A stretch of 64,000 bases of DNA from Sphingomonas sp. Leaf407 (lineage in GTDB: Bacteria > Pseudomonadota > Alphaproteobacteria > Sphingomonadales > Sphingomonadaceae). A program made the position numbers and the translations under genes. Of this stretch, positions 1 through 64,000 are shown piece by piece (positions within the stretch are counted from its first letter, which is position 1; each line of letters opens with the position of its first letter). Below the pieces are notes generated by a model. It was not told the origin of the DNA, made no database searches, and worked only from the letters and a program-made list of their open reading frames with translations. The stretch spans positions 248,001 to 312,000 of the forward strand of contig NZ_LMQO01000003.1 of NCBI RefSeq assembly GCF_001425385.1, read 5' to 3'.

Positions 1-187
1 CCATCAGCCCCAGCAGCACTTCCCCGAACGGCTCGTCGGCAAGGCTGGCGATCGCGCCCTGATTGTCGCCGACCTTGCCGCCGCGCAACGCGGCATCGAT
101 CGCGAACCACCCGACGATCCAGTAGACGATGCCACGCGCCGCAAAGCCGAGACGGGCGAGAAGGGTAGCACCGGTACGGGTGGTCAT
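1..187 (-). CDS. DUF1206 membrane protein (N-terminal part)
   Basis: This reading frame starts at an ATG at position 187 (complement) and runs off the left edge of the window, so only the first 62 codons are seen. They begin MTTRTGATLLARLGFAARG and continue with IVYWIVGWFAIDAAL and an acidic loop with a conserved-looking KVGDNQGAI. The pattern of a short cytoplasmic start, an LARxGFAARGIVYxxVG transmembrane segment and the GDNQGA loop is typical of the DUF1206 family of multi-span membrane proteins of unknown function. A GTG one codon upstream (190) could also serve. It diverges from the TonB-type gene. The family call rests on motif recognition only. Confidence 0.7.
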   Translation of the reverse strand, partial: MTTRTGATLLARLGFAARGIVYWIVGWFAIDAALRGGKVGDNQGAIASLADEPFGEVLLGLM

Positions 188-356
188 CACGGGCAAGGCT
201 TTCGGACAGGGCGTTCGGATCGTTTCGCTGCGCCAACCAATCGATATGGAGCGAAGTTCCGGTGCGTTACGCTTGCCCGACCGGCGCGGACGATGCTGCT
301 TGCGAACGGCGGCGGCATGCGGAATGGTCATGGTCCGGCAGGGAGGAACAGAGCGG

Positions 357-1175
357 ATGATGCGGTGGACGATGGCGGCGATGCTTCTGACGGGACAGGC
401 CCCCGCCACCGCACCGCTTGCTCCGGTTTCCGGTTGGAACGTGGAATATGCCGACGACCTTTGCGTCGTCAGCCGGACCTATGGCGATGTAGCAACGCCA
501 ATCACCATCGGATTCAAGCCGACGCCGTTCGGCGATACCATCCAGTCGGTGGTGCTCGGTCCACGCTCGCGGCTCGGTCCACAGGGCGAGATCGACGTCA
601 CGCTATCGACCCCGTCCGGGACCGTCGACGAACCGGGGAAGGGGACGCGCGTCCACCTGCCCGACGGCAAGCGCGCTGCGATCACCTATTATATTTCCAG
701 ACAATCGCTGGAACGGCTGGTCGACAGCCCTGTCGTGACGATCCGTGCCGGACGCAGCGCGCCGCTGACGGTGGCATTGTCGTTGCGGCAACCGGTCCTG
801 GCCGCATTGAGACGCTGCGAAGCCGATCTGTTGCAACATTGGGGATATGATGCCGCCAGGATTGCCGCGGTAGCAACCCGTGCCGGTCCGGCACCGGGCG
901 ACAATCCCAAACGCAACTGGATCACGCCCGACGATTATCCGACCGCCGCCTTCATCGCGCGCAAGCAGGGGCGGGTGCTGATCGGCTGGACGATCTCGCC
1001 GCAAGGGCGGGTAGCGGATTGCAGGATATTGCGATCCTCGGGGGTGGCGGATCTGGATACGGCCGCCTGCGACGCCGTGACCAAGCGCGGGCGCTACAGT
1101 CCGGCACTGGATGCCACGGGCAAGCCGGTCGAATCCTATTCGACGCGCTACGTGACCTGGCAGTTGCCGGGCTAA
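357..1175 (+). CDS. TonB C-terminal domain protein
   Basis: A protein of about 272 residues with an N-terminal hydrophobic stretch (MMRWTMAAMLLTGQAPA) that looks like a signal peptide. The last 80 residues resemble the TonB C-terminal domain: YPTAAFIARKQGRVLIGWTI, then GRVADCRILRSSG, LDTAACDAV and RGRYSPALDATGKPV. Such domains contact TonB boxes of outer membrane receptors, but many soluble or periplasmic versions in sphingomonads have no known receptor. The middle (residues about 30-170) is not recognised. I chose the ATG at 357 because GGGAGGA lies 9 bases upstream; the frame is open back to 129 but has no better start there. Without a long Pro-rich linker it is unlikely to be the main TonB energy transducer. 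Confidence 0.75.
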   Translation: MMRWTMAAMLLTGQAPATAPLAPVSGWNVEYADDLCVVSRTYGDVATPITIGFKPTPFGDTIQSVVLGPRSRLGPQGEIDVTLSTPSGTVDEPGKGTRVHLPDGKRAAITYYISRQSLERLVDSPVVTIRAGRSAPLTVALSLRQPVLAALRRCEADLLQHWGYDAARIAAVATRAGPAPGDNPKRNWITPDDYPTAAFIARKQGRVLIGWTISPQGRVADCRILRSSGVADLDTAACDAVTKRGRYSPALDATGKPVESYSTRYVTWQLPG

Positions 1176-1183
1176 GGCCGCGC

Positions 1184-1642
1184 TCACCTGCCGAACGGCA
1201 GCAGCGCCTCGTACACCTCCAGCGGCGGCTTGTCCGCCAGCCGCATCCCCTGTCGCAACAGGAAGGCGTGCCGCACGATCTCGCCCTGCTGTTCGATGCC
1301 ATAGGCGTCGAACGGCTTGGCCGGTACGATGGTGTAGCGATAGCTGCACAACGGATGCCGCATCAGCGGCAGCCAGTAGCGGCCACGATGCTGCGTCTGA
1401 TGGATGTGCATCATCTCGTGCAGGAACAGCGCGGCAAGGTCGCGCCCGGCCGATGCGAAATCGTCGCGATAGAGCGTGCCCTGCGGATGGAAATGGATGC
1501 AGCCGGTCGGCGCCATCGCGACCTGTTTTGGTTGGAAGAACGCCCATTTGGCGTTCGCAACGCGCGCCTGGTCATAGGCGATCGTATCGCCGAACATCGT
1601 GCGGGCGAGATCGACTTCGGCCGGAGTGAGCGGGCGCTTCAT
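1184..1642 (-). CDS. HExxH metallopeptidase-like protein of unknown role
   Basis: A 152-residue protein with no signal peptide. Residues about 94-98 read HEMMH within LAALFLHEMMHIHQTQHRG, which matches the zinc-binding HExxH motif of metallopeptidases, followed by a further His-rich stretch. Similar sphingomonad proteins are often labelled 'vgr related protein', a name that says nothing about function. The start codon overlaps the stop of the upstream copper-chaperone gene by 4 bases (ATGA at 1639-1642), so the two are probably translated together. Whether it cleaves anything is not known. Confidence 0.7.
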   Translation of the reverse strand: MKRPLTPAEVDLARTMFGDTIAYDQARVANAKWAFFQPKQVAMAPTGCIHFHPQGTLYRDDFASAGRDLAALFLHEMMHIHQTQHRGRYWLPLMRHPLCSYRYTIVPAKPFDAYGIEQQGEIVRHAFLLRQGMRLADKPPLEVYEALLPFGR

Positions 1643-2073
1643 TCGGGAGCCGGATCGCCCGCACCGATCACCCGGGCGGTAACGGTGACGTCCCCTTGCC
1701 GGTCGAACCGGAAGGTCAGCGGGATCGTGCCTCCCGCGCGCGGATCGCCGGTCAGATCGAACAACATCGCATGCGCGCCGCCGGGTTTGAGAGCGGCCGT
1801 CCGGTCGCGTGGCAGCGGCAGGCGTTGCAACGGCCGCATTCCGGCCATGCCGCCATGACCGTTCATGCTCTCGTGCAATTCGACGCGGCCCGCCGCCGGG
1901 GTGGTGATGCCGATCAACGCATCGTCGGACGATCCGGGGAAGAGGATGGCATAGGCCGCCGCCGGCCGTCCCGGCACGGCGGGCAGGCGCACCCAGGCGT
2001 CATCGACTGTCGTCGGCGGCTGACATCCCGCCAGCATCGCTGCCATCATCAGCCCCGGCCACCGTGTCTTCAC
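1639..2073 (-). CDS. PCu(A)C-type periplasmic copper chaperone, likely lipoprotein
   Basis: About 144 residues. The N-terminus (VKTRWPGLMMAAMLAGCQPP) has a lipobox-like LAGC, so it is probably anchored to a membrane facing the periplasm. The body carries the PCu(A)C arrangement: DAWVRLPAVPGRPAAAY, then VELHESMNGHGGMAGMRP and GGAHAMLFDL. Its His and Met residues match the H(M)X10MX21HXM copper site. Members deliver Cu(I) to the CuA or CuB site of cytochrome oxidase. I chose the GTG at 2073 because GTGGGAG lies just upstream and the lipobox then falls at a normal distance; the open frame extends to 2127. It overlaps the next gene by ATGA. Confidence 0.82.
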   Translation of the reverse strand: MKTRWPGLMMAAMLAGCQPPTTVDDAWVRLPAVPGRPAAAYAILFPGSSDDALIGITTPAAGRVELHESMNGHGGMAGMRPLQRLPLPRDRTAALKPGGAHAMLFDLTGDPRAGGTIPLTFRFDRQGDVTVTARVIGAGDPAPE

Positions 2074-2117
2074 GCCCACGCTCCCACTTCGATACGGTTC
2101 CCTATGCCCGGCATAAT

Positions 2118-2145
2118 CTTGCGGCAAGGCGAACCCTGCCTATAT
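2118..2145 (+). promoter_or_regulatory. possible heat-shock (sigma-32-type) promoter of dnaK
   Basis: CTTGCG (2118-2123) and CCTATAT (2139-2145) are separated by 15 bases and lie about 80 bases before dnaK. This resembles the CTTG...CCATAT spacing of alphaproteobacterial RpoH promoters. Neither half matches the consensus exactly and no start site is known, so this is a suggestion only. Confidence 0.3.
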
Positions 2146-2226
2146 CCGCCGACGTAACGACCCGTGAGCGCCTCCCCAGGCGGCGGGTTTCAGGCATTCT
2201 TTCAACCCGGGGGCCAATGAGGGACC

Positions 2227-4131
<1,905 letters not shown>

Positions 4132-4137
4132 CCAACG

Positions 4138-4240
4138 CCCCTCCCTCTCCCCCTTGGGGAGAGGGCCGGGGAGAGGGGGCATCGGGCGGGTCGTTTCGGA
4201 CAACCCCCTCTCCCAACCCTCTCCCCTGAAGGGGAGAGGG
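4138..4240. repeat. double-hairpin GC repeat, family A copy 1 (between dnaK and dnaJ)
   Basis: The first hairpin uses the arms CTCTCCCC and GGGGAGAG around 4145-4165 and is followed by GGCCGGGGAGAGGGG. An unpaired centre follows, then the complementary CCCCCTCTCCCAACC, and the last hairpin has perfect 10-base arms CCCTCTCCCC (4217-4226) and GGGGAGAGGG (4231-4240). Five thymines follow (4242-4246) and the ATG of dnaJ is at 4248. The last hairpin therefore resembles an intrinsic terminator, and its 3' arm also provides the dnaJ Shine-Dalgarno sequence. The layout matches the copies at 40041, 42910, 52024 and 56158, although this one is a sequence variant. Confidence 0.85.
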
Positions 4241-4247
4241 CTTTTTA

Positions 4248-5372
4248 ATGACCACCGAAGTCGATTTCTACGAACTGCTCGAATGCGAGCGCACCGCGGA
4301 TGCAGGCACGATCAAATCGTCCTATCGCAAGCTCGCGATCCGGTATCATCCCGACAAGAACGCCGGCTGCAAGGACAGCGAGGCCAAGTTCAAGGCGATC
4401 AACGAGGCCTATGACTGCCTGAAGGATCCGCAGAAGCGCGCGGCCTATGATCGCTACGGCCATGCCGCCTTCCGGCAGGGGGCGGGCGGCCCCGGCGGCG
4501 GCGGCGCGCAGGACTTCAACGGCTTTTCCGATATTTTCGAAAGCGTGTTCGGCGAATTCATGGGCGGCGGGCGGCAGGGCCGTGCCGGCCCCCGGCGCGG
4601 CGCCGACCTGCGCTACGACATGGAAGTGTCGCTCGAGGAAGCCTATCACGGCCATCAGACGCAGATCACCGTCGATGTCTCGACCGCGTGCAGCCCGTGC
4701 GGTGGCAGCGGCGCGACGCCGGGCACCAAGGCGCGGACGTGCCAGACCTGCGCCGGTCACGGCAAGGTGCGGGCGCAACAGGGGTTCTTCGTCGTCGAAC
4801 GCGCCTGCCCGATGTGCCACGGCGCGGGGCAGGTAATCGCCGATCCATGCCCGGTCTGCAACGGCGAGGGCCGGGTCGAACAGACCAAGACGTTGCAGGT
4901 CAACGTGCCCCCCGGCGTCGACGAGGGCACGCGCATCCGGCTGACGGGTGAGGGTGAGGCGGGTGCGCGCGGTGCGCCGTCGGGCGACCTCTACATCTTT
5001 CTCCACGTCAAACGGCATGCGCTGTTCGAGCGTGAGGGCACGGCGCTCCATGCCCGCGCGCCGATCAGCTTCACGACGGCGGCGCTGGGCGGGACGATCG
5101 ATATTCCGGGGCTGGACGGCGCGACCCACAGTATCCGCATTCCTCCTGGCATCCAGTCGGGCAAGGAACTGCGCCAGCGCGGTGCGGGCATGCCGGTGCT
5201 GCAGGGACGCGGCCATGGCGACATGGTGATCCATATCGAGGTCGAGACGCCGACCCGGTTGTCGGCGCGGCAGAAGGAACTGCTCGAAGCCTTCCGCGAA
5301 ACCGAAACCGGTGAGGAATGCCCCGAGTCGAGCGGCTTCTTCGGCCGATTGAAGACCGCCCTCGGTGGCTGA
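4248..5372 (+). CDS. dnaJ: co-chaperone DnaJ (Hsp40)
   Basis: 374 residues with the full type I layout. The J domain has the HPD motif in RYHPDKN near residue 30, followed by a Gly-rich segment (about residues 78-95). Four zinc-binding CxxCxGxG repeats follow: [24 protein letters not shown] and CPVCNGEG. The C-terminal client-binding domains end with [17 protein letters not shown]. It delivers unfolded proteins to DnaK and stimulates its ATPase. The only plausible ribosome binding site is the purine-rich 3' arm of the repeat hairpin directly upstream (4231-4240), which could make its expression depend on RNA structure. Confidence 0.97.
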
Positions 5373-5841
5373 GTGGCGTCGGGCGACGGTGGCGGATGCG
5401 TCCGCCGTCGCCTGCCTCGCCCGCGCCGAACTGGGCGAGTATGGCGAGGCGGCGGAACTATACGCCGAGCGGATCGCGCTGGCCCCGGAGGGATGCCATG
5501 TGCTGATCGCCGACGATACGGTCGTCGGCCATTGCATCAGCCATGCGTGGCGGCGGTTCGCGCCGCCGGCGATGCACTCGATGCTAGGCAGCGTTCCAAC
5601 GAACGCCGACTGCTGGTATCTCCACGACGTCGTCGTCGCGGGCGAGGGGCGGGGACAGCGTGCCGTCGAGCGGTTGCTGCCACTGCTCATAGAGGCAGCA
5701 CGCGCGAAGGGCATCGAAACGCTTGCACTGATCGCCGTCGGCGGGGCCGACGGATACTGGTCACGGCTCGGTTTTCGTCCCGTGGCCGGCGGCGCGGAGG
5801 GGTTCGGACCCGACGCCGTCTATATGGAACGTCCCGCCTAG
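5365..5841 (+). CDS. GNAT family N-acetyltransferase
   Basis: 158 residues beginning at a GTG (5365) that overlaps the end of dnaJ by 8 bases, so translation is probably coupled. The acetyl-CoA-binding motif A is seen as [20 protein letters not shown] (the GRGQRA loop), followed by [22 protein letters not shown], where [10 protein letters not shown] is the usual GNAT motif B ending. The acceptor substrate cannot be read from the sequence. Placement behind dnaJ suggests co-transcription with the chaperone genes, but no functional link is implied. Confidence 0.85.
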
Positions 5842-5863
5842 CGACCGATCCGTTGCAGCGGAA

Positions 5864-6014
5864 GCGTCGCCCCAGCGAAGGCTGGGGCCTCAAGCGGCTC
5901 CTGTCTCGCGCTATCCGCGAGAGATCCCAGCCTTCGCTGGGATGACGCATGCTTCATGGTGGCTGGACTGGCCTTCAATCCGCTCGCCATCCCGGCTTGG
6001 GCCGGGACGACGGC
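5864..6014. repeat. palindromic intergenic repeat, family C copy 1 plus a half copy
   Basis: The hairpin CCCCAGC-GAAG-GCTGGGG (from 5870) and, about 50 bases on, ATCCCAGC-CTTC-GCTGGGAT are inverted copies of the same core, ending in GATGACG. A further half unit, CCATCCCGGC...GCCGGGA...GACGG, lies at 5988-6014. Related units are at 45907-46003 and 56631-56714, with a half unit near 20733-20760. The element fills the gap between two convergent genes and could act as a bidirectional transcription end or mRNA stabiliser. Confidence 0.8.
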
Positions 6015-6023
6015 CGTTACCTC

Positions 6024-6407
6024 TCAAACGCAGCGCGGATCGCGCTCTGCCGGGCCGCTGCCCCGGGTCGCCCACTCGCCGCCCGGCGTCTTGTATTTCT
6101 CGCCCGGCTTGGTCTGGGCGACCAGGTTGCAGCCCGAAACGAACGCGAACTGCTCGACGGTCGCACCGGCCTGCGCACCGCGGGTATAGGCCGCCTTGCG
6201 CTGGATATTGATGTTGGCGACCAGCGCGCGCAGATCGGCCGATCCGCCACCGACGACACCCAGATAGCCATCGGGCTGTTCGCCGACCTGCCCGGCCGCG
6301 CGCGCCGCCTGGTAGGCCGGATCGCGCTGCGCCCATGCGGTGCCCGCGATTCCGCCGATCGCCACCAGCGCCGCTGCGGCAAGGCCGAATTTAACAAATG
6401 CGTGCAT
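6024..6407 (-). CDS. ydbL: YdbL family (DUF1318) periplasmic protein
   Basis: 127 residues with a clear signal peptide (MHAFVKFGLAAAALVAIGG...AGTAWA, then QRDPAYQAARAAG). The mature part has the DUF1318 pattern VGEQPDGYLGVVGGGSADLRALV, then NIQRKAAYT and GATVEQFAFVSGCNLVAQTKPGEKYKTP. In E. coli ydbL is the third gene of ydbH-ynbE-ydbL, and YdbL is thought to act as a periplasmic chaperone for assembly of the YdbH-YnbE bridge. The same order is seen here, two bases after ynbE, which supports the call strongly. One odd trait is a Cys pair (GCNLV and RDPRCV) that could form a disulphide. Confidence 0.88.
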   Translation of the reverse strand: MHAFVKFGLAAAALVAIGGIAGTAWAQRDPAYQAARAAGQVGEQPDGYLGVVGGGSADLRALVANINIQRKAAYTRGAQAGATVEQFAFVSGCNLVAQTKPGEKYKTPGGEWATRGSGPAERDPRCV

Positions 6408-6409
6408 GG

Positions 6410-6604
6410 TCAGAATATCCCTGGATTGTCCTGGATCAGCGTCTTCGCCTCACCATCGAGACGATACACCACTTCCTGCGTGATGTTGATGTTGAGATTG
6501 ATGACGATCGGTTTGTCGGGCGCGGAAACGTTCACGCACCCACCGGCGGCCAGCGCCGCCGCTCCAATCGTCAGGAATCGCATCCTCGTCACCGTTTCGC
6601 TCAT
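6410..6604 (-). CDS. ynbE: YnbE family lipoprotein
   Basis: 64 residues. The N-terminal region RMRFLTIGAAALAAGGCVNV contains a lipobox (AAGGC), so the mature lipoprotein would start at the Cys and is only about 40 residues long. PDKPIVINLNINITQEVVYRLDG matches the YnbE core (PxxPIxINLNVxI). In E. coli YnbE is an outer membrane lipoprotein whose oligomers pair with the YdbH C-terminus to complete a hydrophobic bridge for phospholipids. The start overlaps the ydbH stop by four bases (ATGA at 6601-6604), so translational coupling is likely. Confidence 0.88.
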   Translation of the reverse strand: MSETVTRMRFLTIGAAALAAGGCVNVSAPDKPIVINLNINITQEVVYRLDGEAKTLIQDNPGIF

Positions 6605-9600
6605 GGCACAGTCTCGCTTTCGGATGGCTGAATGGTGGTATCGAGCGGGGCGGGGGGCAAGCCCTGTTCCTGCCGCCGCTGTTCGGCTTGGAGTGCCGGC
6701 AGATTGCGCTCGATCAGCCGTTTGGGATCGTAATAATTCTGCACCGAATCGATCAGTTGGCGGAAGGGCGCCTTGATCCGCACGTTGAACACGAACGGCA
6801 GCCGCGCGAGGCGGCGGATCAGAAAATTGCTGTAGGTGCCCTGACCCTGGCTGACGCCCGAGAAGCGGATCGCCGTCACCATCTCACCCGCCAGTGGCCC
6901 GTCCATCTCGATCGTCAGCCCGCGATAGTTCATCGACTTCAAAGCCTGGAACGCCAGATTGCCCCAGAAGCCGACATCCTCCTTGGTCACGTCGCCGACG
7001 TAGGACAGGTTGCCCGACCCACGCGATTGCAGCTTGCCGCCCTCGATCCGTCCGCCGTTGGCATCGAAGATCATCGGCAGCACGCCGTCGAACGTGCCCG
7101 ATGCGTTGATGTTGTCGAACTGGAACTGTTGCAGGAACAGTCCGGCGTTCACGCCGGTCACGCGGAAGGTGAGCCGGCGCTGCTGGTCCTCCGCGAAATC
7201 GAGAATCGTCGGCTCCAGCACCATCTCACCGCCGCCGATCGGCCAGCGCCCGCCCTCGATCTGGACACGCTGCCCTTCGATCAGGCGATAGCGGACGACG
7301 CCATCGGTGACGGCGATGCCCGGGTTGACCTCGGCAAGCGTGACGACCTGTCCCGGCGCACTGACAAGGCCGAGCAGGTCGGTGAAGCGGATTTCGCCCG
7401 ACAGGCCGCTGACCGGACCGAAGGCGGCGGCAAGATCGGTGCCGGCGGTGCGGAAAGTGCCGGTGCTGGTGACGCCTTGCGGCGACCATGCGATGTCGCC
7501 GCGTCCCGACACGCTGCCCTTCACATCGGCGACGACGCCGAAGGTCAGCCGGGTCAGTTCGTTCGGCTGGAACGAATCGCCGAAGGTGATGCCGGGCACG
7601 TCGAGCACGGCTCTGCCGCGACCGCTGGCGAGATCATGGGTGATCGCCACGTCGGTGACTTTCACGCCCTTCGCCGGGTGTTTCAGCGTGCCGCCCGCGC
7701 GGATCGCATTGCCGTTCAGCGTCAGGGTGAAGTCGTCGCTGCGCAGCGGCTCGAACCGGGGGGCGGCATCGGCATCGCGCACGCCGACCGTGCCGTTCAG
7801 CGTCAAGATGCCTTGGCGCAATGCCCAGTCGCCCGCCGCCTCGCGGATCAGCAGCGGGACGTTGCCGATCTGGCCTTCCCCCCCGGTGAACCCGCCGGTG
7901 ACGCTGCCATTCGCGATCCGTCCGGTCAGGCTGGCGATATCAAGGACGCTCATCCGGTCGGGGCCGCCGAGCCGGGTCCGCACGCCGCTCAGCGCGAAGC
8001 CGAGGTTGCCCATGCCGAACCGCGCGTCGGTCGCACTCAGCGTCAGCGGCGATCCGCCGAGCATCCCGTTGAGCGTCAGCGGACCGGCCGTCACGCCGCC
8101 GCCGATCCGGCCGTTCGCCAGCCGCAGCATCGCCCCGTCGATCGCGCAGAGCCGGGTACGAACCGGCGCAAGACGCAACGCCGATACCCGCAACCGATCG
8201 AACGCAACCGGGGTGCAACCGGGATTGACGCTGACCGACGTCGCCCCGTTCCAGCGCGCGTCGATCGGCAGGCGCAGATTATCGATTCGCCCGTCGGCAA
8301 GCGGCCCCGACAGCGTCGCTTCGGTTTCAATCCGGGTGCCGCCGTCGGGGGCAACGCGGAAGCGGACTGGCGTGAGCGCCAGTCGGGCGTCGCCGGCGGC
8401 GTAGGGCCGGACGATTGCCGTGCCGCTCACCGCCGCGCCCGGCGCGGACTGGCGCAGGCGGACCCGCGCATCGGGCAGGCCGCCGCCGGCCATCGCGACC
8501 ATGCCGTTCAGCGTCACGCCCTTGCCCGATACCCACTGCACCGGCCCGTCGGTTAGCGAGAGACGCGCTCCGCTGGCGCTGCGTACGGCGGCACTGTCGA
8601 TCCGGGCCACCAGAGGGCGCGCCGCCAGCCGCGCGGTCACATCGAACCGGGTCGCGGCCCGTGCGGCGGCAGCGGCGGCGGCGCGCGCGAGCGGATCGAG
8701 CGGCGAACCGGCGGCGACCCGCCCCGCCGAAGCGATGCTGGCGATCGTCGCGCGCGGCAGCGTCACGCCAGCGGCCGACACCCGTCCCTCGAACGCCGGC
8801 GCTCCTTCCAGCGCGTAGCGGCCATCGATGCCGAGCCCCGCACCGCTCGCCTGCGGCAAGGCGAACGCACCCGAGGTAAGGTCGATCGTCCCGCGCGTCG
8901 CGCCGGCCCGTCCGTCGAAAGCGATGGTGCCGGCGATGTCGGCGACGCGCGTCGTAGGGGCAGTCACGCGCGCGGCGCGGATGCCGGCCTTGCCCCGCCA
9001 GCGATCGAACGCTTCGCCGAGCGACAGGTCGAGATCGGCGACCGGCGCCACCACCGCGACCTCGCCACAGGCGGCCCGTTGCGCCCGGACCGGTCCGGTC
9101 ACCGACGGTCGCCCGCCCACGATGCGCACTGACAGCGCGCTCGCCAGTCGTTCGATCTTGCAGCCGTTGAGCGCCAACGCTTCGGACACCGCCGCCAGTC
9201 GCCCGGTGAAGCCATCGCGCAACCGGCCCTTGCCCGCGACCTTCAGGCCGACGATGCCATAGGGCGTGGTCAGCCGGATGCGGCCATCGTTCACCGCGAC
9301 GGCGAAGTCCGGCAGTGCGAACGGCTTGCCCGAGGGCGGCGGCAAAAGCTTGTCGATCTCCCCGAACGATACCGTGCCGTCGGGGCTCAACGTAGCGCGC
9401 AACCGCGCCTGACCGACGCGGGCACCGGTCACGCGCGCGCCGTTCAGCCCGATATTGGTGTCGACATCGACCCAGTCGGCGACCAGATCGGGGCGGCTTG
9501 GGTTCCCGATCACCACGTCGACCAGCCGTTGCCGCCCGAAGCCGATCTCCGCGACCCGGTAGCGCGCGCTGACGCCGCGCCGTTCGAGTTCGCGGCGGAC

Positions 9601-9765
9601 GAGATTGTCGGCGATCGGCTTGCGCTGCGTCCACAGGAGCGCCGCGATCGACAGGACGATCAGGCACACGACCAGCAGCACGCGCACGAAGCGCCGCCGC
9701 ATCCGGCCGCGTGGGCGGGCGTCGGTCGTCACCGCGTCGCTGTCGCCACCGCTCAGACCATCCAC
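6601..9765 (-). CDS. ydbH: YdbH family AsmA-like inter-membrane lipid transport protein
   Basis: About 1054 residues from the GTG at 9765; E. coli YdbH has 879. After a short polar start come RMRRRF and a single transmembrane helix (VRVLLVVCLIVLSIAALLW). A long series of beta-strand-rich repeats of the AsmA/TamB type follows. The C-terminal part, about residues 800-1050, carries GFWGNLAFQALKSMNYRGL, EMVTAIRFSGVSQGQGTYSNF and KAPFRQLIDSVQNYYDP, a pattern I recognise from YdbH. It is expected to sit in the inner membrane, span the periplasm and carry phospholipids to the outer membrane with YnbE. The open frame reaches 9876 (GTG); an ATG at 9702 is another start candidate. Confidence 0.85.
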   Translation of the reverse strand: MDGLSGGDSDAVTTDARPRGRMRRRFVRVLLVVCLIVLSIAALLWTQRKPIADNLVRRELERRGVSARYRVAEIGFGRQRLVDVVIGNPSRPDLVADWVDVDTNIGLNGARVTGARVGQARLRATLSPDGTVSFGEIDKLLPPPSGKPFALPDFAVAVNDGRIRLTTPYGIVGLKVAGKGRLRDGFTGRLAAVSEALALNGCKIERLASALSVRIVGGRPSVTGPVRAQRAACGEVAVVAPVADLDLSLGEAFDRWRGKAGIRAARVTAPTTRVADIAGTIAFDGRAGATRGTIDLTSGAFALPQASGAGLGIDGRYALEGAPAFEGRVSAAGVTLPRATIASIASAGRVAAGSPLDPLARAAAAAAARAATRFDVTARLAARPLVARIDSAAVRSASGARLSLTDGPVQWVSGKGVTLNGMVAMAGGGLPDARVRLRQSAPGAAVSGTAIVRPYAAGDARLALTPVRFRVAPDGGTRIETEATLSGPLADGRIDNLRLPIDARWNGATSVSVNPGCTPVAFDRLRVSALRLAPVRTRLCAIDGAMLRLANGRIGGGVTAGPLTLNGMLGGSPLTLSATDARFGMGNLGFALSGVRTRLGGPDRMSVLDIASLTGRIANGSVTGGFTGGEGQIGNVPLLIREAAGDWALRQGILTLNGTVGVRDADAAPRFEPLRSDDFTLTLNGNAIRAGGTLKHPAKGVKVTDVAITHDLASGRGRAVLDVPGITFGDSFQPNELTRLTFGVVADVKGSVSGRGDIAWSPQGVTSTGTFRTAGTDLAAAFGPVSGLSGEIRFTDLLGLVSAPGQVVTLAEVNPGIAVTDGVVRYRLIEGQRVQIEGGRWPIGGGEMVLEPTILDFAEDQQRRLTFRVTGVNAGLFLQQFQFDNINASGTFDGVLPMIFDANGGRIEGGKLQSRGSGNLSYVGDVTKEDVGFWGNLAFQALKSMNYRGLTIEMDGPLAGEMVTAIRFSGVSQGQGTYSNFLIRRLARLPFVFNVRIKAPFRQLIDSVQNYYDPKRLIERNLPALQAEQRRQEQGLPPAPLDTTIQPSESETVP

Positions 9766-9908
9766 TCCGCTGCCACGCCCCGTCTCGTTGCCGCTCCACC
9801 GCGTCAGGTCAAGCGCGGCAAGCCCCGAGCGGTTCCGCCAGCGCAACGAAAAGTCGCTGTCGCTGACCTCTCGCACAGGGCCGGCCGATCCGCTACCGGT
9901 GGTCGGCG

Positions 9909-10592
9909 ATGAGCACGCCAGACACCGACGGCACCGGCCACCGCGCGCGCCTGCGCGAGCGTTTGGTGACTCACGGTGGCGAGGGTCTGCTCGATCACGA
10001 ACTGATCGAATATCTGTTGATGCTCGTCATCCCACGCCGCGATACCAAACCGCTCGCCAAGCTGCTGCTCCACGAATTCGGCGGGATCGGCGGATTGTTG
10101 GCGGCGGATCCGCTGGCGCTGGGCAAGGTCGCCGGCATGGGCGAGCATTCGGTCGCCGCGATCCGCATCGTCCAGTGCGTGGCGACGCGGATGTTGCAGG
10201 CACAGGTCATCGCCCGGCCCGTGCTGTCGAGCTGGCAGGCGCTGCTCGATTATCTCCACGCCGATATGGCGCACCACGCGATCGAACGGATTCGCGTGCT
10301 GCACCTGAACAGCCGCAACATGTTGATCCGCGACGAACTGGTGGCCGAAGGCACGATCGACGAAGCCCCGATCTATACCCGCGAAGTGATCCGCCGCGCG
10401 CTCGACCTCGGCTCGGCGGCGCTGATCCTCGTCCACAATCACCCGAGCGGCGATCACAGCCCCAGCCGCGCCGACATCGACCTGACCCGCACGATCGCGG
10501 CGGCGGGCAAGCCGCTGGGCATCACCGTCCACGATCATCTCATCATCAGCGCCAAGGGCCACACCAGCCTGCGCTCGCAAGGAATGATATGA
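9909..10592 (+). CDS. radC: RadC / JAMM domain protein
   Basis: 227 residues. The N-terminal half has a helix-hairpin-helix-like region (LLAADPLALGKVAGMGEHS). The C-terminal half is the RadC JAMM/MPN domain with the zinc signature HNHPSGDHSPSRADIDLT and a second His in ITVHDHLII. RadC was named for DNA repair, but its biochemical role is unsettled. It starts at an ATG 33 bases from the upstream limit of the divergent ydbH frame, and its stop overlaps the next start (ATATGA). Confidence 0.92.
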   Translation: MSTPDTDGTGHRARLRERLVTHGGEGLLDHELIEYLLMLVIPRRDTKPLAKLLLHEFGGIGGLLAADPLALGKVAGMGEHSVAAIRIVQCVATRMLQAQVIARPVLSSWQALLDYLHADMAHHAIERIRVLHLNSRNMLIRDELVAEGTIDEAPIYTREVIRRALDLGSAALILVHNHPSGDHSPSRADIDLTRTIAAAGKPLGITVHDHLIISAKGHTSLRSQGMI

Positions 10593-11134
10593 AGACCGAA
10601 AAGCAGAAGATGATCGCCGGCGAGCTGTATGACGCCAGCGACGCCGAACTGGTCGGCGATGTCGCCGCTGCGGGGGCATGGATGGACCGCTACAACGCCT
10701 CGCTGTCGTGGAGCCCCGACGATCGCCTGCCGCTGCTGCGCGAACGGCTGGCGCGGGTGGGGGCGGGGGTCAACATCCGCCCGCCGTTCCATATCGACTA
10801 TGGCTACAACATCACCGTCGGGGACGCGGTGTTCGTCAACTTCGGCTGCGTGATCCTCGACGTGTGCGCGGTCACGATCGGCGACCGGACGCAGATCGGG
10901 CCGGGCGTGCAGATCCTCGCGGCCGATCACCCGCGCGATCCGGCGGTGCGCGCGCAGATGGTCGAATTCGGTCGGCCGGTGACGATCGGCGCGAACGTAT
11001 GGATTGGCGGCGGCGCGATCCTGTTGCCGGGCATCACGGTCGGCGACGACGCGCTGATCGGTGCCGGCGCGGTCGTGACCCGTGACGTGCCGGCGGGCGC
11101 TACCGTCGTCGGCAATCCGGCGCGGGTGCGATAA
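10589..11134 (+). CDS. sugar O-acetyltransferase (maltose/galactoside acetyltransferase type)
   Basis: 181 residues, close to E. coli Maa (183). The Maa leader is present: MKTEKQKMIAGELYDASDAEL (split here as MKTEKQKM and IAGELYDASD), then PPFHIDYGYNITVGDAVFVN. The left-handed beta-helix hexapeptides follow (VTIGDRTQIGPGVQI, then VTIGANVWIGGGAILLPGIT and VGDDALIGAGAVVTRDV). The catalytic His is in AADHPRDP. It transfers acetyl from acetyl-CoA to a sugar hydroxyl; the sugar is unknown. Its ATG overlaps the radC stop by four bases, so the two are coupled. Confidence 0.9.
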   Translation: MKTEKQKMIAGELYDASDAELVGDVAAAGAWMDRYNASLSWSPDDRLPLLRERLARVGAGVNIRPPFHIDYGYNITVGDAVFVNFGCVILDVCAVTIGDRTQIGPGVQILAADHPRDPAVRAQMVEFGRPVTIGANVWIGGGAILLPGITVGDDALIGAGAVVTRDVPAGATVVGNPARVR

Positions 11135-11161
11135 AAAACCGCCGGGATTTCTCCCGGCGGT
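11133..11161 (-). terminator. intrinsic terminator for the EF-hand gene
   Basis: On the complementary strand a perfect 10-base stem (ACCGCCGGGA with TCCCGGCGGT, four-base loop) is followed by six uridines (the AAAAAA at 11133-11138). It lies about 33 bases beyond the stop of the minus-strand EF-hand gene. On the plus strand the hairpin follows the acetyltransferase stop directly and could help end that transcript too. Confidence 0.85.
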
Positions 11162-11193
11162 CAAGTGCTGCATCAAAGGGGGCGTGCCGGAAA

Positions 11194-11661
11194 TCAGGCG
11201 CTCTGGCTCAGGAAGCTCGTCAGTTCGGCCTTCGACACCGCCTTCGACTTGTCCTTGTCGGCCTGCGCGAACGCCTGTTTCACCCATGCCTTCACGTCGG
11301 GCTTGTCGGCCGAGGTGGCGGGATCGCTCGCCGAGCGGAGCGCGACCATCCATTCGCCGAACTGGGATTCGGTCAACTGGCCCTTCCCGTCCTTGTCGTA
11401 TTTCGGGAATTCGGCCTCGACGATCTGCGCGATCTGCTCGCCCGACGCGGGCTGGCCGGCTTCGGCGGTCGTCTGCACGGTCTGCGTCGCGGGATCGGGC
11501 TGCGTTGCCGGAGCGGCCTGTTCCGGGGCGGCGGCAGTCGTCGCATCGCCCGGCGCCGTCGTCGGCGCGGCGGGTGCAGTCGTCTGGGCGGGGACGGCGG
11601 TTTGCGCAAATGCACTGCCCGAAATCAGTAGGGCACTGGCGAAAAGAACTGGCTTCATCAT
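11194..11661 (-). CDS. secreted EF-hand calcium-binding protein
   Basis: 155 residues. A signal peptide (MMKPVLFASALLISGSAFAQ) leads into a low-complexity Ala/Thr/Pro/Gln linker (about residues 20-70). Two EF-hand loops follow: DKDGKGQLTESQF near residue 88 and DKDKSKAVSKAEL near residue 137. Both keep the D-x-D-x-x spacing, although position 12 of each loop is not a perfect Glu match. It should be exported and may bind Ca2+; its partner is unknown. GGAG lies 8 bases before the start (complement of 11668-11675). Confidence 0.85.
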   Translation of the reverse strand: MMKPVLFASALLISGSAFAQTAVPAQTTAPAAPTTAPGDATTAAAPEQAAPATQPDPATQTVQTTAEAGQPASGEQIAQIVEAEFPKYDKDGKGQLTESQFGEWMVALRSASDPATSADKPDVKAWVKQAFAQADKDKSKAVSKAELTSFLSQSA

Positions 11662-11878
11662 CGAATTACTCCTTTACGGATTGGTTCGGGTATTCAACGC
11701 CGCGTTCCATGTTGTCTGGAACGACTTGGCGGTGACGGAACCCATCTATGTCGTTTCGGTTTCGATGAAACCCCCGTCTGTCATATTTCTGTCGCACGAC
11801 AGGCTCGATTCACCCGCGACATGTTGCTAGGGCGCGGCCAACCGTTCGACGCTCCAGAACTTCAGAAAGGGTCCGCCC

Positions 11879-13189
11879 ATGATTCCGCGCTACTCCCGCC
11901 CCGAAATGTCCGCGCTGTGGCAACCGCAGGCCCGGTTCCGCATCTGGTTCGAGATCGAGGCGCATGCGACCGACGCGCTCGCCGATCTGGGCGTGGTGCC
12001 GCGCGAGGCGGCCGACAAGATCTGGGCGATGAACGACGCCGATTTCGATGTGGAGCGGATCGACGAGATCGAGGCGGAGACGAAGCACGACGTCATCGCC
12101 TTCCTGACCCATGTCTCCGAACGCACCGGGCCGGAAGCGCGCTTCCTGCATCAGGGGATGACCAGCTCCGACGTGCTCGACACCTGTCTTGCGGTGCAGC
12201 TCGCCCGCGCGTCGGACATATTGCTCGCCGATCTCGACCGGCTGCTCGAGGTGATCGAGCGCCGTGCCCGCGAACACAAGCTGACCCCGACGATCGGCCG
12301 CAGCCACGGCATCCATGCCGAACCCGTCACCTTCGGCCTCAAGCTGGCGCAGGCCTATGCCGAGTTCGATCGCTGCCGCACGCGGTTGAGCAACGCCCGC
12401 GCCGAAGTGGCGACCTGCGCGATTTCGGGCGCGGTCGGCACCTTCGCCAACATTGATCCGGCGGTCGAGGCGCATGTCGCCGACAAGATGGGTCTGACGA
12501 TCGAGCCGGTATCGACGCAGGTCATCCCGCGCGACCGCCACGCGATGTACTTCGCGACGCTGGGCGTCATCGCCGGGTCGATCGAGCGGCTAGCGACCGA
12601 AATCCGCCACTTGCAGCGCACCGAGGTGCTGGAGGCCGAGGAATATTTCTCGCCCGGCCAGAAGGGCTCGTCGGCGATGCCGCACAAGCGCAACCCGGTG
12701 CTGACCGAAAACCTGACCGGCCTCGCCCGCATGGTGCGCGGCTATGTAACGCCGGCGCTGGAGAATGTCGCGCTGTGGCACGAGCGCGACATCTCGCACT
12801 CGTCGGTCGAGCGCTACATCGGGCCGGACGCGACGATCACGCTCGACTTCGCACTCGCGCGGCTGGCCGGGGTGATCGACAAGCTGGTCGTCTATCCGGC
12901 GCGGATGGAGAAGAACCTCAACAAGATGGGCGGCCTCGTCCATTCGCAGCGCGTGCTGCTGGCGCTGACCCAGGCCGGGGTCAGCCGCGAGGATTCGTAC
13001 CGCTGGGTCCAGCGCAACGCGATGAAGGTGTGGGAATCGGACGGCGAACTGTCGCTGCTCGAACTGCTCAAGGCCGATGTGGACGTCGCCGCCGCGCTGC
13101 CGGCGGAGGAGATCGAGGCGCGTTTCGACCTTGGTTATCACTACAAGCACGTCGACACGATCTTCGCCCGGGTGTTCGGCGAGGCGTGA
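11879..13189 (+). CDS. purB: adenylosuccinate lyase
   Basis: 436 residues, typical for the bacterial enzyme. It cleaves SAICAR to AICAR in purine synthesis and adenylosuccinate to AMP, releasing fumarate each time. The start MIPRYSRPEMSALW is characteristic, and the fumarase/aspartase superfamily signature SSAMPHKRNP is present near residue 262. HQGMTSSDVLDT and GRSHGIHAEP, which hold active-site His residues, also match. GAAAGG precedes the ATG. It appears to be a single-gene unit between convergent or unrelated neighbours. Confidence 0.97.
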   Translation: MIPRYSRPEMSALWQPQARFRIWFEIEAHATDALADLGVVPREAADKIWAMNDADFDVERIDEIEAETKHDVIAFLTHVSERTGPEARFLHQGMTSSDVLDTCLAVQLARASDILLADLDRLLEVIERRAREHKLTPTIGRSHGIHAEPVTFGLKLAQAYAEFDRCRTRLSNARAEVATCAISGAVGTFANIDPAVEAHVADKMGLTIEPVSTQVIPRDRHAMYFATLGVIAGSIERLATEIRHLQRTEVLEAEEYFSPGQKGSSAMPHKRNPVLTENLTGLARMVRGYVTPALENVALWHERDISHSSVERYIGPDATITLDFALARLAGVIDKLVVYPARMEKNLNKMGGLVHSQRVLLALTQAGVSREDSYRWVQRNAMKVWESDGELSLLELLKADVDVAAALPAEEIEARFDLGYHYKHVDTIFARVFGEA

Positions 13190-13262
13190 TATGCGGAGGG
13201 GGAGCGGCAGGCGTTCTCCCCTCCATTCATCGTGCTGAAAGGTTCTCGCGCGAACGCTGTGG

Positions 13263-13291
13263 TTGACTCGAAACCGTCACCTTCCTAAAGC
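13263..13291 (+). promoter_or_regulatory. possible sigma-70-type promoter of the ATP synthase F0 genes
   Basis: TTGACT (13263-13268) and TAAAGC (13286-13291) are 17 bases apart, about 65 bases before the atpI-like start. The -35 box is close to consensus and the -10 is a weak match. The 167-base gap after purB is otherwise empty and a promoter for this operon is expected in it. Confidence 0.35.
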
Positions 13292-13356
13292 GCGGCTGCC
13301 TTGGCGGGCTCGCCATCCGGCGTATTTCCGGCCCGGCCGAAAGGTCTTGGGGAGGG

Positions 13357-13680
13357 ATGATGGCGGAGAACGAGCCCGGACTGGACCCCTTGCCCGAAGA
13401 TGCCCGGATCACGTCGCTCGACGAGCGGCTGAAACGGGCGAAGACGGACGAGGCGATCCGTACCGGACAGGCACGCGACGACGCCGGCGAGCGGAACTAC
13501 CGCCTCGGCAATCGCGTGCTGGCCGAACTGATCGGGGGAATGGTCGGGGGGGCGGTGATCGGGGGAACGCTCGATTATCTGCTCGGCACCTCGCCTTGGC
13601 TCCTGCTCGTGCTGCTCTCGCTAGGGATCGTCAGCGCGTTCAGGAACATCATCAGGATTTCGAACCGGCGCCCGGACTGA
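13357..13680 (+). CDS. atpI: AtpI/AtpZ family F0 assembly-associated protein
   Basis: 107 residues: a charged cytoplasmic N-terminus, then two transmembrane helices (VLAELIGGMVGGAVIGGTLDYLLG and PWLLLVLLSLGIVSAFRNI). Both the size and the GGxxGxxLDYLLGTSPW pattern fit AtpI/AtpZ. These proteins assist c-ring assembly and may import Mg2+ or Ca2+. The genes for subunits a, c, b' and b follow, so this is the head of the F0 operon. GGGGAGG lies right before the first ATG (13357), so the second ATG (13360) may be the one used. Confidence 0.88.
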   Translation: MMAENEPGLDPLPEDARITSLDERLKRAKTDEAIRTGQARDDAGERNYRLGNRVLAELIGGMVGGAVIGGTLDYLLGTSPWLLLVLLSLGIVSAFRNIIRISNRRPD

Positions 13681-13717
13681 ACGTTTCGGGCGCCTTGGCA
13701 TATCGGGGCGAAGCGAC

Positions 13718-14503
13718 GTGGCGCAGGCAGGCAAGATCGATCCGATGCACCAGTTCGAGGTGCAGACGATCTTCAACATTCCGCTGGGCGACCATGTCCT
13801 GCCGTTCACCAATTCGGCGCTGTGGATGATCGTGGCCGCCGCCGCGCTGTTCGTGTTCATGATCGGCGGCATGAAGCAGCAGGCGATTCCGGGCCGCTGG
13901 CAGATGGCGGTCGAGGGCTTCACCGGCTTCATCGACAAGCTGCTGGCGGCGAACATCGGGCATGAGGGGCGCAAGTACCTGCCCTATGTCTTCTCGCTGT
14001 TCATGTTCATCCTGTTCGCGAACGTCGTCGGCCTGTTGCCCTTCGGGCTGATCGGGCTGCACCCGTTCACCGTCACCAGCCACTTCACCGTCACCGGCGT
14101 GCTGGCGATCGCCAGCTTCTCGATCGTGCTGGTCGTGGGTCTGTTCAAGCACGGCCTGCGCTTCTTCAGCCTGTTTGCGCCGAAGGGCACGCCGATCCCG
14201 GTGCTGATCCTCGTCGCGCCGATCGAGTTCGTGTCGTTCATGGTCCGCCCGTTCAGCCTCGCGCTGCGGTTGTTCGTCGCCATGACCGCCGGGCACATCC
14301 TGCTGAAAGTGCTGGCCGGGTTCATCATCAATTCCACCGCGACGGGCGTCGGCGTCGGGCTGCTGGTCAGCCTGCCGAGCTTTGCGCTGATGGTCGGCGT
14401 CTCGGCGCTCGAAATGCTGGTCGCCGGCGTGCAGGCCTATGTCTTCGCGCTGCTGACCTCGCTCTACATCAACGATGCCGTGCATCTGCACGACCATCAC
14501 TGA
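13718..14503 (+). CDS. atpB: F0F1 ATP synthase subunit a
   Basis: 261 residues with about six membrane helices. The essential Arg of the proton path is in the helix SFMVRPFSLALRLFVAM, a strong signature of subunit a (R before PFSLALRLF). MHQFEVQTIFNIPL at the N-terminus is typical of alphaproteobacteria. Subunit a forms the two half-channels that load protons onto the c-ring. A GTG at 13718 gives the full-length protein; an ATG at 13745 is the alternative start. Confidence 0.96.
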   Translation: MAQAGKIDPMHQFEVQTIFNIPLGDHVLPFTNSALWMIVAAAALFVFMIGGMKQQAIPGRWQMAVEGFTGFIDKLLAANIGHEGRKYLPYVFSLFMFILFANVVGLLPFGLIGLHPFTVTSHFTVTGVLAIASFSIVLVVGLFKHGLRFFSLFAPKGTPIPVLILVAPIEFVSFMVRPFSLALRLFVAMTAGHILLKVLAGFIINSTATGVGVGLLVSLPSFALMVGVSALEMLVAGVQAYVFALLTSLYINDAVHLHDHH

Positions 14504-14543
14504 TCCCATCCAACCAACTGATTTACCTCAAGGAGTTTTCGAC

Positions 14544-14771
14544 ATGGAAGCAGACTCGATCAAGCTGCTCGGCGCCGGCCTCGCTGCCATCGGTGCGGGC
14601 CTCGCCGCACTCGGCGTGGGCAACGTGTTCGCCGCGTTCCTCCAGGGCGCGCTGCGCAACCCGTCGGCCGCCGCTGGCCAGCAGGGCAACATGTTCATCG
14701 GCTTCGCCGCCGCCGAGCTTCTCGGCCTGCTGGCGTTCGTCGTCGCCGTGCTGCTGATCTTCGTCGCATAA
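14544..14771 (+). CDS. atpE: F0F1 ATP synthase subunit c
   Basis: 75 residues forming the two-helix hairpin of the rotor ring: helix 1 GAGLAAIGAGLAALGVGNVF, a polar loop LRNPSAAAGQ, and helix 2 with the proton-carrying Glu in FAAAELLGLLAFVVAVLL. The start MEADSIKLLGAG is typical of the sphingomonad subunit. AAGGAG lies at a good distance before the ATG at 14544; the frame is open upstream but those codons overlap atpB. Confidence 0.97.
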   Translation: MEADSIKLLGAGLAAIGAGLAALGVGNVFAAFLQGALRNPSAAAGQQGNMFIGFAAAELLGLLAFVVAVLLIFVA

Positions 14772-14886
14772 ACCTACGTGACACCACCGGTGCGGGGATA
14801 GGCCCGCACCGGTCCGCCGGTGCCGTTCAAGGGGCCGGTTTCGGACCGGGCATCTGCCCGGCCGACCAATTGATACGGGACGTTTC

Positions 14887-15378
14887 ATGCCGCAAATCGA
14901 GCAGCTTGCCGCGACGTGGGGGTCGCAGGTCTTCTGGCTGGTGCTGACCTTCGGCATCGTCTTCCTGGTCGTGGGCCTGGGCATGGTGCCCAAGGTGCAG
15001 GGCACGGTCGACCAGCGCGACAAGGGCATCGCCGCCGATCTCGCCGCCGCCGACGCGGCGCGGGCACAGGCCGATGCCACCGAGGCGGCATGGCGCACCC
15101 GCGAAAACGCCAGCCGCGAGGCAGCGCAAAAGCTGTTGGCTGATGCCCGCGCGCGTGGCGCTGCCGCGACTGCCGAACGGCTGGCCGTGGCCAATGCCGA
15201 GGTGCAGGCTCGCGTGACCCAGGCCGAGGCCGACATCGCCGCACAGAAGACCTCGGCGCTCGCCGAGATCGAGGGCGTGGCCGTCGGTGCCGCGCAGGCG
15301 ATCGCCGAGCGCGTGGCCGGCGTGCAGGTCAGCGAACAGGACGCGCAGCGCGCGGTGAAGGCGGTGCTCCATGGCTAA
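14887..15378 (+). CDS. atpG: F0F1 ATP synthase subunit b'
   Basis: 163 residues with one N-terminal membrane helix (FWLVLTFGIVFLVVGLGMVP) and a long Ala/Glu/Arg-rich coiled coil, as expected for a peripheral-stalk subunit. Photosynthetic and alphaproteobacterial ATP synthases use a b/b' heterodimer; the first of the two tandem genes is normally b'. The stalk holds F1 (encoded elsewhere) still while the c-ring turns. The gene overlaps the b subunit by 8 bases. The names atpG, atpX and atpF' are all in use. Confidence 0.92.
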   Translation: MPQIEQLAATWGSQVFWLVLTFGIVFLVVGLGMVPKVQGTVDQRDKGIAADLAAADAARAQADATEAAWRTRENASREAAQKLLADARARGAAATAERLAVANAEVQARVTQAEADIAAQKTSALAEIEGVAVGAAQAIAERVAGVQVSEQDAQRAVKAVLHG

Positions 15379-16006
15379 TCCACATATCGGTGGCGGGGCC
15401 GCCGAAGAAAACCTGTCGCAGGTGGTCCATAACGAGGGCCTGCCCAAGACCGGCAGCGACGCAGTCGAGAGCGCGCATGGCGGCGTGACGGGCGTGCCCC
15501 ATCAGGAGCCGACCGCGCTGTTCCTCGACGCGACTGGATGGGTCAGCGCGGCGATGCTGCTGTTCCTGCTCGTGCTGGTGGTGAAGGGCGTTCCCGCCGT
15601 GATCGGCCGGCTGCTCGACGGACAGATCGCCGCGATCCGCACCCGGCTGGACGAGGCGCGCGTGCTGCGTGCCGAGGCCGAGGCGCTGCGCGACGAATAT
15701 GCCGCGAAGATCGCCGGGATCGAGGCACAGGCCGCCGAGATGGTCGCGCATGCCGAGGCCGAGGCGCAGGGCCTGTTGGCGAAGGCCGAGGCCGACGCCG
15801 CCGACCTGACGCAGCGTCGCGCCAAGATGGCGACCGACAAGATCGCCGCCGCCGAGCGCGCCGCCATCGCCGAGGTCCGCGCGACCGCCGCCGATGCCGC
15901 CGCCAAGGCCGCGACGACGCTGATCGCCGAGCGGATGGCCGGTGGCGCCGACCGCGCGCTGGTCGACCGGACGATTGCCGGTCTGGGTGGTGCCCGGCTG
16001 AACTGA
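15371..16006 (+). CDS. atpF: F0F1 ATP synthase subunit b
   Basis: 211 residues. A roughly 55-residue polar N-terminal extension with His-rich ends (MANPHIGGGAAEENLSQVV) precedes the membrane helix (GWVSAAMLLFLLVLVVKGVPAVIG). A long Ala-rich coiled coil with many EAEAxxxLAKAEADAA-type heptads follows. Together with b' it forms the stator stalk. The N-terminal extension is longer than in E. coli AtpF. A strong terminator follows, so F1 genes are not part of this transcript. Confidence 0.93.
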   Translation: MANPHIGGGAAEENLSQVVHNEGLPKTGSDAVESAHGGVTGVPHQEPTALFLDATGWVSAAMLLFLLVLVVKGVPAVIGRLLDGQIAAIRTRLDEARVLRAEAEALRDEYAAKIAGIEAQAAEMVAHAEAEAQGLLAKAEADAADLTQRRAKMATDKIAAAERAAIAEVRATAADAAAKAATTLIAERMAGGADRALVDRTIAGLGGARLN

Positions 16007-16025
16007 TCCTGTTGCTGTTTGCGTG

Positions 16026-16070
16026 AAAGCGCCGCCCAGCCGACCGGCCGGGCGGCGCTTTTCCGTTTTT
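16026..16070 (+). terminator. intrinsic terminator of the F0 operon
   Basis: AAGCGCCGCCC (16027-16037) pairs perfectly with GGGCGGCGCTT (16050-16060) and is followed by TTCCGTTTTT. It starts about 20 bases after the atpF stop, as expected for the end of the operon. Confidence 0.9.
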
Positions 16071-16137
16071 GCCACGGTCTCTTTCGGGTTTCCGGCCGTG
16101 CCCTTTCCTTGTCCGAGCCCGCAAATGGAGAACCGAT

Positions 16138-16458
16138 ATGGCATGGGCCATCTTGGGCGTTGCGGTCGTGTGCGAGATCATCTGGGCACTCAGCCTGAAA
16201 TGGGCGGCGGGGCAGGCGACGCTGGCGGCGTCGGCAGTGCCGATCACCTTGTCGTTCGTGAACATGGGACTGCTCGCGCTGGCGATGCGCGGCATTCCGG
16301 CGGGGACCGCCTATGCAGTGTGGACGGGCCTCGGGGCGGTCGGAGTCATCATCGGCGGCGTGGTGTTGTTCGGCGAGCGGATTGCGCCGGCGCAGGCGGG
16401 GTTCATGGTGCTGATCGTGATCGGCGTGGTGGGCACGAAACTGTTCGCGCAGGGGTGA
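16138..16458 (+). CDS. SMR-family exporter, Gdx/SugE type
   Basis: 106 residues with four membrane helices. The Glu of EIIWALSLKWA (residue about 13) is the conserved ion/substrate-binding acid of small multidrug resistance proteins. Its context (W-A-x-x-LK) and GTAYAVWTGLGAVGVIIGGVVLFGE match the Gdx/SugE branch rather than EmrE. Gdx exports guanidinium in exchange for protons as a dual-topology dimer. No guanidine riboswitch hairpin pair was recognised in the 70 bases between the F0 terminator and the start. TGGAG precedes the ATG at 16138; earlier in-frame codons give a poor hydrophilic extension. Confidence 0.88.
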   Translation: MAWAILGVAVVCEIIWALSLKWAAGQATLAASAVPITLSFVNMGLLALAMRGIPAGTAYAVWTGLGAVGVIIGGVVLFGERIAPAQAGFMVLIVIGVVGTKLFAQG

Positions 16459-16543
16459 GGTAAACTTTCCAAACGAAGGTTACGCAGAGCAGCCCTTCGC
16501 AGGGTGCTGGTCGGACGATTTCAAGCAACGAACAGAGTATAGG

Positions 16544-16576
16544 GCGGGCGCGGTCTGTAGGGCAGCGCCCGCTTTT
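16544..16576 (+). terminator. intrinsic terminator after the SMR exporter
   Basis: GCGGGCGC (16544-16551) pairs with GCGCCCGC (16565-16572) and is followed by four thymines. It lies in the 276-base gap between the exporter and the DUF4349 gene. I see nothing else in that gap besides a likely promoter for the latter. Confidence 0.65.
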
Positions 16577-16734
16577 CTGCGTTCCGTCGCAGGGACCTCG
16601 ACCGGCGCGGGGATGCGGCGTGGCGTTGGGCCGGCGAAGGTTACACCTGCGCGTCGTGGCAGGCGTTCCGGCCGATTGACCGGGGCGCGTTGGACAGGTC
16701 ATGCTGCGGTTTCACCCAAGGGGGAGCGGGGCGG

Positions 16735-17619
16735 ATGCGGTGGCGGGCGGTAGTGCTAGGCGCGGTGCTGACATTGGCGGCGTGCGGCGGCGGGCGGGAG
16801 ATGCAGCAGCAGCGCTCCGATGCGATGATGGAGTATGACGTGCAGGAGCCGCCCGCCGGAGCGCCAGACGCGCCGCCGGCGTCGGGATCGCAGGTCGCGT
16901 ACAGCTATACCGTCCGCTATGCGTTCGACCGGCCCGGCGTCGCTGCGGTGCAGGGGCAACAACTGGCGCTGTGCCGCAAGCTCGGCCCCACACGCTGCCT
17001 GGTCGTCAGCTCGACGCTCAATGATCCGGGGTCGGACGAGCATATCGTCACCGACGAGGCGGTGCTGCTGATCGATGCGCGTCAGGCGGAGGCGATGATG
17101 CGCCGCTTCGACGCGATCGCCCAAGCCGGCGGCGCACGCCGGGCGCTGCGATCGGTCGAGGCCGAGGATGTGACGCGGCAGATGATCGATGCCGAGGCGG
17201 CGGTCCGCGCCAAGCAGGCGCTGGCCGAACGGCTGCTGACGATCATCCGGTCGGGCAACGGCAAGGTCGGCGAACTGGTCGAGGCGGAGCAGGCCTACGC
17301 CAAGACCAACGAGGAACTGGAGGCGGCGAAGGCGACCCGCGCGACGCTGGCGCAGCGCGTCGCGATGTCGCGGCTGGCGATCAGCTATGCGTTCAACGAC
17401 CTGCCCGGCGGATCGTCGCCGGTCGCGGCGAGCATCGCCACGGCGGGCGATACGCTGTCGAGCAGCGTCGCGGCGCTGGTGACGTTTCTGGTCGCCGCAT
17501 TGCCATGGGTGGTGGTGGGCGTGCCGCTGTTGTGGGGCCTGCGCCGCATCGCGCGACGCCACGGGTGGCGGTTGCCATGGTGGCGGCGAAACGATGCGGT
17601 GGTGCCGGAGCGGGAGTAA
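16735..17619 (+). CDS. DUF4349 domain lipoprotein
   Basis: 294 residues. The N-terminus MRWRAVVLGAVLTLAACGGG has a perfect lipobox (LAAC). A DUF4349-like region follows: SYTVRYAFDRPGVAAVQGQ, DEAVLLIDARQAEAMMRRF, then coiled coil (EDVTRQMIDAEAAVRAKQAL through ELEAAKATRATLAQRV). A C-terminal membrane helix (VTFLVAALPWVVVGVPLLWGLR) and a basic tail end the protein. It may be anchored at both ends, by lipid and by helix. Its function is unknown; DUF4349 proteins are envelope proteins often near stress genes. GGGGAG lies 8 bases before the ATG at 16735. A 206-base gap follows with no convincing gene. Confidence 0.85.
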   Translation: MRWRAVVLGAVLTLAACGGGREMQQQRSDAMMEYDVQEPPAGAPDAPPASGSQVAYSYTVRYAFDRPGVAAVQGQQLALCRKLGPTRCLVVSSTLNDPGSDEHIVTDEAVLLIDARQAEAMMRRFDAIAQAGGARRALRSVEAEDVTRQMIDAEAAVRAKQALAERLLTIIRSGNGKVGELVEAEQAYAKTNEELEAAKATRATLAQRVAMSRLAISYAFNDLPGGSSPVAASIATAGDTLSSSVAALVTFLVAALPWVVVGVPLLWGLRRIARRHGWRLPWWRRNDAVVPERE

Positions 17620-17825
17620 CGGTGTGATCGCGCACCGGGTCGCACCGTCTCCGATGGCGTTGCTCCGCGCGGGAGTGGACGGGGTTCGCTCCCGGGTCGT
17701 CGCACGCCGGGTGCGGGACGACGGGGTTGGCAACGACATCGCTGATGCCCGATCCGGCCGAGGACTGTGCCCGATGAGCGTTGCCGGGGGGGTCGTGGCC
17801 GGTATGACGATCGCCTGAGGGGAAC

Positions 17826-19256
17826 ATGATGTCGGGGATCAGACGTGAGGGGTTGGGGGCGTACGGTCTTGCGATGCTTTCGGGCGCGTTGCTCGCCATG
17901 AGCTATGCGATGAATCCCATATGGTGGGCGGCGTGGTTGGCACCGGCCCCGGTAATCGTCGCGACGTTGCGCGCGCCCGTCGCCGATCGACGCCGGCTTA
18001 CCCTGCTGGCCGGCCTGATCGGTGGAACCAGCAGTTTCTCCTATCACCTGATGGTCGGCGGCTGGTTCTCCGCGATGCTGATCCTGGCCCTTGTCGCCGT
18101 GGCATGGTCGAGCACTATTCGTCTGGGCGTGACCTTTGCGGAGCGGCGGCAGCTTCTTCCCGCCGTGCTTGCCGTGCCGATCGGCTGGGCCGCGATCGAT
18201 ATGCTTCTGATCCATGTGTCGCCGCACGGCAGCGCCGGCAGCATCGCCTATAGCCAGATGAACGCGCTGCCGGTCCTTCAAGTCGCGAGCCTTGGCGGCA
18301 TGCCGGCGATCACCTTCGTCGTTCTTCTCGCCGGCAGCTCGCTCGGGATACTGTGGGCAACGAGGGGGCGGATCGATCGGCGTGGCCTGCCGATGGTCCT
18401 TGTGGTTGCCGTGACGGTGATCGGGGCGACGCTGTCGTTCGGGTTCATGCGGCTGTCCGGGACGGCACCGGCACCCGGACTGTCGGTCGCGCTGATCGCG
18501 ACGGACGGCATCCGATCCCAGCCTCGCGACTGGGATGTCTTTCGCGACACCTATGGTCGGGCGATAGCGCGCGTGATCGCCCCGGGCATGATCGTGCTGC
18601 TCCCCGAAGGCGTCGTCCGGCTTCCGGCCGTCGTTGCCGAGCGGGGCGCGCGCTCGCTTGCCGCCTATGCCGCACGGAAAAATGCGACGATTGTCGTCGG
18701 CGTCATCGTGGACGAGGCGAAGCGGATCACCAATCGCGCGCTGATCGCCCGGCCGGACGGCTCCTATCGCTGGTATGTGAAACAGCATCTGGTGCCCGGC
18801 GTCGAGGCAGGCATCACGCCCGGGCGCGCCGCCATCGTTCTGAACGGGACGGGCGTGGCGATCTGCAAGGACATGCATTTTCCGACGCTCGAACGCGACT
18901 ATGCCGGTAAGGATGCCCGGGTGATGCTGGTGCCCGCGAACGACTTCGCGGTGGACGATTGGTTGACCGCTCGCATGACGGTCCTGCGCGGCGTCGAGGG
19001 CGGGGCCTCGATCGCCCGCGCGGCGCGGCATGGCATCAGCGTCGTGAGCGATCGTTACGGCCGCGTGATCGCCGAGCGTCGCAGCAATGCCGCGATGGGC
19101 ATTTTGCGTGCCCGAATACCTGTCGATCCCGGTGATGCCACCATCTACGCCATGGTCGGAGACGTGTTTGGTTGGGGATGCGTGCTGGCCTGGATATTGC
19201 TGCTGGTCCTGCGTTCGGGCGGATTTTCGCGGGGCTTCGCGAGGGGCGGGTTCTAA
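17826..19256 (+). CDS. apolipoprotein N-acyltransferase-like membrane hydrolase
   Basis: 476 residues. About six membrane helices (residues 10-205) precede a nitrilase-fold domain and a final membrane helix (VFGWGCVLAWILLLVLRS). The nitrilase triad is kept: E261 in VLLPEGVV, K319 in WYVKQHLVP and C347 in GVAICKDMHFP. This is the layout of Lnt, which adds the third acyl chain to lipoproteins. Residues around Cys (AICKDMHFP) differ from the Lnt consensus (CYExxFP), and the N-terminal half is not clearly Lnt. It may be an Lnt paralogue or another membrane amidase/acyltransferase. Where the housekeeping lnt lies is not seen here. Confidence 0.75.
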   Translation: MMSGIRREGLGAYGLAMLSGALLAMSYAMNPIWWAAWLAPAPVIVATLRAPVADRRRLTLLAGLIGGTSSFSYHLMVGGWFSAMLILALVAVAWSSTIRLGVTFAERRQLLPAVLAVPIGWAAIDMLLIHVSPHGSAGSIAYSQMNALPVLQVASLGGMPAITFVVLLAGSSLGILWATRGRIDRRGLPMVLVVAVTVIGATLSFGFMRLSGTAPAPGLSVALIATDGIRSQPRDWDVFRDTYGRAIARVIAPGMIVLLPEGVVRLPAVVAERGARSLAAYAARKNATIVVGVIVDEAKRITNRALIARPDGSYRWYVKQHLVPGVEAGITPGRAAIVLNGTGVAICKDMHFPTLERDYAGKDARVMLVPANDFAVDDWLTARMTVLRGVEGGASIARAARHGISVVSDRYGRVIAERRSNAAMGILRARIPVDPGDATIYAMVGDVFGWGCVLAWILLLVLRSGGFSRGFARGGF

Positions 19257-19425
19257 AACGTCTCGACATCGCTTGCGCTTCCCGATCCCGACCGGGACGG
19301 TCGCGGCGTTTGGCGGAGGTTTCCGGCCATCCGCTCACCCGACGCGGACACGGGCGGTTCCGTAGGCCGCGCGGATGCGATAGCGTGGCGTGCTGTCGGC
19401 GGAGATGCCGGCAGGGGAGATGTGT

Positions 19426-19725
19426 ATGATGAAGTTCGTGTTGCTTGCCGCTGCGTTGCTCGCCGTTCCGGCCATGGGGTCGGCACAGGCACCGGCCGCC
19501 GCGCCCGCCGCCGCCAGCCTGACCATCGACAGCACGATCGAGAGTATCGCTGCCAACCCGCAGGGCAAGGCGATCCTCGACGCGCAGTTCCCCGGCATGA
19601 TGGCGCATGAATCCTATCCGATGTTCAAGGGGATGAGCCTGAAGCAGGTCCAGCCCTATTCGGGGGGCAGGATCACCGACGAGCAGGTCGCGAAGGTCGC
19701 CGCCGAGCTGGCGAAGCTGAAATAG
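19426..19725 (+). CDS. small secreted protein of unknown function
   Basis: 99 residues: a signal peptide MMKFVLLAAALLAVPAMGSAQ followed by an Ala/Pro-rich spacer and a compact domain (LTIDSTIESIAANPQGKAIL, then FPGMMAHESYPMFKGMSL and ITDEQVAKVAAELAKLK). The IESIAANPxGKAILD...FPGMMxHExYxMFKxMSL pattern occurs as a conserved stand-alone protein in sphingomonads. GGGGAG is placed properly before the ATG at 19426. Its stop is one base before the next gene, so it is probably co-transcribed with the oxidoreductase. Confidence 0.75.
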   Translation: MMKFVLLAAALLAVPAMGSAQAPAAAPAAASLTIDSTIESIAANPQGKAILDAQFPGMMAHESYPMFKGMSLKQVQPYSGGRITDEQVAKVAAELAKLK

Positions 19726-19726
19726 G

Positions 19727-20716
19727 ATGGTGCGCGTCGGCCTGATCGGGTTCGGCCTTGCCGGCGCGTCGTTCCATGCGCCGCTGATCGCGGGCGTGGA
19801 GGGCATGGAACTGGCGGCGATCGCGACATCGCGGCCGACCGATCGCTTTCCGGGTGCCGTGCGTCATGCCGACCACCAAGCGCTGATCGACGACGACAGC
19901 CTTGATCTGGTCGTCGTGGCGACGCCCAACGACAGTCATGCGCCGCTGGCGCAGGCAGCATTGGCGGCGGGGCGGCATGTCGTGGTCGACAAGCCGCTGG
20001 CGGTCGACGCGTGCGACGCGGTCGAGCTGGTGCAACTGGCGCGCGGGGCGGAGCGGCTGCTCAGCGTGTTCCACAACCGGCGGTGGGACAGCGATTTCCT
20101 GACGATCGAGGCACTGTTGCGCGATGGCGTGCTGGGCGAGGTGATGCTGGCCGAGTTCCACTGGGATCGGTTCCGTCCGGCGATCAAGCCGGGCTGGCGC
20201 GAGGGCGAGGGACCGGGCGGCGGGCTGCTCAACGATCTTGGCCCGCATATGATCGATCAGGCGATTCGCCTGTTCGGCATGCCCGATGCGGTGGCGGGCG
20301 ATGTCGCCGTGCAGCGGGACGCGGCGGCGACCGACGATTATTTCGCGCTGACGCTGCGTTATGGCCGGCGGCGGGTGACGATCGGATCGGCGTCGCTGGT
20401 CGCCGCGCCGCGCCCGCGCTTCGCGCTGCACGGAACGAAGGGCAGCTTCGTCAAACATGGCATCGATCCGCAGGAAGCGGTGCTGCGCGCCGGCGGCAGC
20501 CCGGCCGATCCGGGCTATGGCATCGAGGATGAGCGCGACTGGGGCGTGCTGAGCGACGGCGCGGGCGCGACGCGGCGGGTGCGATCGGCGGTGGGCGACT
20601 GGCGCGGCTATTATGCGGCGATGCGCGACGCGGTGCTGGGGCACGGGCCGGTGCCGGTCGATCCGGTCGATGCGGTGCGCGGGCTGCGGATCATCGCGGC
20701 GGCACGCGGGGAATAG
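19727..20716 (+). CDS. Gfo/Idh/MocA family oxidoreductase
   Basis: 329 residues. The Rossmann start VRVGLIGFGLAGASFHAP binds NAD(P). DLVVVATPNDSHAPLAQAAL and HVVVDKPLAVD carry the conserved EKP-like motif (here DKP). The C-terminal half has GGGLLNDLGPHMIDQAIRLFG with the conserved D-x-G-x-H-x-x-D of the family. E. coli YdgJ-like members act on sugars or inositols, but the substrate cannot be read here. It starts one base after the preceding gene's stop. Confidence 0.9.
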   Translation: MVRVGLIGFGLAGASFHAPLIAGVEGMELAAIATSRPTDRFPGAVRHADHQALIDDDSLDLVVVATPNDSHAPLAQAALAAGRHVVVDKPLAVDACDAVELVQLARGAERLLSVFHNRRWDSDFLTIEALLRDGVLGEVMLAEFHWDRFRPAIKPGWREGEGPGGGLLNDLGPHMIDQAIRLFGMPDAVAGDVAVQRDAAATDDYFALTLRYGRRRVTIGSASLVAAPRPRFALHGTKGSFVKHGIDPQEAVLRAGGSPADPGYGIEDERDWGVLSDGAGATRRVRSAVGDWRGYYAAMRDAVLGHGPVPVDPVDAVRGLRIIAAARGE

Positions 20717-20858
20717 CGGGCGTATCGTTTCGCCATCCCGGCTTCCGTCGGAATGACGGGCATTTGCCGGCACTGGCGCGATCCGACGTGCCGACTCGGC
20801 CGACCGGCACGGTCCTTATCGGCTATTAACATCTGGCGCGTATCGTCCATGGTCGACG

Positions 20859-21962
20859 ATGTTCGACATGCCCGACCTGTCCACGCTGCGTCAGTGCAGC
20901 TTCCTTGCCAGCGCGGCCTATGCGGTCGTGTTCCTGGTCGCGGCCGGAGGGCGGCGGGCGCCGTGGATGCGGTGGTGGGCGTTGTCGAGCGCCAGCTACT
21001 GCGTCGTGCTGCTCGGCTACGCATCGCTGGGCGAACCGATGCCGGTGTGGGCGGCGGCACCGCTCAACGGGCTGCTGTCGCTGTCGACGGCCTTCATCCT
21101 GGCGGGGGTGCGCTCGCTCGACCGGCGGGCACCGTTCGCGCGATGGATGTGGGCGGTGGTCGCGGCGACCGCGATCGTGCCGGCGGCGGCGATCGTGCTG
21201 CCGGGCGAGGGGGCGATGCTGGCCGGGCGGCTGCTGCTGGCGCTGGGGCTGGCGGTCGGCATGCTGGCGTTCGGATGGCCGCTGGCGTTCAGCCATGCGA
21301 GCGACGGGAGCCGGGCGATGCGGCAGACCGCGGGGATGGCGTTGCTGTGCTATATTCCCTGCTATGCGCTGGGCGCGGTCGGCGAGGTCGTGAGCGCGCG
21401 GGCGGTGCCGTATCTGGCGCTGGTGCCGATGCTGGCGGATCAGGTGCTGCTGAGCATCGCCAACCTGTCGCTGCTGGCGATTCCGGGCATGCGATCGGAA
21501 CGGCAGTTGCAGGAGATCGCGCTGTGCGACCCGCTGACCGGGGTATGGAACCGCGCGGCGCTGGCGGCGAACGAGGCGGTGTTGCGGGTGCCGGGGCGGG
21601 TCGTGCTGCTGATCGACATCGATCATTTCAAGGCGATCAACGACCATCATGGGCACGGCGTGGGCGACGGCGTGCTGGTGGCGATCGCGCGGGCGTTGCA
21701 GCGCGAGGCGGCGCATGATTTCGTTTGCCGGCTGGGCGGTGACGAGTTTCTGGTGGTGGCGACGGCGGACGATGCCGAAGCGGTGGCGGAGCGGTTGCGC
21801 GAACGCGCCGGCCGGCCGGTCGCCGACCTACCGCCGTGGAGCGTCAGCGTGGGACTGGCGCGGATCGAGCCGGGCGATGTGACGCTGGCCGATGCGATGC
21901 AGCGCGCCGACCGGGCGATGTACCGGGCGAAGGATGCGGGGCGGGGGCGGATCGCGGCCTGA
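20859..21962 (+). CDS. membrane-bound diguanylate cyclase (GGDEF)
   Basis: 367 residues. Residues 1-210 form about six to seven membrane helices with no recognised sensor name. The GGDEF domain runs from about 215 to 365. It has DPLTGVWNRAAL, LLIDIDHFKAINDHHGHGVGD and an intact active site RLGGDEFLVV (GGDEF 293-297), so it should make cyclic di-GMP. The inhibitory RxxD site usually found just before the active site is absent (A284-x-x-D287), so product feedback may be lost. The family E repeat follows within 10 bases. The 142-base gap before it holds a half unit of repeat family C near 20733-20760. Confidence 0.93.
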   Translation: MFDMPDLSTLRQCSFLASAAYAVVFLVAAGGRRAPWMRWWALSSASYCVVLLGYASLGEPMPVWAAAPLNGLLSLSTAFILAGVRSLDRRAPFARWMWAVVAATAIVPAAAIVLPGEGAMLAGRLLLALGLAVGMLAFGWPLAFSHASDGSRAMRQTAGMALLCYIPCYALGAVGEVVSARAVPYLALVPMLADQVLLSIANLSLLAIPGMRSERQLQEIALCDPLTGVWNRAALAANEAVLRVPGRVVLLIDIDHFKAINDHHGHGVGDGVLVAIARALQREAAHDFVCRLGGDEFLVVATADDAEAVAERLRERAGRPVADLPPWSVSVGLARIEPGDVTLADAMQRADRAMYRAKDAGRGRIAA

Positions 21963-21971
21963 CGCTTCGTT

Positions 21972-22214
21972 GGGTTCACGCGGAGGCGCGGAGACGCGAA
22001 GGCGCGGAGGAAGAAGCAGAAGTGATTTTCGCGCAGAGGCGCAGAGGCGCAGAGAGGATGCGCACGCAACGATGGCAGCGACCCGGCGAAGCCTCTCCCT
22101 CGCTGCGGCCTACGATGGAGAGCCGCCATTGCGGCAAGCGCACCCCCTCCGCGCCTCTGCGCGAGAATCCCTTCTTCCTAAACTTTCCCCGCGTCTCCGC
22201 GCCTTCGCGTGAAC
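21972..22214. repeat. long inverted repeat, family E copy 1 (upstream of uvrC)
   Basis: About 243 bases. The outer arms begin GGGTTCACGCGGAGGCGCGG and end, inverted, GCGCCTTCGCGTGAACCC. Inner arms are made of GCGCAGAGGCGCAGAGG units and their complement CGCCTCTGCGCGAGAA. The centre contains GGCGAAGCCTCTCCCTCGCTG. Copies 2 (32407-32650) and 3 (50192-50425) share the arms, and copy 2 shares the centre. It fills most of the 314-base gap between the GGDEF gene and uvrC and contains no gene. Confidence 0.9.
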
Positions 22215-22276
22215 CCAAAGGCCACACACGCCCGCCCCGCTGGCGTTCGCGGCGTGCGCTCCCTAAATCGGCGGGG

Positions 22277-24208
22277 ATGTCGGAAACGCCCAATGCCCCC
22301 AGTCGCTTCAACGAAGACAAGGCCAGCTTTACCGTGCGCGGGTCGGATACGCCCGACCTCGACGCCGGGGTCGCGGCGATCCGCAACGTGCTGGCGACGT
22401 TGCCGGTGCGTCCCGGCGTATACCGGATGCAGGATGCGCGCGGCGAGGTACTGTATATCGGCAAGGCACGCGCGCTCAGGAACCGCGTGGCGAATTATAC
22501 GCAGGTGGCGCGGCTGACCAAGCGGTTGCAGCGGATGGTGGCGCAGACGCGGTCGATGACGATCGTGACGACCAACAACGAGGCCGAGGCGCTGTTGCTC
22601 GAAGCGCAACTCATCAAACGCTATCGCCCGCCGTACAACGTGCTGCTGCGCGACGACAAAAGCTTCCCGTTCATCCTGCTGCGCGCCGATCATGAATTTC
22701 CGCGCATCAGCAAGCATCGCGGCGCGCGGCGGGCGAAGGGCGATTATTACGGGCCGTTCGCCAGCGCCGGATCGGTGACGCAGACGCTGAACGCGCTGCA
22801 AAAGCTGTTTCTACTGCGGTCCTGCACCGACGGCTTCTTCAAGACGCGCGACCGGCCGTGCCTGCTGTACCAGATCAAGCGGTGTTCGGCGCCGTGTGTC
22901 GGGCGGATCGATCAGGCGGCCTATGCCGAGCTGATGTCCGACGCGAAAGATTTCCTCGCGGGCAAGTCGACGAAGGTGCAGGCGAAGCTGGGCGCGCAGA
23001 TGCAGGCGGCGGCCGAGAACATGGATTTCGAACTGGCGGCGGTGCTGCGCGACCGGTTGAAGGCGCTGACCTTCATCCAGGGGAGCCAGGCGATCAACGC
23101 CGAGGGGGTCGGCGACGCCGATGTGTTCGCGATGGCGGCGCACGAGGGGGTGATCGGCATCCAGGCATTCTTCATTCGCGGTGGACAGAACTGGGGGCAC
23201 CGCAGCTTCTTTCCGGCGCATACCAACGACGTGCCCGAGGACGAGGTATTCGGTGCGTTCCTGATGCAATTCTATGAAGAGGTGCCGCCGCCGCGCAACG
23301 TGTTCGTCGACCGCGAACTGGCGGAGGCCGAGGTGCTGGCCGAGGCGATGGCCGAGCGCGCGGGGTTCAAGGTCGCGCTGTCGGTGCCGCAGCGGGGCAC
23401 GCGGCGCCGGCTGCTCGATCAGGCGAAGCGCAATGCGCAGGAAGCGTTGGAGCGGCGCAACGCCGAGTCGACGACGCAGGCGAAGCTGCTGCGCGAGGTT
23501 GCCGAGCTGTTCGAGCTGGAAGGACCGCCGAACCGGATCGAGGTGTATGACAACAGCCATATCCAGGGGACCAACGCGCTGGGCGCGATGGTGGTCGCCG
23601 GGCCGGAGGGGTTCCGCAAGGGCCAGTATCGCAAGTTCAACATCAAGGAGGCGCAGACCAACGACGACTTCGCGATGATGAAGGAGGTGCTGACCCGCCG
23701 TTTCGCTCGCGCGCAGGAGGAGAACCCCGACCGCGAGGTCGATCGCGACGGCGGCGGCTGGCCCGATCTGGTGCTGATCGATGGCGGGCGCGGGCAGTTG
23801 AACGCGGCGAAGGCGGTGCTGGAGGATCTCGGCATCGAGGACGTGTGCATGGTCGGCGTGGCGAAGGGGCCGCATCACGGGCGCGACGGGCGCGAGGTAT
23901 TTCACCTGATGGACGGGCGCGAACTGATGCTGCCGGTCAATTCACCGGTGCTGTTCTATCTCCAGCGGCTGCGCGACGAAGTCCACCGCTTCGTGATCGG
24001 CGCGCATCGCGACAAACGGTCGAAGGCGATCGGCGCCAGCCCGCTCGACGACGTGCCCGGCATCGGCCCGGCGCGCAAGAAGGCGTTGCTGATGCACTTC
24101 GGCACCGCGCGGGCGGTGCGCAACGCGAGTCTGGCCGATCTGCAAAAGGCGCCGGGGGTCAGCACGGCGATGGCGCAGGGGGTGTATGATTTCTTCCATT
24201 CGCGATAG
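22277..24208 (+). CDS. uvrC: excinuclease ABC subunit C
   Basis: 643 residues. The N-terminal GIY-YIG nuclease (LPVRPGVYRMQDARGEVLYI...GKARALRNRV) makes the 3' incision. A Cys cluster (DRPCLLYQIKRCSAPC) is followed by the UVR motif that binds UvrB (QMQAAAENMDFELAAVLRD). The RNase H-like domain (EVYDNSHIQGTNALGAMVV) makes the 5' incision, and the end is a helix-hairpin-helix (LDDVPGIGPARKKALLMHFG). I chose the ATG at 22277 (MSETPNAP) because codons upstream are repeat sequence, although the frame stays open to 21836. No GTTC-N7-GTTC SOS box was noticed just before it. Confidence 0.96.
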   Translation: MSETPNAPSRFNEDKASFTVRGSDTPDLDAGVAAIRNVLATLPVRPGVYRMQDARGEVLYIGKARALRNRVANYTQVARLTKRLQRMVAQTRSMTIVTTNNEAEALLLEAQLIKRYRPPYNVLLRDDKSFPFILLRADHEFPRISKHRGARRAKGDYYGPFASAGSVTQTLNALQKLFLLRSCTDGFFKTRDRPCLLYQIKRCSAPCVGRIDQAAYAELMSDAKDFLAGKSTKVQAKLGAQMQAAAENMDFELAAVLRDRLKALTFIQGSQAINAEGVGDADVFAMAAHEGVIGIQAFFIRGGQNWGHRSFFPAHTNDVPEDEVFGAFLMQFYEEVPPPRNVFVDRELAEAEVLAEAMAERAGFKVALSVPQRGTRRRLLDQAKRNAQEALERRNAESTTQAKLLREVAELFELEGPPNRIEVYDNSHIQGTNALGAMVVAGPEGFRKGQYRKFNIKEAQTNDDFAMMKEVLTRRFARAQEENPDREVDRDGGGWPDLVLIDGGRGQLNAAKAVLEDLGIEDVCMVGVAKGPHHGRDGREVFHLMDGRELMLPVNSPVLFYLQRLRDEVHRFVIGAHRDKRSKAIGASPLDDVPGIGPARKKALLMHFGTARAVRNASLADLQKAPGVSTAMAQGVYDFFHSR

Positions 24209-24238
24209 GATCGCGGACGGGTGCCAAGGAGACTGGCG

Positions 24239-24451
24239 ATGGGTGCGGAAGGCAGGATCGATCCGGCGATGATCGCCGATGCGCAAGCGCTGGGCGTCGA
24301 TGTGATCGCGGCGTGCGAGGCAGGGCTGGCCCACGCGATCCGGCAGGCGCGTGAGGCGGAATGGCTTAAGGAAAACCAAGCGGCGATCGCGGAGTGGAAT
24401 GGCTGGGTCGACCATAACGAACTGCCGCTGGCGAAGTACCGGATGTTCTAA
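24239..24451 (+). CDS. ccdA: CcdA-type antitoxin
   Basis: 70 residues. The C-terminal half, EAEWLKENQAAIAEWNGWVD followed by HNELPLAKYRMF, is the CcdA toxin-wrapping segment (W-x-x-EN-x-x-A-I-x-x-x-N-x-x-V-E-x-x-G-L-PL). Antitoxins of this family bind CcdB, free DNA gyrase from it, and repress their own operon. AAGGAG lies 8 bases before the ATG. The stop shares its last A with the ATG of the downstream toxin frame (TAATG), the usual coupling in such operons. It sits 30 bases after uvrC. The antitoxin looks intact although its toxin does not. Confidence 0.85.
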   Translation: MGAEGRIDPAMIADAQALGVDVIAACEAGLAHAIRQAREAEWLKENQAAIAEWNGWVDHNELPLAKYRMF

Positions 24452-24750
24452 TGGGGCGGTTCGATGTCTGACGCTCGCGTGACGGGCAGGATTTGCTGCT
24501 CGACTGTCAGTCGGACCTGCTGTCGCACCTCGCCACGCGGTTCGTCGTTCCATTATTGCCGGTCAATGCGTTGAGCCCTCCGGTCCGGCGGCTAAATCCT
24601 GAATTCCGCGTCGAGGATGCAACGGTCGTGATGTACACCCAACTCGCCGCCGCCGTGCCCGTCCGCGAACTGGGGGATCGGGTGGCATCGCTTGCCGACG
24701 AGCAGGACCGGATTGTCGCGGCGATCGATTTCCTGCTCAGCGGTTTTTGA
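24451..24750 (+). pseudogene. ccdB: CcdB-type gyrase toxin with in-frame stop at codon 7
   Basis: The frame opens with ATG at 24451 (overlapping the ccdA stop) and reads MGRFDV, then TGA at 24469-24471, then RSRDGQDLLLDCQSDLLSHL and on to the normal CcdB end (VRELGDRVASLADEQDRIVA...FLLSGF). In CcdB proteins the start reads FDVYRN or similar, so the stop falls exactly where a Tyr is expected and the frame is otherwise unbroken. Either this is a nonsense-inactivated toxin, or translation restarts downstream (a TTG at 24493 is in frame) giving a protein lacking the first beta strand. A sequencing error cannot be excluded. The full frame would be 99 codons, normal for CcdB. Confidence 0.8.
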
Positions 24751-24937
24751 CCGGGACTGCTTCCATCGGCCCGATCGAGCGGCGGATGAAGCGGCGGATG
24801 CCGCGCCAGCGGCGCACCTCGCTGCGGTCGCCGCGGTCGGCAGCCTGAAGGCGCTGGCCATCGGCGACCTGCGGTGCTTCGCGGCCGTATCGCGCGACGA
24901 GGAAGATCGCATCGATATGGTCGTGGTCTTCGATCAT
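24737..24937 (-). CDS. small hypothetical protein
   Basis: 66 residues, MIEDHDHIDAIFLVARYGRE and so on, with an acidic start and an Arg-rich end (RRWRGIRRFIRRSIGPMEAV). GGAAG lies 8 bases before the ATG on the complementary strand, and the upstream 100 bases are AT-rich as for a promoter. It overlaps the ccdB end by 14 bases, tail to tail. No family is recognised. The frame is open further upstream to 25030, but those codons lie in AT-rich non-coding-looking sequence. I rate it as probably real because of the binding site and codon pattern. Confidence 0.5.
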   Translation of the reverse strand: MIEDHDHIDAIFLVARYGREAPQVADGQRLQAADRGDRSEVRRWRGIRRFIRRSIGPMEAVPVKNR

Positions 24938-25175
24938 CGTTACTTCCAACATGTTAATCGGTTGAAAGGAAAACGGATCGAAAATGCGGTGCGTTCCGTA
25001 CGAACGATGGGGATATATGGTTGAAAACACCGCAAACTGGCCGGTACGACGCGAAATTCACGCAAAACCGCGCGGCCATATGGTTAATTCGCGGAAGGTA
25101 CGCAGCGTACCGTTTGGTCCCGGTTGCGGCACCGGGCTTACGCGATGTTTACCCCAACCGGGGTAGCGCGGTGCC

Positions 25176-26132
25176 ATGGCCACTCCCGTCTTCCTGACCA
25201 TCGATACCGAATTGATGTGGCGGCACCATGCCGCCGATCTGCCGGAAGCGACCGTCGTCGCCCGCTCGCTGGAGCCGGCGGGGGTCGGCGTGCGCTGGCA
25301 GTTGCAGCGGCTGGCGGCGCATGGGCTGAAGGCGTGTTTCTTCGTCGATCCGATGCCGGTGCGGTTGTACGGCCGCGCTGCGATCGCGCCGGTGGTCGAG
25401 GCGATCGTTGCGGCAGGCCAGGAGGTGCAACTGCACCTGCACCCCAATTGGGTCGGCGCGGCGGTGGGGGACCGGGGGCGGGCGCATGGCCGGTTCGAGT
25501 TGATCGACCTGTCACTCGACGAGCAACAGGCAATGCTGGGCGAGGCGCGCGAGTTGCTGGTCGCGTGCGGCGCGCCGCCGCCGGTGGCGTTTCGCGCGGG
25601 CAGCTACAGCGCCAACGACGCGACGATCGACGCGCTGGCCGCGCTCGGCTTCGCCTATGACAGCAGCCACAACGGGTCCGAGCATCCATGGCCGAGCGCG
25701 ATCGGCCTTGGCCCCGACCAGATCGCGCCGGTCGCGCATCGCGGGCTGACCGAGGTGCCGGTGACGACGATTATGACGCCGGGCGGCGGGCGGCGGCATT
25801 TCCAGATATGCGCGCTGTCGACGGGCGAGATGCGCGCTGCGCTGACCCATGCGGCGGCCGAACATCATGCGGCGGTGACGATCGTCAGCCATGGCTTCGA
25901 ACTGGCGAACCGCAGCGGCACCCGCGCCAACCGCATCCATGTCGCCCGGTTCGAGGCGCTGTGCCGGATGCTCGCCGCGCGCGCCGACGTGTTGCCGACG
26001 GTGCATTTCCGCGACCGGCCGGCCTTGCGGCTGGGGCAGGACGACCGGCCGCTGCCTGCCAGCGTGCTGCGTACCCGCTGGCGGCAGGCGGAGCAGCTCT
26101 GGTCGAACATGGTCGAGGAACGCGCGGCGTGA
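25176..26132 (+). CDS. polysaccharide deacetylase-like (NodB fold) protein
   Basis: 318 residues without a signal peptide, so it would act in the cytoplasm. The NodB-fold motifs are visible: FLTIDTE (first Asp pair), QLHLHPNW (metal-binding His pair), VAFRAGSYSANDATIDAL and VTIVSHGFEL. Members remove N-acetyl or similar groups from sugars; cytosolic versions often belong to capsule or exopolysaccharide clusters. The next gene starts inside its stop (GTGA overlap), an acetyltransferase of the FemAB/CelD type, so the pair probably modifies the same glycan. About 200 AT-rich bases before it appear to be promoter region. Confidence 0.85.
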   Translation: MATPVFLTIDTELMWRHHAADLPEATVVARSLEPAGVGVRWQLQRLAAHGLKACFFVDPMPVRLYGRAAIAPVVEAIVAAGQEVQLHLHPNWVGAAVGDRGRAHGRFELIDLSLDEQQAMLGEARELLVACGAPPPVAFRAGSYSANDATIDALAALGFAYDSSHNGSEHPWPSAIGLGPDQIAPVAHRGLTEVPVTTIMTPGGGRRHFQICALSTGEMRAALTHAAAEHHAAVTIVSHGFELANRSGTRANRIHVARFEALCRMLAARADVLPTVHFRDRPALRLGQDDRPLPASVLRTRWRQAEQLWSNMVEERAA

Positions 26133-27040
26133 GCGGCGCGGTGGCATGGCCGATCAAGTTCCAGATCGGCGCGCGGACGCTGTTCGCGGTACGCCGCCGA
26201 TTGGTGCGCGTGCCCCTCGAACTGGACGACGTACTGGGCGGGCGGGTGCCGGTGCTGCCGCCGCTACCGGACGGGGCGGCGGGATGGTCGGTCACGTCGC
26301 TGCCCGAAGCGCTGGTCGAGGCGGTGCGGCCGGGCGGCGGCATCACCTATCTGCGGCAGCGCTATACCCGCTATCATACCGATCTGAGCGGCACCCATGC
26401 CGGGTGGCTGGCGGGTCTGTCGGGCAATGCGCGGTCGGGGTTGAAGCGCAAGACCAAGAAGCTGGCCGAGGCCAATGGCGGCACGCTCGACGTGCGGACC
26501 TATCGCTCGGGCGACGAGATGGCGGTGTTCCACGCGCTGGCGCGCGGCGTGGCGGCGCGGACCTATCAGGAGAAGCTGCTCGGGGCCGGGCTGCCTGACG
26601 ATCCGGCGTTCGTCGCGGCGATGCGGGCGAAGGCGGCGGCGGGCGAGGCGTTCGGCTGGCTGTTGTGCGTGAACGACGTGGCCATCGCCTATCTCTATTG
26701 CCCGATGACCGGGGGCGACGTGCGCTACGACTATGTCGGGCATGATCCGGCGTGGAACGACTGGTCGCCGGGCAGCGTGCTGCATGCCGAAGCGTTCGCT
26801 ACGCTGTTCGCCGATCCGGCGGCGCGCCGGTTCGACTTCACCGAGGGGGAGGGGCAGCACAAACGCCAGTTTTCCAGCGCGGGGACGGCGTGCGTCGACC
26901 TGTTGCTGTTGCGGCCGGGATGGACCAACCGGGCGCTGGTGGCGGCGCTGCGCGGCTTCGACCAAATGGTGGAAAGTGCGAAAACTGCACGCGACTGGCC
27001 AGTCGTCGGTCGGTTGGTCGATCGGGTGCGGCGCGGATAA
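26129..27040 (+). CDS. FemAB/CelD-like GNAT acyltransferase
   Basis: 303 residues starting at a GTG that overlaps the deacetylase stop. The core, ARSGLKRKTKKLAEANGGTL, then FHALARGVAARTYQEKLLGAGLPD, AYLYCPMTGGDVRYDYVGHD and SPGSVLHAEAFATLFAD, is typical of the GNAT-like domain found in CelD/BcsL and FemAB-related proteins. Such enzymes move acyl groups onto polysaccharides or peptides in envelope biogenesis. The C-terminal RRFDFTEGEGQHKRQFSS is also typical. The exact substrate is unknown. Confidence 0.78.
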   Translation: MSGAVAWPIKFQIGARTLFAVRRRLVRVPLELDDVLGGRVPVLPPLPDGAAGWSVTSLPEALVEAVRPGGGITYLRQRYTRYHTDLSGTHAGWLAGLSGNARSGLKRKTKKLAEANGGTLDVRTYRSGDEMAVFHALARGVAARTYQEKLLGAGLPDDPAFVAAMRAKAAAGEAFGWLLCVNDVAIAYLYCPMTGGDVRYDYVGHDPAWNDWSPGSVLHAEAFATLFADPAARRFDFTEGEGQHKRQFSSAGTACVDLLLLRPGWTNRALVAALRGFDQMVESAKTARDWPVVGRLVDRVRRG

Positions 27041-27230
27041 TAGTTCGGGTAAAATACCCTTGTTGTCATCGGCTTGACTGGGGAGCCGAACCGCGAAACC
27101 ATTTGGCTTCATGGCCGAAATCACGACCGCGATACCGCCGGAATTACGGTATCTCTGGTAGGATGATGCAAAAATACCAGGAAATTGCGCGCGCCCTGTT
27201 GGTTTGAACAGCCCTACAGGGAGAAACACG

Positions 27231-27587
27231 ATGAATACCCCACGGCTGATGACGGTGCTGCTGACGATCGGTGGCATGGGCCTTGCCACGGCAGGCTGTG
27301 TCGACCCTTCCGCCAAGATCGCCGGTTCGCTGGAGGGCTATGGCTTTCAGCCCGACCAGTCGCAGTGCGTCGGCAACCGGCTTGAGGCCAACCTGTCGAT
27401 CGGCCAGTTGCAGCAGCTCGGCCGCGCCGCGCGGGCGGCGCGCGAAGGCGACACGACGCCGGGCCGGCTGACGTCGGGCGATTTCATCCGCGTCGCGGGC
27501 CAGATCCGCGACCCGAAGGTCGCGCTGGAGGTCGGCAAGGCCGCCGCCGCATGCGGCATCATCACGAACCCGCCGCCCGCGCTCTGA
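27231..27587 (+). CDS. small lipoprotein of unknown function
   Basis: 118 residues. The N-terminus MNTPRLMTVLLTIGGMGLATAGC ends in a lipobox, so the mature form begins CVDPSAKIAGSLEGYGF. The rest (CVGNRLEANLSIGQLQQLGR...DPKVALEVGKAAAACG) is soluble, and its two further Cys residues could pair. AGGGAG lies before the ATG at 27231. The 190-base gap upstream holds a 7-base stem (GATACCG with CGGTATC) at about 27127-27150 and a probable promoter. I do not recognise the family. Confidence 0.72.
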   Translation: MNTPRLMTVLLTIGGMGLATAGCVDPSAKIAGSLEGYGFQPDQSQCVGNRLEANLSIGQLQQLGRAARAAREGDTTPGRLTSGDFIRVAGQIRDPKVALEVGKAAAACGIITNPPPAL

Positions 27588-27706
27588 GGATCGGGCCGGA
27601 ACGACGCGAACGCGCGATTTCGGCCGTCCTCCGACCGTTCTGCGGCCGATGACCGGGGGCCGGCTGGCCCCCGAACCAGTTTACAGACAGGGATGATACC
27701 CCAATC

Positions 27707-29053
27707 ATGAATGACGTCACCTATGCGGGCGGCACCGTCGTGTCGAACACCCGCGAATTCGGGAGCCAGTTGTGGCTCTATGTCGAGCAATGGGGGCCGC
27801 GGCTGCTGGCCGCGCTCGTCATCCTCGGCATCGGCTGGCTGATCGCGCGCGGCGTGAAATGGGGCGTGGCGAAGCTCGTCAACCGCACGCCGCTCGCCCG
27901 CCACGCCAATGATCCGTCGCTGACCGAACGCCATCCCGACAGCGTCGGCGCGCAGGTGGGCGATGCGGTGTATTGGGTCGTGTTGCTGATCGCGCTGTTC
28001 CTCGCCACCCAACCGCTGGGGCTGACCGGCGCGACCGGGCCGCTCGGCGACATGCTGCGCGGGTTCGGCCAGGCCGTGCCGCACATCATCGGCGCGGGGC
28101 TGATCTTCTTCCTTGGCTATGTGCTGGCGAAGGTCGCGCGCAAGGCGGTCGAGGCGGTCGTCACCGCCAGCCATGTCGAGCGTTTCTCGGCACGGATCGG
28201 TGGCGACATCCCGACCGACCCGTCGATGCTGTCGCGCACGATCGGTGCGATCGTGTTCGCGCTCATCATCATTCCGGTCGCGATCGCCGCGCTGGATACG
28301 CTGAATATCGCCGCGATCTCGCAACCCGCCACCGCGATGCTGCGCATCATCCTCGACGCGATCCCGCATGTCATCGCCGCCGGACTGATCCTCGCCGTCG
28401 CCTATGCGATCGGCAAGTTCGCCTCGCGCCTCGCCGCGCAGTTCCTCGCGACCACCGGGTTCGACCGGGCGGTGGGGTCGACCGGGCTGTGGCAGCAGAC
28501 GACGCAGCGCAGCGACGCGGTGGCCCCCGCGCTCACCCCGTCGAAGGCGGTCGGCAACGGCGTGTTCGCCGCGATCCTGATCTTCGGGCTGATGGAGGCG
28601 TTCCGCCAGCTCAATTTCGCCTATGGCTCGCGGATCATGGCCGAGGTGCTGTCGCTGTTCGGGCAGGTCGTGTTCGGCGCGATCATCATCTTCGCCGCCG
28701 TCGTCATCGCCCGGTTGATCGCCCGCGCGATCGAGAGCAACGGCCAGGAAGGCGCGCGCGTCGCCGCCCCCGTCGTCCGCGTCGCGATCATCGTGCTCGG
28801 CACCGCGATCGGCCTGCGCTTCATGGGGCTGGCCGACGACATCATCAACCTGGCGTTCGGGCTAATCCTCGGCGCGGTCGCGGTGGCGTTCGCCGTCGCC
28901 TTCGGCCTTGGCGGGCGTGAGCCGGCGCGGCGCGCGGTGTCGCGGATGCTCGGCGAAAAGGGTGACGACAAGACGCCCGTGACGGAACCGACCGACACTC
29001 CCGAACGTCCGGCAACCGATTTCACCAACACGAACGAAGGAGATTATCGATGA
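27707..29053 (+). CDS. MscS-related channel with conserved TM-helix repeats (CmpX-like)
   Basis: 448 residues with about ten membrane helices in three similar blocks: residues 28-60 (PRLLAALVILGIGWLIARGV), 120-150 (VPHIIGAGLIFFLGYVLAKV) and 220-250 (IPHVIAAGLILAVAYAIGKF). Each block has the IGWLIARxVKxxV-type pattern of the conserved TM helix found in CmpX and cyanobacterial MscS-like proteins. The usual soluble MscS vestibule is not evident; the end is a charged tail. It probably helps cells to cope with osmotic or membrane stress. The stop overlaps the start of a CsbD stress gene (ATGA), so they are co-expressed. Confidence 0.82.
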   Translation: MNDVTYAGGTVVSNTREFGSQLWLYVEQWGPRLLAALVILGIGWLIARGVKWGVAKLVNRTPLARHANDPSLTERHPDSVGAQVGDAVYWVVLLIALFLATQPLGLTGATGPLGDMLRGFGQAVPHIIGAGLIFFLGYVLAKVARKAVEAVVTASHVERFSARIGGDIPTDPSMLSRTIGAIVFALIIIPVAIAALDTLNIAAISQPATAMLRIILDAIPHVIAAGLILAVAYAIGKFASRLAAQFLATTGFDRAVGSTGLWQQTTQRSDAVAPALTPSKAVGNGVFAAILIFGLMEAFRQLNFAYGSRIMAEVLSLFGQVVFGAIIIFAAVVIARLIARAIESNGQEGARVAAPVVRVAIIVLGTAIGLRFMGLADDIINLAFGLILGAVAVAFAVAFGLGGREPARRAVSRMLGEKGDDKTPVTEPTDTPERPATDFTNTNEGDYR

Positions 29054-29334
29054 ACACGGATACCCTGACCGGATCGGCCAACGACCTTGGCGGCAAGCTG
29101 AAGGAAGGCGTCGGCCAGGCGCTGGGCGACAAGTCGCTGCAGAGCGAAGGCAAGGCCGACCAGCTCGACGGCAAGCTCCAGAAGGGCTTTGGCGATGCCA
29201 AGGATGCGGTCGAGCAGACGGTGCGTCCGGCGATCGACTACGCCCGCCAGTTCATCCGCGAGCGGCCGTTCACCGCCGCGACGCTGGGCGGCGTGCTGGG
29301 CATCGCGATCATCAATTCGCTGCGCGGCAAGTAA
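29050..29334 (+). CDS. CsbD family stress protein with C-terminal membrane segment
   Basis: 94 residues. Residues 1-50 carry the CsbD repeats (LTGSANDLGGKLKEGVGQAL, DKSLQSEGKADQLDGKLQKG). The C-terminal 35 residues (YARQFIRERPFTAATLGGVL...AIINSLRGK) resemble the DUF883/ElaB-type tail with a membrane-anchoring GGVLGIA segment. CsbD proteins accumulate under general stress, but their action is unknown. The fusion of a CsbD part with this tail would bring it to the membrane next to the channel encoded by the overlapping upstream gene. Confidence 0.88.
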   Translation: MNTDTLTGSANDLGGKLKEGVGQALGDKSLQSEGKADQLDGKLQKGFGDAKDAVEQTVRPAIDYARQFIRERPFTAATLGGVLGIAIINSLRGK

Positions 29335-29448
29335 GCGAAGCGCGAACAGGGTCTGCTCGACGAGGGCGGACCCGATCATGGCCGGGAGCACGCATCGTCG
29401 TGCTTCCGGCTGTGTTCGTTGGGGCGATGTGGTACGACGGGATCGCCG

Positions 29449-30180
29449 ATGCACCTGATCGCCACCGCCATCCTGATCTCCGCCCGCGCGCATGGCGAAC
29501 ATGGCGCGGTCGTCCGGGCGTTGACCGCCGATGCCGGGGTGCAGCCGGGCTATGTGCGCGGCGGGCGATCGCGGGCGATCCGCCCGATCCTGCAACCCGG
29601 CAATATCGTGCGCGGCACATGGCACGCGCGGACCGAGGTGCAGCTACCCGCGCTGACGCTGGAACTGGTCGAGAGCCGCGCGCCGTTGTTCGCCGAGCCG
29701 GTGGCGGCGGCCGCGATCGACTGGCTCTGCGCGCTGATCGCCGCCGCCTTGCCCGAAGGACAGCCCTATCCCCGGGTCCATGCCGCCGTCGACGGACTGC
29801 TCGCCGCGATCGTCGCGGCACCGGCGGCGCGCGACTGGATCGGCGCGCTGGTACGGACCGAATTGCTGGTCCTGTCCGAACTGGGCTTCGGCTTGTCGCT
29901 GGACGAATGCGTTGTCAGTGGCACGTCGGACGACCTGACTCATGTCAGCCCCAAAAGCGGCGGCGCGGTGGCTTGGTGCCAAGCGATCGGCCTCGAACAC
30001 CGGTTGCTGCGCTTGCCGCGGTTTCTGGCGGAGGGTGGCCCGGCCGATTGGGACGCGGCGTTCGACGGTCTCGCGTTATCTGGGCATTTCCTGAAACGCG
30101 ACCTGATGACCGGGCGGGCGGCGGTGGCGCTGGATGCGCGGCAGCGGCTGGTCGAGCGGTTGAAAAGGGCGGTGGCATAG
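29449..30180 (+). CDS. recO: DNA repair protein RecO
   Basis: 243 residues, normal for RecO. The OB-fold start has ATAILISARAHGEHGAVVRAL (the E-x-x-x-V/L pattern), and the helical domain contains ELGFGLSLDECVVSG with the conserved G-x-x-L-x-L-x-x-C of the zinc-site region. The later Cys residues of the classical zinc knuckle are not clear, apart from VAWCQAIG. RecO loads RecA on SSB-coated gaps with RecR. I chose the ATG at 29449 because its product starts MHLIATA; a GTG-type start at 29419 is less likely. leuB follows after 62 bases. Confidence 0.92.
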   Translation: MHLIATAILISARAHGEHGAVVRALTADAGVQPGYVRGGRSRAIRPILQPGNIVRGTWHARTEVQLPALTLELVESRAPLFAEPVAAAAIDWLCALIAAALPEGQPYPRVHAAVDGLLAAIVAAPAARDWIGALVRTELLVLSELGFGLSLDECVVSGTSDDLTHVSPKSGGAVAWCQAIGLEHRLLRLPRFLAEGGPADWDAAFDGLALSGHFLKRDLMTGRAAVALDARQRLVERLKRAVA

Positions 30181-30242
30181 GGCAAGCGCTCGGTCGAACG
30201 AGGCTTCGCGCAACTTAGCTGCGCAAAAGGGATGGAAGACCG

Positions 30243-31298
30243 ATGGCGTTGATCGCAATACTGCCCGGTGACGGGATCGGACCGGAAGTGGTGGCGGCGG
30301 CGCGGCAGGTGCTTGAACGACTGGATCGTTTAGGTTTCGCGTTTCAGTTCGAGGAAGCGCCGGTCGGCGGCGCGGCGTATCGCGCGCACGGCCATCCGCT
30401 GCCGCCCGAAACGCTGGCGCTGGCGGAACGCGCCGACGCGGTGTTGTTCGGCGCGGTCGGCGATCCCGAATTCGACAATGTCGAGCGCGCGCATCGCCCC
30501 GAGCAGGCGATCCTCGGCTTGCGCAAGGCACTGGGGCTGTTTGCCAATTTGCGCCCCGCCAAGCTGTTCGCAGGGCTGGAGGACGCATCGGCGCTTCGGC
30601 CCGAGGTAGCGGCGGCGATCGACATGGTGATCGTGCGCGAACTGACCGGCGACGTGTATTTCGGGGCGAAGGGCCGGACCACTACCGACGCCGGGCTGCG
30701 CGAGGGTCACGACCTGATGCGCTATGACGAGCGCGAGATAGAACGCATCGCCCGCGTCGCGTTCGAGACGGCGCGGACCCGCAACCATAAGCTGTGTTCG
30801 GTCGACAAGGCGAACGTGCTCGAAACCTCGCAACTGTGGCGCGACGTGGTGATCGAGGTGTCGGCCGACTATCCCGATGTGGCGCTGACGCACATGTACG
30901 TCGACAATGCCGCGATGCAGTTGGTGCGCAACCCCGGCCAGTTCGACGTGATCGTCACTGGCAACCTGTTCGGCGACATCCTGTCGGATCAGGCGAGCAT
31001 GTGCGCCGGATCGATCGGGATGCTGCCGTCGGCCGCGATCAATCAGGACAAGAAGGGGCTGTACGAACCGATCCACGGCTCCGCGCCCGACATCGCGGGA
31101 CAGGGCAAGGCCAATCCGCTGGCGACGATCCTGTCGGCGGCGATGATGCTGCGCCACTCGCTGGGCATGGCCGAGGCCGCCGACCGGATCGAGGCGGCGG
31201 TGACGGCGGCGCTGGTCGCGGGGCATCGTACCCCCGATCTGGGTGGTAACGATACGACCCAGGACATGACCGACGCGGTGCTCGCCGCGCTGCGATGA
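30243..31298 (+). CDS. leuB: 3-isopropylmalate dehydrogenase
   Basis: 351 residues, typical length. It oxidises and decarboxylates 3-isopropylmalate in leucine synthesis. GDGIGPEVV at the start, [21 protein letters not shown] and [10 protein letters not shown] shape the substrate site. The family signature [20 protein letters not shown] with its metal-binding Asp residues is present, as is [19 protein letters not shown] for the coenzyme. The stop overlaps the start of a glycosyltransferase (ATGA), an unrelated product, which suggests a shared transcript. Confidence 0.97.
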
Positions 31299-32404
31299 CG
31301 GGCGCGGCGCTCGACCTCGCCGTCGTCGTGCCGGTGTTCAACGAGCGCGGCAACGTGGCCCTGCTGGTCGCCGCGCTCGACCGGGCGCTGGCCGGGCGGA
31401 ACTGGGAGGTCGTGTTCGTCGACGACGACAGTCCCGACGGCACCGCCGACGCGGCGCGCGCCATCGCCCGGAGCGATCCCCGCGTGCGCGTGCTCCAGCG
31501 GATCGGGCGGCGCGGGCTGTCGAGCGCGTGCATCGAGGGGATGTGCGCCACCGCCGCGCCGCTGGTGGCGGTGATCGACGGCGATCTGCAGCATGACGAG
31601 GCGTTGTTGCCGCGCATGGCCGATCTGCTGGCGGGCGATCCGGCGCTCGACCTGGTGGTGGGGTCGCGCTTCGTCGATGGCGGCGGGACCGGTGAATGGG
31701 ACGCCGACCGCGTCGCCAAGTCGGCGCTCGCCACCCGGCTGTCGCGCCGGGTGCTGAAGGCCGACCTGTCGGACCCGATGAGCGGGTTCTTCATGATCCG
31801 TGCCGATGCGGTGCGCGCCATCGTGCCGCGGCTCTCGGCGATCGGGTTCAAGATCCTGCTCGACATCATGACCGCCGCGCCCAAACCGCTGCGCTTCGCC
31901 GAGCTGCCCTATGTGTTCCGCACACGGGCGGTGGGGGAGAGCAAGCTCGACCATGTTGTGGCGCTCGAATATCTGATCGCGCTGTACGACCGGTTGGCCG
32001 GGCGGGTGGTGCCGGTGCGCTTCGTGCTGTTCTCGATGATCGGGGCGATGGGGGCGGTCGTCCATCTGGCCGCGCTGGCGCTGCTGTTCGAGGTGCGCGC
32101 GGGGTTCATTGCGGCGACCGTGGTGGCGACGTTCGTGGCGATGACGTTCAATTTCTTTTTGAACAACCTGCTGACCTATCGCGACCGGCGGCTGCGGGGG
32201 ACGCGGGCGTTGTTCGACGGGTGGGTGTCGTTCTGCGCGGTGTGTTCGGTGGGGGCGGTGGCGAACGTCGGGGTCGCGGCGTTCCTGTACGACGTGCGGG
32301 TCGGGGCATGGGCGCTGCCGGCACTGGCGGGAATCGCGGTGGGGGCGGTGTGGAATTTCGCGCTGTCGTCGCGGTTTACGTGGGGGCGGTATGGGCGGAA
32401 ATAG
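31295..32404 (+). CDS. GT2 polyprenol-phosphate glycosyltransferase fused to GtrA domain
   Basis: 369 residues. Residues 1-225 are a family 2 glycosyltransferase of the dolichol-phosphate mannose synthase type: [34 protein letters not shown], the metal-binding IDGDLQHDE, and [15 protein letters not shown]. Residues 235-365 are a GtrA-like domain of four membrane helices ([51 protein letters not shown]). Such fusions attach a sugar to a lipid carrier and help to move it across the inner membrane. The next, convergent gene encodes a GT39 transferase that would use such lipid-linked sugars. Confidence 0.9.
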
Positions 32405-32406
32405 TC

Positions 32407-32650
32407 GGGTTCACGCGGAGGCGCGGAGACGCGGAGGAAAAGGAAGAAGAGGTTGTTCGCGCAGAGGCGCAGAGGCGCGGAGGCGCAGAGGGGGTCCGGG
32501 CGTGACGACTGTTACCAATCCGGCGAAGCCTCTCGCTTGCTGAACCCTGAGAGGGAGAGCCGCTGTCGCGGCAAGCGCAACATTCCTCCGCGCCTCCGTG
32601 CCTCCGCGCGAACCAAAACCTTCTTCGTGCCTTCGCGCCTTCGCGTGAAT
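32407..32650. repeat. long inverted repeat, family E copy 2
   Basis: About 244 bases between two convergent genes. The outer arms start GGTTCACGCGGAGGCGCGGA and end CGCCTTCGCGTGAA. Inner arms are GTTCGCGCAGAGGCGCAGAG and its complement CCTCCGTGCCTCCGCGCGAA. The centre contains CCGGCGAAGCCTCTCGC and CGGCAAGCGCA, as in copy 1 upstream of uvrC. There is no gene inside; it could form a very long stem on either transcript and so act as a bidirectional end. Confidence 0.9.
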
Positions 32651-32654
32651 CAAA

Positions 32655-33887
32655 TCAACGCCAGTCGGGAAACCACATCCAGCGATTGAACGACTGCGGT
32701 CCGGCCAGCGCGGCGGCGCTGAGGATGGGATAGAAATAGACGAACAGCGCGATCGCCAGATAGCCGAACCATTCGTCGGCATGGCGCCAGCGGCCCTTGC
32801 CGTACGCATGGAACGCGGCGGCGAGCGCGAGGCACAGCCAGATGCCCGACAGATGGTAATAATAATAAAAGCCGAGCGACTTGGGGATCACCGCCCACAC
32901 CGCGATCGACCCGATCCACAGCAGCGCGACGCCGGTCAGCGCGCTCGATCGCCGCTTCACCCCCGTCCACAGGCACAGCGCGACCGCCGCCAGCCCGCCC
33001 CACATGATCGCCGGATTGCCGAGCAGCAGCACCCCGCGCTGCACCCCGCCATCGGGTTCATAGAAATACCAGATCGGGCGCAGCAGCAGCGGCCAGCTCC
33101 ACCAGCTCGACTGATAGGGGTGGGGGGCGAGGATTTGCGTTTGCCGCTGGTACATCTCCCACTGAAACGGCAGCAGCCGACCGAGCGTCAGCGGCTCCTG
33201 CGCGTAGAAGAAGGCGGGGGCGAAGGTCGCGAAATAGGTGGTGATGCTCAATCCGAACAGGATCGCCAGCGCCGGAAGCAGCCCAAGCCCCGGCCACCGG
33301 TCGCGCTCGCCGGTCTTGCCCCACACCAGCAGCAGCCCCGCGCCCGCGACATAGGGCACCGCCGCCCATTTCACCCCGACCGCCAGCCCGAACAATACCG
33401 CCGCCAGCGTGAGGCGGGGCAGGGGGCGGCCGCGCATCGACCACAGCAACGCGGCGATGGCGAGGGTGACGAACGCCCCGAGATACACCTCCAGCATCGC
33501 GGTGCGCGCCTGCACGAACAGGGTCTGGTTGAGCAGCGCCAGCCCCGCGCCGAACGCGGCGACATGGGCGCGGCGGAACAGCAGGTGGAGACAGGCGAAG
33601 ACGCCCAGCACGGTCGCGGTCCCCGCGATCGTCCCCATGATCCGCCAACCCCATGGATTGTCGCCGAACAGCGCGATACCGCCCGCGATCATCGCCTTGG
33701 CGACCAGCGGATGTTCGGTGTTCGCGGGGAAGGCGAGTGCGAGCAGCGTGCGCGCGGCGGGGACGTAATGCACCTCGTCGAACGACAATGTGCCCGGCCG
33801 TCCCAGCCCCCACAGGAACAGCGCCTGCGCGGCGATTCCGATCAGCAGGGCGGTGGTCCACGGGCGGTCGCGCAGGCGGGAAAACAT
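32655..33887 (-). CDS. phospholipid-linked mannosyltransferase, GT39/PMT family
   Basis: 410 residues with about ten membrane helices. The PMT N-terminal catalytic loop is visible as GRPGTLSFDEVHYVPAARTL with the DE pair, followed by NTEHPLVAKAMIAGGIALFG (the EHPPLxK-like motif). The C-terminal part has the DUF4346-like YQSSWWSWPLLLRPIWYFYE. Such enzymes transfer mannose from a lipid carrier to proteins or glycans at the periplasmic side. I chose the ATG at 33887 (MFSRLRDRPW); the frame runs open to 33959. A GT2-GtrA gene that could supply the lipid-linked sugar lies next to it. Confidence 0.87.
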   Translation of the reverse strand: MFSRLRDRPWTTALLIGIAAQALFLWGLGRPGTLSFDEVHYVPAARTLLALAFPANTEHPLVAKAMIAGGIALFGDNPWGWRIMGTIAGTATVLGVFACLHLLFRRAHVAAFGAGLALLNQTLFVQARTAMLEVYLGAFVTLAIAALLWSMRGRPLPRLTLAAVLFGLAVGVKWAAVPYVAGAGLLLVWGKTGERDRWPGLGLLPALAILFGLSITTYFATFAPAFFYAQEPLTLGRLLPFQWEMYQRQTQILAPHPYQSSWWSWPLLLRPIWYFYEPDGGVQRGVLLLGNPAIMWGGLAAVALCLWTGVKRRSSALTGVALLWIGSIAVWAVIPKSLGFYYYYHLSGIWLCLALAAAFHAYGKGRWRHADEWFGYLAIALFVYFYPILSAAALAGPQSFNRWMWFPDWR

Positions 33888-33982
33888 GGGGCGGGGGTGT
33901 AGCGCAACCGTCAGGAGGGGCAAGCAACGCTGTTTGCCATACATCCATAACGACGCCACATTTGCGCGGTAGCGGACCGGGC

Positions 33983-35209
33983 ATGGCGCTTATCGACAGC
34001 TTCCTCGCCCGCACGGTCCGCCGGGGCCAACTCACCGTGACCCATGCCGATGGCCGCACCGTCACCTTCGGCGCGCCCGATCCGGCCTTTCGCGACGTGG
34101 CGATCCGTTTCGCCAGCCCCGGCGTCGCCGGGCGGATTGTCCGCCATCCTGCACTGGGCGCGGCGGAGGCGTTCATGGACGGCGACCTGCTGATCGAACG
34201 CGGCGACATCCGCGATCTGGTGGAGCTGCTGACCGGCAACACGCCATGGGGGCGGGGCAGGAACCTGAAGCCGTCGCTGCCGATCCGCTGGTTCGACGCG
34301 GTGCGCCACCGGATCGACCGGGTGAACATGGCACGACGGTCGAAGCGCAACGTCGCGCATCACTACGATCTGTCGGACCGGCTCTATGCGCTCTTTCTCG
34401 ACGACGACCTTCAGTACAGTTGCGCCTATTTCACCGATGCCGACCATCCGCTCGAACAGGCGCAGGCCGACAAGAAGGCGCATATCGCCGCCAAGCTCGC
34501 GATCAGGCCGGGAATGCGCGTGCTCGACATCGGCTGCGGCTGGGGCGGGATGGCGCTGTATCTCCACGCCAGGACCGGGGCGGAGGTGCTGGGCGTCACC
34601 CTGTCCGAAGCGCAGATCAAGGTCGCGCGCAGGCGGGCCGAGGACGCCGGCGTCGCCGACAAGGTAAAGTTCGAGCTGATCGACTATCGTCACGTCGCCG
34701 GCCGGTTCGACCGGATCGTCTCGGTCGGCATGTTCGAGCATGTCGGGCCGCCGCACTATGGCGCGTTCTTCCGCAAATGCCGCGAGTTGCTGAGCGACGA
34801 CGGGGTGATGCTGCTCCACACCATCGGGCGGATGGGGGTGCCGGGCGTCACGGATACCTTCACCACCAAATATATCTTCCCCGGCGGCTACAACCCGGCG
34901 CTGTCGGAGATCGTGCGCGGCTATGAGGGCACCAAGCTGATCGCGACCGATGTCGAGGTGCTGCGGGTCCATTACGCGCTGACGATCGACCACTGGTATG
35001 CGCGGACGGTGGCAGCGAAGGACCGAATCGTCGCACTGTACGACGAGCGGTTCTACCGGATGTGGACCTTCTATCTGGCGGGTGCGGCGGCGGCGTTCCG
35101 CCATGGCGGCATGGTCAATTATCAGGTGCAACTGGCCCGCAACCGCTGGGCGTTGCCGCTGACGCGCGACTATATGGTCGAGGAAGAGCGGCGGTTGCGG
35201 GGCGCGTAA
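33983..35209 (+). CDS. cfa: cyclopropane-fatty-acyl-phospholipid synthase
   Basis: 408 residues. It adds a methylene from S-adenosylmethionine across double bonds of membrane phospholipid acyl chains. The SAM-binding motif is VLDIGCGWGGMALYL, preceded by VAHHYDLSDRLYALFLDDDL and followed by VSVGMFEHVG and HTIGRMG. The C-terminal YDERFYRMWTFYLAGAAAAF is typical of Cfa. I chose the ATG at 33983 (MALIDSFLART); the frame continues upstream into the divergent gene and is less plausible there. Confidence 0.93.
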   Translation: MALIDSFLARTVRRGQLTVTHADGRTVTFGAPDPAFRDVAIRFASPGVAGRIVRHPALGAAEAFMDGDLLIERGDIRDLVELLTGNTPWGRGRNLKPSLPIRWFDAVRHRIDRVNMARRSKRNVAHHYDLSDRLYALFLDDDLQYSCAYFTDADHPLEQAQADKKAHIAAKLAIRPGMRVLDIGCGWGGMALYLHARTGAEVLGVTLSEAQIKVARRRAEDAGVADKVKFELIDYRHVAGRFDRIVSVGMFEHVGPPHYGAFFRKCRELLSDDGVMLLHTIGRMGVPGVTDTFTTKYIFPGGYNPALSEIVRGYEGTKLIATDVEVLRVHYALTIDHWYARTVAAKDRIVALYDERFYRMWTFYLAGAAAAFRHGGMVNYQVQLARNRWALPLTRDYMVEEERRLRGA

Positions 35210-35246
35210 CGCTTGCGCCGCGCGAGGTTCGGCGTGAACATGCGCC

Positions 35247-35642
35247 ATGCTGCGCGGCGTGGTCGAGTATCTTCGTTTCCTGTTCGGGATCGGCCTGCCG
35301 GCGGATAGCGACGGTTTCGGGCATAGCCTGTGGGACGATGTGCGCTTCGCCCAGCATTTCCGCCGGTGCCGGACGATCGCGGTAACATGGCGTCCCCCGA
35401 GCGCCGACGAAGCCACCGCGATCGAGGCCGATCCGGTCATGGGCCGGTTCGGCGACGATACGATCGGGGTGGCGAACGTCGGCGACGAAGTGTGGGTGGT
35501 GCGCGACCGCATGTGGTTCGGCTGGCCCGACCCGCCCGAATTCGTATTCTTCGCGTTGCAGGGAACGACGATCCGGGCGGCAAAGGGTTTCGACCACTGG
35601 CCAACGGCATGGACGCCGCCCGAACCGCTCAGCCGATCGTGA
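35247..35642 (+). CDS. hypothetical protein
   Basis: 131 residues, soluble and rich in Trp and Asp (GHSLWDDVRFAQHFRRC, then WVVRDRMWFGWPDPPEF). No signal peptide or membrane helix is seen and I recognise no family. It starts 37 bases after cfa on the same strand and overlaps the convergent regulator gene by 14 bases at its end. The codon pattern is like its neighbours', so I take it as a real gene. Confidence 0.6.
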   Translation: MLRGVVEYLRFLFGIGLPADSDGFGHSLWDDVRFAQHFRRCRTIAVTWRPPSADEATAIEADPVMGRFGDDTIGVANVGDEVWVVRDRMWFGWPDPPEFVFFALQGTTIRAAKGFDHWPTAWTPPEPLSRS

Positions 35643-36399
35643 TGCCGACGATGCGCCAGTCTTCCTGCTCCTGATCGAGCGTCACCGTCTCGACCGTCGG
35701 TTCGGGCTTGCCGGTGAAGCGGGTGCGGAATTTGACGACCTGATAGCCATAGGGCGGGGCGGGGAGATATTCCTCGCCGATCAGCTCGCGCGACTGCACG
35801 GTCCCGAGCGGCGTGCGGACCTTGTCCGACACTTTTGCCCAGACCTCGGCGGTGTTGAGCTTGCGGAAGGCAACGCCGAACAGGCGGTAGCTGTCGTCCC
35901 AGCGGCCGGCATCGACCAGCAGCAGGAAGCGTTTGGCCGCCTCGGGCGCGGGGATGGTGGGTAGCGTCGCGGGCGGCGGGGGCGGCGTTTGCGGCGTGGC
36001 GGGCAGCAGGGTCAGGGCCAGCAGGCCGAGCATCAGGGTCATGCAAAACGCTCCGATCAGGATGCGGGAGCGGCGTTGCGCCGTCCCGACGCCGACGATC
36101 GGCGCGGTATCGGGATCGACCGGTTGCGCGGCGCGGTCATCCCCGCTTTGTCTGTCCGCAGAATTTTGGGGGGCGGCGGGCACCTCCTCCTCCGCCGCAA
36201 GCAACAGCCGCGCCGCCTCGCGGCTGCTCGACACCGCCAGCTTGCGCCGTGCCTCGCGCAGCCGTTCGTTGATGGTATGGACCGACAGGTCGAGCGTCAC
36301 CGCGATCGATTTCACGTCATGCCCGCGCACGATCAGGCGAAGCGTCTGCTTCTCCTTGTCGGTCAGCGTGTCGATACCGGCGGTCGCGGGGAGTGCCAT
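35629..36399 (-). CDS. membrane-anchored LuxR-type HTH protein with DUF4019 domain
   Basis: 256 residues. The N-terminal part is a LuxR/GerE-type helix-turn-helix (LTDKEKQTLRLIVRGHDVKS, then IAVTLDLSVHTINERLREAR). A 60-residue disordered linker follows, then one membrane helix (ILIGAFCMTLMLGLLALTLL), a Pro run and a periplasmic DUF4019 domain (AAKRFLLLVDAGRWDDSYRL, RTPLGTVQSRELIGEEYLPA). The DNA-binding domain thus faces the cytoplasm and the sensor the periplasm, as in ToxR-type one-component regulators. Targets are unknown. Its stop overlaps the convergent gene by 14 bases. Confidence 0.85.
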   Translation of the reverse strand: MALPATAGIDTLTDKEKQTLRLIVRGHDVKSIAVTLDLSVHTINERLREARRKLAVSSSREAARLLLAAEEEVPAAPQNSADRQSGDDRAAQPVDPDTAPIVGVGTAQRRSRILIGAFCMTLMLGLLALTLLPATPQTPPPPPATLPTIPAPEAAKRFLLLVDAGRWDDSYRLFGVAFRKLNTAEVWAKVSDKVRTPLGTVQSRELIGEEYLPAPPYGYQVVKFRTRFTGKPEPTVETVTLDQEQEDWRIVGITIG

Positions 36400-36469
36400 A
36401 GGGCTGCGGCGCTACGATGCGGGGTGTGGGTCCGCCACCCCCAAAAAATTGTAGGGGTGCTGGTGGAGG

Positions 36470-36739
36470 TCAATCCTCGCCGAAGCGGTCCTCGACCAAC
36501 TGGCAGAGCTGCCCGACCACCGCATCCGCGCCGTCGCCCGCCGCGCTGATCGTGATGTGGTCGCCCTTTGCGGCGCCCAGCATCATCAGGCCCATGATCG
36601 ACGTGCCGGTGACGCGCGATCCGTCCTTTTCCACGCTGACCTCGATCGGTTGCGCGGCGGCCATCGTCACGAACTTGGCCGAGGCGCGGGCGTGCAGGCC
36701 GCGGCGATTGGTGATCTGCACGGTGCGGCTGACGGTCAT
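36470..36739 (-). CDS. ptsH: HPr family phosphocarrier (PTS-Ntr/NPr type)
   Basis: 89 residues. The phosphorylated His is H16 in NRRGLHARASAKF. The regulatory Ser is S47 in TGTSIMGLMMLGAAKG, the site used by HprK, whose gene lies upstream. It carries phosphate from enzyme I to EIIA. The gene overlaps that for EIIA by four bases (ATGA). Since no membrane sugar permease is present, the system most likely regulates rather than transports. The frame is open further upstream, but the coupled ATG at 36739 is the clear choice. Confidence 0.93.
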   Translation of the reverse strand: MTVSRTVQITNRRGLHARASAKFVTMAAAQPIEVSVEKDGSRVTGTSIMGLMMLGAAKGDHITISAAGDGADAVVGQLCQLVEDRFGED

Positions 36740-37170
36740 GCCGCTGCCTCGCCCAGCACTTCGCTGGCGACCGAGATATATTTGCGCCCCGCCTCGCGCG
36801 CCGCTGCCACCGCCTCGACGACCTTCATCGCTTTCCGCGCGCCGCCCAGCCGGATCAGCATCGGCAGGTTGATGCCGGCGATCACCTCGATCCGGCCAGC
36901 CTCCATCAGCGAGATGGCGAGGTTCGACGGCGTGCCGCCGAACAGGTCGGTCAGCACGATCACCCCGCGCCCGGTATCGACCGCGGCGATCGCGGCGGCG
37001 ATGTCGGCGCGGCGTTCCTCCATATCGTCCTCGGGGCCGATGCAGACCGTGGCGATCCGCTCCTGCGGGCCGACCACATGTTCCATCGCCGTGACGAACT
37101 CGTCGGCGAGGCGCCCGTGCGTCACCAATACCAGGCCGATCATGTTCGTCGTCGTTCCTATATCCGTCAT
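36736..37170 (-). CDS. PTS EIIA component, mannose-type fold (regulatory)
   Basis: 144 residues. The likely phosphorylated His is H18 in MIGLVLVTHGRLADEFV. VIVLTDLFGGTPSNLAI is the standard EIIA-Man motif, and RLGGARKAMKVVEAVAAA ends the domain. In alphaproteobacteria this protein (ManX/EIIA-Man) sits at the end of the PTS-Ntr relay and influences ChvG/ChvI or related outputs. The start at 37170 overlaps the rapZ stop (ATGA), and its own stop overlaps the HPr start, so the whole set is coupled. Confidence 0.9.
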   Translation of the reverse strand: MTDIGTTTNMIGLVLVTHGRLADEFVTAMEHVVGPQERIATVCIGPEDDMEERRADIAAAIAAVDTGRGVIVLTDLFGGTPSNLAISLMEAGRIEVIAGINLPMLIRLGGARKAMKVVEAVAAAREAGRKYISVASEVLGEAAA

Positions 37171-38057
37171 GGCGCCTGCACCGCGCCGTCGAGTGAGTCC
37201 TGCGGCGCGGTGCCAAGGTCGCGGTGGTGTATGGTGGGCGAAAATCCGTGTTCGCGCAACCATGCCCCCATCCGTTCGGCGACATGGACCGAACGGTGCC
37301 GCCCGCCGGTGCAGCCGAACGCGACCGTCACATAGGATTTGCCCTCGGCGTGATAGCGCGGCAGCAGCGTCAGGAGCATGGTTTCGATCGACGCCATTGC
37401 CGCGTCATAGGCGGGATCGGCCATGACATAGGCGGCGACATCGGGGTCGCGCCCGGTGCCGGGTTTCAGGTCCGGGTCCCAGTGCGGATTGCGCAGGAAG
37501 CGCATGTCGAGCACGATGTCGGCGTCGCGCGGCACGCCGCGCGAAAAGCCGAACGACAGGACCGACAGCACCGGTTCGCCGCCGCCATCGGGGGTGAAGG
37601 TATCGCGGACCCAGTGCGCAAGGTCGCTGGCCGACAGGTCAGTGGTGTCGACCAGCCGGTTGGCGAAGCCGTGCAGCGGGCCGAGCAGCGTGCGTTCGCG
37701 GGCGATACCGTCGCGGGCGGGCCGGTCCTGCGCCAGCGGGTGCCGCCGCCGCGTCTCGTTGTAGCGCCGCTCCAGTTCGGGCGTGTCGCAGTCGACGAAC
37801 AGGATGCTCAGGCCCATCGCCGGGCGGTCGGTGATCGCCTGCACGATCTGTCGCGCGTCGAACCCGCGCGTCTGGGGGCCGAGGCCCAGCGCCAGCGGCC
37901 GCCCGGTATCGCGTGTGCCGATCGCCAGCAGCCCTTCGAGCAGGCGCAGCGGCAGATTGTCGACCACTTCCCAGCCTAGGTCCTCCAGCGTGCGCAGGAC
38001 GGTCGACTTGCCCGCCCCCGACATGCCGGTGACGAGCAGGATGGGGGCCGTGGTCAT
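37167..38057 (-). CDS. rapZ: RNase adapter / nucleotide-binding protein RapZ
   Basis: 296 residues. The Walker A motif is GMSGAGKST (residues 11-19) and Walker B is LSILFVDCDTPELERRY. The C-terminal domain has VAFGCTGGRHRSVHVAERM, the RapZ signature. In enteric bacteria RapZ guides RNase E to the sRNA GlmZ; in alphaproteobacteria its targets are unsettled. It lies between hprK and the EIIA gene with ATGA overlaps at both ends, which suggests a role tied to the phosphotransfer state. Confidence 0.93.
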   Translation of the reverse strand: MTTAPILLVTGMSGAGKSTVLRTLEDLGWEVVDNLPLRLLEGLLAIGTRDTGRPLALGLGPQTRGFDARQIVQAITDRPAMGLSILFVDCDTPELERRYNETRRRHPLAQDRPARDGIARERTLLGPLHGFANRLVDTTDLSASDLAHWVRDTFTPDGGGEPVLSVLSFGFSRGVPRDADIVLDMRFLRNPHWDPDLKPGTGRDPDVAAYVMADPAYDAAMASIETMLLTLLPRYHAEGKSYVTVAFGCTGGRHRSVHVAERMGAWLREHGFSPTIHHRDLGTAPQDSLDGAVQAP

Positions 38058-38473
38058 GCGATGATCCTTGCGAGCAACAGTTCGACCTTCAGCGGGGCGG
38101 ATGCCTCGCGCAGCGCGAGGCGGGCATGGGCAATCGGAACGTCCCGCAGGACGATGGTGTCCGTATCGGGCAGGCGCGGCGGCGCGTAGTCGGCGTCGAC
38201 CAGCAGGCGGACCGGCACGCTTGCCAGATGCGGCAGGGGGACGATGCCGACGCCGCGCACCTCGATCCGCCCGGCGATGCGCGCGGGCGGAGTCGCGACC
38301 AGCGTGTCGCCGTCGCGGCGCAAATGGGTATAGTCGTCACTGACCAGCACCGCGCCGCGATCGATCAGGCGCAGCGCGAGGTCCGATTTGCCGCTGCCCG
38401 ACCGGCCGGTAATCAGCACGCCGGCCCCGCGCACCGCGACGCAGGTCGCGTGGAGCGGATCGGCATCGCTCAT
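38054..38473 (-). CDS. hprK: HPr kinase/phosphorylase, short alphaproteobacterial form
   Basis: 139 residues, about half the length of Firmicutes HprK. It has only the catalytic domain: Walker A GRSGSGKS (residues 23-30), then DLALRLIDRGAVLVSDDYTH and RIAGRIEVRGVGIVPLPH, the HprK signature. It should phosphorylate HPr at Ser47 and reverse the reaction. The N-terminal HPr-binding domain is normally missing in alphaproteobacteria. It overlaps chvG and rapZ by four bases each. Confidence 0.92.
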   Translation of the reverse strand: MSDADPLHATCVAVRGAGVLITGRSGSGKSDLALRLIDRGAVLVSDDYTHLRRDGDTLVATPPARIAGRIEVRGVGIVPLPHLASVPVRLLVDADYAPPRLPDTDTIVLRDVPIAHARLALREASAPLKVELLLARIIA

Positions 38474-40035
38474 GCGGCGGGCAACTGCACGATGAAGCGT
38501 GCGCCCTCATGGGCGTCGGTGCGGGAATCGACGGCGATCATACCGCCATGCCCTTCGACGATGGTCCGCGCGATGGCAAGGCCGAGGCCGGAATGCTGCC
38601 CGAACGCCTCGCCGCCGGGCCGCACCGAATGGAAGCGGCGAAAGATCGCCTCGCGCTCGGCTTCGGGGACGCCGGGGCCTTCGTCCGCCACCTGCACCTC
38701 GACCAGATCGCCGTCGTCGCCGCCGGTGATGCGCACGGTGCCGCCGGGCGGCGAGAAGGAAATGGCGTTCTCGATCAGATTGGCGAACACCCGCTCCAGC
38801 CGCGCGCCCTCGCCCAGCACTACCAGCGGCTCGTCGCGGTCGAAGGCGAGGCGGACGCCGCGTTCGATGCCGCGATCGACGCGGTAGGCGACTAGCGCGG
38901 CGATCAGCGCGGCCAGATCGACCGGCTCGAACTGGGCGCGCGCCAGTTGCGCGTCGAGCCGAGAGGCGTCGGAAATATCGGTGATGAGCCGGTCGAGCCG
39001 CCGCACATCGTCCTGCACGATCGCCAGCAACTGCGCCTGCAACGCAGGATCGCGCACCGAGCCGAGGCCATCGACCGCCGAGCGCAGCGAGGCGAGCGGA
39101 TTCTTCAACTCGTGCGTCACGTCGGCGGCGAACGCCTCGGTCGCGTCGATCCGGCTGCGCAGCGCGCCGCTCATGTCGGACAGGGCGCGGGCGAGCATGC
39201 CGATCTCGTCGCGGCGGCTGGGCAGGCGGGGGACGACGACCTCGCGGTCGCGGCCCAGCCGCACGCGGATCGCGGCGCGCGCCAGCATCCGCATCGGCCT
39301 GACGATGGTGCGCGCGAGGAACAGCGACAGCAGCACCGACAGCAGCACGGCGATGCCCAGCACGATGCCGAGGCGCACCCGTTCGGTCCGTACGATGCGG
39401 GTGATGTCGCGCGCGTTGACCGTCGACATCAGCACCCGGTCCTCGGGCAGCGGCGCGGCGGCGGTGATGACGGGCGTGCGATCGGGCGCGCGCCATACGC
39501 TCGCCGCCGTGCCGCCGGTGGTGCGGACGGTGACGACATCGGGCCAGCGCAGGCCCCGCCCGGGCGCGCGTTCGCGGTAGAGCGGATCGCGTTCGTTGCC
39601 GACGACGGTATCGATCACCGCGTCGAGCGCGCGCGCCGCATCCTGTTGCCAGCCGTCCTTGTCGGGATCGCGCAACTGGAAATTGCGCACGCCCAGTTGC
39701 CGGCTGTCGGCGACCAGCCGCCCGCGCCGGTCGTAGATGCGCAGCCGCATCCCTGCCGCGCGGGCGAAGAACACCATTTCGTCGGTCCGCTCGGCGGGCG
39801 GGAGCAACGCCAGCGCCTCGGCGATCAGCCGCACCTCGCGCTCGGCCTGCGCCACGCGGCCGTCGACGATCCGCGCGCGGTAGCCGTCGAGATAGAAGAA
39901 GCCGCCCGCCAGCAGTGCCAGCGCGAAGATGTTGACGAACAGGATGCGCGGGGTGAGCGACACCCGCCCCGACCAGCGCAGCGACAGCGCCCCTTCGTCG
40001 GTCGGGCCGGTATCGACCGGGTCAGCGATGGGCAT
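38470..40035 (-). CDS. chvG: sensor histidine kinase ChvG
   Basis: 521 residues. Two membrane helices (about 29-48 and 230-250) flank a periplasmic stimulus-sensing domain ([20 protein letters not shown]...). A HAMP linker and the kinase core follow: H308 in [18 protein letters not shown] box [14 protein letters not shown], then DEGPGVP and [16 protein letters not shown]. ChvG senses acidity or envelope state in Agrobacterium and Sinorhizobium and phosphorylates ChvI. The start at 40035 is preceded by GGGAGGGGAGAG, which is the arm of a family A repeat, so that repeat forms the ribosome binding site. The frame remains open through the repeat to 40410. Confidence 0.92.
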
Positions 40036-40040
40036 GGGCA

Positions 40041-40147
40041 ATCTCTCCCCTCCCTGGCAGGGAGGGGTCGGGGGTGGGTCGGTGCGGGGCAGGCGCAGCG
40101 TTCCCGCGCGGGCCGACCCACCCCAACCCCTCCCTGTCAGGGAGGGG
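40041..40147. repeat. double-hairpin GC repeat, family A copy 2 (between chvI and chvG)
   Basis: The hairpin CCCCTCCC-TGGCA-GGGAGGGG (40046-40067) leads into TCGGGGGTGGGTCGG. A variable centre follows, then the complementary CCGACCCACCCCAACCCC and a second hairpin TCCCTGTCAGGGAGGGG. On the minus strand, which is transcribed, the arm at 40036-40055 supplies the ribosome binding site for chvG. The repeat interrupts what would otherwise be a closely spaced chvI-chvG pair. Confidence 0.88.
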
Positions 40148-40160
40148 CTTCGGCTCCCCT

Positions 40161-40868
40161 CTAATCGTCGGCGAAACGGTAGCCGGCGCCATAGAGCGTC
40201 TCGATCGCGTCGAATTCCTTGTCGACCTGGCGGAACTTGCGCCGCAGCCGCTTGATGTGGCTGTCGATCGTGCGGTCGTCGACATAGATGTCGTCGTGAT
40301 AGGCGGCGTCCATCAACTGGTTGCGCGTCTTGACGATGCCGGGGCGGCTGGCGAGCGTTTCGAGGATCAGGAATTCGGTGACGGTCAGCGTCACATTGTC
40401 GCCGTGCCACGTCACCCGGTGGCGCGCCGGGTCCATCTGCAACCGGCCGCGCTCCAGCACCGGTTGCGCCGCCTCGCCGCCGCCCTCGCCGGTGCCGAGC
40501 GCCGATTCGGCGCGGCGCAGGATGGCGCGGATGCGCGCGATCAGCAGCCGCTGGCTGAACGGCTTGGCGATATAATCGTCCGCGCCCATCGCGAGGCCCA
40601 GCGCCTCGTCGAGTTCGTCGTCCTTGCTGGTCAGAAAGATCACCGGCAGCCGGCTCTTCTCGCGCAGTCGGCGCAGCAGTTCGAGGCCGTCCATCCGCGG
40701 CATCTTGATGTCGAGCACCGCAAGGTCGGGCGGGTTCTCGGCAAAGGCCTTCAGCGCGACTTCGCCATCCGAATAGACGCGGGTGACGAACCCTTCGGCC
40801 TGCAGCGCGATCGACACCGAGGTCAGGATGTTGCGGTCATCGTCGACCAGCGCGATCGTCGCGGTCAT
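40161..40868 (-). CDS. chvI: response regulator ChvI (OmpR/PhoB type)
   Basis: 235 residues. The receiver domain has the acidic pocket VDDDRN and phosphorylated D53 in [13 protein letters not shown], with K in YIAKPFSQR. The winged-helix output domain ends [11 protein letters not shown] ... [36 protein letters not shown] and TLYGAGYRF. ChvI in Rhizobiaceae activates acid-induced and envelope genes and is needed for growth on some carbon sources. It is transcribed away from pckA, a known member of this conserved neighbourhood. I chose the ATG at 40868 ([10 protein letters not shown]). Confidence 0.94.
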
Positions 40869-41144
40869 TGCCAAAGCTCCATGCCCATCGACGACGGTTA
40901 CGGGAAAGCGGGGGCACGGCGCAACGACTATCCACCGCCGCCGCCCCGCCCAATCATCCGACAAATACTGCCAGCGTTCGACAAGACTAGCCGGGCGGTC
41001 CGAAAGCAACATATCGCCCGAAAACCGCGTTTAACGTGTTTGACGGCAAGTGTTCGCACGCATAAAGCAAGCATCATGATTCGATGGATGGACCGGGCGC
41101 ACGATCGTTCCTGGCATCGCATCGGGCAGGGGAGTGCAGGCAGC

Positions 41145-42752
41145 ATGGCGAACGTCACGCCGGATTTCGGACTGGACGCGATGGGGATCGAGACCGGGGC
41201 CGATGTCCACTGGAACCTCGTCACGCCGCAACTGGTCGAACAGGCGGTCGCGCGCGGCGAGGGGCGGCTGGCCAAGGACGGCCCGCTGGTCGTCACCACC
41301 GGCCGCCACACCGGCCGCAGCCCGCAGGACAAGTTCATGGTCCGCGATGCGAAGACCGAGGACACGATCTGGTGGGGCAAGACCAACCGGCCGATGGAGC
41401 CGGCGCACTTCGCCGCGCTGAAGGCCGATTTCCTCGACGAAGTCGCCAAGGAACCGACGCTGTTCGTGCAGGACCTGCACGGCGGGTCGCAGCCCGAGCA
41501 CCGCGTCAAGGTGCGCGTCATCAACACGCTGGCGTGGCACAATCTGTTCATCCGCACGATGCTGGTGCGCCCTGATGTCGCCGATCTGGCGGACTTCGCG
41601 CCCGACTATACCATCATCGACCTGCCAAACTTCCGCGCCGATCCCCAACGTCATGGTTGCCGCAGCGAGACGGTGATCGCGGTCAGCCTGACCGACAAGC
41701 TGATCCTGATCGGCGGCACGCAATATGCCGGCGAGATGAAGAAGTCGGTCTTCGGCCTGCTCAACTATCTGCTGCCCGAAACGGGCACGATGCCGATGCA
41801 CTGTTCGGCCAACATCGGCCGTGACGGCGATACGGCGGTGTTCTTCGGCCTGTCGGGCACCGGCAAGACGACGCTCAGCGCCGACGCCAACCGCACGCTG
41901 ATCGGCGACGACGAGCATGGCTGGTCGGACACGGCGGTCTTCAATTTCGAGGGTGGCTGCTATGCCAAGATGATCCGCCTGTCGGCCGAGGCCGAGCCGG
42001 AAATCTTCGCCACCACCAAGCGCTTCGGCACCGTGCTCGAAAACGTCGTGATGGATGCCGAGACGCGGACGCTCGACCTCGACGATCCGGCGATCGCCGA
42101 AAATTCGCGCGCGGCTTATCCGATCGACTACATTCCCAATGCCTCGGCCGACAATATGGGGCCGACGCCGCGCAACGTGGTGATGCTGACCGCCGACGCC
42201 TTCGGCATCCTGCCGCCGATCGCGAAGCTGACGCCCGATCAGGCAATGTATCACTTCCTGTCGGGCTATACCTCGAAGGTCGCGGGCACCGAGATCGGCG
42301 TCACCGAGCCGGAACCGGTGTTCTCGACCTGCTTCGGCGCGCCGTTCATGCCGCGTCACCCCTCGGTCTACGGCAATCTGCTCAAGGAGCGGATCGCGAA
42401 GGGCAATGTCGATTGCTGGCTGGTCAACACCGGCTGGACCGGCGGGCAATATGGCACCGGCAAGCGCATGCCGATCAAGGTGACGCGCGCGCTGCTCAAT
42501 GCAGCACTCGACGGGTCGCTGAACGACGCCGAGTTCCGCACCGATCCCAACTTCGGCTTCGAGGTGCCGGTGGCGGTGCCGGGGATCGACGCCACGATCC
42601 TCGACCCGCGTTCGACCTGGGCCGATGCGCAGGCATATGACCGGACGGCGGCCAAGCTGGTCGACTTGTTCGTGGAGAATTTCGCGCAGTTCGCCGATGC
42701 GGTCGACGCCGGCGTGCGCGACGCCGCGCCGAAGGTCCGCGAGCCGGCGTAA
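41145..42752 (+). CDS. pckA: ATP-dependent phosphoenolpyruvate carboxykinase
   Basis: 535 residues, as usual for alphaproteobacteria. It makes phosphoenolpyruvate from oxaloacetate and ATP at the entry to gluconeogenesis. [11 protein letters not shown] binds oxaloacetate, [15 protein letters not shown] is the kinase loop, LIGDDEHGW is the metal-binding motif, and [15 protein letters not shown] lies in the active site. GGGGAG lies about 10 bases before the ATG at 41145, although the frame is open far upstream. It diverges from chvI across a 276-base gap that should hold both promoters. Confidence 0.97.
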
Positions 42753-42768
42753 AGGGGTAGGAGAGGGA

Positions 42769-42798
42769 GCGCCCCCGCCACGTAGCGGGGGCGCCTTT
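42769..42798 (+). terminator. intrinsic terminator of pckA
   Basis: A perfect 10-base stem, GCGCCCCCGC (42769-42778) with GCGGGGGCGC (42785-42794), loop CACGTA, is followed by CTTTCC. It begins 17 bases after the pckA stop. The T tract is short, but the stem is very strong. Confidence 0.75.
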
Positions 42799-42909
42799 CC
42801 TGTGGACCGCGTTCCGCGCCGCGACCGCGACGAAGGAGCCGCCATGGTCCGCACGACATCCGGCTTTGTAGGACCGATCGGCCTTCAGCCAGACGGCAGC
42901 TTTAGGAGG

Positions 42910-43018
42910 CTCCCCTCCCTGACAAGGGAGGGGCCGGGGGTGGGTCGGCCCGCGAGGAAACGTAAGCGCTCCACAACCGGCCAACCCACCCCCGACCCCT
43001 CCCTTCCAGGGAGGGAAG
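42910..43018. repeat. double-hairpin GC repeat, family A copy 3
   Basis: CCCCTCCCTGACAAGGGAGGGG leads into CCGGGGGTGGGTCGGCC, then CGCGAGGAAACGTAAGCG and the complementary GGCCAACCCACCCCCGACCCC with a closing hairpin CTCCCTTCCAGGGAGGG. The CGGCCCGCGAGG-AAACGTAA centre is shared with copies 4 and 5. It occupies the 297-base gap between pckA and a small membrane protein gene and holds no gene; a frame starting at 42844 merely runs through it. Confidence 0.88.
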
Positions 43019-43049
43019 CAGATTGGGACAACGTCGGTTTCGACGGTGA

Positions 43050-43280
43050 ATGAATCCGGACCCGATCGCGACCGGCGACGTTCTGATCGACATGGTTCCG
43101 CCAACACCCTCCCGCCACCTCGCCGAACTCAGGCTGCGCGTCGGCAAGCGCGGCCGGCTGCAAGCGCGGATCGAGATCGGCAACGGCGGCCTGCTCGCGA
43201 TCGGTGCGCTGGTGTCGTCGATCCTGCTGTCGAGCGCGGTGATCGTCGTTGCGGCGAAACGAGTGCCCGATCGGACGTAA
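43050..43280 (+). CDS. small membrane protein of unknown function
   Basis: 76 residues with one clear membrane helix near the C-terminus (LLAIGALVSSILLSSAVIVV) after a basic stretch (LRLRVGKRGRLQARIEI). The ATG at 43050 is weakly supported: GACGGTG lies close by and no strong binding site is seen. A second small membrane protein follows 40 bases later. No family is recognised. Confidence 0.5.
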   Translation: MNPDPIATGDVLIDMVPPTPSRHLAELRLRVGKRGRLQARIEIGNGGLLAIGALVSSILLSSAVIVVAAKRVPDRT

Positions 43281-43319
43281 CGCCGCATCCCGAGTGGCAC
43301 ATCGTGCGTTGCCGCCGCT

Positions 43320-43505
43320 GTGTTCTACGACAGTAACGCCTGGCCCCCGCCGCCCGACGGCTATGAACCGCCCCGGCCGCGACTGACCCGGCGACAGGAA
43401 CGGACGATCCTCGCCACTATCGGCCTGTTTCTGCTCGTGATGTTCATCGGGCCACTCGCCGGATCGTCGGTGATCGCCGGTATCGCGGCGATCCTGCGCG
43501 GGTAG
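43320..43505 (+). CDS. conserved small membrane protein
   Basis: 61 residues. The N-terminus MFYDSNAWPPPPDGYEPPRP is Pro-rich and is followed by LTRRQERTILATIGLFLLVM and FIGPLAGSSVIAGIAAILRG, one or two membrane segments. The YDSNAWPPPxGYEPPRPxLTRxQE pattern occurs in small sphingomonad membrane proteins, which supports a real gene. It would start at a GTG (43320). Its function is unknown. Confidence 0.65.
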   Translation: MFYDSNAWPPPPDGYEPPRPRLTRRQERTILATIGLFLLVMFIGPLAGSSVIAGIAAILRG

Positions 43506-43553
43506 GTTGTTTGATCCGCTCACGCGGATGCGGGCCGGCGCCGCCACGAAAAT

Positions 43554-44306
43554 TTACCCGCGCACGAAACTCCAGCGGTCGCCCTCGGCACCGGTGAAGC
43601 GATAGCCGTCGCTGTCGAACCCCTGCATCGCCGCGACATCGGTCGCGCGGTGTTCGCACATCCAGCGCGCCATCATCCCCCGCGCCTTCTTGGCATGGAA
43701 GCTGACGAAGCGCGGACCATCGGGGCCGGGCTCGCGGAAATCGACGTCGATCACGCGGATCCCGGCGGGGAGCCGGCCCGCCACCGCATGCCAATATTCC
43801 TGGCTGGCGAGGTTCAGCACCGTGTCCGTGCCCGCATCGGCGACATCGCCGGCCAGCAATGTCGCGATCCGGTCGCCCCACCACGCATACAGGTCTTTCG
43901 CCCGGCCCGGTGCCCAGCGCGTCCCCATCTCCAGCCGGTACGGCCGCATCGCGTCCAATGGGCGGAGCAGCCCGTACAGGCCGGAGAGGATGCGGACGTG
44001 ATCGTTCGCGAAGTCGATCGCCGGCGTGTCGAGCGACTTGGCCTCGAACCCGGTATAGACGTCGCCGGCGAACGCCATCAGCGCCGGTCGCGCCGCCGCC
44101 TGCGGAAAATCGCGGAACCGCGCGGCGTTCAGCTCGGCCAGCTTGGGCGAGATCTTCATCAGCGTCGCCAGCTTGCCCGGCCCCAGCCGTGCCGCGCCGC
44201 GCGCGAGCGTGTCGGCTTCCGCCGCCAGTCGCGGCGTCGACGGGGTGCGCGGGGGCAGGGGCGAGGCATAGTCGAGCGTCTTGGCGGGGGAGAGGACAGC
44301 GATCAT
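43554..44306 (-). CDS. yaaA: peroxide stress protein YaaA
   Basis: 250 residues. The signature MIAVLSPAKTLDYASPLP is followed by KISPKLAELNAARFRDF, ALMAFAGDVYTGFEA, RILSGLYGLLRPLDAMRPYRLEMG and NLASQEY. The C-terminal KARGMMARW also matches. In E. coli YaaA lowers free iron under H2O2 stress and binds DNA through a helix-hairpin-helix-like fold. It stands alone here, convergent with the small membrane gene. Confidence 0.94.
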   Translation of the reverse strand: MIAVLSPAKTLDYASPLPPRTPSTPRLAAEADTLARGAARLGPGKLATLMKISPKLAELNAARFRDFPQAAARPALMAFAGDVYTGFEAKSLDTPAIDFANDHVRILSGLYGLLRPLDAMRPYRLEMGTRWAPGRAKDLYAWWGDRIATLLAGDVADAGTDTVLNLASQEYWHAVAGRLPAGIRVIDVDFREPGPDGPRFVSFHAKKARGMMARWMCEHRATDVAAMQGFDSDGYRFTGAEGDRWSFVRG

Positions 44307-44495
44307 CGCCGCCGCTTAGCCGCCCGGGATCGCGGCCGTCAAAGCCCGATGGTGGAGCCGAAACGTTCAACGCGCGTTCACCGGGCGTCGGGTAGTTGGC
44401 GGCGTGTGCGCGCTTGTGCGGATACGCGCCAGCACCTAGATGGACGCCGCCTGCCGGGCGCGCGTCCGGCCACCAGTTTCGGGAGAGTTCACGGC

Positions 44496-45797
44496 ATGAC
44501 GTTCGTTTCCAAGGCTGCCCTCGCCGCCCTGTTCGGCCTGGGTGCAACCCTGGCGATCACGCCTTCCGCCGATGCCCAGCGCAAGAAGAAGGAAGAGGCG
44601 CCCGCCGCGCCGCAGATCCAGATCAGCGAGGCGTTCCGCACCGCAGCGCTCGCCGCCGACGCTGCGATCAAGGCGAAGGATTTCGCGACCGCCGACCAGC
44701 AGCTCGCCGCCGCGCAGGCTGCCGCGACCGCCGGCAATGTCGATGAAGCCTATTTCCTCGCCCAGTTGAAGGTTTCGGCCGCACAGGCGAAGAACGATCG
44801 CCCGGCGCTCGCCACCGCGATCGACCAGTTGCTCGCCAGTCCCAAGCTGGACGCCGGTGCGAAGGGCGAACTCTACTATAATCGCGGCATCCTTGCGCTC
44901 GACGCCAAGCAGAACGCCGTGGCGATCCAGAATTTCGAGCGCGCCCGCGCGGCGGGCTACAACAACCCCGATCTCGACCTGCGTCTGGCGCAGCTCAACA
45001 TCCAGGGCGGCAACGTCGATCAGGGCCTCGCCTCGATCGACAAGGTCATCGCCGCGCGCAAGGCATCGGGCCAGCCGGTGCCGCCCAACTGGTATGACTA
45101 TGCCATTTCGACGCTGTACAAGGCCAATCGTTCGGCCGAGGCGAGCCAGTGGGCGCGCCGCCAGCTCACCGAATATCCGACGCAGGCGAACTGGCGCAAG
45201 GTGCTGATCCTGTTCCGCGACCGCGCCGACAACAAGGGCGCGACGCTGGGCAATCAGGCGCGTGTCGACGTGCTGCGGCTGATGCGCGAGACGAAGTCGC
45301 TCGCCGACCAGAACGACTATCGCGAATATGTCCAGACGACGCAGGACATCGGCCTGCCCTATGAGACGGTCGCGGTGATCGACGAAGGTCGCGCGACCGG
45401 CAAGATTCCGGCGTCGGCGACGATCTTCACCGGCCTCAAGACCACCGCGCAGGGCCAGATTCGCACCGATGGTCCGATGACGGGCCTCGAAACCCGTGCC
45501 AAGTCGGCGGCGAACGGCCGCGCGGCGGCGGCAGCGGGCAACGTCTATCTGGCGAACAACAACAACGCCAAGGCGGTCGAGCTGTATCAGCTCGCACTGT
45601 CGAAGGGCGGCGTCGATGCCGACGAGGTCAACACCCGCATCGGCATCGCCCATGCCCGTGCCGGCCAGTCGGCCGAAGCCAAGGCGGCGTTCGCCAAGGT
45701 GACGAACGGCCCGCGCGGCGAGATCGCGAATTTCTGGACGCTGTATGTCGACCAGCCGCGCATCGTCGCCTCGACCCCGGTCGTCGGCAACAATTGA
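44496..45797 (+). CDS. secreted tetratricopeptide-like protein
   Basis: 433 residues. A signal peptide (MTFVSKAALAALFGLGATLA, cleavage near PSADAQRKK) is followed by a basic-acidic patch and helical repeats. Examples are FRTAALAADAAIKAKDFATA, YYNRGILALDAKQNAVAIQN, and AGNVYLANNNNAKAVELYQL near the end. They look like degenerate TPR units. The protein is probably periplasmic with a scaffolding role. The ATG at 44496 follows GGGAGAG; the frame upstream is open, but only into the antisense of yaaA. Confidence 0.82.
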   Translation: MTFVSKAALAALFGLGATLAITPSADAQRKKKEEAPAAPQIQISEAFRTAALAADAAIKAKDFATADQQLAAAQAAATAGNVDEAYFLAQLKVSAAQAKNDRPALATAIDQLLASPKLDAGAKGELYYNRGILALDAKQNAVAIQNFERARAAGYNNPDLDLRLAQLNIQGGNVDQGLASIDKVIAARKASGQPVPPNWYDYAISTLYKANRSAEASQWARRQLTEYPTQANWRKVLILFRDRADNKGATLGNQARVDVLRLMRETKSLADQNDYREYVQTTQDIGLPYETVAVIDEGRATGKIPASATIFTGLKTTAQGQIRTDGPMTGLETRAKSAANGRAAAAAGNVYLANNNNAKAVELYQLALSKGGVDADEVNTRIGIAHARAGQSAEAKAAFAKVTNGPRGEIANFWTLYVDQPRIVASTPVVGNN

Positions 45798-45822
45798 TCG
45801 CACTCGCCCCGGCGGAGACATG

Positions 45823-45862
45823 CGGCCCGGGCTCCCCTCGCGGGGTCCGGGCCGTTCCGTTT
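45823..45862 (+). terminator. intrinsic terminator after the TPR gene
   Basis: CGGCCCGG (45823-45830) pairs with CCGGGCCG (45847-45854), with an inner CCCC/GGGG pair, and is followed by TTCCGTTT. It starts 25 bases after the stop. Confidence 0.75.
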
Positions 45863-45906
45863 ATGTGCCGCGGCGGACGCGACATTCAGCCAATGCCACA
45901 TCTTTT

Positions 45907-46003
45907 CGTCGTTCCCGCGCAGGCGGGAACCCATAGACGCAGCAGACGTGATTCGATCACCGGCGTCGGCGTGTATGGATCCCCGCCTGCGCGGGGATGA
46001 CGC
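45907..46003. repeat. palindromic intergenic repeat, family C copy 2
   Basis: GTTCCCGC-GCAG-GCGGGAAC and, about 55 bases on, ATCCCCGC-CTGC-GCGGGGAT with GATGACG at the end. The overall layout equals copies at 5864 and 56631, with a different base in the loop (CGCAGG instead of CGAAGG). It is the main content of the 341-base gap between the TPR gene and maeB; the rest is likely the maeB promoter. Confidence 0.8.
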
Positions 46004-46138
46004 GGGGGGTGTAGGGCAAATTCCCCTGCCGAAGCCGAATGGCGATCCCGCCGGGAGCAAATCCCGCATGACGGGACAATAGCCTTGCCCCGCCCGGCGT
46101 CCCTTGCGTAAAGCCGCTCCCAAACGGGAGAAGCGCCA

Positions 46139-48394
46139 GTGTCCGAAACCACCGACCAGTTTTCCGAGCGCGAGGCGCTGCTGTTCCATTCGGAGGGGCG
46201 TCCCGGCAAGATCGAGATCATCGCGTCCAAGCCGATGGCGACGCAGCGCGACCTCGCGCTCGCCTATTCGCCCGGCGTCGCCGTGCCGGTGAAGGCGATC
46301 TACGACGATCCCGCCTGCGCCTATGACTATACCGCCAAGGGCAATCTGGTCGCCGTCATCTCCAACGGCACCGCGATCCTCGGCCTCGGCAACCTCGGCG
46401 CGCTGGCGTCGAAGCCGGTGATGGAGGGCAAGGCGGTCCTGTTCAAACGCTTCGCCGACGTCGATTCGATCGACATCGAGTTGAAGACCGAGGACGTCGA
46501 CCGCTTCATCGACGCGGTCGAGCTGATGGAGCCGAGCTTCGGCGGCATCAACCTCGAAGACATCAAGTCGCCCGAATGCTTCATCATCGAACAGACGCTG
46601 CGCGAGCGCATGAACATCCCGGTGTTCCATGACGACCAGCACGGCACCGCGATCATCTGCGCGGCGGGACTCATCAACGCCTGCCTGCTGACCAACCGCA
46701 AGCTGTCCGAGGTCAAGGTCGTGGTCAACGGCGCGGGCGCCGCCGCCATCGCCTGTACCGAATTGATGAAGGCGATGGGCGTCGCCCACGCCAACGTCAT
46801 CATGTGCGACCGCACCGGCGTGATCTATCAGGGCCGCGACGACGTGAACCAGTGGCAGTCGGCGCACGCCGCCGCCACCGATCGCCGCACGCTCACCGAA
46901 GCGCTGCACGGCGCCGACGTGTTCCTCGGCCTCTCTGCGGCGGGTGCGTTGAAGCCCGAGATGGTCAAGGACATGGCCCCCTCGCCGATCATCTTCGCGA
47001 TGGCCAACCCGGAACCCGAAATCCGCCCCGAACTGGCCAAGGCCGCGCGCCCCGACGCGATCGTCGCCACCGGCCGATCGGATTATCCCAATCAGGTCAA
47101 CAACGTCATCGGCTTCCCGTTCATCTTCCGTGGTGCGCTCGACGTGCGTGCGACCGGCATCAACGACGAGATGAAGATCGCCGCCGCCAACGCCATCGCC
47201 GAACTGGCGCGCCAGCGGGTCCCTGAGGAAGTGGCGCTCGCCTATGGCACGCAGCACAGCTTCGGCCCCGAATATATCATCCCGGCGCCGTTCGACCCGC
47301 GGCTGATGGAACTGGTCCCCTCGGCGGTCGCGCGGGCGGCGATGGATTCGGGCGTGGCGACGCGGCCGATCCTCGACATGGAAGCGTATCGCCAGGAACT
47401 GCGCGCGCGCCTCAACCCGACCACCTCGGTTCTCACCATGGCCTATGAAGGGGCCAAGGCGCACCCCAAGCGCGTGCTGTTCGCCGAAGGCGAAGAGGAA
47501 GTCGTGCTGCGCGCGGCGATCGCGTTCAAGGAAGGCGGCTATGGCATTCCGGTGCTGGTCGGTCGCGACGACGTGCATGACCGCCTGCGCGCGCTGGGCG
47601 TCGCCAACCCCGAGGAATATGAGGTCCACAACAGCCGCACCAGCGAGATGGTGCCGCAGATGGTCGACTTCCTTTACCAGCGGTTGCAGCGGCGCGGGTT
47701 CCTGCGCCGCGATGCCGAGCGGATGATTAACCAGGACCGCAACAGCTTCGGCGCGGTGCTGCTGCAACTGGGCGTCGCCGACGCGATGATTACCGGCATC
47801 ACCCGCACCTATGCCCAGACGTTCCGCGACGTGCGCCGGGTGATCGATCCGGTCGGGGGCAAGGTGCCGTTCGGCATCCACCTGCTGGTCGGGCAGAGCC
47901 ATACCGTGTTCATGGCCGACACCACGATCAACGAACGCCCCTCGGGCGAGGAACTGGCCGACATCGCCGAGCGCACCGCCGCCGTCGCAAGGCGGATGGG
48001 CCATGAACCGCGCGTCGCGTTCCTCAGCTACTCGACGTTCGGCAATCCCTCGGGCCAGTGGATCGACAATGTCCGCGACGGCGTCGCCGCGCTCGACAAG
48101 CGTCACGTCGGCTTCGAATATGAAGGCGAAATGGCCCCCGACGTCGCGCTCAACCCGCGCCAGCTCGCGAACTTCCCGTTCGCGCGGCTGTCGGGTCCGG
48201 CCAATGTGCTCATCATGCCGGGGCTGCAATCGGCCAACATCTCGGCCAAGCTGCTGCGCGAACTGGGCGGCGACAATGTGATCGGCCCGATGCTGATCGG
48301 CATGGAAAAGCCGGTGCAGATCGCGCCGATGACCTCGACCGCCAACGAACTGGTGACGCTTGCCGTGCTGGCGGCAGGCGGCATGGTGGGGTGA
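46139..48394 (+). CDS. maeB: NADP-dependent malic enzyme with phosphotransacetylase-like domain
   Basis: 751 residues, the long MaeB form. Residues 1-430 are the malic enzyme: LAYSPGVAVPVKAIYDDPAC, YDYTAKGNLVAVISNG, FHDDQHGTAIICAAGLINA and VVNGAGAAAIACTELMKAMG (NADP site). Residues 430-751 resemble phosphate acetyltransferase (RVLFAEGEEEVVLRAAIAF, SAKLLRELGGDNVIGPMLIG) and probably bind acetyl-CoA as a regulator. It turns malate into pyruvate, CO2 and NADPH. It starts at a GTG with ACGGGAGAAGC upstream. Together with pckA and aceA in this window it manages C4/C2 carbon flow. Confidence 0.95.
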   Translation: MSETTDQFSEREALLFHSEGRPGKIEIIASKPMATQRDLALAYSPGVAVPVKAIYDDPACAYDYTAKGNLVAVISNGTAILGLGNLGALASKPVMEGKAVLFKRFADVDSIDIELKTEDVDRFIDAVELMEPSFGGINLEDIKSPECFIIEQTLRERMNIPVFHDDQHGTAIICAAGLINACLLTNRKLSEVKVVVNGAGAAAIACTELMKAMGVAHANVIMCDRTGVIYQGRDDVNQWQSAHAAATDRRTLTEALHGADVFLGLSAAGALKPEMVKDMAPSPIIFAMANPEPEIRPELAKAARPDAIVATGRSDYPNQVNNVIGFPFIFRGALDVRATGINDEMKIAAANAIAELARQRVPEEVALAYGTQHSFGPEYIIPAPFDPRLMELVPSAVARAAMDSGVATRPILDMEAYRQELRARLNPTTSVLTMAYEGAKAHPKRVLFAEGEEEVVLRAAIAFKEGGYGIPVLVGRDDVHDRLRALGVANPEEYEVHNSRTSEMVPQMVDFLYQRLQRRGFLRRDAERMINQDRNSFGAVLLQLGVADAMITGITRTYAQTFRDVRRVIDPVGGKVPFGIHLLVGQSHTVFMADTTINERPSGEELADIAERTAAVARRMGHEPRVAFLSYSTFGNPSGQWIDNVRDGVAALDKRHVGFEYEGEMAPDVALNPRQLANFPFARLSGPANVLIMPGLQSANISAKLLRELGGDNVIGPMLIGMEKPVQIAPMTSTANELVTLAVLAAGGMVG

Positions 48395-48448
48395 GAACCG
48401 CAACCGGCGATGCGTGTCCGCGTTTGATCCCCTGACAACGGAGGGTTC

Positions 48449-49153
48449 ATGGCACGCACGCTGGTGATCGGGGCAGGGGGCGGTATCGGCGGTGCGCTGG
48501 TGGCCGCCCTTGCCGCATCCGGGGAGGCGGTGATCGCCGCGTCGCGCACACTACCGGACGGGCTGCCCGATGGCGTGGATCATGTCGTGCTCGACATCGC
48601 CGATCCCGCATCGATCGAAGCCGCCGCCGCCACGATCGACGCCCCACTCACCTGCGTCATCGTCGCCACCGGTACGTTGCAAACGCCGCATGGCGGTCCC
48701 GAACGCGCGCTGCGCGACCTCGATCCCGCGCTGCTCGCCGACTATTTCGCGATCAACACCATCGGCCCGGCACTGGCGCTGAAAGCCTTCGTGCCGCTGC
48801 TGGCGAAGCAGGAGCCGGCGATCATCGCCTGCCTGTCGGCGCGGGTCGGCAGCATCTCCGACAACCGGCTGGGCGGCTGGTACGGCTATCGCGCGTCGAA
48901 GGCCGCGCTCAACCAGATCGTGCGCACCGCCGCGATCGAACTGGCGCGCAGCCGGCCACAGGCGGTCTGCGTCGCGCTCCACCCCGGCACCGTCGACACT
49001 GGTCTGAGCCGCCCGTTCCAGAAAGGGGTGCCCGAGGACAAGCTGTTCACTCCGGCGTACAGCGCGCAGCGGCTGCTGGCGGTGTTGGACGCGCTGACCC
49101 CTGCGCAGAGCGGCCGGGTGTTCGCGTGGGACGGCAGCGAAGTGGCCCCCTGA
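48449..49153 (+). CDS. short-chain dehydrogenase/reductase
   Basis: 234 residues. The cofactor loop GAGGGIGGALVAAL, the catalytic Tyr and Lys in WYGYRASKAALNQIV and a Ser in ACLSARVGSIS make up the SDR triad. GTLQTPHGGPERALRDLD resembles the CsgA/YciK-like F-factor type reductases. The substrate is unknown. It starts 54 bases after maeB on the same strand and may be co-transcribed with it. Confidence 0.88.
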   Translation: MARTLVIGAGGGIGGALVAALAASGEAVIAASRTLPDGLPDGVDHVVLDIADPASIEAAAATIDAPLTCVIVATGTLQTPHGGPERALRDLDPALLADYFAINTIGPALALKAFVPLLAKQEPAIIACLSARVGSISDNRLGGWYGYRASKAALNQIVRTAAIELARSRPQAVCVALHPGTVDTGLSRPFQKGVPEDKLFTPAYSAQRLLAVLDALTPAQSGRVFAWDGSEVAP

Positions 49154-49160
49154 CTAGGCT

Positions 49161-49332
49161 GGCCGATCTTCGTCATTTTCGGCCAAAACACCCACCCCTT
49201 TCGTTACCCCGGACTTGTTCCGGGGTCCACGGCTCGGCAATCGATGCGCCTTGAGGCTTTATCGACAGCGTTTGCGGCCAGGTGGACCCCGGAACAAGTC
49301 CGAGGTGACGACGCACGAAGGATAACGATCGG
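49161..49332. repeat. palindromic repeat, family D copy 1
   Basis: A block starting GGCCGATCTTCGTCATTTTC is followed by CCCCGGACTTGTTCCGGGG (hairpin), TCCACGGCTCGGCAA and TTGAGGC. It ends with GTGGACCCCGGAACAAGTCC, the inverted complement, then GAGGTGACGACGC. Copy 2 at 56730-56929 is nearly the same; copy 3 at 58946-59020 is truncated. It separates two convergent dehydrogenase genes and could act as a bidirectional terminator. Confidence 0.87.
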
Positions 49333-49334
49333 CG

Positions 49335-50108
49335 CTACGCCGTCCCGGTGCTGGCATGCACCAGCCCGCCATCGACGGTGATCGTCTCGCCCACCACATA
49401 GTCGCCGGCGCGCGACGCGAGGTAGATCGCCGCCCCCGCCATGTCCTCGTCGTGCCCGATCCGCCCCGCCGGGATGGCCTTCGCCAGCGATTCGCCATGG
49501 TCGCGCGCCGCCTTGTTCATGTCGCTGGCGAACGCGCCGGGCGCGATCCCCGACACATGGATCGAATCACGCGCCAACCGCGCCGCCAGCCGCCGCGTCA
49601 GGTGGATCAGCGCCGCTTTCGACGCCTGATAGCTGTACGTCTCCCACGGATTGATCCGCTGCCCGTCGATCGAGGCGATGTTGATGACCTTCGCCGGACG
49701 CTGGGGAGTGGCGGCGGCCTTGAGCAGCGGGTGAAGCGCTTGGGTCAGGAAGAACGGCGATTTGACGTTCAGGTCCATGACCTTGTCCCACCCCGCCTCG
49801 GGAAACTCGTCGAACGCGGCACCCCATGCCGCCCCGGCGTTGTTGACGAGAATATCGAGCGCGTCGACTTGGTCCCCCAATCGTTCGGCCAGCGCGCGGC
49901 AGCCTGCGACGTCGCCCACGTCCTGCGGCAGCGCGGTCGCCCCGATCGCCTTCGCCGTCGCCCGGCACGCATCGGCATCGCGTGACGCGATGAACACCCG
50001 CGCCCCCTGCGCGACGAACCCCGCCGCGATCATCCGTCCGATCCCGCGCGTGCCACCCGTCACCAATGCGGTCCGGCCGTCGAGCCGGAACAGCGTCGCC
50101 ATGTCCAT
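49335..50108 (-). CDS. short-chain dehydrogenase/reductase (classical SDR)
   Basis: 257 residues. Cofactor-binding GGTRGIGRMIAAGF, LVNNAGAAWG, catalytic Ser in NIASIDGQRI, and YSYQASKAALIHL with the Tyr-x-x-x-Lys pair. The C-terminal PAGRIGHDEDMAGAAIYLAS and YVVGETITVDGG are typical of FabG-like SDRs. The substrate is not known. I chose the ATG at 50108, since AAGGAG lies 9 bases upstream, although the frame continues to 50210. Confidence 0.9.
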   Translation of the reverse strand: MDMATLFRLDGRTALVTGGTRGIGRMIAAGFVAQGARVFIASRDADACRATAKAIGATALPQDVGDVAGCRALAERLGDQVDALDILVNNAGAAWGAAFDEFPEAGWDKVMDLNVKSPFFLTQALHPLLKAAATPQRPAKVINIASIDGQRINPWETYSYQASKAALIHLTRRLAARLARDSIHVSGIAPGAFASDMNKAARDHGESLAKAIPAGRIGHDEDMAGAAIYLASRAGDYVVGETITVDGGLVHASTGTA

Positions 50109-50191
50109 CGTGCCGCTCCTTTTCGGCGAGGCTACTTCACGCGAACCGGGCGCGCCACCGGTGGGTGACGCGCCCGTTGCGCTGGGGGGGT

Positions 50192-50425
50192 TGGGTTCAC
50201 GCGAAGGCACGAAGAAGGGTTGTTCACGCGGAGGCGCGGAGACGCGGAGGGGTTGCGGTCGTTGCCACGTACCGCCACATCAGCGGCCGTCATCCCCTTG
50301 GCAACGGACGCAAACGTCTCCCGGTCGCGGAACGGATGCCACCAATGGACTCTCTCTCTGCGCCTCCGCGCCTCTGCGCGAAAACATCCTTCTTCTCCGC
50401 GTCTCCGCGCCTCCGCGTGAACCAA
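50192..50425. repeat. long inverted repeat, family E copy 3
   Basis: About 234 bases. The left arm starts TGGGTTCACGCGAAGGCACG, then GTTCACGCGGAGGCGCGGAG. The right arm is its complement, CTCCGCGTCTCCGCGCCTCC then GCGTGAACC. The centre (from ATCAGCGGCCGTCATCCCC to CGGAACGGATGCC) differs from copies 1 and 2, so the arms, not the centre, define the family. It fills most of the 323-base gap between the SDR gene and the small ORF after aceA; I see no gene there. Confidence 0.88.
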
Positions 50426-50431
50426 AACCGG

Positions 50432-50581
50432 TCAGATGCGACCCAACCGATGGTACAAGTGAGCGAACTTGGTCGACTTCGGATCGTCGGCGATCGACTG
50501 GATATGGCTCGCCAGTGCTTCCTTGAGCAAACGGAAGTCCTCGGTCGAGAAAACGGCGCGGCTGCGGGTCGGTTCGGGCAT
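50432..50581 (-). CDS. small 49-residue protein downstream of isocitrate lyase
   Basis: The frame encodes 49 residues: MPEPTRSRAVFSTEDFRLLK, then EALASHIQSIADDPKSTKFA and HLYHRLGRI. AAGGAGAG lies at the right distance before its ATG on the complementary strand, and it begins only 24 bases after the aceA stop. It is charged, likely helical and has no signal peptide. The codon pattern and binding site suggest a real gene that shares the aceA transcript. The function is unknown. Confidence 0.65.
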   Translation of the reverse strand: MPEPTRSRAVFSTEDFRLLKEALASHIQSIADDPKSTKFAHLYHRLGRI

Positions 50582-50605
50582 CTTGTCTCTCCTTCGATGT
50601 AATGT

Positions 50606-51880
50606 TCAGGCGGCTTTATCGAACTGGGCCGTTTCAGTGGATTCCTTCAGCGCGGTGGTCGACGAACTGCCGCCGGCCAGCGTGGTCGCCACGAGGTCGA
50701 AATACCCTGTGCCCACCTCGCGCTGGTGGCGGGTCGCGGTATAGCCATTGGCCTCGGCGGCGAACTCCGCCTGTTGCAGTTCGCTGTACGCCGCCATGCC
50801 GCGATCGCGGTAGCCGCGTGCCAGCTCGAACATGCCGAAGTTGAGCTGGTGGAACCCGGCCAGCGTCACGAACTGGAACTTGTACCCCATCGCCCCGATC
50901 TCGCGCTGGAAGCGGGCGATGTCGTCGCGGTCGAGGTTCTTTTCCCAGTTGAACGACGGCGAACAGTTATAGGCGAGCAGCTTGTCCGGATATTCCTTGC
51001 GCACCGCCTCGGCGAAACGTCGCGCATCGGCGAGGTTCGGCTTGCTCGTCTCCCACCACAACAGGTCGGCATGCGGCGCGAAGGCAATGCCGCGCGCGAT
51101 GCAATGGTCGACGCCGGTGCCCTCCTGCAACCGGAAGAAGCCCTCGGGGGTCCGCTCGCCGGTCAGATACGGGTGGTCGCGCTCGTCGATGTCCGACGTG
51201 ATGAGCCGCGCGCTCTCCGCATCGGTCCGCGCGCAGATAACGGTAGGCACGCCCGCCACATCCGCCGCGAGGCGCGCCGCGTCGAGGTTGCGGATATGCG
51301 CCTGCGTCGGAATGAGGACCTTGCCGCCCAGATGCCCGCACTTCTTCTCCGATGCCAGTTGGTCCTCGTAATGCACCCCGGCGACGCCGGCGGCGATATA
51401 GGCCTTCATGATCTCGAAACAGTTGAGCGGCCCGCCGAACCCGGCCTCGGCATCGGCGACGATCGGCGCGTACCAGTCGCGGCCGGCACCCCCCTCCATA
51501 TGCTCGATCTGGTCGGCGCGCCCGAGCGTCGCGTTGATCCGCTTGGCCAGTTCCGGCCCGGCGTTCGACGGATAGAGCGACTGGTCGGGATACATTTGCC
51601 CGGCGGTGTTGGCATCGGCCGCGACCTGCCACCCCGACAGATAGATCGCCTTGAGGCCCGCGCGCACCATCTGCATCGCCTGATTGCCCGACAGCGCGCC
51701 CAGCGCATGGACATAGTCCTCACTGTGCAGCAACTCCCACAACCGGTTCGCCCCACGGCGCGCCAGCGTATGCTCCACCATCACCGACCCGCGCAGCCGC
51801 GCGACGTCGGCCGGGGTGTAGGGCCGCTCGATCCCGTCGAAACGGCCGGGCGGGGCGGCGATGAGATCGGTGAAGTCCAT
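50606..51880 (-). CDS. aceA: isocitrate lyase
   Basis: 424 residues, bacterial type. The catalytic Cys is in the signature KKCGHLGGK (residues about 180-188), with [11 protein letters not shown] and [13 protein letters not shown] lining the active site. It splits isocitrate into glyoxylate and succinate, the first step of the glyoxylate shunt used on acetate or fatty acids. It is transcribed away from a RamB/ScfR-like regulator that in other bacteria controls this gene. The 262-base intergenic gap holds a family A repeat next to the regulator and otherwise the presumed promoters. Confidence 0.96.
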
Positions 51881-52023
51881 GGTCGTTTCCTTTACAGTCT
51901 GTCGTGCCGTTGACAGGACAATGGCCTAGGAAACACGGTTTGCGCAGCCGGACAGCGCCAGAAATCGCGTCTGCCTGTTGTCGTCGATCCCTGTCCTGTT
52001 GTAGCGTTGTAAAGAAATGACAA

Positions 52024-52131
52024 CTCCCCTCCCTGGCAAGGGAGGGGTGGGGGGTGGGTAGGCCCGCGAGGGAACGTAACGCCCGCCATTACCCGACCCA
52101 CCCCCAACCCCTCCCTTGCCAGGGAGGGGAG
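52024..52131. repeat. double-hairpin GC repeat, family A copy 4 (upstream of the RamB-like regulator)
   Basis: CTCCCCTCCC-TGGCAA-GGGAGGGG leads into TGGGGGGTGGGTAGGCC, CGCGAGGGAACGTAACG, then ACCCGACCCACCCCCAACCCC and a last hairpin CTCCCTTGCCAGGGAG. The arm GGGGAGAAAG (52126-52135) lies 7 bases before the ATG at 52143 and appears to be the ribosome binding site. It sits in the aceA-regulator divergent promoter region. Confidence 0.88.
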
Positions 52132-52142
52132 AAAGAGCGCGC

Positions 52143-53519
52143 ATGGACACCAAACTCTTCGCCGGTCACGCCGTCCGCCGCCTGCGCCGGGGCCATGCGC
52201 TGACCCAAGCGGCGATGGCGGCCGCGCTCGGCATCTCGCCCAGCTACCTCAACCTCATCGAGCGCAACCAGCGGCCGATCACCGCCGCGCTGCTCGTCGC
52301 GCTGTCCGAACGCTACGGCTTCGATGCCCGCACGCTGGCGGCGAGCGAGCCGGGCGGCGGCATCGAGCCGATGCGGCGGCGACTCGCCGATCCGCTGTTC
52401 GCCGACCTCGCGCTCGATCGCGGCGACATCGCCGAATGGCTGGCGAGCGCGCCGGGCGGCGCGGAGGCGTTCGCCCGCGCCTTCGACCGGCTGGGCGGCG
52501 GCGGGGCAGGAGTCGCCGTTGCCGACCCGGCGGTCGAGGCGCGCGCCGCGATCGAGCGCTGGCGCAACCATTTCCCCGATCTCGACGCCCAAGCCGAGGC
52601 GCTGGCCGACGAATTGCGCCAGAGCGGCGGCGATCCGGGCGCGGCGATGGCCGACCGGCTGCGCGTGCGTCACCACCTCTCGGTCCGGCTGCTGCCGGTC
52701 GAGACGATGCCCGGCCATCTCCACCGCACCGATCTCCACGCGCGCCAGTTGCAATTGTCCGAACGGCTCGACCCCGCCTCGCGCAGTTTCGCGATGGCGC
52801 GCACGCTCGGCCATCTCGAGGCGCGGGGCGAGGTGGAGGCGCTGGTGCGCGGGGCGGGGCTTGCCGATCGCACCGCCGAACAATGGCTGCGGCGGCACCT
52901 CCACGGCTATTTCGCCGCCGCCGTGATGATGCCCTACGCCCGCTTCCTGCGCGCGTGCGAGGCGACCGGGTACGATATCGCGCTGCTCGGCCGGCGTTTC
53001 GGCGCGGGGTTCGAGCATGTCGCGCACCGGCTGACCACGCTCCACCGCGTCGGCGCGCGCGGGCTGTCGTTCTGCATGCTCCGCCTCGACCGCGCCGGAC
53101 AGGTGTCGAAACGCTTCGCCGGGGCCAGCCAGTCGCCGCTGGTCGAAGGCGCGCCTTGTCCGCTGCTCGGCGCGTTCGACGCCTTCGCGCGCGGCGGCGA
53201 GACGATCGTGCAATGCGTCGACCCGGAGGAGGGCGGCCGCTGGCTGACGCTCGCGCGCACCGTCACCCCGCCGGGCGCACTGGCCGGCGAGGTGCGCGCG
53301 CGGTTCGTGGTGATGCTGGGCATCGCCGCCGAACAGGCCGGCGCACTGGCGGCGGCACGCGGGCTGGACCTTGCCGCCCCCGGCGTGGCCGTAGGTCCCG
53401 GCTGCCGCGCCTGCACCCGCGCCGCCTGCCCACAACGCTCGGCCCCGCCGCTGGCCCGCGCGATGCGCATCGACGAACACGAGGGCGGGCTGACCCCGTT
53501 CGCCTTCGAGGGGGATTGA
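52143..53519 (+). CDS. short-chain fatty acid regulator, RamB/ScfR-like (XRE HTH)
   Basis: 458 residues. The N-terminus is an XRE helix-turn-helix (AVRRLRRGHALTQAAMAAAL, GISPSYLNLIERNQRPITAA). The long remainder follows the RamB/ScfR pattern, with an ImmA/IrrE-like region (about 150-290). The zinc motif HExxH is not seen there (the comparable site reads ARTLGHLEARGE). A Cys-bearing C-terminal part ends GPGCRACTRAACPQRS. RamB represses or activates aceA and aceB in actinobacteria. Its divergence from aceA here supports control of the glyoxylate shunt. I chose the ATG at 52143 (MDTKLFAGHA), which places GGGGAGAAAG correctly. Confidence 0.88.
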   Translation: MDTKLFAGHAVRRLRRGHALTQAAMAAALGISPSYLNLIERNQRPITAALLVALSERYGFDARTLAASEPGGGIEPMRRRLADPLFADLALDRGDIAEWLASAPGGAEAFARAFDRLGGGGAGVAVADPAVEARAAIERWRNHFPDLDAQAEALADELRQSGGDPGAAMADRLRVRHHLSVRLLPVETMPGHLHRTDLHARQLQLSERLDPASRSFAMARTLGHLEARGEVEALVRGAGLADRTAEQWLRRHLHGYFAAAVMMPYARFLRACEATGYDIALLGRRFGAGFEHVAHRLTTLHRVGARGLSFCMLRLDRAGQVSKRFAGASQSPLVEGAPCPLLGAFDAFARGGETIVQCVDPEEGGRWLTLARTVTPPGALAGEVRARFVVMLGIAAEQAGALAAARGLDLAAPGVAVGPGCRACTRAACPQRSAPPLARAMRIDEHEGGLTPFAFEGD

Positions 53520-53559
53520 GCAGGATGACATGCGAATCATCCATGCCTGACATCGCGCG

Positions 53560-53790
53560 ATGGCCGACCGCGACCGATGGATTCTGCACCTCAAGGACCT
53601 GCGCGCCGCCCATGGCGTGAGTATCCTCGACGCCGAACGGCTGGCACTCGCCGACCCGGCATGGCGACGCTGGGTCGAGCGGCAGATCGTCACCGACGAG
53701 CGATGTCGCCGCATGGGATTGAAACACATCCGGTACAATCGAGAAGCGTCACTGATCGGACGGGACGGCGATCGGTTGTTCGTCCGGTAA
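53560..53790 (+). CDS. small hypothetical protein
   Basis: 76 residues, highly charged: MADRDRWILHLKDLRAAHGV, then SILDAERLALADPAWRRWVE and RMGLKHIRYNREAS. It is probably soluble and helical, and I recognise no family. It lies 40 bases after the RamB-like gene. The codon pattern agrees with its neighbours', but the ribosome binding site is poor. Confidence 0.5.
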   Translation: MADRDRWILHLKDLRAAHGVSILDAERLALADPAWRRWVERQIVTDERCRRMGLKHIRYNREASLIGRDGDRLFVR

Positions 53791-53834
53791 GGGCTGGCAG
53801 TTGACCGGTGTCGGCGATGGCGCAGAACGAGCGA

Positions 53835-54245
53835 TCATCCCGGCGGCGGCACCCCGATCGGATCGCTTTCGAAATAGCGGATGACCGCGCCCTTCGCTGT
53901 CGGCTCCCGCCGGAACACCCGCGCCTTTGTCGCGTAAGCGACCGACAACTGCCCGGGCCTCGTCCAGACCACGCTGGTCCAGATCGCGTTTCCGGCAAAG
54001 CTGGACGCGGCGCCGCTGTCGGCGACGAAAACGTCCCGGGCGGCCGATTGCAATTCACCGGCCCGACCAACCTGTACGACCGTGGCGTAATCGGTGGTGG
54101 CACCGCAATCGCGCAACACGGTGGCGGCATATCGATCGCTACCGGTATCGCGCGCGATCTGAAGGACCTGCGACGAACAAAGCGGATCGATGTCGCAACC
54201 GGTCAGGCCTAGGATCGTCCGGCAGCAAAGGCCGATACGGTACAT
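53835..54245 (-). CDS. hypothetical lipoprotein-like protein
   Basis: About 136 residues from the ATG at 54245; the frame is open to 54296 (GTG). The start MYRIGLCCRTILGLTGCDID has a lipobox-like LTGC, so it may be a lipoprotein. The middle reads TVLRDCGATTDYATVVQVGR, then VFVADSGAASSFAGNAIW and WTRPGQLSVAYATKARVFRR. The RDCGATTDxxTxV pattern resembles a widespread small conserved hypothetical family of proteobacteria. The function is unknown. Confidence 0.6.
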   Translation of the reverse strand: MYRIGLCCRTILGLTGCDIDPLCSSQVLQIARDTGSDRYAATVLRDCGATTDYATVVQVGRAGELQSAARDVFVADSGAASSFAGNAIWTSVVWTRPGQLSVAYATKARVFRREPTAKGAVIRYFESDPIGVPPPG

Positions 54246-54351
54246 CGCTTCAAGCCGGCCGATTGCCCGGTCGAGCGCAATCCCGCCCGCGACCACGATG
54301 CAGCCCCTAAGGTCACATCTCCTTAAACCCTGCCATGGTAAACGCCTCGCG

Positions 54352-55563
54352 ATGCGTATCCTTCATGTTCTCGACCATGGGTTGCCGCTGCACAGCGGCT
54401 ATACGTTCCGCACCCGCGCGATCCTGACCGCGCAGATGGGGCGGGGGTGGGAGGTCGCCGCCGTCACCGGCCCGCGTCAGGGCGTGACGCAGACCCCGCG
54501 CGAAACGATCGACGGTATCGATTTCCACCGCACCGCGCCGATCGCCCCGTTGCCCTCGCCGCTCGGCGAAGTGCGTGAGATCCGTGCCTTCGCCCGGTCG
54601 ATCGAACGGGTGGTGGAATTGGTGAAGCCCGACATCCTCCACGCCCATTCGCCGGTACTCGGCGCGCTGGCGGCGATGGGCGTGGCGAAGCGCCATCGCC
54701 TGCCGCTGGTCTATGAAATCCGCGCCTTTTGGGAAGACGCCTCGGTCGGCAACGGCACCGGGACCGAAGGCTCGCTGCGCTACCGCGCCACCCGCGCGCT
54801 CGAAACCCATACGGTGCGGAAAGTCGACGGCGTCGCGGTGATCTGCGAGGGATTGCGGCGCGACCTGATCGCGCGCGGCATCGCATCGGACAAGATCATG
54901 GTGTCCCCCAACGGCGTCGACCTGACGCTGTTCGGCACGCCGCCGCCGCCCGACACCGCGCTCGCCGCCGAACTGGGCCTTGCGGACAAGGAGGTGCTCG
55001 GCTTCATCGGCAGCTTCTACGATTACGAGGGGCTCGACACGCTGATCGCGGCGATGCCCGCGCTAGTCGCCGCCCGCCCGAACGTCGCCCTCTTGCTGGT
55101 CGGCGGCGGGCCGATGGAGGCGGACCTGCGCGCCCGCGCCGCCGCCTCGCCGGTGGCCGATGCGATCCGCTTCGTCGGCCGCGTGCCGCACGATCAGGTC
55201 GAGTGCTATTACGGCCTCGTCGACCTGCTGGTCTATCCGCGCAAGGCAATGCGGCTGACCGACCTCGTCACGCCGCTCAAACCCTTGGAAGCGATGGCGC
55301 AGCGCCGCCTCGTCGCCGCGTCCGACGTCGGCGGCCACCGCGAGCTGATTCGCGACGGCGACACCGGCACGCTGTTCCCACCCGACGATCCCGCGGCGCT
55401 CGCGACCCGCGTCGCCGCCCGCCTCGCCGACCGCCGCGACTGGGACGCGATGCGCGATCGCGGCCGCGCCTTCGTCGAGCGCGAGCGCGACTGGGCGAGC
55501 AATGTCGCGCGCTACGAACCCCTGTACCAGCGGCTGATCGCCGCCAACCGATCGGACGGGTGA
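54352..55563 (+). CDS. family 4 glycosyltransferase, exosortase-A-associated type
   Basis: 403 residues. The start MRILHVLDHGLPLHSGYTFR and the WEVAAVTGPRQG and IRAFWEDASVGNGTGTEGSL motifs fit the PEP-CTERM/exosortase A-associated glycosyltransferase group (TIGR04063-like). The GT-B fold is also shown by VSPNGVDLTLFG, VLGFIGSFYDYEGLDTLI and PLKPLEAMAQRRLVAASDVGGHREL with the conserved E-x(7)-E region. It probably adds a sugar to a lipid-linked exopolysaccharide unit. No exosortase or polymerase gene lies in the window, so it is separated from such a cluster. No strong binding site precedes the ATG at 54352. Confidence 0.83.
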   Translation: MRILHVLDHGLPLHSGYTFRTRAILTAQMGRGWEVAAVTGPRQGVTQTPRETIDGIDFHRTAPIAPLPSPLGEVREIRAFARSIERVVELVKPDILHAHSPVLGALAAMGVAKRHRLPLVYEIRAFWEDASVGNGTGTEGSLRYRATRALETHTVRKVDGVAVICEGLRRDLIARGIASDKIMVSPNGVDLTLFGTPPPPDTALAAELGLADKEVLGFIGSFYDYEGLDTLIAAMPALVAARPNVALLLVGGGPMEADLRARAAASPVADAIRFVGRVPHDQVECYYGLVDLLVYPRKAMRLTDLVTPLKPLEAMAQRRLVAASDVGGHRELIRDGDTGTLFPPDDPAALATRVAARLADRRDWDAMRDRGRAFVERERDWASNVARYEPLYQRLIAANRSDG

Positions 55564-56588
55564 TGGCCACGACCCACGCGCCACGCCAACCGGGCCTGCC
55601 GCTCGCCCCCGCCGTCGCGGGGGTGGCCGGGCTGGCCGTCGTCGCGCTCGTCGCGCTCGTGCCCGCATGGCGGATCGAGGCGGCGGTGATGGCCAGCGGC
55701 CTGCCGGCGCTGCTCCCTGCCGCCGCCCCGCCGCTCGGCTGGACCGCGCGCGCCGGGCTGATGCTCGGCTTCGGCGGGCTGGTGACAGTGCTGCTGTGGC
55801 TGGGACTGATGCTGCTCGCGCCCGCTGCGGTCCTGCCGCTTCCGCGTCGCAAGCCCAAAGTAAAACCGCGCCGTGCCGAGGTCCCGCCCTCGGTCCGTCG
55901 CGCCGATGCCCATCCCGACGCGCCGCCGCGCCCGCCGGTCCGCGCCGACCGCGATCTCGGCGCGCCGTTCCTCGACACGCCGCTGGTGCCCGCCACCCCG
56001 GATGGCGAACGCACGATCCCGCGCGATCTCGACATGCCGCTGGCGATGTTCGATCCCGACGCGCTGCCCGCCGCCCCGGCCGCGCCGACGCCTACCGTCA
56101 AGCCGCTGTTCCGCCCCGATGCGGTGACGCTGCCCGAGGATCGTCAAACCGACCCGATTCCCCTCCCGGACAAGCGAGGGGCCGGGGATGAGTCGGCCGC
56201 TGAGGAAACGCTACCGCCAGCCCCGGAGCAACCCACCCCCGACCCCTCGCTTGTCGGGGAGGGGAGCAACAGCCGCCCCGAAGCAGGCACATCGAAACCC
56301 GATCCACAGTCCCGGCCGAAACCGACCGGCGAACCCTCGCTGTCGGCCCTCCTCGCCCGTCTCGACGAGGGGCTGTCGCGGCGCGATCCGCTGCCCGAAC
56401 CCCCGGTACAGGTCGAACCGCCAGCCCCGATCGCCCCGCAGGCTGCGCCCACGCCGATCACCACCTCCGAACCGCCACTACCACCCGAACCACCCGTCAC
56501 GCCCGAACCGCAGGCACCGCGCGTCCCCGCAGGGCTCGCCGCCACGCTCGGCCAGCTCCGCCGCATGGCCACCGGCGACAAGGAATAA
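55563..56588 (+). CDS. proline-rich membrane protein carrying an in-frame palindromic repeat
   Basis: 341 residues starting with the ATG at 55563, which shares a base with the preceding stop (TGATG). Two or three membrane helices (about residues 14-38 and 62-95) are followed by a basic RRKPKVKPRRAEV stretch and a long Pro-, Glu- and Ala-rich tail. Residues about 199-235 (PLPDKRGAGDESAAEETLPP, then APEQPTPDPSLVGEGS) come from a family A intergenic repeat that has kept the frame. The C-terminus VPAGLAATLGQLRRMATGDK may be a small helix. The function is unknown; its overlap with a glycosyltransferase suggests an envelope role. Confidence 0.75.
   Translation: MATTHAPRQPGLPLAPAVAGVAGLAVVALVALVPAWRIEAAVMASGLPALLPAAAPPLGWTARAGLMLGFGGLVTVLLWLGLMLLAPAAVLPLPRRKPKVKPRRAEVPPSVRRADAHPDAPPRPPVRADRDLGAPFLDTPLVPATPDGERTIPRDLDMPLAMFDPDALPAAPAAPTPTVKPLFRPDAVTLPEDRQTDPIPLPDKRGAGDESAAEETLPPAPEQPTPDPSLVGEGSNSRPEAGTSKPDPQSRPKPTGEPSLSALLARLDEGLSRRDPLPEPPVQVEPPAPIAPQAAPTPITTSEPPLPPEPPVTPEPQAPRVPAGLAATLGQLRRMATGDKE
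56158..56265. repeat. double-hairpin GC repeat, family A copy 5, inside a coding sequence
   Basis: CCCCTCCCGGACAAGCGAGGGG leads into CCGGGGATGAGTCGGCC, then GCTGAGGAAACGCTACC, ACCCACCCCCGACCCC and a last hairpin CTCGCTTGTCGGGGAGG. The layout and the CGGCC-GCTGAGGAAACG centre match copies 3 and 4 with a few substitutions. About 108 bases long, it adds about 36 codons without a stop. Confidence 0.87.
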
Positions 56589-56630
56589 GGGGCGTCCCGA
56601 CCCCTAAACTCCGATTTGTCCGAACCGAAG

Positions 56631-56714
56631 CGTCGCCCCAGCGAAGGCTGGGGCCTCATGCGGCTCCTGCCGTGCGCCATCACCGGGAGATCCCAGCCTG
56701 CGCTGGGATGACGA
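56631..56714. repeat. palindromic intergenic repeat, family C copy 3
   Basis: GCGTCGCCCCAGCGAAGGCT then GGGGCCTCATGCGGCTCCTG, matching copy 1 at 5864 almost base for base, and closing with GAGATCCCAGCCTGCGCTGG and GATGACG. It lies right after the Pro-rich protein gene. Together with family D copy 2 it explains the 401 bases without a gene at 56589-56989. Confidence 0.85.
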
Positions 56715-56729
56715 TTGTTTCAGGTTTAG

Positions 56730-56929
56730 GGCCGATCGACATTCAACATTGTCGGCCGATCTTCGTCATTTTCGGCCGAAACACCCACCCCTTTCGTCAC
56801 CCCGGACTTGTTCCGGGGTCCACGGCTCGGCAGTCGGTGCGCCTTGAGGCTGTATCGACAGCGCTTGGGGCCAGGTGGACCCCGGAACAAGTCCGGGGTG
56901 ACGACGCGCGAAGGAATGTCGATCGGCCC
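56730..56929. repeat. family D copy 2, about 200 bases with 16-base terminal inverted repeats
   Basis: The ends are GGGCCGATCGACATTC (56730-56745) and GAATGTCGATCGGCCC (56914-56929), a perfect inverted match. Inside are TCGGCCGATCTTCGTCATTT, the hairpin CCCCGGACTTGTTCCGGGG and its inverted partner CCCCGGAACAAGTCCGGGG near the right end. The inner part equals copy 1 at 49161. No target-site duplication is evident next to the ends, so mobility is only a possibility. Confidence 0.87.
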
Positions 56930-56989
56930 CAGTCCCCTTGTCATCCCGGAACAAATCTTCGACGAGGCAAGCCAGCGCTTCCGATCCCC

Positions 56990-57292
56990 CTACCGCTCCT
57001 CCACCGTCAGTACGTCGAGGTCGGCGACCCCCGCCACCACCCGCGCCACCGCGACATCGGCGACCAGATGCCCGCGCAGCGGCAGTTCCGCCTCGCCCAG
57101 CGTCGCCAGCCACGCCGCGAACCCGGCATCCCCGCTCGTCACCGTCAGCCGATGCTTCGCCCCGTTGAACGTGGCGCTCGCCCAGCGCGTCCAGTCCGAC
57201 GCGGTAATGACGATGGTCACGCCCACCGCCTCCGCCGCGATCCGCAGTCGCCGCTCCAGCAGCGTCGCCGCATCGGGTCCCCGGCTCATCAT
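56990..57292 (-). CDS. hypothetical 100-residue protein, second gene of the S24-linked operon
   Basis: 100 residues: MMSRGPDAATLLERRLRIAA, then EAVGVTIVITASDWTRWASA, HRLTVTSGDAGFAAWLATLG and a mostly hydrophobic-acidic end (DLDVLTVEER). It has no signal peptide, and I recognise no family. The start overlaps the stop of the upstream HTH-like gene (ATGA at 57289-57292), so both come from one transcript that begins opposite the S24 repressor. This linkage is the only clue to its role. Confidence 0.7.
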   Translation of the reverse strand: MMSRGPDAATLLERRLRIAAEAVGVTIVITASDWTRWASATFNGAKHRLTVTSGDAGFAAWLATLGEAELPLRGHLVADVAVARVVAGVADLDVLTVEER

Positions 57293-57492
57293 GCCCCCTC
57301 CCGCTGGGCGATATAGGATTCGATCCGCGCGACCATCGCCGGTCGGGGGATGCGCCCCCGCCGCAGGTCGCCGATCAGCCGTGGATCGCCCACCGCGCAG
57401 CGTCCGAATTTCGTCTCCGCCATGCCCGTTCTCTCCAGATGCTGGCCGATCCTCGCCAGAATGATGTTCACCTGCGCCTCCCACCGCTGCAT
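57289..57492 (-). CDS. small HTH-like regulator, divergent from the S24 repressor
   Basis: 67 residues. LERTGMAETKFGRCAVGDPR followed by LIGDLRRGRIPRPAMVARIE resembles a short helix-turn-helix of the kind seen in phage-type or Cro-like small regulators of alphaproteobacteria (AxxFGxxAVGDPxLIxDLRxGR). A GTTC-N7-GTTC box lies 7-21 bases before its ATG. It diverges from an S24 peptidase-repressor, recalling a cI/cro pair. The family call is tentative, and which genes it regulates is not known. Confidence 0.7.
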   Translation of the reverse strand: MQRWEAQVNIILARIGQHLERTGMAETKFGRCAVGDPRLIGDLRRGRIPRPAMVARIESYIAQREGA

Positions 57493-57498
57493 TGATTC

Positions 57499-57513
57499 GT
57501 TCTTGTTTTGTTC
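57499..57513. promoter_or_regulatory. LexA-type SOS box (GTTC-N7-GTTC)
   Basis: GTTC (57499-57502), TTGTTTT, GTTC (57510-57513). This is an exact match to the direct-repeat operator bound by LexA in alphaproteobacteria. It lies in the AT-rich divergent region, closest to the minus-strand HTH-like gene. A match to eight fixed bases can occur by chance once in about 65 kb, so position, not sequence alone, makes it interesting. Confidence 0.6.
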
Positions 57514-57531
57514 TTATAAATCCAACTTGTC

Positions 57532-57554
57532 TAGGATTTTTCCTATGTGTAGGA
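57532..57554. promoter_or_regulatory. three-half-site operator (TAGGA/TCCTA/TAGGA)
   Basis: TAGGA (57532-57536), TTTT, TCCTA (57541-57545), TGTG, TAGGA (57550-57554). The first two half sites form a perfect inverted repeat, and the third is in line at the same 9-base period. It covers the probable ribosome binding site of the S24 repressor and lies between the two divergent genes, as an auto-regulatory operator would. Confidence 0.55.
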
Positions 57555-57561
57555 TGTGGTG

Positions 57562-58176
57562 ATGGACCCGGCCGACCCCCGCACCGCGATCGCCCATGCC
57601 GCGCAGGCACGCGGCGTCAGCCTGATGGAGCTGTCACGGCTGATTGGTCGCAACCCGGCCTATATCCAGCAGTTCGTCGAACGCGGCACCCCGCGCCGGC
57701 TAGCCGAGGCGGACCGGGCGATCCTCGCGCGCTATCTCGGCATCGCCGAAACGCTGCTCGGCGCGCCCCCCGCGCGCGAGTGGGTGGCGGTGCCCCGCAT
57801 CGATGCGACCGCATCGGCCGGGCCGGGCGGACTGCTGGGCGACGATGTCGCCGATGGCATCCACCGGCTCGACGCCGATCTGCTGCGCGCGTTGCGCGTG
57901 CGCGCGGCCGATGCCTCGATGATCGCGGTGCGCGGCGACTCGATGGAACCGACGCTGGCCGATGGCGACATGATCCTCGTTGACCAGGGCGACCGGCGCG
58001 GCCAGTCGGGCCGGATTCATGTCGTCCGTCACGACGGGTTGCTGCTGGTCAAGCGGCTCGCCCGCGCGCCCGGCGGGGTGGAACTGGTCAGCGACAATTC
58101 CACCTATCCGCCGGTGGTGCTGGCCACGCCGCCGGACATCGTCGGTCGTGTCGTCTGGCTGTCACGCAGGCTGTGA
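57562..58176 (+). CDS. S24-family (LexA/CI-like) HTH repressor-peptidase
   Basis: 204 residues. The N-terminal part is a helix-turn-helix (GVSLMELSRLIGRNPAYIQQ, FVERGTPRRLAEADRAILAR). A linker carries an Ala-Gly pair (A86-G87). The C-terminal S24 peptidase has the catalytic Ser S127 (VRGDSMEPTLADGD) and Lys K164 (GLLLVKRLA), 37 residues apart as in LexA. Such proteins are cut at Ala-Gly when RecA filaments form, which frees their operators. It diverges from a two-gene operon with an SOS-type box. I chose the ATG at 57562, preceded by AGGATG; GTG codons at 57556 and 57559 are alternatives. Confidence 0.9.
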   Translation: MDPADPRTAIAHAAQARGVSLMELSRLIGRNPAYIQQFVERGTPRRLAEADRAILARYLGIAETLLGAPPAREWVAVPRIDATASAGPGGLLGDDVADGIHRLDADLLRALRVRAADASMIAVRGDSMEPTLADGDMILVDQGDRRGQSGRIHVVRHDGLLLVKRLARAPGGVELVSDNSTYPPVVLATPPDIVGRVVWLSRRL

Positions 58177-58236
58177 TACACCGGCAGGCGATGCGATCCC
58201 CGCCCGCTCGGATGATCACTGCATAACACCAATCTA

Positions 58237-58253
58237 TTTCTGTTTTACAGAAA
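58237..58253. promoter_or_regulatory. AT-rich palindrome before the beta-barrel gene
   Basis: TTTCTG (58237-58242), TTTTA, CAGAAA (58248-58253): a perfect 6-base inverted repeat, followed by ATTTTG. It lies in a locally AT-rich gap 60 bases after the S24 gene and 70 before the beta-barrel gene. It could be an operator for the latter or a weak terminator of the former. Confidence 0.4.
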
Positions 58254-58323
58254 CATTTTGCTGTCCTACATAATATTCATCGGCGGCGCGGGAGTCGCTG
58301 CCGATCGAGCGAAAGGGATAGTG

Positions 58324-58923
58324 ATGAACATGAAACTGCTGGTGGCGACCGGCGCGGCGATGGTCGCGTCGGCGATGCCGGGCCATGCCCAGGACCGGCT
58401 GAACACCGCCTTTACCGGCGGCTATGCCGGGGCCGAGATCGGCGTGCAGGAGCATCATTTCGATCTCGAGATCACCGTGCCGCTGTTCAACGTGACCGAG
58501 ACGAACACCTATCGCTCGCGCGGGGTGGCGGGCGGTGCCTTCGCCGGGTTCGACCTTGCCGTCGCGCCGCGCGTGCGGCTCGGGGCCGAAGCGGCGATTG
58601 GCACCGGCGGGACGCAGGCGACCGCACGGCTGCCCGGCGGCGTCTATGCCGAGGATCCGCAATGGAACTACCGCGTCGGCGGGCGTGCCGGCTATGTCAT
58701 CGGCGACCATGCGCTGGTCTATGCCACGCTCGGCTATGGCGCGCAGCGGGTGCGCGTCACCGACGATTTCGCCGTCGAGGGTGCCTCGGACTGGAACCAC
58801 AGCGTCACCTATGGCGGCGGCATCGAAGTTCGCGCGTCGCGCCGCATCGGCGTCCGCCTCGACTATCGCGAACTGGCGGGGGTCAACCGCACGCTGATGC
58901 TCGGGGTGCCGGTGCGTTTCTAG
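58324..58923 (+). CDS. outer membrane beta-barrel protein (porin opacity type)
   Basis: 199 residues. A signal peptide (MNMKLLVATGAAMVASAMPGHA) precedes eight or so amphipathic strands (GGYAGAEIGVQEHHFDLEIT, WNYRVGGRAGYVIGDHALVY, RIGVRLDYRELAG) and ends in Phe (VPVRF), the classical barrel signal. Similar small OmpW/Opa-like barrels are common in sphingomonads; the ligand is unknown. AAAGGGA lies before the ATG at 58324. A local AT-rich gap with a palindrome precedes it. Confidence 0.85.
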   Translation: MNMKLLVATGAAMVASAMPGHAQDRLNTAFTGGYAGAEIGVQEHHFDLEITVPLFNVTETNTYRSRGVAGGAFAGFDLAVAPRVRLGAEAAIGTGGTQATARLPGGVYAEDPQWNYRVGGRAGYVIGDHALVYATLGYGAQRVRVTDDFAVEGASDWNHSVTYGGGIEVRASRRIGVRLDYRELAGVNRTLMLGVPVRF

Positions 58924-58945
58924 GACCGATCGGCGGTTGGCAGTT

Positions 58946-59020
58946 CCGGCCAACTCTTCGTCATTTTCGGCCGAAACGGCCGCCCTTTCGTCACCCCGGA
59001 CTGGTTCCGGGGTGACGATG
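58946..59020. repeat. truncated family D repeat, copy 3
   Basis: CTTCGTCATTTTCGGCCGAA followed by the hairpin CCCCGGACTGGTTCCGGGG and GTGACGATGCGG. Only the left portion of the element is present; the inverted partner is missing. It sits in the gap after the beta-barrel gene. Confidence 0.75.
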
Positions 59021-59057
59021 CGGCATGGATCGAAGTCTGGAAATCTGTTCGGAAACG

Positions 59058-59231
59058 CTACCCGCGCCGGTCGCGCCGCCAGATGACGATCGCGACCACG
59101 ACGCCGACCGCGAAGCCGGCCAGCACGCCGATCGTCGCCTCGCCGGCCAGCGCGCCGCCGATCGCCCCGGCCATGGTGCCGATCGCGATCGGCAGACCGC
59201 CGGCGCGCGGAGTGTGGGAAGGATCGCTCAT
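59058..59231 (-). CDS. small glycine-rich membrane protein
   Basis: 57 residues: MSDPSHTPRAGGLPIAIGTM, then AGAIGGALAGEATIGVLAGF and AVGVVVAIVIWRRDRRG. Two Gly-zipper-type membrane helices and a basic end are seen. It is convergent with the barrel gene and divergent from tamA. No family name is known to me. The frame runs open to 59264, but the ATG at 59231 gives the more natural start. Confidence 0.65.
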   Translation of the reverse strand: MSDPSHTPRAGGLPIAIGTMAGAIGGALAGEATIGVLAGFAVGVVVAIVIWRRDRRG

Positions 59232-59336
59232 CGCGCGCCCTCCTGCCACAATCGCCGCGCCCATGCTACCATCCGGCGCAGCAACGCTGGTTTAGCCCCT
59301 TGGCGGCGGCTACCCCCACGGGCTAGGACGGCTGCC

Positions 59337-61256
59337 ATGTCGAGTGTCCGGCTTGTGTTGCTGTTGAGCGCCGGATGGCTCGTGGTCGTCGCCGCGCCCG
59401 CGCGTGCGCAGGACGTGCCGCTCGCCCCCGATGCGCCTTTGGCCGACCTGCCCGACATCGGCGTCGCCTGGCCCGAGATCGCGCCCGAACCGGCCGATCC
59501 GCTGGCCGCGATCCGATCGGTCAACGCGGCGGGGGAGACGCGCTACAATTACCGCATCACCGGCATCGACGCGATCGACACCGACCTGTTCCGCCAGCGC
59601 TTCAACGAACTTTCCACGCTGCGTGCCAGCGAAGGCGAACCGGCCAACGCCGCGCAGATCGATCGCCGCGCGCGTGAGGATGCTCGCACCCTTGACGAAC
59701 TGCTGCGCAACGAAGGCTATTTCGATGCGCGCATCGCCACCAGCGTCCGGCCCGAAGGCGACCGGCTGATCGTCTACCTCGAAGTCGAACCGGGCGAACG
59801 CTACCGCTTCGCGCAGGTCCGCACGCCCGGCATCGCAGCCGCCGGCACCAAGGCCGAAACCTTGCGCGAAGCCTTCCCGATCGCCCCGCAATCCCCGGTG
59901 CAGGGCGACACGGTGGTCGCCGCGCAGGAAAAGCTCACCCAGACCATCGGCCGCGAAGGCTTCCCCTTCGCCAAGGTCGGCGAACCCGAGATCACCGTCG
60001 ACCATGCCACGCGCACCGCGACGATCGAGGTGCCGGTACAGCCCGGCGGCGAGCGCCGCTTCGGCCGGATCATCGCCCGCCCCAACCGCGTGTTCGACGG
60101 CGATCATGCGCAGGATATCGCCCGCTTCAAACCCGGCGAGACCTATGATTCGACGATGGTCGACGACCTGCGCCGCGCGATCGTCCAGACCAGCCTCGTC
60201 TCGCAGGTCCGTCTGACCCCGGTCGAGGGGCAGGTGCCCGGCACCGTCGACCTCGATCTCGCGATGGAGCCCGCGCCGCCGCGCACCATCGCCGCCGAAC
60301 TGGGTTATGGCACGGGCGAAGGCGCGCGGGTCGAGGGGAGCTGGACCCACCGCAACCTGTTCCCCCCCGAAGGCGCGCTGACGTTGCGCGGCGTGCTGGG
60401 CACGCGCGAACAGGTCGCCGCCGTCACCTTCCGCCGAAACAATTTCCATGGCCGCGACCGGGTGCTGACCGGCCAGATCGCCGCCACCCATCTGGTGCGC
60501 GATGCGTTCGAGGCGAACACCGTCTCGCTCTCGGGCAGCCTCGAGCGGCAGACCAACATCTTCTTTCAAAAGACGTGGACGTGGTCGCTGGGTGCCGAAC
60601 TGCTGGCGACCGACGAGCGCGACGTGATCGTCGCCACCGGCGATCCACGCCGGCGGACCTATTTCATCGGCGCGGTGCCGACCAGCCTCAACTACGACGG
60701 GTCCGACGACCTGCTCAACCCCACGCGCGGCTTCCGCCTCGGCGGCCGGTTCAGCCCCGAACTGTCGTTGCAGGGCGACGTGTTCGGCTACACCCGCGTG
60801 CAGGTCGACGGCAGCCTGTACCGATCGGTGAACGACCGCGTCGTGCTGGCCGGCCGCGCGCGGATCGGCTCGATCCTCGGCGCGCCGCGTGATGCGGTTG
60901 CCCCGTCGCGGCGCTTCTATGCCGGCGGCGGCGCATCGGTGCGCGGCTATGGCTTCCAGAGCATCGGCCCGCGCGATCCCAACAACGATCCGATCGGCGG
61001 GCGCAGCCTCGCTGAATTCTCGATCGAGGCGCGGGTGCGCGCGTTCGGCAATTTCGGCATCGTGCCGTTCCTCGACGCCGGCAATATCTATACCTCGCCG
61101 CTGCCCGGCCTGTCGGACCTGCGCTACGGCGCGGGGATCGGGGTGCGCTATTACAGCAATTTCGGCCCGATCCGCGTCGACGTCGGCACGCCGATCAACC
61201 CGCAGCGCGGCGATCCGCGCATCGCCGTCTATGTCTCGCTCGGACAGGCGTTTTGA
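59337..61256 (+). CDS. tamA: TamA (BamA/TamA family outer membrane assembly protein)
   Basis: 639 residues. A signal peptide (VLLLSAGWLVVVAAPARA) precedes three POTRA-like domains (about residues 70-310, for example NYRITGIDAIDTDLFRQRFN and PGERYRFAQVRTPGI). The 16-strand Omp85 barrel follows; its lid motif is FYAGGGASVRGYGFQSIGPR (the VRGY/VRGF box), and the end reads YVSLGQAF. TamA forms with TamB a trans-envelope complex that helps insertion of outer membrane proteins and moves phospholipids. CTAGGA precedes the ATG at 59337. The stop overlaps the start of tamB by four bases. Confidence 0.93.
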   Translation: MSSVRLVLLLSAGWLVVVAAPARAQDVPLAPDAPLADLPDIGVAWPEIAPEPADPLAAIRSVNAAGETRYNYRITGIDAIDTDLFRQRFNELSTLRASEGEPANAAQIDRRAREDARTLDELLRNEGYFDARIATSVRPEGDRLIVYLEVEPGERYRFAQVRTPGIAAAGTKAETLREAFPIAPQSPVQGDTVVAAQEKLTQTIGREGFPFAKVGEPEITVDHATRTATIEVPVQPGGERRFGRIIARPNRVFDGDHAQDIARFKPGETYDSTMVDDLRRAIVQTSLVSQVRLTPVEGQVPGTVDLDLAMEPAPPRTIAAELGYGTGEGARVEGSWTHRNLFPPEGALTLRGVLGTREQVAAVTFRRNNFHGRDRVLTGQIAATHLVRDAFEANTVSLSGSLERQTNIFFQKTWTWSLGAELLATDERDVIVATGDPRRRTYFIGAVPTSLNYDGSDDLLNPTRGFRLGGRFSPELSLQGDVFGYTRVQVDGSLYRSVNDRVVLAGRARIGSILGAPRDAVAPSRRFYAGGGASVRGYGFQSIGPRDPNNDPIGGRSLAEFSIEARVRAFGNFGIVPFLDAGNIYTSPLPGLSDLRYGAGIGVRYYSNFGPIRVDVGTPINPQRGDPRIAVYVSLGQAF

Positions 61257-64000
61257 GCGACGTCCCGGCCGCCAAGCCACGCATCGGTTGGGGCCGCCGG
61301 CTGCTGCAACTCGTGCTGGCGATCGTCGTCCTCGCCGCCGCGCTGCTGATCGCGATCGATACCGGCCCCGGCCACCGGCTGATCGCCAACCGCATCGCGA
61401 CGCTCAAAACCGCCAACGGTATGCGCTACCGCATCGGCCGGATCGAAGGCTCGATCTACCGCAACCCTCGGCTGGTCGACGTCCGCATCTACGACCCGCA
61501 GGGCCTCGTGCTGCGCGCGCCGCTGGCGCAGCTCGACTGGCGGCCATGGGAATATTGGTCGAACCGCCTGTCGATCACCCGCCTGCACATCCCGCGCGCG
61601 ATCCTCGCCAAATTGCCGCAACCGACGCCGACCGGCAGGCAGGGGCCGATCCTGCCGTCGTTCGACATCCGCATCGGCCGCCTCTCGGTCGACCGGCTGG
61701 AGCTTGCCCGCGCCGTCACCGGAACCCCACGCATCGGCCGGCTGATCGGGCAGGCCGATATTCGCTCGGGGCGGGCGCTGGTCGACCTCGCACTCGACAT
61801 CGCGCGCAGCGACAGCCTGCGGCTGCGCCTCGACGCCGAACCCGATCGCGACCGCTTCGACGTCGAGCTGCGCGCGCGCGGCGTCGCCGACGGCCTGCTC
61901 GCCATTGCCAGCGGCATCCGCCGGCCACTGAACCTCACCGTAACCGGCGACGGCCGCTGGAGCGCGTGGGACGGCCGCCTCGCCGCCACCGCCGCCGGCC
62001 AGTCGATCGCCGACCTCGACCTTGCCGCCCGTGCCGGCCGCTATGCGCTGAACGGCACGCTCGCGCCTTCGATGTTGCTGCAAGGCAAGCTGCAACGCCT
62101 TACCGCCCCGCAAGTCCGCGTCGCCGGCAACGCCACCTTCGCCAACCGCCGGATCGACGGTCAGCTCGCGCTGCGCAGCCCCGCGCTCGCGCTCGAAGCC
62201 GACGGCATCGTCGATCTGGGCACCAGTGCGTTCCGCGACCTGCGCCTGCGCGCCCGCCTGCTGCGCCCCGCCGCGTTGTTCCCCAACATGACCGGCCGCG
62301 CCATCGAACTGCGCGCGATCCTCGACGGCGCGTTCGCCACCGCCAAGTTCGACTATCGCCTCCGCGCCGACCGGCTGGCGTTCGACCAGACCGGGTTCGA
62401 GGGCGTGGTCGCCGCCGGGCAGGGGCGCCTGAGCCGCGCGCCCGTCACCATCCCGCTCCGTCTCGCGGCGAAGCGCGTGACCGGCATCGGCGAGGTCGCC
62501 GGCGGCATCCTGCGCAACCTGTCAGTCGTCGGCAATCTCCGCGTCGACGCGCGCACCCTCGTCGGCAACGATCTGATCGTGCGGTCGAACAAGCTGAACG
62601 GCCGGATCATGCTTACGCTCGATCTCGCCACCGGCCGCTACGACATCGGCATCAGCGGCGCGCTCACCCGCTATCTCATCCCCGGCCTCGGCCTCGTCGA
62701 TGTCCAGACCCGCCTCAGCGCCGTGCCGATCCCCGGCGGCGGAACCCGCATTATCGGGCGGGGCATGGCGCAGGTCCGCCGGCTCGACAACGCCTTCTTT
62801 CGCTCGCTCACGCAAGGGCTGCCGCGGGTCGAAACCGGGCTAGAACGCGGCCGCGACGGCACGCTATATCTGCGCGGGCTACGACTGACCTCGCCCGGCC
62901 TCACCCTCACCGGCAACGGCTATCGCCGCCGCGACGGCAGTTTCCACATCGAAGCGGTCGGGCGACAGGCGACCTATGGCCCGGTGCGCCTCATCCTCGA
63001 CGGCGACATCTCGCGCCCGACGCTCGACCTGCGCTTCGCCAGCCCCAACGCGACGCTCGGCCTATCGGACGTGGTCGCCCACCTCGACCCCACGCCGCAG
63101 GGCTTCGCCTACCGCGCTACCGGTGGTTCGCGTCTCGGCCCGTTCACTGCGCAAGGGGCGATCCTGTTGCCGAGCGGCGGCACCGCGCGCATCGCGGTCG
63201 ACGCGCTGGAGGTCAGCGGCACCCGCGCCACCGGCGGTGTCGATATTGTCGAGGACGGCTTTCTCGGCCGCCTGACCGTCGCCGGCGGTGGCCTATCGGG
63301 GACGATCGACTTCCGTCCGCAGGGCCAGGACCAGCGCATCGACCTCGCGCTCGACGCCGCGCGTGCCCGGCTCGGTACGCTTGGCGAGGTCCGGCGCGGC
63401 CGCCTCGAAGCAGCGATCGTGCTCGGCGACGCCACCAGCCTCGACGCCACCGTAACCGCACAGGGGTTCCGTCGCGGCAAATTGTCGATCGCGCGGATGG
63501 CGGGCAACCTGCGCCTCGTGAACGGAGTCGGCGAAGCGCGCGCTTCGATCGCCGGCTCGCGCGGCCGCGCCTTCGCGATCCAGAGCGTCATCGGCATCAC
63601 CGAGGACGAATATCGCATCTCGGCGGAAGGCACGCTCGACCGCCGCCCGCTCAAACTCGAAACTCCCGCCGTCCTGCGTCGCGACGGCGCGGGCTGGCGG
63701 CTTGGCGACACCCGCTTCACCTTCGCCGGCGGCAGCGCCACGATCGCCGGCGCGCTCACCGGCACCCGCAGCGAGGTCAACCTCGACGTCGCACGCATGC
63801 CGCTCGCCGTGCTCGACATCGGCTATCCCGGCCTCGGCCTCGGCGGCACCGCCTCGGGGAAGATCGCCTATGCGCAGGATGATGAAACCCCGTCGGGCCG
63901 CGTCGACCTGACCATTCGCGGCCTGACCCGATCAGGGCTGGTCCTTTCCTCGACGCCGATCGACGTCGGCATCGCCGCCGTGCTCGACGCCAACCGCGCG
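61253..64000 (+). CDS. tamB: TamB (translocation/assembly module), N-terminal part
   Basis: The frame starts at a TTG (61253) overlapping the tamA stop (TTGA) and is open to the window end (916 codons), so the C-terminal DUF490 domain lies outside. The start SDVPAAKPRIGWGRRLLQLV continues into one membrane helix (LAIVVLAAALLIAIDTG), then GPGHRLIANRIATLKTANGM and YRIGRIEGSIYRNPRLVDVR, the classic TamB entry. Long beta-repeats follow. TamB is a groove-like protein anchored in the inner membrane that reaches TamA in the outer membrane. Tight coupling with tamA is the usual arrangement. Confidence 0.92.
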   Translation, partial: MSDVPAAKPRIGWGRRLLQLVLAIVVLAAALLIAIDTGPGHRLIANRIATLKTANGMRYRIGRIEGSIYRNPRLVDVRIYDPQGLVLRAPLAQLDWRPWEYWSNRLSITRLHIPRAILAKLPQPTPTGRQGPILPSFDIRIGRLSVDRLELARAVTGTPRIGRLIGQADIRSGRALVDLALDIARSDSLRLRLDAEPDRDRFDVELRARGVADGLLAIASGIRRPLNLTVTGDGRWSAWDGRLAATAAGQSIADLDLAARAGRYALNGTLAPSMLLQGKLQRLTAPQVRVAGNATFANRRIDGQLALRSPALALEADGIVDLGTSAFRDLRLRARLLRPAALFPNMTGRAIELRAILDGAFATAKFDYRLRADRLAFDQTGFEGVVAAGQGRLSRAPVTIPLRLAAKRVTGIGEVAGGILRNLSVVGNLRVDARTLVGNDLIVRSNKLNGRIMLTLDLATGRYDIGISGALTRYLIPGLGLVDVQTRLSAVPIPGGGTRIIGRGMAQVRRLDNAFFRSLTQGLPRVETGLERGRDGTLYLRGLRLTSPGLTLTGNGYRRRDGSFHIEAVGRQATYGPVRLILDGDISRPTLDLRFASPNATLGLSDVVAHLDPTPQGFAYRATGGSRLGPFTAQGAILLPSGGTARIAVDALEVSGTRATGGVDIVEDGFLGRLTVAGGGLSGTIDFRPQGQDQRIDLALDAARARLGTLGEVRRGRLEAAIVLGDATSLDATVTAQGFRRGKLSIARMAGNLRLVNGVGEARASIAGSRGRAFAIQSVIGITEDEYRISAEGTLDRRPLKLETPAVLRRDGAGWRLGDTRFTFAGGSATIAGALTGTRSEVNLDVARMPLAVLDIGYPGLGLGGTASGKIAYAQDDETPSGRVDLTIRGLTRSGLVLSSTPIDVGIAAVLDANRA

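Follow-up and report, generated by a model that had tools for sequence, protein, structure and literature searches.

In-frame palindromic repeats in protein genes of Sphingomonas

Sphingomonas sp. Leaf407 carries a palindromic repeat in frame within a protein gene of the window, the whole stretch of 64,000 nucleotides that was analysed, which lies at C3:248001-312000 of the genome. The element, called copy 5, lies on the plus strand at 56158-56265, is ~108 bp long with ends sure to 1-2 bp, and is in the broad sense a member of a dispersed palindromic repeat family, here family A. Comparison with orthologues indicates that copy 5 is a genuine lineage-specific in-frame insertion into a variable linker, and from its reading frame the host protein should carry ~36 extra residues. 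We consider it highly probable (about 0.9) that a non-autonomous palindromic repeat was inserted in frame, that such insertions pass through a filter of tolerance in the protein, and that the peptide has no selected role and the hairpin is conserved. Taken singly, copy 5 is a tolerated insertion and a modest finding. The genus-wide pattern is the more interesting part, as a variant of a known phenomenon and not a new kind.

Copy 5 and the family A repeat

Family A is built up by two inverted hairpins, with a 9-bp stem and a 4-nt loop in each, and a variable centre, together ~108 bp. The predicted fold of copy 5 (108 nt, an imperfect double hairpin) has an energy of -73.1 kcal/mol and a z-score of -6.45, and none of 200 shuffled sequences was equally stable. 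The 3.78-Mb genome holds family A at 95 or more places, a lower bound from a covariance-model search and two places found by BLAST only, with the best 150 of 2654 candidates scored. BLAST alone, on both strands and with the best 40 of 123 candidates scored, gave at least 66 matches. The family membership and double-hairpin layout proposed in the initial annotation are borne out by these results. Five copies had been claimed for the window, of which four were found: copy 5, 40046-40147 (minus strand) and 42910-43017 (plus strand), both intergenic by codon score, and 52024-52130 (plus strand) on the 5' side of an ORF.

The 95 copies in the genome have sharp ends and mostly unrelated flanks. When 29 of them were aligned, the stems were near-invariant and the centre variable, and 98.2% of the stem cells were paired versus 47-71% when the pairing was slid. 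Covariation did not exceed that of shuffles because the stems hardly vary; only one pair had changed on both sides, and it is changed in copy 5. The identity of copy 5 to a hand-typed consensus is 82%, the 14th lowest among the 95 (median 86%). Its closest DNA matches over the full 108 bp, including both arms, are 84-85% identical in the same genome and 86% in another genome. Under stricter filters the model matched 42 of 147 genomes sampled from the order. A search of Rfam rendered only matches below the gathering score, and plasmids gave no match to family A at the DNA or peptide level.

Many family A copies, copy 5 not among them, sit by eye in a longer palindrome with the ends CGACATTCA...TGAATGTCG, for example at C3:581002 and C2:19638 of the Leaf407 genome, which suggests sub-families or a composite repeat. 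Palindromes within palindromes are also seen in three copies (L151, L155 and L166, at C3:207274, C3:481097 and C4:322246), which contain a ~64-bp palindrome (AGTTTCGGGTGAACAGTGCCCCGCACTGTTCAGG...) at an identical position. A second palindromic repeat lies just downstream of the host gene (56627-56717 of the window) and carries CGTC close to one of its ends and GACG close to the other. It is 82% identical to an insert at site 2 of GlyS in another genome, G015.

Insertion into the linker of the host protein

The host gene (55563-56588, plus strand, 341 aa) has no Pfam match, and its start at 55563 forms an ATGA overlap with the upstream glycosyltransferase gene. The protein has two long N-terminal helices, hydrophobic as judged by eye, a DAHPDAP motif, a variable linker and two C-terminal helices. 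Copy 5 was confirmed in sequence, in coordinates and as an in-frame segment of ~36 residues without a stop, corresponding to about residues 199-235 and translated in the host frame as IPLPDKRGAGDESAAEETLPPAPEQPTPDPSLVGEGS. The structure model is weak (pTM 0.23, mean pLDDT 57), shows no order between the helix pairs, the element included, and has pLDDT values below 50 at residues 203-227 and 229-247; the linker is probably disordered. To this extent the model agrees with the disordered region assumed in the initial annotation, but the limitation of such inserts to a disordered tail does not hold, since loops of conserved enzymes are also hit.

Orthologues were compared at 42 loci, 13 of them close relatives and 29 from a broader search (matches in 52 of 100 genomes; 30 loci taken, L104 left out). 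The element peptide was found inside the gene in none of the 42 aligned orthologues. In the 13 closest the frame is homologous on both sides of the element and both conserved segments resume. The first conserved segment (56328-56387, plus strand, around PSLSALLARLDEGLSRRDP) is in frame in orthologues. The C-terminal one (56526-56585, plus strand, around GLAATLGQLRRMATGDKE) is in frame in the 13 closest and missing from several more distant orthologues. In an example orthologue these segments read PSIATLLDRLDRGLQRRR versus PSLSALLARLDEGLSRRD in the host and GLASALGALRRMA versus GLAATLGQLRRMA. When all 95 copies were compared with the 42 loci by BLAST no match fell within the gene, and the two loci that matched did so extragenically: a family A copy begins 46 bp past the ORF end at L046, and the match at L036 is near the locus end.

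The segment could also be native protein, rich in Pro and of low complexity, whose likeness to the repeat is one of composition, an alternative that the initial annotation had itself put forward for testing and that would suit the Pro-rich and variable linker of the orthologues. It is contradicted by a DNA match that spans the whole 108 bp with both arms in many copies, at up to 84-86% identity, and by the 42 orthologue loci, where no matching copy is inside the gene, set beside the 95 places in Leaf407 at which the repeat DNA is recognisable. The z-score of the fold also argues against a likeness of composition only, and we give native protein hardly any credence.

Openness of a frame is common in family A: among 570 strand and frame readings of the 95 copies, 327 contain no stop, and the length is divisible by three in 35 of 95. 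Openness alone was therefore not accepted, and coding sequence on both sides together with orthologues was required. A chance open frame was set aside for copy 5, which has coding sequence on both sides and orthologues without the element. An in-gene test based on a self-trained codon score (left coding score above 12, at least 20 open codons on the right, one open frame) was passed by one of the 95 copies, copy 5. Family A is overwhelmingly intergenic in its own genome, and a single in-gene copy counts against insertion followed by a filter.

Three more copies of the genome lie in open frames with little coding sequence on one side, C1:112101 and C1:298617 with left scores of 2.6 and 4.8, and C1:441272 with three codons on the right. 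At the last of these (L117:9864-9971) the copy appears to supply the C-terminal residues of a long ORF. Peptide matches in long open frames of the same genome (the longest of 619 aa, interrupted by a TGA) were reduced by the codon score to copy 5. C6:50837 was considered as an interrupted gene but reads as two distinct genes, and a stop codon lies at the edge of the element. When 654 kb of Leaf407 sequence, not including the GlyS insert of this genome, were scanned for repeats, 157 repeat intervals were obtained, with coding sequence on both sides at copy 5 only.

Inserts in ThiD, GlyS and other proteins

Further in-frame copies, which the initial annotation had proposed to look for, exist in other genomes of the genus. 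Sixty stretches from other same-genus genomes, taken because they matched copy 5 best or, in G010 and G173, matched the model best, contained 72 family A copies, and 17 of these at 16 loci (19 readings) were flagged as in-gene. Twelve copies at 11 loci were accepted: seven in ThiD, two in GlyS, and one each in an E2 acyltransferase, a glycosyltransferase and a siroheme-synthase-like gene. The E2 copy sits in the linker between the lipoyl and E3-binding domains. The glycosyltransferase and the siroheme-synthase-like gene, for which Pfam gives a short NAD-binding match only, probably carry the element in frame. Candidates at L193 and L233 were dropped as they look like antisense frames, and those at L218, L232 and L242 because of a negative right-hand score. 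A copy at L201:2506-2612 (G010) has coding sequence of the same strand, not in one frame, on both sides, and marks either an interrupted gene or two neighbours.

A ThiD search matched 292 of 295 same-genus genomes, and 29 of the best 30 loci, a non-random sample of top scorers for an insert-bearing query, could be parsed. The inserts lie between a helix ending in AAYLERLS and the strand LPIIFDPVM, and four types were found: family A or type A (SPLPEREGPGVGRPLGERDTSPKPTHPQPLPSREG) at nine loci in nine genomes, with an open reading in all nine, type B (FSREGGSPDWTPAFAGE) at 13, type C (RKRGP...EMGPRF-like) at three and type D (SPSPSGEGLGWG...PTPTPPLKGRG-like) at four. In 13 chosen same-genus rows KIGM and DPVM are 57-83 aa apart. 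For bacteria at large, 13 Sphingomonadales among them, 64 rows were parsed (80 loci surveyed, 16 unparsed), and 63 of these have a spacing of 37-42 aa; the exception is ThiD of Chakrabartia godavariana, with a fifth insert type. The insert is not universal in the genus, as 16 of 20 same-genus genomes, Leaf407 included, are insert-free at this site. The other four have short in-frame remnants (G024 and G102), type B (G267) and type D (G142). Records titled Sphingomonas in the wider bacterial survey are also insert-free.

As DNA, the type A inserts match 168-173 places in the 1.1 Mb compared, with known duplicates removed, and on the same basis type B matches 8-13 places, type D 81, 5, 82 and 4, and type C ten (L279), three (L273) and none (L276). 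For the two type D rows that reach 81-82 places the matches are mostly to family A, at 71-74%, and from this similarity the two may be distant relatives of it. A structure model of an insert-bearing ThiD has a mean pLDDT of 70 and ~30 in the insert, and its best PDB matches are phosphomethylpyrimidine kinases. A second insertion site is occupied in L366 (G142) and L380 (G173) by the peptides VRPERVEG...STGSARTG and VRPELVEG...STSSARTEG, which from their sequence look like another repeat family.

The nine family A inserts in ThiD look as if a single orthologous insertion had been retained in nine species. A ThiD tree of 62 rows, with the remnants of G024 and G102 counted as lacking an insert, has 13 label changes, and types A and B interleave with five and six changes, of which well-supported branches force only one (A) and three (B). 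The same pattern could arise if species had exchanged thiD alleles.

GlyS beta was studied in the best 16 same-genus loci, that of Leaf407 included, of which 15 were parsed (L405 left out). At site 1 all 15 rows have a peptide of 34-59 codons, of at least six types by eye, and all of these inserts but that of G014 (14 of 15) match dispersed DNA in the compared set, the best match spanning only 44-46 nt in three cases. Match coordinates show a gap of at most 51 nt at this site in four same-genus genomes (G001, G002, G006 and G013) and in 14 genomes of seven other families. Nine rows have long inserts, by eye, at site 2, and all six that were measured match dispersed DNA. One same-genus genome has family A in frame twice within a single GlyS beta gene. 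The Leaf407 gene itself has a 177-nt in-frame insert (L406:1870-2046, C4:133124-133300), a nested pair in which a 64-bp palindrome lies within a CCCTCTCCCC repeat. Both parts have further places in the genome, the inner one also within three family A copies.

Selection on the ThiD inserts differs between peptide and nucleotide level. In nine type A rows the insert has a dN/dS of 0.89 (bootstrap 0.45-2.01) against 0.11 before and 0.24 after it, and in eleven type B rows 0.78 (0.44-1.57) against 0.12 and 0.16 in the flanks. Values at four-fold sites of type A are 0.289 in the flanks, 0.015 at predicted-paired insert sites (17 sites) and 0.197 at unpaired ones (6 sites); the corresponding values for type B are 0.286, 0.054 (12 sites) and 0.528 (2 sites). 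None of 20000 random flank draws was as low as the predicted stems in either type. Because the stem prediction used these same rows, it is biased towards conserved columns, and the two orthologous groups represent one gene in one clade. Whole-insert means, which are independent of predicted pairing, are 0.062 (A) and 0.121 (B), with equally low flank draws in 0 and 49 of 20000. A high dN/dS together with little silent change implies that the peptide is nearly free and the palindrome held. A function of the stems may hold them, but conversion by other copies or a low rate of mutation in the stems may do so too.

These values speak against recruitment of the inserted peptides for a function at the protein level, with the family spreading as a source of protein parts. 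Such recruitment might explain why the same family A insert is open in ThiD of nine of nine genomes and why insertion sites recur across the genus. However, the dN/dS of 0.78-0.89 is well above the 0.11-0.24 of the flanks, although the bootstrap reaches down to 0.44, unlike peptides share one ThiD site, and that site is reduced to remnants in G024 and G102 and empty in most of the 20 genomes. Recruitment is accordingly regarded as very improbable.

Even less probable is that the palindrome is absent from the mature product, through ribosomal bypass of the hairpin or removal of the segment from RNA or protein. That the hairpin persists in the nucleotides as the peptide changes, and that a tRNA synthetase subunit is among the genes hit, would be compatible with this. 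Skipping would, however, free the frame and the stops, and against this the inserts parsed in ThiD and GlyS, remnants included, all have an open reading in frame, an argument limited in that the parsing demanded an open frame and might have missed broken copies.

A more far-reaching version of tolerated insertion is that palindromic families of the genus turn over at fixed permissive sites of important proteins, and that the hairpin, not the peptide, is actively maintained within coding sequence, by a role of the mRNA or DNA hairpin or by conversion, so that coding copies stay live members of the family. This is a tentative proposal, with the odds somewhat against it.

Mechanism and relation to known repeats

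In the preferred reading, tolerated insertion, some trans-acting process would have copied family A into the host gene in the ancestry of the window species. Insertions into genes would mostly be lost by purging; the survivors would be stop-free, have a length divisible by three and lie where the protein tolerates ~36 extra residues, as in linkers and surface loops. The peptide would have no selected role and the DNA or RNA hairpin would be the conserved part. One such filter might act on several palindromic families in the genus, and the permissive loops of ThiD and GlyS would then fill with different families, sometimes nested.

Besides the single in-gene copy of Leaf407 and the many same-genus genomes with no insert in ThiD, two results count against this explanation. 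Firstly, a search for a mobilising enzyme of the Y1_Tnp (RAYT) type gave no match in Leaf407, the same search being positive in five of 14 control genomes; Y1_Tnp is present in three of 37 same-genus genomes. Secondly, a scan of the 95 copies gave no convincing target-site duplication, as would be expected of a MITE in the strict sense: the best excess was 18 of 95 versus 12.9 expected (k=2, 36 offset pairs), with single cases only at k 5-7 and none at k 8-9.

REPINs consist of two inverted hairpins with a variable centre, in about 100 dispersed copies. Family A resembles the REPIN/RAYT system in its two inverted hairpins, variable centre and ~100 dispersed copies, but differs in that its genome is without Y1_Tnp and the family without a tag motif. 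GTAG/CGTC REPs are likewise short palindromes with small stems and loops and units within ORFs, as far as described, but neither tag is in the family A consensus, and each tag, in either strand form, is within 30 nt of an end in only 1-3 of the 95 copies. Other ThiD inserts may belong to these REPs; L273, for instance, holds CGTCATCCCCGCGAAAGCGGGGA.

Passages of PMC3733652 describe CGTC REPs with stems of 8-9 bp, loops of 4-5 bp, head-to-head dimers and no dedicated transposase, and argue that REP insertions in linkers or loops may be neutral. They also report that GTAG/CGTC REPs occur inside ORFs of several phyla, with tRNA synthetases of 'E. lithoralis' and 'S. alaskensis' among the cases (PMC3733652), so the rarity of such cases outside Rickettsia was overstated in the initial annotation. 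REPs inside ORFs have thus been on record since 2013, apparently for Sphingomonadales too, and there is a possible overlap with GlyS, the passages naming no specific synthetase. The two species are presumably Erythrobacter litoralis and Sphingopyxis alaskensis.

Rickettsia palindromic elements are, in the parts of the sources consulted, 100-150 bp long, both intergenic and in frame in conserved proteins, and form ten families in Rickettsia conorii (PMC10969869, PMC2229807). Family A is similar in its ~108-bp palindrome and its intergenic as well as in-frame locations in conserved proteins, and its in-frame insertion in protein genes whose orthologues lack the insert is the behaviour of these elements. 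It differs in that the host is free-living and GC-rich and that several families share the same protein sites. In-frame palindromes are described from Rickettsia, enterobacteria, Neisseria and Coxiella in passages of PMC2229807, PMC10969869, PMC2759123 and PMC5896051, and a reference title in PMC2229807 concerns Wolbachia palindromic repeats. ERIC, Correia/NEMIS and the Coxiella QMITE are, according to passages of PMC2229807, PMC2759123 and PMC5896051, also miniature palindromic repeats with occasional in-frame fusions, but their hosts are unrelated to Sphingomonas, and PMC2229807 lists target duplications for both ERIC and Correia, whereas none is clear for family A. Among the papers listed in a literature search of titles and abstracts, with few subscription journals covered, none dealt with family A as a protein insert, inserts in ThiD, family turnover at one site or constraint on stems within genes.

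Palindromic repeats within proteins are discussed mainly for Rickettsia, whereas here they occur in a free-living genus and one enzyme loop holds several unlike repeats. The ThiD and GlyS system of Sphingomonas makes it possible to test what moves the repeats, how permissive a site is and whether a hairpin within an ORF is neutral. It also calls for caution, because an insert rich in Pro or Gly in a Sphingomonas protein may represent repeat DNA and not a protein domain.
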